From: a virus
Length of the DNA stretch: 24,445 bases
Strand: one strand, 5' to 3'
Virus record (IMG/VR): IMGVR_UViG_3300035698_006528
Location: 1-24,445 of that record
The position numbers and the translations under genes were made by a program. Positions 1 to 24,445 of the stretch are shown piece by piece. The stretch's first letter is position 1, and each line of letters begins with the position of its first letter. The notes below the pieces were generated by a model. It made no database searches, was not told where the DNA came from, and saw only the letters and a list, made by a program, of their open reading frames with translations.

Positions 1-2
1 AT

Positions 3-250
3 GCTGCCAGCACTGCCGCTGATGTTGTTACCACTACCGCTGACGTTATTCTGACCGGTGCCGACGCTGCGAGCACGGCCGCTAATGTGATTACCACCAA
101 CGCTGATGTTGTGCTGACTAACGCTGATGCTGCCAGCACTGCTGCTGATGTACTGGTCACGAATGCTGACGTTGTACTGACCAATGCCGATGTTGTTACA
201 ACTGCCACCGCCGCTGCACAAGCAGCCACCAGCGCAGCCAATGCTGCCGC
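3..250 (+). repeat. 21-bp tandem repeat encoding fibre heptads
   Basis: Within the fibre gene, degenerate 21-bp units with core words such as gctgatgttgt and accaatgcc repeat about nine times. They encode heptads VVTTTAD, VILTGAD, AASTAAD, VLVTNAD, VVLTNAD. The array runs off the left edge. An Ala/Gln-rich run follows and leads into the globular part. Confidence 0.85.
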
Positions 251-3200
251 CGTAGTCAATTGGTCAATACCCGGGTTCACCACCACGCTTGCCATGACTG
301 ATGGCGTGGTTGCTCGTATGTACCCAGCATCAGAACCTGGTGTACCTGATGCATGGCGATTTAACAAAGGCGCAAGCTGGTACAACGAAACAAGAACAAC
401 GGGCGCTTATCTTGGCGAGTTTGCCAACGTCACTGCTGCGGCCGGTGCAACTGATGCTGCAATTGGCGATTACTATTACGACTCGGCCCTTGCGTTCTTT
501 TACGAACTTAGCAACATTGGTACACCCGCCAGCGATGCCACAGAGCGAGCGGGCAGCGCGGAGTTTCCTAGCGCCATTGAGTTCGTTGTCAAAGCCAACA
601 ACATTTTCATCTTGGATCTTAAAGATGGGTCACTTTGGAAACGAATAAGGGCTTCGGCTGGCCCCACATCAGCTTTGAGTTGGTGGAAAGGTAGCAGAGG
701 TGTTTCGAGTCTGGATTATAAAAACGGCGTGCTTGTATTCGGTAAGGATTCCGGCACTACCCCTCTGGGCCTCAATATCGTCAACTTCTTGGAAGATAAA
801 ATATACAAGATAGAATCAACTGAGGGAAACACTGGTGAGTTACCCATGTCTGCTATTGGTCAGGCTGTGGATATTTTACCTACTTCTCGTTATGAAACCA
901 TACTAGCTAACACAGTCAAAGCAGTCGCTATTGGCGATGCATCAAAACACTACGGCTATGACGAATGGGGAGTACCTAAACAGTTTATCGCTGTAGGTTG
1001 TGAAACTACACACGGCATTAGCGTTATACACCCGAACGGCAAGGTGTATGACATTACGGGCCAATCCAGCTTAATAAATGCTGTTGAATTTAATGCGTTC
1101 GGGGAGTTAGTTGCAACTGGCCTTTTCTCGTCATACCAAAGCACTTACAACGTGCCATTTAGAGATATTGATTACTCCGAACACGTGAGGGTTATGTACC
1201 CCACGGCCAGTATTTCTGCTGATGCTGCCTCGTTCCCGAGGACTTTAATTGTTGGAACACCCACGGCCACTGCACTGATGGGGCAGAAAGCGCTAGTTGC
1301 TGACGATACATTCCTGGCGGCAATTGATGAGGATGTATATGGTACGGGTAATGACGACGGTCGTGACAGTCCAGCCACATACGTTGGTTACGATTCCGCT
1401 TTAACAGAACACTTTGTTTCACCAATGGTTGATAGGCTGGTGACGGCTGCATTGGGTATGGAGGTAGGGACAACTGCTCTAGTTGAGGCGGAGTATACAA
1501 CAAACTCCACCTTCGATTCAGACACAACAGGGTGGACGGTTGTTAACGGAACACTGGCTAACTCACCCGCAGGATCTCTGCGACTTGAGAACACAAACAC
1601 CAACCCATCAACAGTTTATCAGGCGCTCGCTACAACAGTTCAAGGCAAGGACTATGTAGCGATTATTGAGCTTGAAAGCGTTGTTGGGCTAACTGCCGTT
1701 AGGGTTGATATATCCACAAGCAGCTCAACCGGCAACTCCTATAAACAGGTTACGTTGCCTGCGGTGGCGGGCTTTTACGCCATTCCATTCACTTCTCTGT
1801 ATAACTCAGAATATATAATTCTTGTTACCACGGGTGCCGAAAACGCAGGCGATTACATTCAAGTATCCGAAGCCTCTGTATGGGAAGCTACATCTGACCG
1901 CTCACAACTCAACACCAACCACGCCAAGATAAACGGCACGATTACCAGAGCAGCATATGATTCTGGTGATGCTGTACTTCATTCGGGTGCTGATGCGCTA
2001 TCGGCTAATGCTGGGGCTTATTGGGAAGAAGGCTATGATGGATTTGCCACAGATGGTGTAGTGCTCCACACGTTCATTAATTACACAGCCACCGAAGTTC
2101 GCAACCTGATAAGCAACCGGGCGTTAGACGGTAGCAGTAATCCGATAACCTGGTTGGCCGACAACACCGCAGGCGTTTCTATACATATCAATGGGTCGTC
2201 TATTCTTTCAATTACCAACGGGACTGGTGCTGCAACAGCTACCACAGCTATTTCAACCGCGCTGGCAACAGGACTGCATGAGGTCACAGTTATACAAGCC
2301 TCTGGTAGCACTTCAGGCTTCAGAGATTACTATGTATACGTGGATGGCGAGCTAAACCAAGTCACTGCCGAAGTGGTGTTTACTGCGCCGACAACTGCAA
2401 TCACTTACATCCACCCATCGAATACATCATGGGCGGAAGTGGGTGGCCTCGACAGAAAAGCCACCGCTGATTTCTACCGATGGAAGTACAAGAAAGAACG
2501 CAGGTTGTTCGACACTGGTGCCAAGGCTACATTGCAGGGAACCGGAAACGTTGTCGATATTGCAGTAGACGAAGCCAGGAAGACCTACACGGTCCTCCAG
2601 ACAGATCACTACACCACATTCGATATGGATGGCATTGTTACTGACGATGGTGCTGTATCGAATACCGGCGTGTCGATCAGTGTCCATGATGGCGATATCA
2701 CTATTCTGGATGGTGCCAATCTCACGCTGACGGTTGCTGCCAAGGATCTCGTTGAGCACCCATCCCAGCGAGTTAAAGAAAAGCGGATATTTGAGTATGA
2801 CAGCCTGGTTGAGGCCGACCCGCGTATCTTCGGCAAGACCGTCACAAACCCGCCCAACACAGGCGGCGATACCGTCGGTGGCACGCTGCTTGATTGGGAT
2901 GGCGCAGAATCGACCGATCCAACACTAGCCGACGCCTTGACCACGCTATTTGGTAACGAGGCAGGTAGCTATCTCGTTGGATTAACCGTCGCAAGCAGGA
3001 CAGCCGGTACGGTACAGATTGATATCTCAGGCACGTCAGGTGCGGCTAGGTCAACCAATGCGACCTTCACTGAAACGCTTGTATACGATCCTGCTGCGAG
3101 TGCGTCAGATGATCTTGTATTCAGTGATGCCGCCAGCGCATTTGATGGTCAGGTCAGCGATTACCGAATTCGGAAGGTGGGCATACCCCATTGGGTTGAA

Positions 3201-3368
3201 TCATCCTGGCGCATAGAGATGGTGTTGGAAGATGGGTCGAAAGTAAGACCAGATACACCTGACCTGGTACGGGATGGTGCGATCACTAGGCGCTTTGATG
3301 GGAAGTCTGGATGGCTCTCCACAGTCGATGCTTGGAATGTGCTCTCCATTGAGGGGGTACAGTCATGA
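3..3368 (+). CDS. Tail fibre / receptor-binding protein, 5' end missing
   Basis: The reading frame is open through the left edge of the window, so the gene starts further upstream; the GTG at 87 lies inside the repeat and is not the likely start. The visible part is about 1,121 codons. It opens with about nine heptads of the form xxxTxAD (for example VVLTNAD), a pattern common in trimeric phage fibres. Next come a beta-rich, propeller-like stretch (about 300-1400), a jelly-roll or carbohydrate-binding-like stretch (about 1490-1890), a LamG/concanavalin-like stretch (about 1990-2440), and another beta-rich region up to a C-terminal domain. The domain names are my reading of strand patterns, not a database match. 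The stop overlaps the next start by 4 nt. The likely role is binding the host surface at the tail tip or side. The middle is more AT-rich than the head genes, as is usual for exchanged adhesin modules. Confidence 0.8.
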   Translation, partial: AASTAADVVTTTADVILTGADAASTAANVITTNADVVLTNADAASTAADVLVTNADVVLTNADVVTTATAAAQAATSAANAAAVVNWSIPGFTTTLAMTDGVVARMYPASEPGVPDAWRFNKGASWYNETRTTGAYLGEFANVTAAAGATDAAIGDYYYDSALAFFYELSNIGTPASDATERAGSAEFPSAIEFVVKANNIFILDLKDGSLWKRIRASAGPTSALSWWKGSRGVSSLDYKNGVLVFGKDSGTTPLGLNIVNFLEDKIYKIESTEGNTGELPMSAIGQAVDILPTSRYETILANTVKAVAIGDASKHYGYDEWGVPKQFIAVGCETTHGISVIHPNGKVYDITGQSSLINAVEFNAFGELVATGLFSSYQSTYNVPFRDIDYSEHVRVMYPTASISADAASFPRTLIVGTPTATALMGQKALVADDTFLAAIDEDVYGTGNDDGRDSPATYVGYDSALTEHFVSPMVDRLVTAALGMEVGTTALVEAEYTTNSTFDSDTTGWTVVNGTLANSPAGSLRLENTNTNPSTVYQALATTVQGKDYVAIIELESVVGLTAVRVDISTSSSTGNSYKQVTLPAVAGFYAIPFTSLYNSEYIILVTTGAENAGDYIQVSEASVWEATSDRSQLNTNHAKINGTITRAAYDSGDAVLHSGADALSANAGAYWEEGYDGFATDGVVLHTFINYTATEVRNLISNRALDGSSNPITWLADNTAGVSIHINGSSILSITNGTGAATATTAISTALATGLHEVTVIQASGSTSGFRDYYVYVDGELNQVTAEVVFTAPTTAITYIHPSNTSWAEVGGLDRKATADFYRWKYKKERRLFDTGAKATLQGTGNVVDIAVDEARKTYTVLQTDHYTTFDMDGIVTDDGAVSNTGVSISVHDGDITILDGANLTLTVAAKDLVEHPSQRVKEKRIFEYDSLVEADPRIFGKTVTNPPNTGGDTVGGTLLDWDGAESTDPTLADALTTLFGNEAGSYLVGLTVASRTAGTVQIDISGTSGAARSTNATFTETLVYDPAASASDDLVFSDAASAFDGQVSDYRIRKVGIPHWVESSWRIEMVLEDGSKVRPDTPDLVRDGAITRRFDGKSGWLSTVDAWNVLSIEGVQS

Positions 3369-3988
3369 GCATCGAATTGAAGAATGACGGGATGGAAGTC
3401 CTCTACGACGGCAAGCTGATACACAGCCACTTCAGCAATAAGGTCTGGTCGCCAAGTCAGATTGAGGCCTCAGTACAGCGAGTCATCAACGCCAAACTCC
3501 CACAACCTGCCAGAGAGAAGATCATTCGCCAGGGTGGCGCCACCAAAGCGGGTCTGGACGCATACTTCGATGCATTTGTAGATGGCATCAAAGACACCTT
3601 GATAGCAGAGGCAGAGAAGCACAGGAAAGCGCTCAGTTACGAACGCATGACCATCAGGTTGGAGCAGCTGGATATTCAACTGAACGGCCTGCCTATCCAA
3701 GTGGAAGAAACGTACATCGACGCTGAAGGCGCTGAGCAGGTTCGTATGATCGATAACCCACTGCGTATTGGCTACGAGGTTGGCCATGTGATGCTGGATG
3801 GATTGCCACTGCAGATTGAACAACCGACCTATGGTGTAGATGGCGAACTCGCAGGCACTGAGATGATTGATAACCCTAAACGGGAATCTGTTGGCCAAGA
3901 GCACGACACTATCGAAGGGCTTTTGGCGTTTATCGCTCTCGATGCTGATGTCATGGTGCTGGTAACAGCCAGATCTGGAGGTCTGTAG
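3365..3988 (+). CDS. Hypothetical protein with an internal duplication, tail-fibre-linked
   Basis: This 207-aa protein is not recognised. Its ATG overlaps the stop of the fibre gene (ATGA), so translation is probably coupled. The first 100 residues look mainly helical and charged. The second half contains a duplicated block of about 28 residues: residues 107-134 (begin NGLPIQVEE, end RMIDNPLR) and 145-173 (begin DGLPLQIEQ, end EMIDNPKR), separated by about 10 residues. There is no signal peptide or membrane segment. Position directly after a fibre gene suggests a fibre-associated structural part or a fibre-assembly chaperone, but that is inferred from context only. Confidence 0.7.
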   Translation: MSIELKNDGMEVLYDGKLIHSHFSNKVWSPSQIEASVQRVINAKLPQPAREKIIRQGGATKAGLDAYFDAFVDGIKDTLIAEAEKHRKALSYERMTIRLEQLDIQLNGLPIQVEETYIDAEGAEQVRMIDNPLRIGYEVGHVMLDGLPLQIEQPTYGVDGELAGTEMIDNPKRESVGQEHDTIEGLLAFIALDADVMVLVTARSGGL

Positions 3989-4429
3989 ATGTCTTCCATT
4001 GTGGCGACCAATATCAGCAGCTTTGCGAAGATCTCACCGGTAAAGGGGTTTGTATTCAAAGGAAAAAGGAATCTCCTGACGATCGCGGTAAATGACTTCT
4101 ATCCTGAGTCAATGGCATCGCTTCCGCGGATCTGGACGGACGTCGATCGCATGGTGCTGCATGTATGCAGTTTTAATGCTGAAACAGGCACCGCTACCGA
4201 GATCGTGGCCACCGCAGATACCGATGTTGACGCAACGCTGATCAACTATTCCGCTGCTGGACAGGTGGTGCTGAAACTAGGCGCCCTGACAACATTGCTG
4301 GGTGCAGCCATTCCGGATGCCGAATATCTGGTGCGCCTTACTTCGTATGTTGGCGAGCTCGCAACACAGGTGCTACATGAGTCGCAACAGGTCGCCCGCA
4401 TTGTGTTCGTCGATACGGAAACAGTCTGA
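3989..4429 (+). CDS. Hypothetical protein of the tail-fibre cluster
   Basis: This 146-aa protein is not recognised. The ATG directly follows the TAG of the previous gene and has a good ribosome site (ggaggt, about 10 nt upstream). The sequence is rich in alternating beta-strand patterns, with few charged runs, no transmembrane segment and one cysteine, which fits a small structural beta-sandwich. It ends in TGATG, sharing its stop with the start of the gpZ-like gene. It belongs to the same transcription unit as its neighbours and may be a small virion or tail-associated protein. Confidence 0.7.
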   Translation: MSSIVATNISSFAKISPVKGFVFKGKRNLLTIAVNDFYPESMASLPRIWTDVDRMVLHVCSFNAETGTATEIVATADTDVDATLINYSAAGQVVLKLGALTTLLGAAIPDAEYLVRLTSYVGELATQVLHESQQVARIVFVDTETV

Positions 4430-5019
4430 TGGTATTGGCAATCAGAATCACAGATGACCTGGCCAGGCTGGATAAAGTACTCCACCGCCATGAGCGGGAG
4501 TTGATGACAAAGGCTGTACCACAGGCCATCAACAAGACAGTGACCACAGTGGCATCACGTGCAGTAAAGCATGTGAGCGCAATCACCAGTGAGAAGCAGA
4601 AGGACATCAGGGCCAAGATGGTACTGAAGAAAGCCAGCCCGAAACATCTGTCTGCCTCTGTTGATATGCGTGAGGCCAGGGCCACCAACCTGATCAAGTT
4701 CGTTAGCACCTCTCAGCGTAACGCCGGCACGTTCAGAAGAAGAACGAAGAAGGGCTTCAAGCATCCTGGCGTCAAGGCCAAGGCGTGGGGTAGTAGCAAG
4801 TACTACCGTGGCACGTTCATCGGCACAGGCAAGGACAGCGGCGCGCAGCTGGTGTTCAAGCGTGGCTCATCAGGCAAGGCCCAATCAGTGACCGGGCCAT
4901 CAGCGCGGCGTGAGTTCATCAAGCCTGACAGTACCGCAATGCTTCGGCGTGTGACCAAGCAACGCATCAGAATAGAGCTGAGTGCAGCCATCAACAACAT
5001 GATCAGGAGGCAGGTGTGA
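4429..5019 (+). CDS. Minor tail protein Z-like (tail completion)
   Basis: This 196-aa, very basic protein has the layout of the lambda gpZ / prophage minor tail protein Z family. An N-terminal stretch with AINKTVTTVASRAVKH (compare AINRVASSAISQSASQ in lambda gpZ, recalled from memory) is followed by a Lys/Arg-rich middle, a Gly-rich stretch and a basic C-terminus. In lambda gpZ is needed to complete the tail end that joins the head; length (192 aa in lambda) agrees. Here it lies upstream of the terminase genes instead of between the FII and U genes. It shares its start with the stop of the preceding gene (TGATG). Confidence 0.75.
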   Translation: MVLAIRITDDLARLDKVLHRHERELMTKAVPQAINKTVTTVASRAVKHVSAITSEKQKDIRAKMVLKKASPKHLSASVDMREARATNLIKFVSTSQRNAGTFRRRTKKGFKHPGVKAKAWGSSKYYRGTFIGTGKDSGAQLVFKRGSSGKAQSVTGPSARREFIKPDSTAMLRRVTKQRIRIELSAAINNMIRRQV

Positions 5020-5738
5020 TGTTATGTACAGTCTGCAATTGCGATCAACCGAATGATTGTTTCTCGTCTTTCCTCTCACGTGGTAAGGAATATCAGCGCA
5101 ACGAATGCGGTGATTGTGTGAGAGCCAAGAGCGCCGCCCGCGCACGACAACGGCGCGCCTTGCATCCAAGAGCGTCACGCGCGAAGACTGCAGGCACTAA
5201 ATATCTACCACCTCGTTATTCGCACGGAATACTCAGGTCCAACGCGGCACAGGCGTTTGAACATTGGGTGACCGAAGTTCTAAGCGCTCAGCGTGCAGAT
5301 CAATACTTCATATCGATGGGTTGCCCTTGGGATAACCCTCGGCTCACCAAGGCAGCGCGCTTAGATCTGGTGATGGCCGGCAAGGTTAAGGTTAGCGAAG
5401 ACAGCCACGATGGGGTGAGAATCCCGCTGAATGGAAAGTATGCGTCAGGCGCCGCAGCGTTTACGTTGGTTGACAAGGAAATGTACCAAGAGCTTATGCG
5501 GTTCAAGTGGCAGGCCAAACCCAACGGCAAGCTCAATTGCGTCTACGCTGTAAGAACAACCGCGGTTGACGGCAGGACAATAACAGTTCGAATGCACCGT
5601 GAGGTGTTGGGCCTCGGCGGTGCATCAGACGAGCCAATGGATGTGGATCACATCAACCACAACCCATTAGATAACAGGGCCCGCAACCTGCGTCTGGTGG
5701 CTCGTATGGAAAACACTGCCAACAGATGGGCAGCATGA
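5019..5738 (+). CDS. HNH endonuclease with N-terminal zinc finger
   Basis: The chosen start is the ATG at 5019, 8 nt after a strong AGGAGG; a GTG at 5016 is in frame but too close. The protein has 239 residues. An N-terminal C3-x2-C6 ... C30-x2-C33 knuckle is followed by a basic patch. Residues about 135-180 have the beta-rich segment often found before HNH_3 domains (IPLNGKYA, VYAVRTT), and the nuclease core follows: R191-M-H193-R, D208-V-D210-H211-I-N213 and N215-P-L-D-N219, with NLRLV after it. This matches HNH homing endonucleases that insert beside phage genes. The start overlaps the gpZ stop, and the terminase small gene follows after 140 bp. An HNH protein next to terminase can also assist cos cleavage (HK97 gp74), but this subfamily looks more like a homing type. 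Confidence 0.85.
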   Translation: MLCTVCNCDQPNDCFSSFLSRGKEYQRNECGDCVRAKSAARARQRRALHPRASRAKTAGTKYLPPRYSHGILRSNAAQAFEHWVTEVLSAQRADQYFISMGCPWDNPRLTKAARLDLVMAGKVKVSEDSHDGVRIPLNGKYASGAAAFTLVDKEMYQELMRFKWQAKPNGKLNCVYAVRTTAVDGRTITVRMHREVLGLGGASDEPMDVDHINHNPLDNRARNLRLVARMENTANRWAA

Positions 5739-5878
5739 TGACGCCCCATAGTAATGCGGTTGGGTCCTGGGGAAGGGGTCCGGGTAAGGGTACGCGGCAT
5801 CGCAGTATTCCGCTATTTATGAGCCTCCACAGACTCAGGTTGTAGTTGAACTTGAGGGGATGAGCAGGCAATCAAACA
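5739..5878 (+). other. Intergenic gap before terminase; candidate cos / terminase-binding region
   Basis: This 140-bp non-coding stretch contains four closely spaced GGGT(C/A)(C/A) words, at 5762, 5776, 5782 and 5788, in a G-rich tract. Lambda-type phages carry cos just upstream of the small terminase gene, and the terminase here is of that type. No perfect dyad that would prove a cohesive-end site was seen. A GAGGGG at about 5853-5858 is a distant ribosome site for the next gene. Confidence 0.35.
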
Positions 5879-6430
5879 ATGGCAGCAAAGAAAAAGACAC
5901 CGAATTCGCAGAAGCCCGATTCCACTTGGCTTACACGCAGCCAGATGGTGCTGCACCTGCAGATATCAGGGACGGCCTTCGACAAATGGAAACTACAACA
6001 TGTAGGCAAAATCGGGCGCCATCGTTACTGGACGATCGCGCAGGTCATTAGTTACCGCGTTGCACGCGAACAACTCAAGTACCAGGCACGCCTTGACGAC
6101 ATGATTCAAGCAGGTAGCGACGGCGATGACCTCAACCCGGTGATTGAAAAGGCCAAGCTCGATCGGGAGAAGCGGATCGGGCAGGAACTGGCGAATGACG
6201 AGAAGATGGGCAACGTGTTCCCGACAGCTGCCGCGGGGTTTGTCTGGGCGAAGGCTGGCGCAGAGATGTCAGCAGTTCTTGAGTCGCTGCCGGCGAAACT
6301 GAAACGATCGATGCCAAAGATGACGGCAACCCAACTCAACGTAATCAAGAAGGAAATCGCAAAGGCATGCAACACAGCCGCCGACGTCGCCGATAAATTC
6401 GATGAATTCCTTGAGGAGTATTACACCTAG
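5879..6430 (+). CDS. Terminase small subunit, gpNu1-like
   Basis: This 183-aa protein probably recognises the packaging site and delivers the DNA to the large subunit. The N-terminus has a lysine-rich leader, then a winged-helix-like segment (residues about 17-50, TRSQMVLHLQISGTAFDKW) like that of Nu1-type small terminases, and a long charged helical region that would mediate assembly and contact with the large subunit. Length agrees with lambda gpNu1 (181 aa). The ATG at 5879 is the first start after an in-frame TGA at 5861. The end overlaps the large-subunit gene by 29 nt. The identification rests on the DNA-binding segment, length and position. Confidence 0.8.
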   Translation: MAAKKKTPNSQKPDSTWLTRSQMVLHLQISGTAFDKWKLQHVGKIGRHRYWTIAQVISYRVAREQLKYQARLDDMIQAGSDGDDLNPVIEKAKLDREKRIGQELANDEKMGNVFPTAAAGFVWAKAGAEMSAVLESLPAKLKRSMPKMTATQLNVIKKEIAKACNTAADVADKFDEFLEEYYT

Positions 6431-8336
6431 TCAGCGTGGCAACCTGAAGCGCGCCTGGGTCAAGGCGTTGAATTCAACGCTGCGAAAAAAAGAACCGTTG
6501 ACTGCTGTGGAGTGGGCAGACCAGAACTATTACTTGTCGCCGGAGTCAGCTTACGTGGAAGGCGACTGGGAAACGGTCCCCTTCCAGGTGGCCCCGCTCA
6601 ATTCGATGGGCAATGATGACATTAGAGCAGTGAACCTGGTCAAGTCCGCCCGGGTTGGTTACACCAAGATGATTCTGGCCGCGATCGCCTACTTCATCGA
6701 ACACAAGAAGCGCAACGGCATGCTGTTTCAGCCGACCGATGATGCTCGTGATGGATTCAGCAAGCAGCATGTAAACCCGATGATCCGAGACGTTAGGGTG
6801 ATGCGGGACATGTTCCCTCACCTCGACAAGAAGTCAAAGTTCAACACGATGGACTACAAGCTGTTTACGAACAGCCGCCAGCTGTTCTTGATGGGTGGTA
6901 AATCTGCAAAGAACTATCGAGAGAAGTCGGTTGATTTTGTCATCTACGACGAACTGTCGAGCTTTGATGCTGACATTGAACGAGAAGGTGACCCAGTATC
7001 CCTGGGTGATGTGCGGGTTGTAGGCGCCGCCTTCCCAAAATCGATTCGAGGATCCACGCCGAAGGAGGCGGGCACCTGCCAGATCTCAATGGCCGCCGGC
7101 GATTCGGATGAGCACTTCAGGCGATGGTACCCCTGCCCTCATTGCAATGAGCGGCAAATCCTCCGCTGGGGTGGTCCGGACGCGAGCTTCGGCATCAAGT
7201 ACGTCAACAATGATCCATCTACTGCAGCGTACTTGTGCGAGCACTGCGCTGCCCTGATCGATCAAGATGAAATGCCAGCGATGGACGAGAAAGCCGTCTG
7301 GATCTCTGACAACGGGATGTCGACAACCGACGGCATTACTTTTTACGACGCCAACGGCAAGGTGACGAACGCGCCTGCCTCGGTCACCTGGTACATGTGG
7401 GCAGGATTTTGCGCACCTGGTGGTGACAGCTGGTCTCAAATTGTTGACGCGTTCATCAAGGCAAAGAAAGACCCGATAAAACTGAAGTCATGGGTTAACA
7501 CAAAGCTTGGGGAAACGTGGGAAGAAGAATCAGACCAACTAGATTCACACCATCTGTATATGCGTAGGGAGCACTACCCCGAAGGGAAAGTCCCGAGAGA
7601 GTGCCTAGCATTACTGTTTGGTGGTGACACCCAGGATGACCGTGTCGAGATCAGTATCTGGGGTTTCGGGCTGGACGGTGAGTCCTGGTTGATCGAACAC
7701 GAGATCTTCTATGGCGACCCTGGCCGCAACGAGTTATGGAACCAGGTTGGTCAGTATCTACAGACCTCAACCTGGGAACACGAATCAGGCGCGACCCTCC
7801 GGATCCGCGGCGGTGGCCTGGACACGGGTGGCCACTACACGACAGAGGCCTACAAGTTTTGCAAGAAACACCAGGCGCGTAATTTCCTGGCGCTGAAGGG
7901 TAGTAACCAGCCCACCGCGCCATTCACCAGCCGGCCAAGCAGAAACAACGCCCAACGAGTCCGGTTGTTTTCGATTGGTACCGCCGAAGCCAAGGACCTC
8001 ATCTATGGGTCTTTGAAGTTGGCGGAGCCGGGGCCTGGTTATGTGCACTTTCCAGTGAGCGCCGACGAGGAGTACTTCGAGCAGCTCACCGGCGAAAAGA
8101 AGGTGACCACGTTTAAAGATGGCAGGCCGGTCAAGAAATACAAAGCCATCCGCCCACGGGTGGAGGCGCTGGATTGCTATGTCTACGCCCGTGCAGCATT
8201 TGAAATATTGAAGGTGCCACTTCGAGCTCTCGCAACTGAGCTCGCTGGTAAGCCGCCACCGGCAACGAAGAAAAAGAAACAGCAATCATCCATCCGCCGT
8301 GAGCGTGGCGACGGTTGGATGGACCGATATCGATAG
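6402..8336 (+). CDS. Terminase large subunit, lambda gpA family
   Basis: This 644-aa ATPase-nuclease motor packages phage DNA into the prohead. Visible motifs are a Walker A-like KSARVGYT at residues 81-88 (nearly the same as in lambda gpA), Walker B VIYDEL at about 180-185 with D183/E184, and GSTP at 218-220 as the coupling motif. A zinc-knuckle pair lies at C245-x2-C248 and C279-x2-C282. The nuclease centre begins at GGDTQDDR (407-414), with LDTGGHYT downstream. Length matches lambda gpA (641 aa). The C-terminus is basic (KKKKQQ), near the region that contacts the portal in lambda. The start at 6402 lies inside the end of the small-subunit gene and has a weak ribosome site, so coupled translation is likely. 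Confidence 0.95.
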   Translation: MNSLRSITPSQRGNLKRAWVKALNSTLRKKEPLTAVEWADQNYYLSPESAYVEGDWETVPFQVAPLNSMGNDDIRAVNLVKSARVGYTKMILAAIAYFIEHKKRNGMLFQPTDDARDGFSKQHVNPMIRDVRVMRDMFPHLDKKSKFNTMDYKLFTNSRQLFLMGGKSAKNYREKSVDFVIYDELSSFDADIEREGDPVSLGDVRVVGAAFPKSIRGSTPKEAGTCQISMAAGDSDEHFRRWYPCPHCNERQILRWGGPDASFGIKYVNNDPSTAAYLCEHCAALIDQDEMPAMDEKAVWISDNGMSTTDGITFYDANGKVTNAPASVTWYMWAGFCAPGGDSWSQIVDAFIKAKKDPIKLKSWVNTKLGETWEEESDQLDSHHLYMRREHYPEGKVPRECLALLFGGDTQDDRVEISIWGFGLDGESWLIEHEIFYGDPGRNELWNQVGQYLQTSTWEHESGATLRIRGGGLDTGGHYTTEAYKFCKKHQARNFLALKGSNQPTAPFTSRPSRNNAQRVRLFSIGTAEAKDLIYGSLKLAEPGPGYVHFPVSADEEYFEQLTGEKKVTTFKDGRPVKKYKAIRPRVEALDCYVYARAAFEILKVPLRALATELAGKPPPATKKKKQQSSIRRERGDGWMDRYR

Positions 8337-8347
8337 GAGTTCAAGGA

Positions 8348-8590
8348 ATGTCAGCAACAATCACTCTCGCGACCGTTCAGACAGACCTCGCCGCATGGCG
8401 TGCGGCGTTGACCGCTGCGAGCTCAGGAGCTTCTTTCTCTCTGAATGGCAGAACCCTAACCCGCCAGAACGTCAGTGAGATCAAAAGGATGGTGGCAGAG
8501 TTGTCCAGGCAAGAGCGAGATTTTCTTGATGCCTCCAGGACCGGTAAAGCCGCTTCCCGTCTGGGCGGATCCCTCGGGAGGTTTAGCTGA
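8348..8590 (+). CDS. Head-tail joining protein, gpW-like
   Basis: I chose the ATG at 8348 because ATAGGAG and AAGG lie just upstream. A longer in-frame ORF from 8315 would overlap the terminase end. The 80-aa product resembles lambda gpW (68 aa): a helix, a short beta hairpin (FSLNGRTLTRQ, residues about 30-40), then a second helix. gpW binds below the portal after packaging and stabilises the DNA-filled head. The gene sits between terminase and portal as in lambda and shares its stop with the portal start (TGATG). Confidence 0.8.
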   Translation: MSATITLATVQTDLAAWRAALTAASSGASFSLNGRTLTRQNVSEIKRMVAELSRQERDFLDASRTGKAASRLGGSLGRFS

Positions 8591-10047
8591 TGTCGTGGTA
8601 CGACCGCTTACTTGCCGGCATCGCCCCCGACTACGCAGTTCGAAGAATTTCCGCAAAAAATGTTGTATCGGCCTACGAGTCTGCAAAAACCTCACGAACG
8701 CACAAGCCGAAACGCGAGGACCGTGGGCCTAATACACCGGTAACCGAGTCAGCAGTGTCTTTACGACAGCAGGGCCGCTACCTCGAACAAAACAACGACA
8801 TCGCAAAGGGTGCGCTCGATATCCTGGTCGCACGCACGGTTGGCATGGGGATTCTCCCAGAGTTCATGGTCGAAGACACGAATGGTGATCTTCATGAAGA
8901 AGTGAACGAGCAGCTGGCCAGCCTTTACGACGAATGGTGTCGGCGCCCTGAAGTCACCTGGACGCTGGACGAACCATCAGCTCAGCGAATGTCAGCTCGC
9001 ACTTACTTTCGGGATGGCGAGTATCTGATGCAGCACCTCCTGGGAAACACCAGGGGATTGCAACATGGCACGAAGGTGCCGTACAGCTACGAACTCATCG
9101 AGAGCGACATGCTCCCCATGCACTACCACAAGCAGAAGCCGCTAGTGGTCTCTGGTGTGGAAATGAACGGATGGGGACGCCCAACAGCGTACCACCTGCT
9201 CAAATCAGATCCGAACGACGTAAGCAAATTCAGCAGGTTTAACGAAGAAACCCGCGTTATACCTGCCAGTAAAATTTCACACCTGGCGATCCGCAATCGA
9301 TTCCGCCAGGTCAGAGGCACATCAGTTTTCGCGGTGGTGATCAAGCGCCTGCAGGATATCAACGAGATCGATGAGACGGAACGCGTTGCTGCACGGATGG
9401 CTGCGGCGATCGCGCTTTATATCAAGAAGGGTGACCCTACGATCTACTCTCCCCCGGACTCCGAAGCGGGTGATGAAGATCCCCGGGAGATTGACATCTA
9501 CCCCGGCATGGTCATTGACGATCTCCTGCCTGGTGAGGATGTTGGGTCCGTGATATCCAACCGCCCGAACAACCAATTGATCGCTTTCAAGGGTGATCAG
9601 ATGAGACACGCGGCAGCGGGTATCGGTGTTTCCGGCAGCGCCCTTTCGAAGAACTACAACGGTACCTACTCCGCCCAGCGCCAGGAACTCGTTGAACAGC
9701 ACGACCACTACGGAATCCTCTGGCAGGATTTCATTGGACGCAGCGAGCGACCGAAGCTGGAAAACTTCATCAACATGGCGATCGCTTCCCGGGTCATCCG
9801 GATCCCGGACAACGTAAAGCAAGACACTTTGCTCAACATGAACTTCAGCCGCCCGGCCATGCCCTGGATCCAACCGAAACAGGAAGCGGAAGGCTGGATG
9901 ACATTGATCGAAGGCAAGCTGGAAAGCAGAAGCGCAGTCATCAGATCACGTGGCAAGAACCCGAGACAGGTAGATAAACAAATTGAACGCGAGGAGCGTA
10001 AAAATGCCCAAGACACCAAAGACCCCGAAGACACCCCCGAAGAGTAA
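8590..10047 (+). CDS. Portal protein, lambda family
   Basis: This 485-aa protein forms the dodecameric ring at the head vertex through which DNA enters and leaves. It has the architecture of the lambda-type portal family: an N-terminal leader, the stem region with NNDIAKGALDILVARTVGMG (about 67-86), and a core with YFRDGEYLMQHL and YELIESDMLP. The wing region has RQVRGTSVFAVVIKRLQDI. A C-terminal crown segment includes FSRPAMPWIQPKQEAEGW and the acidic/basic tail. Length is close to lambda gpB (533 aa). The last 44 nt overlap the protease-capsid gene. Confidence 0.93.
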   Translation: MSWYDRLLAGIAPDYAVRRISAKNVVSAYESAKTSRTHKPKREDRGPNTPVTESAVSLRQQGRYLEQNNDIAKGALDILVARTVGMGILPEFMVEDTNGDLHEEVNEQLASLYDEWCRRPEVTWTLDEPSAQRMSARTYFRDGEYLMQHLLGNTRGLQHGTKVPYSYELIESDMLPMHYHKQKPLVVSGVEMNGWGRPTAYHLLKSDPNDVSKFSRFNEETRVIPASKISHLAIRNRFRQVRGTSVFAVVIKRLQDINEIDETERVAARMAAAIALYIKKGDPTIYSPPDSEAGDEDPREIDIYPGMVIDDLLPGEDVGSVISNRPNNQLIAFKGDQMRHAAAGIGVSGSALSKNYNGTYSAQRQELVEQHDHYGILWQDFIGRSERPKLENFINMAIASRVIRIPDNVKQDTLLNMNFSRPAMPWIQPKQEAEGWMTLIEGKLESRSAVIRSRGKNPRQVDKQIEREERKNAQDTKDPEDTPEE

Positions 10048-12109
10048 AGCACCCTGGTATTCCATGGTGTCGAACGCTGTTGACGGAGCCAACGTCGTCA
10101 ATCTGCACATTTTTGGCGAGATCGGCTGGGACATCTCCGCGCAAGAATTCATCACCGAGCTCGAAGCACTTGGTGACGTTGACCAGGTAGACGTTGAGAT
10201 CGGTTCAGTCGGCGGAAACGTGTGGGACGGCCTGGCGATTTACAACGCCCTGCTTAACCACAAGGCCAAGGTGTCAGTGCTTGTCACATCCCTGGCCGCA
10301 TCAATGGCTTCAGTCATCGCATTGGCGGCTGATGAAGGTGAGCTCCGCATGATGGAGCAGTCGATGATGATGATCCACAACCCATCTACGGGGGCATGGG
10401 GAGATCAAAACGATCACCAGAAAGCCGCCAAGATGCTCGAAAAGGTTCGAGAGGCGATGGTCGGCGCTTACATGCGCCGATACAACGGATCCCAGGAAGA
10501 CCTCATCGCGATGTTGGACGAGGAAACCTGGCTGACTGCTACCGATTGTGTTGAGAACGGCCTCGCTGATGCTGTTGTCACCCAGGAACTAGACCTGGCT
10601 GCCTGCCTCGCCGAACTAGACCTCTCCACCCTGGAGAACGTACCCGAAGAATTTCTCGCCATCATCAACGGGCCAAAACCCAACGATGAGGGTGAGGACG
10701 GCGCTGCACTCGCAGCGTCCAGAGCGCAATTGGTGTCTGACATCATCGTGCGAAACCAACAGTCGGCAATAGCCGCCGACAAACCAGAGGAAGATCCCAT
10801 GGATCCTAAAGAAATAGTGGCGGCTGAAAAAGCCGCACGAGAAGCCGAGGCCAAGCGCCAACGCGATATCCGTGCCGCATTCTCGAAGTTTGAGTTTACT
10901 GGCTCGGTAGAACTACTCACCGCATGCATTGATGATTTTGAGTGCAGCGTCGAGATGGCAAACACCAAGCTGCTTGCAGAATTGGGTAAAGACAGCGTGT
11001 CACTCGGTGGGCCTGCAGTCGTCCTCGAAGACGCTCGCGACAAGTTCAGGGCGGGTGTTGAAGAAGCAATCGAAATGCGTATGAACAGGAAGCCGGTGGA
11101 TCACACCAACGAGTTCCTGTCCTGCTCACTCCTGGAGATGTCAAAGCGATCTGCTGAAGTGCGTGGTGTTAGCATCGCAGGCAAGGACAAGTTTCAGATT
11201 GTCGCAGTCGCACTGCAACCAGGCTCGGATTTCCCCGGGATCCTGGAGAACATTGCCACGAAAGAAGTGCTGCGCGGTTACTCCGAACAGGCTGAGGTTT
11301 ACACAACCCTGGCCAGGGTGGGTAGTCTGCCGGACTTTAAGGCAGCGAGTCGCACCGGCCTCGGTCACGCGCCTTCTTTGGTTGCTAATGCCGAGATGCA
11401 GGAAGTGGAAACCATCGAACTGGCTGATCGCAAGCAAAGCATCCAGCTGGCCACCTATGCAGGTAAGGCCGGGCTTAGCCGAGTCGCCATCATCAACGAC
11501 GATCTGAATGAGTTCGGGCGCATGCTTTCCAGGCTAGGTGCTGGTGCGAAGCGGACTGTCGGTGATCGGTTTGCTGCAGTGTTTACGACCGCTGCAGGTC
11601 TTGGCCAGACACTGGATGAGGACTCAAAAGCAATCTTCCACGCTGATCACTCGAACACCGGCACAGGTGGTGTACCGACATCAGCCACGTTCACAGAGCT
11701 CCGCGTGAAGATGGCTACACAGTCTGACGTAGGTGGTAACGCAAACCTCAACATTCAACCCAGGTTTGTCTACTGCCCGGTTGCGCTGGATGGTCCTTGC
11801 AGGGTGGTGAATACGTCTCAGGACGAAGTCACCTCTGCCAAGACTGCTCGAACTAAAAACATTGAGATGGGCCGATGGGAGATTCTCTCAGACGCACGTC
11901 TCGATGCTGCAAGTGCGTTGAAGTACTACGCGCTAGCGGATCCCAACCAGACCGACACTGTCGAAGTGGCGTTCCTGGATGGCCGAGACGAGCCGATGAT
12001 CGAGCGCGTGGAGTCCTACAACGTGCTTGGTGTTGAGTGGGTTGTCTGGATCGACTGTGTCGCCCAGGCGCTTGACTTCCGAACCATGGCATACAACGCA
12101 GGCTCTTAA
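10004..12109 (+). CDS. ClpP-like prohead protease fused to major capsid protein
   Basis: I chose the ATG at 10004, which has GAGGAG about 8 nt upstream; a TTG at 9983 is in frame but unlikely. The product is 701 aa. A Pro/Lys/Thr leader (PKT repeats) is followed by a ClpP-fold protease: IGSVGGNVWDGLAIYNAL (66-83), AASMAS with nucleophile Ser100, MMIHNPS with His125, and the WLTA...ENGLADAV end at about 177-191. A linker (about 205-275) and a charged helical scaffold-like stretch (about 275-315) come next, then the coat domain, about 370-701. That coat domain shares the Mu gpT-like signature: DFPGILENIATKEVLRGY, LATYAGKAGLSRVAIINDDL, FHADHSN. Fusions of this type are known in phages. The protease presumably releases itself and removes the scaffold during head maturation. 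The capsid protein would be made only by cleavage, unless an internal start is used. Confidence 0.9.
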   Translation: MPKTPKTPKTPPKSKAPWYSMVSNAVDGANVVNLHIFGEIGWDISAQEFITELEALGDVDQVDVEIGSVGGNVWDGLAIYNALLNHKAKVSVLVTSLAASMASVIALAADEGELRMMEQSMMMIHNPSTGAWGDQNDHQKAAKMLEKVREAMVGAYMRRYNGSQEDLIAMLDEETWLTATDCVENGLADAVVTQELDLAACLAELDLSTLENVPEEFLAIINGPKPNDEGEDGAALAASRAQLVSDIIVRNQQSAIAADKPEEDPMDPKEIVAAEKAAREAEAKRQRDIRAAFSKFEFTGSVELLTACIDDFECSVEMANTKLLAELGKDSVSLGGPAVVLEDARDKFRAGVEEAIEMRMNRKPVDHTNEFLSCSLLEMSKRSAEVRGVSIAGKDKFQIVAVALQPGSDFPGILENIATKEVLRGYSEQAEVYTTLARVGSLPDFKAASRTGLGHAPSLVANAEMQEVETIELADRKQSIQLATYAGKAGLSRVAIINDDLNEFGRMLSRLGAGAKRTVGDRFAAVFTTAAGLGQTLDEDSKAIFHADHSNTGTGGVPTSATFTELRVKMATQSDVGGNANLNIQPRFVYCPVALDGPCRVVNTSQDEVTSAKTARTKNIEMGRWEILSDARLDAASALKYYALADPNQTDTVEVAFLDGRDEPMIERVESYNVLGVEWVVWIDCVAQALDFRTMAYNAGS

Positions 12110-12202
12110 CCGCCTATAACCCACCACCCAAACGTGTGATGTACCGGCTCGCTTTTACAGGGGCTGGCACCGCTCATTCGTAACACATTAGGAGTAATGA
12201 TC
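12110..12202 (+). promoter_or_regulatory. Non-coding gap with ribosome site between capsid and decoration genes
   Basis: This short gap contains TTAGGAG just before the decoration gene. The SD lies about 8 nt before the ATG at 12203 but only 2 nt before the ATG at 12197, which decides the start. No strong hairpin, promoter or terminator was seen. Confidence 0.4.
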
Positions 12203-12565
12203 ATGGGTGAATTAAAAGCAGGAAATAGCGTCACTTACGAAAACGCTGGCGCAGCGATTTCGAAAGGTGCCGTAGTTGAACTAAAGCACACCCTGGGTGT
12301 TGCGCTGGAAGATATCGCCGCCACTACCGGCAGCGGGGAGGTTGCAGTTGAAGGCGTGTTTGATCTGCCTAAAGTTGATACCGCCGTTATCGTCAATGGT
12401 GAAAAGCTTGTCTGGGATACATCAGTAGGCAAGTTTGATGACAGTTCGGCTACGCCAGCGACTGGCGACATCACCGGCGCAGCAATTGCGGTAGAAGCGC
12501 TCGGAGCAACAACCAGTGCCAATATCCGCGTGAAGCTGACACCTGGCAACGCAACACTCACCTAA
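12203..12565 (+). CDS. Capsid decoration-like protein (DUF2190 type)
   Basis: This 120-aa protein is rich in Ala, Gly, Thr and Val with short beta strands. It has the NAGAAISKGAVVELKH and VVNGEKLVWDTS-like pattern typical of DUF2190 proteins, which follow capsid genes and are thought to sit on the capsid surface as cement or decoration (by homology with lambda gpD-type placement). The ATG at 12203 fits the TTAGGAG better than the one at 12197. The function is inferred from position and composition. Confidence 0.65.
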   Translation: MGELKAGNSVTYENAGAAISKGAVVELKHTLGVALEDIAATTGSGEVAVEGVFDLPKVDTAVIVNGEKLVWDTSVGKFDDSSATPATGDITGAAIAVEALGATTSANIRVKLTPGNATLT

Positions 12566-12566
12566 A

Positions 12567-12875
12567 GTGACGTTTCGTGATGACGCAATAACCGCCACCG
12601 AGAGTGTCGTCGATGCTCTCGGTGAGCCTGTTATTTTTCAATCAAACGCAGGTGAGCAGAAAACAATCACTGCAGCGTTTGAAAAAGAATTTATGGAGCA
12701 CGGCCTTGGTGTGGGCGTCAACACTGCATTACCGGTGCTCTTCGTAAAAGAATCCGATGGGCCTTTCTCTGAAGGCGATACATTCATTATCGATGACATC
12801 ACCTACCGCCAGGTCCGGATAGAACCCGATGCCGATGGTGCGGCCAGGATTGAGCTGGAGAAACATCGTGGCTGA
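12567..12875 (+). CDS. Probable head-tail joining protein, FII-like
   Basis: This 102-aa protein is read from a GTG at 12567, right after the previous stop; no good ribosome site is visible, so it may be translationally coupled. The N-terminus is helical (ITATESVVDALGEP) and the rest is beta-rich with a hydrophobic core (LPVLFVKESD, FIIDDITYRQVRI). Length, strand pattern and position after the decoration gene match lambda gpFII (117 aa), which joins gpW to the tail. Its last codons overlap the next gene. Confidence 0.55.
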   Translation: MTFRDDAITATESVVDALGEPVIFQSNAGEQKTITAAFEKEFMEHGLGVGVNTALPVLFVKESDGPFSEGDTFIIDDITYRQVRIEPDADGAARIELEKHRG

Positions 12876-13335
12876 TCATCGAGCTGAGCAGATCATCAAT
12901 GCGATCGCCGAACGGCTGTCCGGATCTACCAGCGCAAAGGACGAGGTCTATCGTTGGTCAGCACGGCCACTGCCTGAATTGCCCTTCGCGATCGAGGTCA
13001 GCATGGGTCCAGACGAACCCAGCACAACCGCTCTCGTCGTCATTGACTCCTGGCTGACCGTGTACGTCGATTTGTACACCAATTCCACTCAGCCGCTACC
13101 GCGAACCAGTGCGGCGAAACCAACATACGAAACAAACCTGATGACCCTGCGAAAGGAGACCGCTATCGAGATGATGCGGGACGTCCAACAGGGGTTGTCT
13201 GGATTCGTGATCGACACAGATCCCCAGGGAGCACAAGAGCCCGAAGTGAAGTCTGAAGGGGAAACGGTCAGCGTAATGCTGAGAACAGTATGGCGTGTTC
13301 AGTATCGCGCCTCGGTAACAGACCCCAGCCAATAG
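12868..13335 (+). CDS. Probable tail terminator / minor tail protein, gpU-like
   Basis: I chose the GTG at 12868, which has GGAG 7 nt upstream; an in-frame ATG at 12829 lies deep inside the preceding gene. The 155-aa product starts with a helix (EQIINAIAERLSG). A beta-rich core follows (PFAIEVSMG, LVVIDSWLTVYVDLYT), then a helix (NLMTLRKETAIEMMRD) and a C-terminal strand segment. This order and its place between the connector and tail-tube genes fit the lambda gpU tail-terminator fold, which closes the tube at the head-proximal end. No diagnostic motif is seen, so the name is provisional. Confidence 0.55.
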   Translation: MADHRAEQIINAIAERLSGSTSAKDEVYRWSARPLPELPFAIEVSMGPDEPSTTALVVIDSWLTVYVDLYTNSTQPLPRTSAAKPTYETNLMTLRKETAIEMMRDVQQGLSGFVIDTDPQGAQEPEVKSEGETVSVMLRTVWRVQYRASVTDPSQ

Positions 13336-13350
13336 AAAGGTACAACTCAA

Positions 13351-13632
13351 ATGGACAAGATGACATTTATTCAGCGCACAGGCGGATCCAGAACCTTTGC
13401 CAACGACGGAGAGCGATTGATTGACGCTGCACTGCAGGTCATCCCATCCATTCCAGAAAGCCAGTACACAACGGACAACAAGCCACGCGTTGAAGCGATC
13501 GAAGCACTGATCGGAGAGCAAATCACCGAGGCGCAGCGCGACCAGGCTTTCAAGCTACATAGCGGTACGTCATCCACCAAGAAACCAGCAGCAGCCAATG
13601 CTGTAGCCACAGGAGATAGTGATCATGAGTAA
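13351..13632 (+). CDS. Hypothetical protein between tail terminator and tube
   Basis: This 93-aa protein is not recognised. An AGAAAGG site lies about 9 nt upstream of the ATG at 13351. The predicted content is mostly helical (ERLIDAALQVIP, VEAIEALIGEQI, EAQRDQAFKL) with a disordered Ser/Thr/Ala-rich tail. The end overlaps the start of the tube gene, so it belongs to the same operon. It could be a small connector or a tail assembly factor. Confidence 0.6.
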   Translation: MDKMTFIQRTGGSRTFANDGERLIDAALQVIPSIPESQYTTDNKPRVEAIEALIGEQITEAQRDQAFKLHSGTSSTKKPAAANAVATGDSDHE

Positions 13633-14551
13633 GTTACTCAAACGTGAGGTCATCCTTGCGAAAATTCAGACTGATGCTGACACCCCGGCAACACCAGTCG
13701 CGGCCAATGATGCAATGCTGGTGGAAAATGTAGGCTGGTCTTTTGCTGGTGCCCGGATGACGGATCGTCCTGTTGTGAAGCCCACCCTCGGGCAGTTGGC
13801 CCGTGTTTTTGGTGGCACACTCATGGAGGTGACCTTTGATGTCGAAATCAAGGGTTCGGGCACTGCAGGAACGGCTCCTGAGGTGGCTCCCTTGCTCAAG
13901 GCCTGCGGGTTTGATGAAACAATTGTCGGCGCTACCAGCGTCACCTATGCCCCTGTGTCGACAGGCTTCGAATACCTCACGCTGTGGTTCTATGAGGACG
14001 GATCTCTCTACAAGCTCACAGGTGCCCAGGGTAACTTTGAGACCAACCTGACAACGGGCGAAACCGGAAAGCTCAGCTTTACCATTATCGGTCATTTGGG
14101 CGGGCCTACCGATGCTGCTCTGGTTTCACCCACCTACGCATCGCAAGTGCCAGTGCCATTCATCGGTGCCACATTTGCCACAGGCGGCTTTGCGTCAGTC
14201 ATTAACAGCCTGACCTTCACTCCGGGCAATGAGGTGGTGACGCCTCCCAGCGCGAATAGCGCGGACGGTTATGGAACGATCCAGATCTCCGATCGCGATT
14301 ACACCGGGTCATTTGATCCCCAGGCAGAGCTCATCGCTACCGATGACCCTATTGGAGACTGGCAGGCTGGCACTGCGAAAACCATTGCCACCGGCGCAAT
14401 AGGAGCCACTGCAGGCAACATCTATGCGCTCAATATCACATCGGCGACCTACACCGAGATTTCACCGGGTGATCGCGATGGAATCCGGACGCACGAGATC
14501 GGATTCATGAGTGGTGCCGGTGACACGGCCTGCTCCCTGGTGTTCACGTAA
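13625..14551 (+). CDS. Major tail tube protein
   Basis: The start is the ATG at 13625, with AGGAG 9 nt upstream; a GTG at 13619 is in frame but too close to that site. The 308-aa product is a beta-sandwich-type protein that polymerises into the tail tube. Segments include TDRPVVKPTLGQLARVFGG, LMEVTFDVEIKGSGTAGTAPEVAPLL and GKLSFTIIGHLGGP. Such sequences occur in tube proteins of several lambda-like phages whose tube gene is about 300 aa. Position before the tail chaperone supports it. A TGATGG-like overlap links it to the next gene: the TAA and ATG share an A at 14551. Confidence 0.8.
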   Translation: MSKLLKREVILAKIQTDADTPATPVAANDAMLVENVGWSFAGARMTDRPVVKPTLGQLARVFGGTLMEVTFDVEIKGSGTAGTAPEVAPLLKACGFDETIVGATSVTYAPVSTGFEYLTLWFYEDGSLYKLTGAQGNFETNLTTGETGKLSFTIIGHLGGPTDAALVSPTYASQVPVPFIGATFATGGFASVINSLTFTPGNEVVTPPSANSADGYGTIQISDRDYTGSFDPQAELIATDDPIGDWQAGTAKTIATGAIGATAGNIYALNITSATYTEISPGDRDGIRTHEIGFMSGAGDTACSLVFT

Positions 14552-14904
14552 TGGCGATAATAGCCAGCGCTGGCCTGGTAGAGGAATGGTATACCCCGGT
14601 CGATGAACGCGGGGAAGAGGTCGCCACTCGTTTCAAATTGAAGGCACTTAACCAGCTGGATCTGTTGGAGGTGTTTAGCGAGGGGCAAAGCCTGGCTGAC
14701 GGCTCCTTTCTGCCTAATCATCGTGGTCGGATGATCCTGCTACGAAAGGGCCTGAAGGACTGGGAAAACCTGAACACTGTCGATGGTCAGGTGGTCGGTT
14801 TCTCCATAACAAATCTCGATCGAGTGCCTGCTCAGGTCCTGGCTGAACTAGCCAACGAAATACTGACCCGGTCGGCCCTCACGGACGAAGAAAAAAAAAC
14901 TTAA
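14551..14904 (+). CDS. Tail assembly chaperone, gpG-like (0-frame product)
   Basis: This 117-aa protein sits exactly between tube and tape-measure genes, where all lambda-like phages place the tail chaperone. It has an N-terminal strand region (VEEWYTPVDERG, TRFKLKALNQLDLLEV) and C-terminal helices with VLAELANEILTRSALTDEEKKT. The final codons lie on a run of nine A's followed at once by a TAA, which is the signature of a shift site. In lambda, gpG and the longer gpGT are both needed to assemble the tail around the tape measure. Nothing else in the protein gives a function. Confidence 0.8.
   Translation: MAIIASAGLVEEWYTPVDERGEEVATRFKLKALNQLDLLEVFSEGQSLADGSFLPNHRGRMILLRKGLKDWENLNTVDGQVVGFSITNLDRVPAQVLAELANEILTRSALTDEEKKT
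14892..14898 (+). promoter_or_regulatory. Slippery heptamer for -1 ribosomal frameshift
   Basis: The heptamer A AAA AAA is aligned with the 0 frame of the chaperone gene, 3 nt before its TAA stop. The whole A run is nine long (14891-14899). A small, strong hairpin follows at 14918-14931 (GGTTC, TTCG loop, GAACC), about 19 nt further on; this is a bit far for the classic spacing. Confidence 0.7.
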
Positions 14905-15194
14905 CCATCACGATCGAGGTTCTTCGGAACCGTAGCAAATTTAGCTGTAAGCAGTGCCAGTGGGGCAGGCACTGCGATGAATCAAACCCAGCGCCCGTTA
15001 AACAATGGGTGATACCAGGCGTCATCGAATCCGATATCTGCCTGCTCCCCATGGTCTCCGATCGCTCGCTATTTTTTACCCGCCTCCACACCCACTACCG
15101 AAACCAAATTCTGTTTTCTGAGGGCGGCATCACCAGCCAGCCCAACCTTTACCTTGATGCAATGGAACACATAGAGCGAACACTCAATGACTGA
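14898..15194 (+). CDS. Tail assembly chaperone frameshift extension, gpT-like
   Basis: A -1 slip at the A-run continues with N-L-T-I-T-I-E-V and stays open for 98 codons to a TGA at 15192-15194, overlapping the tape-measure start. The fused product would be about 214 aa. The extension has a cysteine cluster (SCKQCQWGRHC) and a helical end (DAMEHIERTL). No good start codon or ribosome site precedes it: the only late start is a GTG at 15009, which would remove the cysteine cluster. This arrangement matches the lambda G-GT pair. Confidence 0.75.
   Translation, partial: NLTITIEVLRNRSKFSCKQCQWGRHCDESNPAPVKQWVIPGVIESDICLLPMVSDRSLFFTRLHTHYRNQILFSEGGITSQPNLYLDAMEHIERTLND
14918..14931 (+). promoter_or_regulatory. 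UUCG hairpin downstream of frameshift site
   Basis: A perfect 5-bp stem (GGTTC / GAACC) closes a TTCG tetraloop, the very stable c(UUCG)g type. It lies in the new -1 frame of the tail chaperone and could slow ribosomes near the slip site. Confidence 0.45.
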
Positions 15195-17202
15195 CGAATA
15201 CAAATTTAAAATCACCGGTAAGGATGCAACAGGTCGAGCCTTTAAGGCTATCCAGCGGAACCTGGTTGCTGTTCGTGGTGCGATCAACTCCACTCACGTC
15301 CAGGTTGGCCTTATGGCTGGTGCCAGCGGCCTGGGGTTCCTTGTGGCCCGATCGTTGTCCGTTAACGACAGCCTGGCCAAGATGGCCGACCGAGTAAACG
15401 CATCCACAGAAGGATTGGCAGCGCTCAGGCATCAAACTGAACTGAATGGGGAGTCGTCAGCGACCCTCGACAAGTCGCTTGAGAAAATGCGACGTAGTCT
15501 TGGAGAGGTGGACCAGGGCGTCGGTGAGGCAAAGGACGCAATGAAGCTTCTCGGTATCAACATGGATGACATCCGCGACCTGAAAGCCGATGAGCAGTTC
15601 GAGTTGATAGGTACGGCGATCGGTAGTCTTAGTGATGCCAATCAGCAAGCTGCTATTTCATCAGATATATTCGGGCGCTCTGGCGTCAAACTCATCAACG
15701 TTTTCAACCAGGGGGCGGAAGGTTTCGCCTCAGCGCGTGAAGAAGCTGACAGACTGGGTATATCGATGAGCCGGGTTGATGCCGCGAAGATTGAAGAGGC
15801 CAATGATTCTATGCTCCGATCCAGACAGGCAGTTGAGGGTCTCGGCAACAAGATCACAGTTCAGCTGGCCCCTATCATTGCCGCGATGTCTGATGAGTTT
15901 GTCGAAGCCGCAACAAGCGGCGACAACATGACAGGTATTGTTGAAACCGGATTTAGGACTGGCGCAAAAGTCGCCGGCACCTTCGCTGACGGTATTCATG
16001 GCGTTCAGATAGTGCTGAAGGGTGCGGAAGTTGCCGCCACAGGATTCGGTGCTGCGTTCATCGGGTCCGTGGACCTGATCCAGACCTCAATATTCAAGTT
16101 CGCCGATGCCATCAAACATAACCTGATCTTGCCGTTCAAAGGCTGGCTGGAGATAGCTGCGCTGATACCTGGCATATCTGACCAGGCAAATGCAGCGCTT
16201 CAATCAATCAACGCTACTCTTGCACAGGAGTGGACCCCTCCCCCTGGTGTGCATGAGACATTCCTACAGCTGCGTGATGGCCTGTCGGGTGCCCGGGAAG
16301 AACTCCACGCAATGATGATGGAGGATCTACCCAGCGCAGTGATCGATGAGAAGCTGAGCGAGATCCTGGCGATCGCCGAAGAAAAGGCTGTCGCAGCAGC
16401 AGCCCGAGTTGCACAACGCTCCGGCGTCGGTGTTGACGAAGAAGGCGCCGATGGTAGCAGTGCAGCCGAACAGGAGAAGACCCAGCAGCGACTCGATCGC
16501 CTCAATGAGCAGTACCTTACTGAATACGAGATGCTCTCACTGAAGCTGGCCAACGAGCAGGCGCTCTTGGACGAGGCTAAGGCCGGCAACCTGCTCACGG
16601 AGCAGGAATTCCACGACAAGTCACTCAGGGCGACCAGTCGGTATGAGGACGAAAAGTCGAAACTGGAGAAGAAAGCGGCTGCCGCCAAGAAGGCCATAAT
16701 ATCCGGAACCCTGTCATCGATCGCGCAGATCGCCGGTGGAGAAAATAAGAAGCTGTTCGGGATTCAGAAGGCCGCATCACTTGCCCAGGCGGTCGTCGCA
16801 TTGCCTGCAGCCGTCATCGAAAGCTTCAAGAATGCCGGTGGTTATCCGTGGGGCATTGCGCCTGCAGCAGCAATGGCCGCAGCTGGTGCCAAACAGATTG
16901 CCACGATCAAGAGCTCATCCTTTGGCGGTGGTGGATCCGGCAGCGGTGTTGGGGCGATCGGCGGTGGTGGATCCGGATCATCAGGCACCCCGGCGATAGA
17001 CAGCTCTCTCGGTCGTGCCTTCGATCCTGAAACGGCTGTCGCTGGATCCGGACAGAACATCACCATTCAAATCGCCGGCGATGTCTACTCTCAGGATGCT
17101 GAACAGTTCACTGACAAGATCGTATCCGCAGTTCAAAAGTACACTGATGCAGATGGCATTTTGTTCCTGAACAATTCAGCCCAGGCAGTAGAGCTAGCAT
17201 AG
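15187..17202 (+). CDS. Tape measure protein
   Basis: This 671-aa, mostly helical protein sets tail length and fills the tube before ejection. By the usual 0.15 nm per residue it would give a tail of about 100 nm. Seen in the sequence: an N-terminal amphipathic leader (FKITGKDATGRAFKAIQRNL), a hydrophobic segment (VQVGLMAGASGLGFLVARSL, about 39-58), long helices, and LINVFNQGAEGF typical of tape measures. A central hydrophobic stretch spans about 265-330. A coiled-coil stretch lies at about 430-500. The C-terminus has GYPWGIAPAAAMAAAGAKQI and a Gly/Ser linker (GGGGSGSG) with a 17-bp DNA repeat. The start overlaps the frameshift extension by 8 nt. Confidence 0.93.
   Translation: MTDEYKFKITGKDATGRAFKAIQRNLVAVRGAINSTHVQVGLMAGASGLGFLVARSLSVNDSLAKMADRVNASTEGLAALRHQTELNGESSATLDKSLEKMRRSLGEVDQGVGEAKDAMKLLGINMDDIRDLKADEQFELIGTAIGSLSDANQQAAISSDIFGRSGVKLINVFNQGAEGFASAREEADRLGISMSRVDAAKIEEANDSMLRSRQAVEGLGNKITVQLAPIIAAMSDEFVEAATSGDNMTGIVETGFRTGAKVAGTFADGIHGVQIVLKGAEVAATGFGAAFIGSVDLIQTSIFKFADAIKHNLILPFKGWLEIAALIPGISDQANAALQSINATLAQEWTPPPGVHETFLQLRDGLSGAREELHAMMMEDLPSAVIDEKLSEILAIAEEKAVAAAARVAQRSGVGVDEEGADGSSAAEQEKTQQRLDRLNEQYLTEYEMLSLKLANEQALLDEAKAGNLLTEQEFHDKSLRATSRYEDEKSKLEKKAAAAKKAIISGTLSSIAQIAGGENKKLFGIQKAASLAQAVVALPAAVIESFKNAGGYPWGIAPAAAMAAAGAKQIATIKSSSFGGGGSGSGVGAIGGGGSGSSGTPAIDSSLGRAFDPETAVAGSGQNITIQIAGDVYSQDAEQFTDKIVSAVQKYTDADGILFLNNSAQAVELA
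16924..16976 (+). repeat. 17-bp direct repeat in Gly/Ser linker
   Basis: The word ggcggtggtggatccgg occurs at 16924-16940 and again at 16960-16976 in the same frame of the tape-measure gene. It encodes GGGGSG twice in a flexible linker. Confidence 0.8.
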
Positions 17203-17625
17203 ATGAGCGCCATCAACTACACCGCCAAACGAAGCCTGATCACAGGGCACTCTGCCGACCTTTCCTATGACCTAGAATCAGAAATGTCGGTTCTGGTGAC
17301 CTCAGCCAAGTCAGAAAAATCAGAACACACGTCGCTAGGTGGTAGCTCCGAGACTGTATTCCATCGTCAGGACAAGTTCTGGACGGTGACCACCGTGCCA
17401 CTCAGTGATATCACGGATAGTGTCTACGACAAGTTTATCGAGTTCCTGGATTCCGTCGCATCCGGAGAGACGTTCACGTTTGACGCATACGGCACGATCG
17501 CATCATCAGACAACATCCAGAACGCCAAGATCGAGGGCGACTACAAAGTCACTCGGGTCAGCAACATATCCCAGTCCACTAACGGCGTATTCACCGTTTC
17601 GTTCAAACTCCGCATCCTCGCATGA
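17203..17625 (+). CDS. Minor / distal tail protein
   Basis: This 140-aa protein starts right after the tape-measure stop. It is beta-rich with a repeated strand pattern (SADLSYDLESEMSVLVT, SETVFHRQDKFWTVTTVPL, GETFTFDAYGTI, FTVSFKLRILA). The combination of length, position between tape measure and tip gene and strand pattern suggests a distal tail or gpM-like tail-tip ring subunit. Its stop overlaps the ATG of the next gene. No specific motif was recognised, so its exact role is inferred from context. Confidence 0.65.
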   Translation: MSAINYTAKRSLITGHSADLSYDLESEMSVLVTSAKSEKSEHTSLGGSSETVFHRQDKFWTVTTVPLSDITDSVYDKFIEFLDSVASGETFTFDAYGTIASSDNIQNAKIEGDYKVTRVSNISQSTNGVFTVSFKLRILA

Positions 17626-20600
17626 GAGTAGATGCATTACCCTTCGCAACAGCCAACCAGGCTGAATCAAAAAAACCTCTCTACATCATTGAAATCGACT
17701 TCACCGATGAGATCCTGCGCCTGACTGGCGAATCAGGCACACCTGTGCCTGCAGACGGCAACGATGTTGAGCATGGAACCTTCAAAGTAGTTTCATCCAC
17801 ATCACAGCGCATCGATCCCAACATTGGTGCCTCCACGATCGGCGGCATCACCTTCGAATCGATAGACCTCTCTGACGCCATTACCGATAAGTTCCGGGCC
17901 AAGCTGACCAATGATGCAATCGGCTTGCTCGGTAAAACAGTCACTTTCAAGTTCGGCTATGACGCGCTTGCCTACACTGAATTCGAGACGGTGCAAACAC
18001 AGCAGATCCGCAATGTTCGCCTGGATGGTAAGAAGTACATCATCGCCTGCGAGGACATCCAGCGAGCCGCAAAGAAGCAGATCTTCGATGAAGTAAAGAC
18101 CACGCTGGCTGCGAACATCACTGACACTGAAACAACCACGATGAACGTGTTTGACACCACTGACTTCACCATGGTCCAACACGGCACGTCCTACAGTGAC
18201 GCACCCAGCGCAACCGTTGGTTATCTGGAAATCAAACAAGGTGATAAGCGCGAGGTCATCAGGTACACCGGCAAGACATCATCCACCTTCACCACCCTCA
18301 CCCGTGGCGTGCTTGGCACCCGAGCCCAGGACTTCAGTTTCGATTCCGGTGGGTCCGACAACGGCATCACCGTCAGGCAATACGTGTACCTGGAAATGCC
18401 GGTCCTGAAGTTGGCCTACGCCCTTCTCACCGGCGACCTGATAGGACAAGCAAGTCAGACGCTCCCTGATGAGTGGCATCTTAACATTGATCCCGCTTGG
18501 GTTGATCAATCGCAATTTACCGCCCACGAAGATCTATATGACTCAACCGACGATACTGCAGGTTTCATCGCTCGTATTGAGGGCGTTCCTCGCAGCGACG
18601 GCAAATCGTTCATAGAGAAAGAATTGATGCTGCTCGCCGGCACGTTCATGCCGGTGCAGGCAGATGGATCGCTCGGCTTGAAGCGCATGGCAGATGTGCA
18701 GCCCAGGGCTGGATATGTAGGTGCCCTGGATGCGAGCAACGTCATCAAGTACACACCGCTCGAGCATGCGATGGATGAGGTGTTCAACAAGCTGGAAATC
18801 CAGTGGAACTACAACACCAACCGCAAAGAGTTCTCGCGCATCAACGTGCTGGAGGATGCGGCCAGCCAGGCAACCCACGGTGTCACCAAAACCAAGATCC
18901 TGAAGTTCCGGGCACTGTACGGCAGTATTCACTCCGCCAGCATCCTGGATACCGCATTCAACGTGCTTCGGGATCGCTACGCGGGCCCCCCTCTCAGGAT
19001 CTCGATGACATGCCTGCCTTCGACCAACGTTTTCGAGGTAGGTGATACGGTTAGAGTTCGCCTGCCTATCCAGGACTTCACGGACACGGGCACCCTCGAT
19101 CGCACCTTCGAAGTGCAGCAACGCAAGATCAACTGGCTCACTGGCCTGGTCACCTTTGATCTATTTTCATCCTCCCAGCGAGCCACCCTAAAGACACCTT
19201 CAGCCACTTCACCATTAGCTGACGCGTTCTACAGTTCAGGATTAACTGCCGGTAACGAGATCAATGCGACCAACTTCCCAGGAAACGTCGCATCATCGGC
19301 AGGCATCACCACGGTATCCGGCGATATCACGTTGAACGGTAATGCGGACATGACTAACAATGCCGCAATCTACTGGTGTACCGAACCTCTCACGGTCAAT
19401 GCTGGTGTGACCATCAGTGTCGATCGAAATGTACAGCTGCGGGTCAAGGGACACATCACCATGAACGGTGATATTGATGGCATCGCAGCGGCAGTCGAAA
19501 CCGGCATAACAGGATACTGCGGTGCAATGGTCGAGGCACAGTGGGGCCTGGAAATTGACGGAGGAGGACCGGTCAATGATTACTACAAATCAACCAACCG
19601 GAGCATGGTGACACCGTTGCAACGCTCGCCGCTCTACGGGTTAATCCCCTTTCTGAATGTCGGTGTTGACGCCACCGGTATCGTTGCGGGGATTCCTACG
19701 GATTGCAGGGGCATATCTGGTGCCACAGGGGGTGAGGTCTATCAACATGATCTCTTGGCCACACAAGCAGCTGGGGGTGCTGGGGGTGATGGTGGTGCCG
19801 GACTGGTGATCGTCTCTCGAGGTGGCAGCTTCGGAGGTTCTGGCCAGATCGATCTCTCAGGCGGTGCTGGCATCAAGGGATCCACTCACGTTTCCACCGG
19901 CAAGACCATGCACGCAGGCTGTGGTTCGCCAGGCGGTCCTGGATCCTGTCACTGGGTAGTGGACGGCCAGGCATCAACGATCCCAACCCTGTCGCTCAAT
20001 TTCATCGGCAAAATGGGCGCTGTGGACCTGGACGGATCCACACCCGACCTGTCAGATTGGGTGAAGCACCCGGCGCCAGGTGATGCCTCCCAGGAAACGA
20101 GTAGTGCACATGGCTTGAACCCCGCACGTGACGAAAACGGACCGCAGGATTCAACCCAGGTTGACATCTCGCAGTCTGTGCAGCGCGTTCAGGTCGTTTC
20201 AGGTTTTGTTGAGCCGAATGCAGACGTTGAAGCATCGGCGCCCGCACCCACATCTGTGACGTTAACCGCCCGAGCCAACCTGCCGGATATGATTATCTCC
20301 TGGGCGGATCCGAGCCCAATTGATTACTACGACTATGTGCAGGTTTGGCGACACACCTCGAATGACTTTGCGTCCGCTAGCCTCCTGGTTGATATCAGGG
20401 CCAACACATTCACCGACACCACTGCCGTCGCTGGTACAAACTACTATTACTGGGTGAGATCCAAGAAGGGTGTCGATTACTCCTCAGAGGTCGCCACCAC
20501 ACCCACGAATGCCACATCTGCAGCCATCACCGCAGCATCAACCTCGACAGTCGGCGGGGTCTCTGCAGCGACCGTCGCTGCGGCCGCAACGAACTTCAAT

Positions 20601-21932
20601 ACCAGCAACGATCGGAACAATGCCGCGATCACGACGCCTTCAGTCTCTGGCGCCGGCACAGCGATTGATCATGTGATTAACACGGACGGAAGTGCCGACA
20701 TCTCCTTCGAATGGTCCTGGGCAGGTGATGAGGGCATCATCGATGGATTCGTCGTCTACCACTACACAGCCGCGGCTGGCACGTCCTATAACGTCGGGAC
20801 CACGCCTGCAGCAGAGACCGCTTATGTCATCGCTGCCGCTGAGCGGGCATTTATCTTCCGCGGAGTCGCGGCAGATCAACACCACACCTTCGGCATCCAG
20901 GCCTTCAGGCGGGTTGATAACGATATTGATACTGATGGCTTCATCGGATCAACCGTTGTTCAGCCGGCGCTTGGTGCGGAAGATCCGTACCAGCCAGCAA
21001 CATCAGTAGCGTTTAACGGCAATATCCTCGGAACTATCGACAGCGTCCCGGTCGCCACTGTCACTGGTGGCGCGGCTGCCGGATCGAAAGGGATCGAGCT
21101 GAACATCAACGTAAACAACTTCGCCGGGACTGCTCAAAGCGGGCGGTTCTATCTCAATGGCTTTGATGCTGCTGGCGTGCGATCGGACGTAGCAGGAACT
21201 GTAAACATAGAGGGCGAGCCAAACCATGTGATGCTTGGCGCGGTGAACGAGGTGCAGGTTACGGCTGTCGGAGTCGTCAACAAGAAAGGCTGGCTTGCTT
21301 ATGATTCAGCGGATACCACTCCCTTTACTTTAACCATCGGCAGGAACATCGCGTTTGTGTTTCAGGACAGAGATAGCAATTGGTTCTATGCCGATGGCAC
21401 GACCACGCCGATTTCGTTTACGCCAACTGCTGCCATGTACGCCATCGGCACGATGCAGACTCACGCGACAACAGGGCTGGGGGCTATCCCCAACGCTAGT
21501 GTCTTTAAAGACGCGATACCGCTGCTGGAGGTTCCATATGTCACTGTTGAGATAGTGGCTGACGTTTTGAATTCAGGAACTCGAACGGCAGTCGGTGACG
21601 GTACTACGCTCAACTGGACCTGGGACAACGTGAACCAGTCTCCAGTGTCAACAACTCAATCTGTAACGGTCCAGTTCCAAGATGACCAAGGAACGGTAAA
21701 GTCATCCCAGACAATCACATTTACTTTTGACGGGTCAGTCGACAATAATTCGGTGATTGCAAGCAATACTGCTTCGCCAGTAACGACCGAATCATCAACC
21801 GTCACCTTGAACCATAGCGGCGGCGGAGTTAACGAGGGCTACGAAACTGTGAAGATAGTTCACGACAATACAGGCGTCCAGGCTTTCGTGACCGCAACGG
21901 CCATCTCTTACGGCGGCTACGGAGGAAAATAA
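17622..21932 (+). CDS. Tail tip / host-specificity protein with fibronectin-like modules
   Basis: This large 1,436-aa protein probably forms the tail tip (gpJ-like) and central fibre. The N-terminal third (about 1-520) has hub-type segments: IIEIDFTDEILRLTG, EVIRYTGKTSSTFTTLTRGVLGT, LEIQWNYN and VFEVGDTVRVRLPIQD. Next is a beta-rich repetitive stretch (about 590-630), then a glycine-rich patch (AAGGAGGDGGAG, GGSFGGSG, about 716-753). Two FN3-like modules follow, at about 876-969 (DMIISWADPSPIDYYDYVQV) and 1005-1108 (ADISFEWSWAGDEGIIDGFV). The C-terminus is beta-rich and ends in YGGYGGK. The start overlaps the preceding stop (ATGA). The tip, glycine-rich and FN3 parts are typical of receptor-contacting tail proteins. 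Confidence 0.87.
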   Translation: MRVDALPFATANQAESKKPLYIIEIDFTDEILRLTGESGTPVPADGNDVEHGTFKVVSSTSQRIDPNIGASTIGGITFESIDLSDAITDKFRAKLTNDAIGLLGKTVTFKFGYDALAYTEFETVQTQQIRNVRLDGKKYIIACEDIQRAAKKQIFDEVKTTLAANITDTETTTMNVFDTTDFTMVQHGTSYSDAPSATVGYLEIKQGDKREVIRYTGKTSSTFTTLTRGVLGTRAQDFSFDSGGSDNGITVRQYVYLEMPVLKLAYALLTGDLIGQASQTLPDEWHLNIDPAWVDQSQFTAHEDLYDSTDDTAGFIARIEGVPRSDGKSFIEKELMLLAGTFMPVQADGSLGLKRMADVQPRAGYVGALDASNVIKYTPLEHAMDEVFNKLEIQWNYNTNRKEFSRINVLEDAASQATHGVTKTKILKFRALYGSIHSASILDTAFNVLRDRYAGPPLRISMTCLPSTNVFEVGDTVRVRLPIQDFTDTGTLDRTFEVQQRKINWLTGLVTFDLFSSSQRATLKTPSATSPLADAFYSSGLTAGNEINATNFPGNVASSAGITTVSGDITLNGNADMTNNAAIYWCTEPLTVNAGVTISVDRNVQLRVKGHITMNGDIDGIAAAVETGITGYCGAMVEAQWGLEIDGGGPVNDYYKSTNRSMVTPLQRSPLYGLIPFLNVGVDATGIVAGIPTDCRGISGATGGEVYQHDLLATQAAGGAGGDGGAGLVIVSRGGSFGGSGQIDLSGGAGIKGSTHVSTGKTMHAGCGSPGGPGSCHWVVDGQASTIPTLSLNFIGKMGAVDLDGSTPDLSDWVKHPAPGDASQETSSAHGLNPARDENGPQDSTQVDISQSVQRVQVVSGFVEPNADVEASAPAPTSVTLTARANLPDMIISWADPSPIDYYDYVQVWRHTSNDFASASLLVDIRANTFTDTTAVAGTNYYYWVRSKKGVDYSSEVATTPTNATSAAITAASTSTVGGVSAATVAAAATNFNTSNDRNNAAITTPSVSGAGTAIDHVINTDGSADISFEWSWAGDEGIIDGFVVYHYTAAAGTSYNVGTTPAAETAYVIAAAERAFIFRGVAADQHHTFGIQAFRRVDNDIDTDGFIGSTVVQPALGAEDPYQPATSVAFNGNILGTIDSVPVATVTGGAAAGSKGIELNINVNNFAGTAQSGRFYLNGFDAAGVRSDVAGTVNIEGEPNHVMLGAVNEVQVTAVGVVNKKGWLAYDSADTTPFTLTIGRNIAFVFQDRDSNWFYADGTTTPISFTPTAAMYAIGTMQTHATTGLGAIPNASVFKDAIPLLEVPYVTVEIVADVLNSGTRTAVGDGTTLNWTWDNVNQSPVSTTQSVTVQFQDDQGTVKSSQTITFTFDGSVDNNSVIASNTASPVTTESSTVTLNHSGGGVNEGYETVKIVHDNTGVQAFVTATAISYGGYGGK

Positions 21933-22609
21933 TGGCAACAGCAATCACCAGATCGATCCGAATCACGATGAAGGCCGAAGGCGATAGGCAGGGCTGGTAC
22001 GTCCGAGCTATGAATATCCGGGATGTATTTGACGTGTTCGAGACCATGGAGGACTGGCCTAAAGATCATGTCGGGGTGTACACGATTCAGAGAGCGAACT
22101 ACGTGGTCTCTGGTGCAGTGAATGACATGAAGAAGGCTGTATACCCGCTCCGCAAGGCTGACCGCTTCAATATGTCGTGGGTGCTGTGTAACCCGGATGG
22201 TGAGTTCGTCGGCTTGTTCAGGCAGAAGATCAAGGAAGAGAAAGACTGTCACATGAGTCAGATCGCGTTCAAGCCGGAGTTTCGAGGGCAAGGACTCACG
22301 CGGCTTGTTGTGTATTTCCAGTCCTACATCGCGTGGTATCTGTACCGGGCCGACAAGTGGTCGTTCGAGGTGATGGATCAGAATCCCGCCCTGATGACAA
22401 AGGTTGACCAGTTCCTCGACAAGGAAAAAGACAAGAAGGGGCATCGCACCGGCTCCACTGGCGCGAACGTCGAGCGGTTCGAGATGACGAGGCAGCAACA
22501 CGAAGCCACTTATGAGAAAGAGTCATACGGCAAGGACGTAGCGGACGGTCTGGACATCAACAAGATCGGGAAAAAAGGCTACGGGCATATGTTTCTCGTC
22601 ACTGAGTGA
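21932..22609 (+). CDS. GNAT-family acetyltransferase-like protein, tail-linked
   Basis: This 225-aa protein has a GNAT core: a strand with WVLCNPDGEFVGLF (residues 83-96) is followed by IAFKPEFRGQGLTRLVVYF (111-129). The R118-G119-Q120-G121 motif in it binds acetyl-CoA pyrophosphate in GNAT enzymes. A basic/charged insert (KEKDKKGHRTGS) and a C-terminal extension follow. There is no signal peptide. The start shares one base with the stop of the tip gene (TAATG), so it is translated with the tail genes. It may acetylate a virion protein or a host target; the substrate cannot be told from the sequence. Confidence 0.75.
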   Translation: MATAITRSIRITMKAEGDRQGWYVRAMNIRDVFDVFETMEDWPKDHVGVYTIQRANYVVSGAVNDMKKAVYPLRKADRFNMSWVLCNPDGEFVGLFRQKIKEEKDCHMSQIAFKPEFRGQGLTRLVVYFQSYIAWYLYRADKWSFEVMDQNPALMTKVDQFLDKEKDKKGHRTGSTGANVERFEMTRQQHEATYEKESYGKDVADGLDINKIGKKGYGHMFLVTE

Positions 22610-22742
22610 TATCAGCCCAAACCGCCGTTTTAACCGACATGATTTCGCCACAATATCTCACACGGACTTCAGCTGTTGGCTGGGATCAAATGCGGGATAC
22701 TTGGCGTCTAATGTCAATCCGCTCGTAGTAGGCAGTGAGCAT
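22610..22742 (+). other. Intergenic gap after the late operon
   Basis: The structural genes end here. I see no coding region, no convincing promoter and no clear terminator hairpin with a T run. Confidence 0.4.
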
Positions 22743-22773
22743 TATGATCAAGGACGACGATCAGAAAGACCAG

Positions 22774-22792
22774 CCAGGTGAGATCTACCTGG
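22774..22792 (+). repeat. Inverted repeat (6-bp stem, 7-nt loop)
   Basis: CCAGGT and ACCTGG form a perfect stem around gagatct, inside the possible truncated ORF about 40 bp upstream of the tRNA half. The downstream tRNA-like anticodon arm has a similar CAGG ... CCTGGGT layout. Confidence 0.5.
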
Positions 22793-22833
22793 GTATCAAT
22801 GATGATGGTGCGCGATCTTGTCTGAATCTCCCT

Positions 22834-22883
22834 ACAGGCTTCGAACCTGGGTGTCGGGAGTTCGAATCTCTCTGGGCGGACCA
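22834..22883 (+). other. tRNA 3'-half remnant, candidate attachment (att) core
   Basis: From the right: CCA at 22881-22883, discriminator A at 22880, a 7-nt acceptor strand TGGGCGG, and a canonical T arm with GGGAG, the loop within GTTCGAATC, and CTCTC. A 5-nt variable loop (GTGTC) precedes it. An anticodon-like hairpin lies at 22834-22850 with 4 of 5 pairs and loop CTTCGAA. If genuine, the anticodon would be UCG. No 5' acceptor strand (CCGCCCA) or D arm exists upstream, so this is not a full tRNA. Phages often carry such a 3' half because they integrate into tRNA genes. Confidence 0.6.
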
Positions 22884-22916
22884 TTTACAAAGGCCTGCAG
22901 CCAATCAACTTTTCCC

Positions 22917-22949
22917 ATCTGCCTCGTATTCTACGATCTGCCTCGTATT
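22917..22949 (+). repeat. 14-bp direct repeat beside the att candidate
   Basis: ATCTGCCTCGTATT occurs at 22917-22930 and again at 22936-22949 (19-bp period). The second copy overlaps the stop codon of the - strand Lar-like second half. Close to a putative att core, it could be a protein-binding arm site or just a small duplication. Confidence 0.7.
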
Positions 22950-23281
22950 ATTCCGAAACCCTCACTTTTTTTGGGGTGATATTCTGGTGCTCTTTGGCAA
23001 TGTCGACCAAGTAATCAACACCTTCACGTATCATATCTTCAGCATCCTTGACTGATTCAATGGCCTTTTCTTCGCAAATTTGAAACCCTGAGGTATAAGC
23101 ACGGGCCGCCACCAACAGAATATCTTTAAGGTGGTCCTTGTCCTCTATCCAGCGATCTGAGAAAAAATCTATCTCATGGTCCTCTGCCTCACTCTTGTTT
23201 CTACCTATTAAAAAACAATACTGGAAATATTCTGGTGTATCGTCTTCATGGTACTGTTCGTAAAATGTCTCCTTTGCAAAA
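22948..23281 (-). pseudogene. Out-of-frame C-terminal part of the Lar-like gene
   Basis: On the - strand this frame is open for about 110 codons and reads F-A-K-E-T-F-Y-E-Q-Y on to a TAA at 22950-22948. It has no ATG, GTG or TTG start near its beginning, but it has a convincing protein composition: DDTPEYFQYCFLIG, DRWIEDKDHLKDILLVAARAY, and helices to the end. It begins exactly where the upstream ORF shifts. Adding one T to the short T tract at 23278-23281 (AAAA on the + strand) fuses both into a single 251-codon ORF. It could be a broken gene, a sequencing error at the homopolymer, or a programmed shift. Confidence 0.65.
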
Positions 23282-23702
23282 TATCGCAGATGGGACAGGC
23301 ATGATATTCACCTTCCACATGGGGGCATGTGCAATCAGTTACGTCCCATGAGAAACCCCAATCCCAACCCCAATAGTTGCATTCAGGGTAATGCCTTCCG
23401 GCATCAATGCGGCGGTTGTTGGCATCATCCATGAGGGAGCGTTTGTTCCATTCCTCAATCGCATATCGCTTGGCGAACTCAACCAAGTCTGGTCGATACA
23501 TATTCGTCTTAGAATCGTAAGCGCCTTCGCTGTACCTATCCTCCCTAGATATAATGTCAACAATCTGGAAGTCCACGGAGGCGTAACAACACGATGGCCC
23601 CTCGTAACAACTGCCCCCCTCGTATCCTTGGTGTTCTGGTTCACCCCCACAAAATGGGCAGGGCTTCAGCACATCAGACATAGTATCTGTAGTGTCACTC
23701 AT
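23208..23702 (-). CDS. Lar-like zinc protein (restriction-alleviation type), frameshifted
   Basis: The 0-frame product is 164 aa. Its N-terminus has the typical Lar family pattern: PCPFCGGEPE (C15-x2-C18), a second Cys group (C32, C38, C39), and the closing AIEEWNKRS (81-89). Lar in the Rac prophage reduces restriction by EcoKI; small Lar-like proteins are common in phage early regions. Beyond that lies an unusual second Cys cluster (C108, C124, C126, C136, C139, with CPIC). The last 23 residues (after CPICDI) are probably not native, as the neighbouring frame continues the gene. The start overlaps the stop of the membrane-protein gene (ATGAGTGA). Real function is inferred from the family only. 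Confidence 0.7.
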   Translation of the reverse strand: MSDTTDTMSDVLKPCPFCGGEPEHQGYEGGSCYEGPSCCYASVDFQIVDIISREDRYSEGAYDSKTNMYRPDLVEFAKRYAIEEWNKRSLMDDANNRRIDAGRHYPECNYWGWDWGFSWDVTDCTCPHVEGEYHACPICDILQRRHFTNSTMKTIHQNISSIVF

Positions 23703-23895
23703 CTGTACTCACCTCCCGCGTGATTGCTCGCAATACTTCACTGCGTGTTCGCTGAATCTCCGTGATTAGAGCCAAGCCCACCCCTACTGTAAGCAGGTAG
23801 AGGCTGTGGTCATAAAACATGCTGGTAAATATTGTGATGACCGCGACCAGGCTCCAGAATACAAAACCTAGTTTCTCCCATTGGTATTTATTCAC
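23695..23895 (-). CDS. Small membrane protein
   Basis: This 66-aa protein starts at a GTG at 23895, with AGGAGG 7 nt upstream. It has two hydrophobic segments: LGFVFWSLVAVITIFTSMFY (about 9-28) and LYLLTVGVGLALITEI (about 32-47). A short charged tail (RTRSEVLRAITREV) follows. It lies between the Cys/His protein and the Lar-like gene and overlaps the latter. The family is not recognised. A role at the cell membrane, such as superinfection exclusion, is possible but unproven. Confidence 0.7.
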   Translation of the reverse strand: MNKYQWEKLGFVFWSLVAVITIFTSMFYDHSLYLLTVGVGLALITEIQRTRSEVLRAITREVSTDE

Positions 23896-23960
23896 CCTGA
23901 ACCTCCTGTGTAATGGCTAACATGCGGAGACGGTTCGCTAGAAACTTGATTGCCTACCAT
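23892..23960 (-). CDS. Possible 22-aa mini-ORF bridging two genes
   Basis: Starting at an ATG at 23960, just before the stop of the 56-aa protein, this frame reads MVGNQVSSEP and ends at a TGA overlapping the GTG start of the membrane protein. The tight fit suggests translational coupling. It could also be chance, as the composition (Ser/Gly/His-rich) gives no function. Confidence 0.3.
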   Translation of the reverse strand: MVGNQVSSEPSPHVSHYTGGSG

Positions 23961-24124
23961 AACCCACGGCAACACGCGTCATCACTATGGTGGCAAGTTC
24001 TATGCCCTTTGAACCCCATGAATTCATCGCGCACCTGATTCTCAAGGTGCTCCAAATCGAGCGTAGAATCCTCCCGGTAGATGCACGTCTTACACATCTT
24101 TTTCTGTACCTTGAAGCCGCTCAT
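23954..24124 (-). CDS. Small Cys/His-rich (zinc-binding type) protein
   Basis: This 56-aa protein begins at an ATG whose ATGA overlaps the stop of the next upstream gene. It contains C11-K-T-C14 near the N-terminus, followed by IYRED and a charged helix (LDLEHLENQVRDEF). The end has C44-H-H46 and C51-C52-R-G-L-W. Small phage proteins with CxxC followed by CH and CRG ends recur in proteobacterial phages and probably bind zinc. No function is known to me. Confidence 0.7.
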   Translation of the reverse strand: MSGFKVQKKMCKTCIYREDSTLDLEHLENQVRDEFMGFKGHRTCHHSDDACCRGLW

Positions 24125-24333
24125 TGGTACGGGTCAAACTCAGTAGCAAACATTCGCCACTGAGAAGCTGTGCTGTGCATGGGTGTACGACGAGACACGA
24201 ACTCAACTCCATCGTTTAGCTGCTGCATCATCATGTCACCAGCCGGTTCGTAATCGTCACGGATGTGTGCTGTTAGTACTCCCTCTGGCCCACTCCCTCT
24301 GATCCTATCTTTTAGCTGCTCTATTGCACTCAT
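24121..24333 (-). CDS. Hypothetical protein of the accessory cluster
   Basis: This 70-aa protein has a start at 24333 with AGGAGG 8 nt upstream. An N-terminal helix (AIEQLKDRIRG) is followed by HIRDDYEPAGDMMMQQLNDG and an aromatic end (EFDPYQ). It is not recognised. Its start overlaps the stop of the partial upstream gene and its stop overlaps the next start (ATGA), so it belongs to the same - strand operon. Confidence 0.65.
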   Translation of the reverse strand: MSAIEQLKDRIRGSGPEGVLTAHIRDDYEPAGDMMMQQLNDGVEFVSRRTPMHSTASQWRMFATEFDPYQ

Positions 24334-24445
24334 CCCTTATCCTCCTGTGCCGCTTTTTTCAAAACCCCTGCACGAAATTCGTCGCACAGTTCATTCAGCG
24401 TTTCCTCATCCAGTTCTGACAAGTGAAACTTTGGCAATTCCTGCA
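24330..24445 (-). CDS. Partial hypothetical CDS at right edge
   Basis: The last 37 codons of a - strand gene entering from the right edge; the start is outside the window. The visible part reads QELPKFHLSELDEETLNELCDEFRAGVLKKA and then a charged end with TGA overlapping the next ATG. The pattern (acidic helix, DEFRAGVLKKA) is like other small phage early-region proteins, but I do not recognise the family. Confidence 0.65.
   Translation of the reverse strand, partial: QELPKFHLSELDEETLNELCDEFRAGVLKKAAQEDKG

Follow-up and report, generated by a model that had tools for sequence, protein, structure and literature searches.

A tRNA-Arg(UCG) 3' part as the predicted attachment core of an uncultured lambda-like phage

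The phage record and its tRNA-derived element

The DNA analyzed in this study, hereafter the window, is a whole IMG/VR virus record of 24,445 nt from a metagenome assembly. According to Pfam, it encodes Nu1, a gpA terminase, a lambda-family portal and a fusion of a ClpP-like protease with a capsid protein, and its terminase matched the phrog_15 terminase (1.3e-234). With a gpA-type terminase, a lambda-family portal and Nu1, the window belongs to a lambda-like tailed phage. The protease and the capsid protein are fused in a single 708-aa frame (9983-12109). The first long protein (87-3368) opens with tandem repeats (TNADVVLTNADVV), and the sister contig L014 repeats the first bases of the window (L014:1-500); the window may therefore start where assembly broke off within repeats. 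L014 and a further sister contig, L007, come from other metagenomes; both match parts of the window at 100% identity and end short of the element described below.

The last late gene on the plus strand ends at 22609, and the first larger gene on the minus strand is the Lar-like gene (Table 1). The 3' part of a tRNA lies between them, as the first-pass annotation had placed it. The Lar-like gene marks the right side of this element as phage DNA, not host DNA. The record ends about 1.6 kb (1.56 kb) past the element; this 1.56 kb contains no integrase, and with the sequence stopping there, that of the phage itself was not found. Searches for a rightward extension with the exact right-end pattern and the Lar-like protein yielded nothing usable. 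L006, a relative found via the GNAT-like protein, was rejected, as its adjoining region reads as a different coding region and not as an att site.

Table 1. Features of the window at and around the predicted attachment site
Feature	Coordinates	Strand	Evidence or remark
Terminase large subunit, lambda gpA type; probe for relatives	6402..8336	+	Pfam GpA_nuclease, 1.1e-82; 72% identical in G009
Last late gene, GNAT-like acetyltransferase; adjoins the predicted attP	21932..22609	+	Pfam Acetyltransf_1, E 0.00044
Putative P arm, intergenic, from last late gene to core	22610..22834	.	Corresponds in position to the G009 P arm; P' motif not convincingly found
Predicted attP core, tRNA-Arg(UCG) 3' part, tRNA positions 28-76 including CCA	22835..22883	+	49-nt identity to complete tRNA-Arg(TCG) in L004 and L005; window without a complete tRNA
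Anticodon arm CAGG-CTTCGAA-CCTG; probable crossover segment with core-type integrase sites	22835..22849	+	Palindrome around a 7-bp loop
First putative P' arm-type integrase site, ATCTGCCTCGTATT	22917..22930	+	Exact direct repeat, spacing 19, 33 nt after CCA; 0/5000 shuffles with an equally long repeat
Second putative P' arm-type integrase site, ATCTGCCTCGTATT	22936..22949	+	Offset and spacing as in G009, G306 and L005, whose sequences differ
Lar-like restriction alleviation gene, first larger gene past the P' arm	23208..23702	-	phrog_599 Lar-like, 2.5e-6; Pfam Lar_restr_allev, 4.1e-4, below its cut-off

The element contains the anticodon TCG (22841-22843), a T stem and loop (GGGAG-TTCGAAT-CTCTC, 22856-22872), the acceptor 3' strand TGGGCGG (22873-22879), A73 (22880) and CCA (22881-22883). 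The T arm, acceptor 3' strand, CCA and anticodon-like arm that had been read there are therefore all present, and the UCG anticodon and A73 were named correctly. The original limits, 22834-22883, hold from 22835 onwards: homology to the host tRNA starts at 22835, within the anticodon stem at tRNA position 28, and A22834 mismatches C27 of the host gene, being the same base as in the attP of the relative G009. ARAGORN found no tRNA gene in the whole window, and the Rfam tRNA model scored only 15 bits at the element, below its gathering score of 29; thus the 5' half is absent, as had been noted, and the element lacks the complete cloverleaf of a functional phage-encoded tRNA. Two open reading frames cross it, 22735-23055 (+) and 22714-22884 (-), and both were judged spurious because they read through tRNA sequence. 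The element is a clean truncation rather than a decayed gene, and its identity to the bacterial genes described below is far beyond chance.

Bacterial tRNA genes and other elements at the same target

When about 85,000 species genomes were scanned for exact copies of the final 24 nt of the element, two places came up, one in an OM182-clade metagenome-assembled genome (MAG; L004) and one in a Halioglobus MAG (L005), gammaproteobacterial drafts of different genera. In each case the match lies in a complete tRNA-Arg(TCG) gene, so that bacterial tRNA genes sharing this 3' half do exist. The identity, which includes CCA, covers 49 nt in OM182 (22835-22883) and 52 nt in Halioglobus (22835-22886). 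The host suggested by this tRNA identity, the only ground for naming it, may be a former host. Within the family to which the OM182 MAG belongs, the window terminase had one distant match only (36%), so a lysogen of a near relative is absent there. An exact scan of viral contigs with the 28-nt tRNA end found no further record, and neither a lysogen nor an attL of the window phage itself was found. Downstream of the OM182 tRNA-Arg there is a degenerate partial copy of the tRNA core (L004:860-905, GAGTGTCGGGAAGC...ACGAATCTCTCTGG), which is perhaps a remnant of an earlier insertion.

The strongest support for an attP core comes from the relative G009 (IMGVR_UViG_3300037780_000056, 39,852 nt), in which 14 window genes are collinear. 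The tRNA 3' end is present twice in G009, on the same strand. One copy is inside a complete tRNA-Arg(TCG). This gene is bordered 5' by 1.1 kb of other DNA and on its other side by the right arm of the phage, so that this end of the record consists of flanking DNA, the complete tRNA-Arg(UCG) with its core, the P' arm and the integrase. The other copy is at the opposite end, with the left arm of the phage; it follows the late region and breaks off at the very base where the core of the window does. The two copies are identical for exactly 127 nt, from the first base common to host and phage up to the contig end. This overlap would be expected from an assembly graph, with an inferred k of 127, that holds both the attL of a lysogen and the attP of the excised phage. 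The G009 integrase (367 aa; phrog_1 integrase, 4.2e-27) lies about 0.9 kb inside from the tRNA and was undetected by the Pfam integrase model. G009 resembles the window in its collinear genes, core breakpoint and P' geometry, but differs in its arm motif, CGGTAGCTATT, and in its core, which ends GTGCCA; its host tRNA therefore has a different acceptor end. The flank of G009 had no match among the fetched tRNA loci. ARAGORN reported a tRNA-Met(CAT) within this phage (L098:19454-19528). Upstream of its tRNA-Arg, on the reverse strand of L091 (about 1790-1570), there are two tandem copies of a unit whose start resembles the 5' end of this tRNA (TGCGCCCATAGCTC...); earlier events may have left them as scars.

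In genome G306, a complete tRNA-Arg(TCG) adjoins the gene for an integrase of 366 aa, which belongs to the same family as the G009 integrase (38% identity); a truncated tRNA copy follows 20 kb further. The core common to both junctions is 53 nt, from AGG of the anticodon stem to 5 nt past CCA. This island shares with the window the tRNA gene, the core start within one base and the P' geometry, but it carries a different gene set between its junctions and its core ends GGGCCA. Among the relatives, the same core was thus seen as attL and the truncated attP form in G009, and as attL and attR in G306. In genome G114, a truncated tRNA-Arg core beginning CAGG (L144:1049-1097) lies beside an open frame that, on its sequence alone, reads as a P4-type integrase; this suggests that the gene is also targeted by integrases of a second type. 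Fragments of integrases are found close to the tRNA at the Halioglobus locus and in genome G304. Thus tRNA-Arg(UCG) is a repeated insertion target.

Just past the core, the window carries ATCTGCCTCGTATT as a pair with 19-bp spacing, the first of which begins at base 34 past CCA. G009 has CGGTAGCTATT twice from the 36th base (spacing 19), G306 has ATTGTCTA twice from the 35th (spacing 19), and L005 has ATCTACCCCATAGA twice from the 35th (spacing 20). The G306 repeat is unremarkable alone (300/5000 shuffles); it is the agreement of position and spacing across elements that is remarkable. Repeats differing in sequence and alike in geometry are as expected for integrase arm-type sites. The left arms of G009 and G306 have copies at matching positions, about -125 (+) and -64 (-). 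A search of the left arm of the window gave weak, chance-like matches only.

Integration model and alternative explanations

Direct observation covers the block of identity, its place where the late operon ends, the conserved geometry of the arm repeats and the integration of G009 and of an unrelated island at tRNA-Arg(UCG); we infer the identity of the integrase, the exact crossover point and the host. Very probably, the element serves a lambda-like temperate phage as its attP core for integration into the tRNA-Arg(UCG) gene of the host. The first-pass annotation had proposed an attachment core, to be given up if no bacterial tRNA gene shared the 3' half or if the region was at an integration boundary in no related prophage. 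Neither is the case, since exact matches were found in OM182 and Halioglobus and the element stands at such a boundary in the collinear G009, and also in the unrelated G306 island; the proposal is supported.

According to this model, a tyrosine-recombinase integrase encoded past the end of the window would bind the repeats at 22917-22949 and half sites in the anticodon stem, and strands would be exchanged between attP and the chromosomal tRNA gene in the 7-bp anticodon loop CTTCGAA. Since the whole stretch from the anticodon stem to CCA comes with the phage, the left junction would again hold a complete and functional tRNA gene, and the right junction would be marked by the displaced 3' part of the host gene. 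The crossover is probably in the anticodon loop, a position that follows from known tRNA-targeting integrases (PMC8371274, PMC4383910). The homology starts at the equivalent of 22835 in both the window and G009, and within one base of it in G306. The 7-bp loop and its palindromic stem resemble the overlap and core sites of lambda (review, PMC8371274), and anticodon-centred attP sites are one main class in tRNA genes (island database, PMC4383910). CAGG-CTTCGAA-CCTG at the edge of the homology fits this class.

Some phages carry whole tRNA-Arg genes of similar sequence (L002, L003), so one may ask whether the element is a pseudogene, a decayed phage tRNA gene now missing its 5' half and unconnected with integration. 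This is highly improbable: the part that is kept shows no decay at any base and breaks off sharply at the anticodon stem, the G009 phage and the G306 island share the truncation point (within one base) at integration junctions, and arm-type repeats of conserved geometry come next. A truncated tRNA 3' part beside late genes would also look like an attR, as in G306, if the record were an integrated prophage with host DNA to the right. We regard this, too, as very unlikely. The right side has arm-type repeats; in G009 and G306 such repeats lie on that flank of attL which belongs to the phage, and the host flank of the G306 attR lacks them; the Lar-like phage gene lies further right; and the right side matches the tRNA flanks of L004 and L005 for no more than 3 nt. 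The position of the repeats indicates that the window is most likely unintegrated phage DNA.

Identical tRNA ends can produce misjoins in a metagenome assembly, and neither sister contig spans the element, so phage and host DNA might have been joined artificially at a common tRNA stretch. Even then the phage would need to carry the common stretch itself, and the P' arm geometry agrees with that of other elements; the probability of a chimera is minimal.

Integrase lineage and biological meaning

Lambda uses a non-tRNA attB and a 15-bp core. The window resembles the attP (POP') of lambda in that its core follows the last of the late genes, precedes a region transcribed leftward and is accompanied by putative tandem arm-type sites, but its core is about 49 nt of tRNA and its left-arm sites are unrecognised. 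Williams, in 2002, reportedly described an anticodon-loop class of attP sites of tRNA-targeting tyrosine integrases. As in this class (subsite A in Islander, PMC4383910), the tRNA 3' part is on the phage, the gene would be restored and the homology runs from beside the anticodon loop; the mechanism is not new, and the difference is the target, here a gammaproteobacterial tRNA-Arg(UCG) such as those of OM182 and Halioglobus. The predicted attP of the window is a new member of a well-known kind of insertion site.

The integrases of G009 (L099:16676-17779, +) and G306 (L141:668-1768, -), the two that are 38% identical, read TGMDKQ and TGLDKQ, with Asp aligned to the first catalytic Arg of tyrosine recombinases. 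Four aligned integrase relatives have TG[LV]RQ and keep the Arg; a tRNA-Asn gene is present at four of the relatives' loci. It is conceivable, but rather doubtful, that the unseen integrase of the window phage belongs to a tRNA-Arg(UCG)-targeting lineage in which this normally essential Arg is replaced by Asp. If such Asp-bearing enzymes are active, they would be tyrosine recombinases working without Arg I.

In conclusion, a partial uncultured viral contig gains a predicted temperate lifestyle and a predicted chromosomal target, tRNA-Arg UCG. This narrows the candidate hosts to Gammaproteobacteria with a tRNA-Arg(UCG) ending TGGGCGGACCA. The arm-site geometry is conserved across otherwise different elements at tRNA-Arg(UCG).
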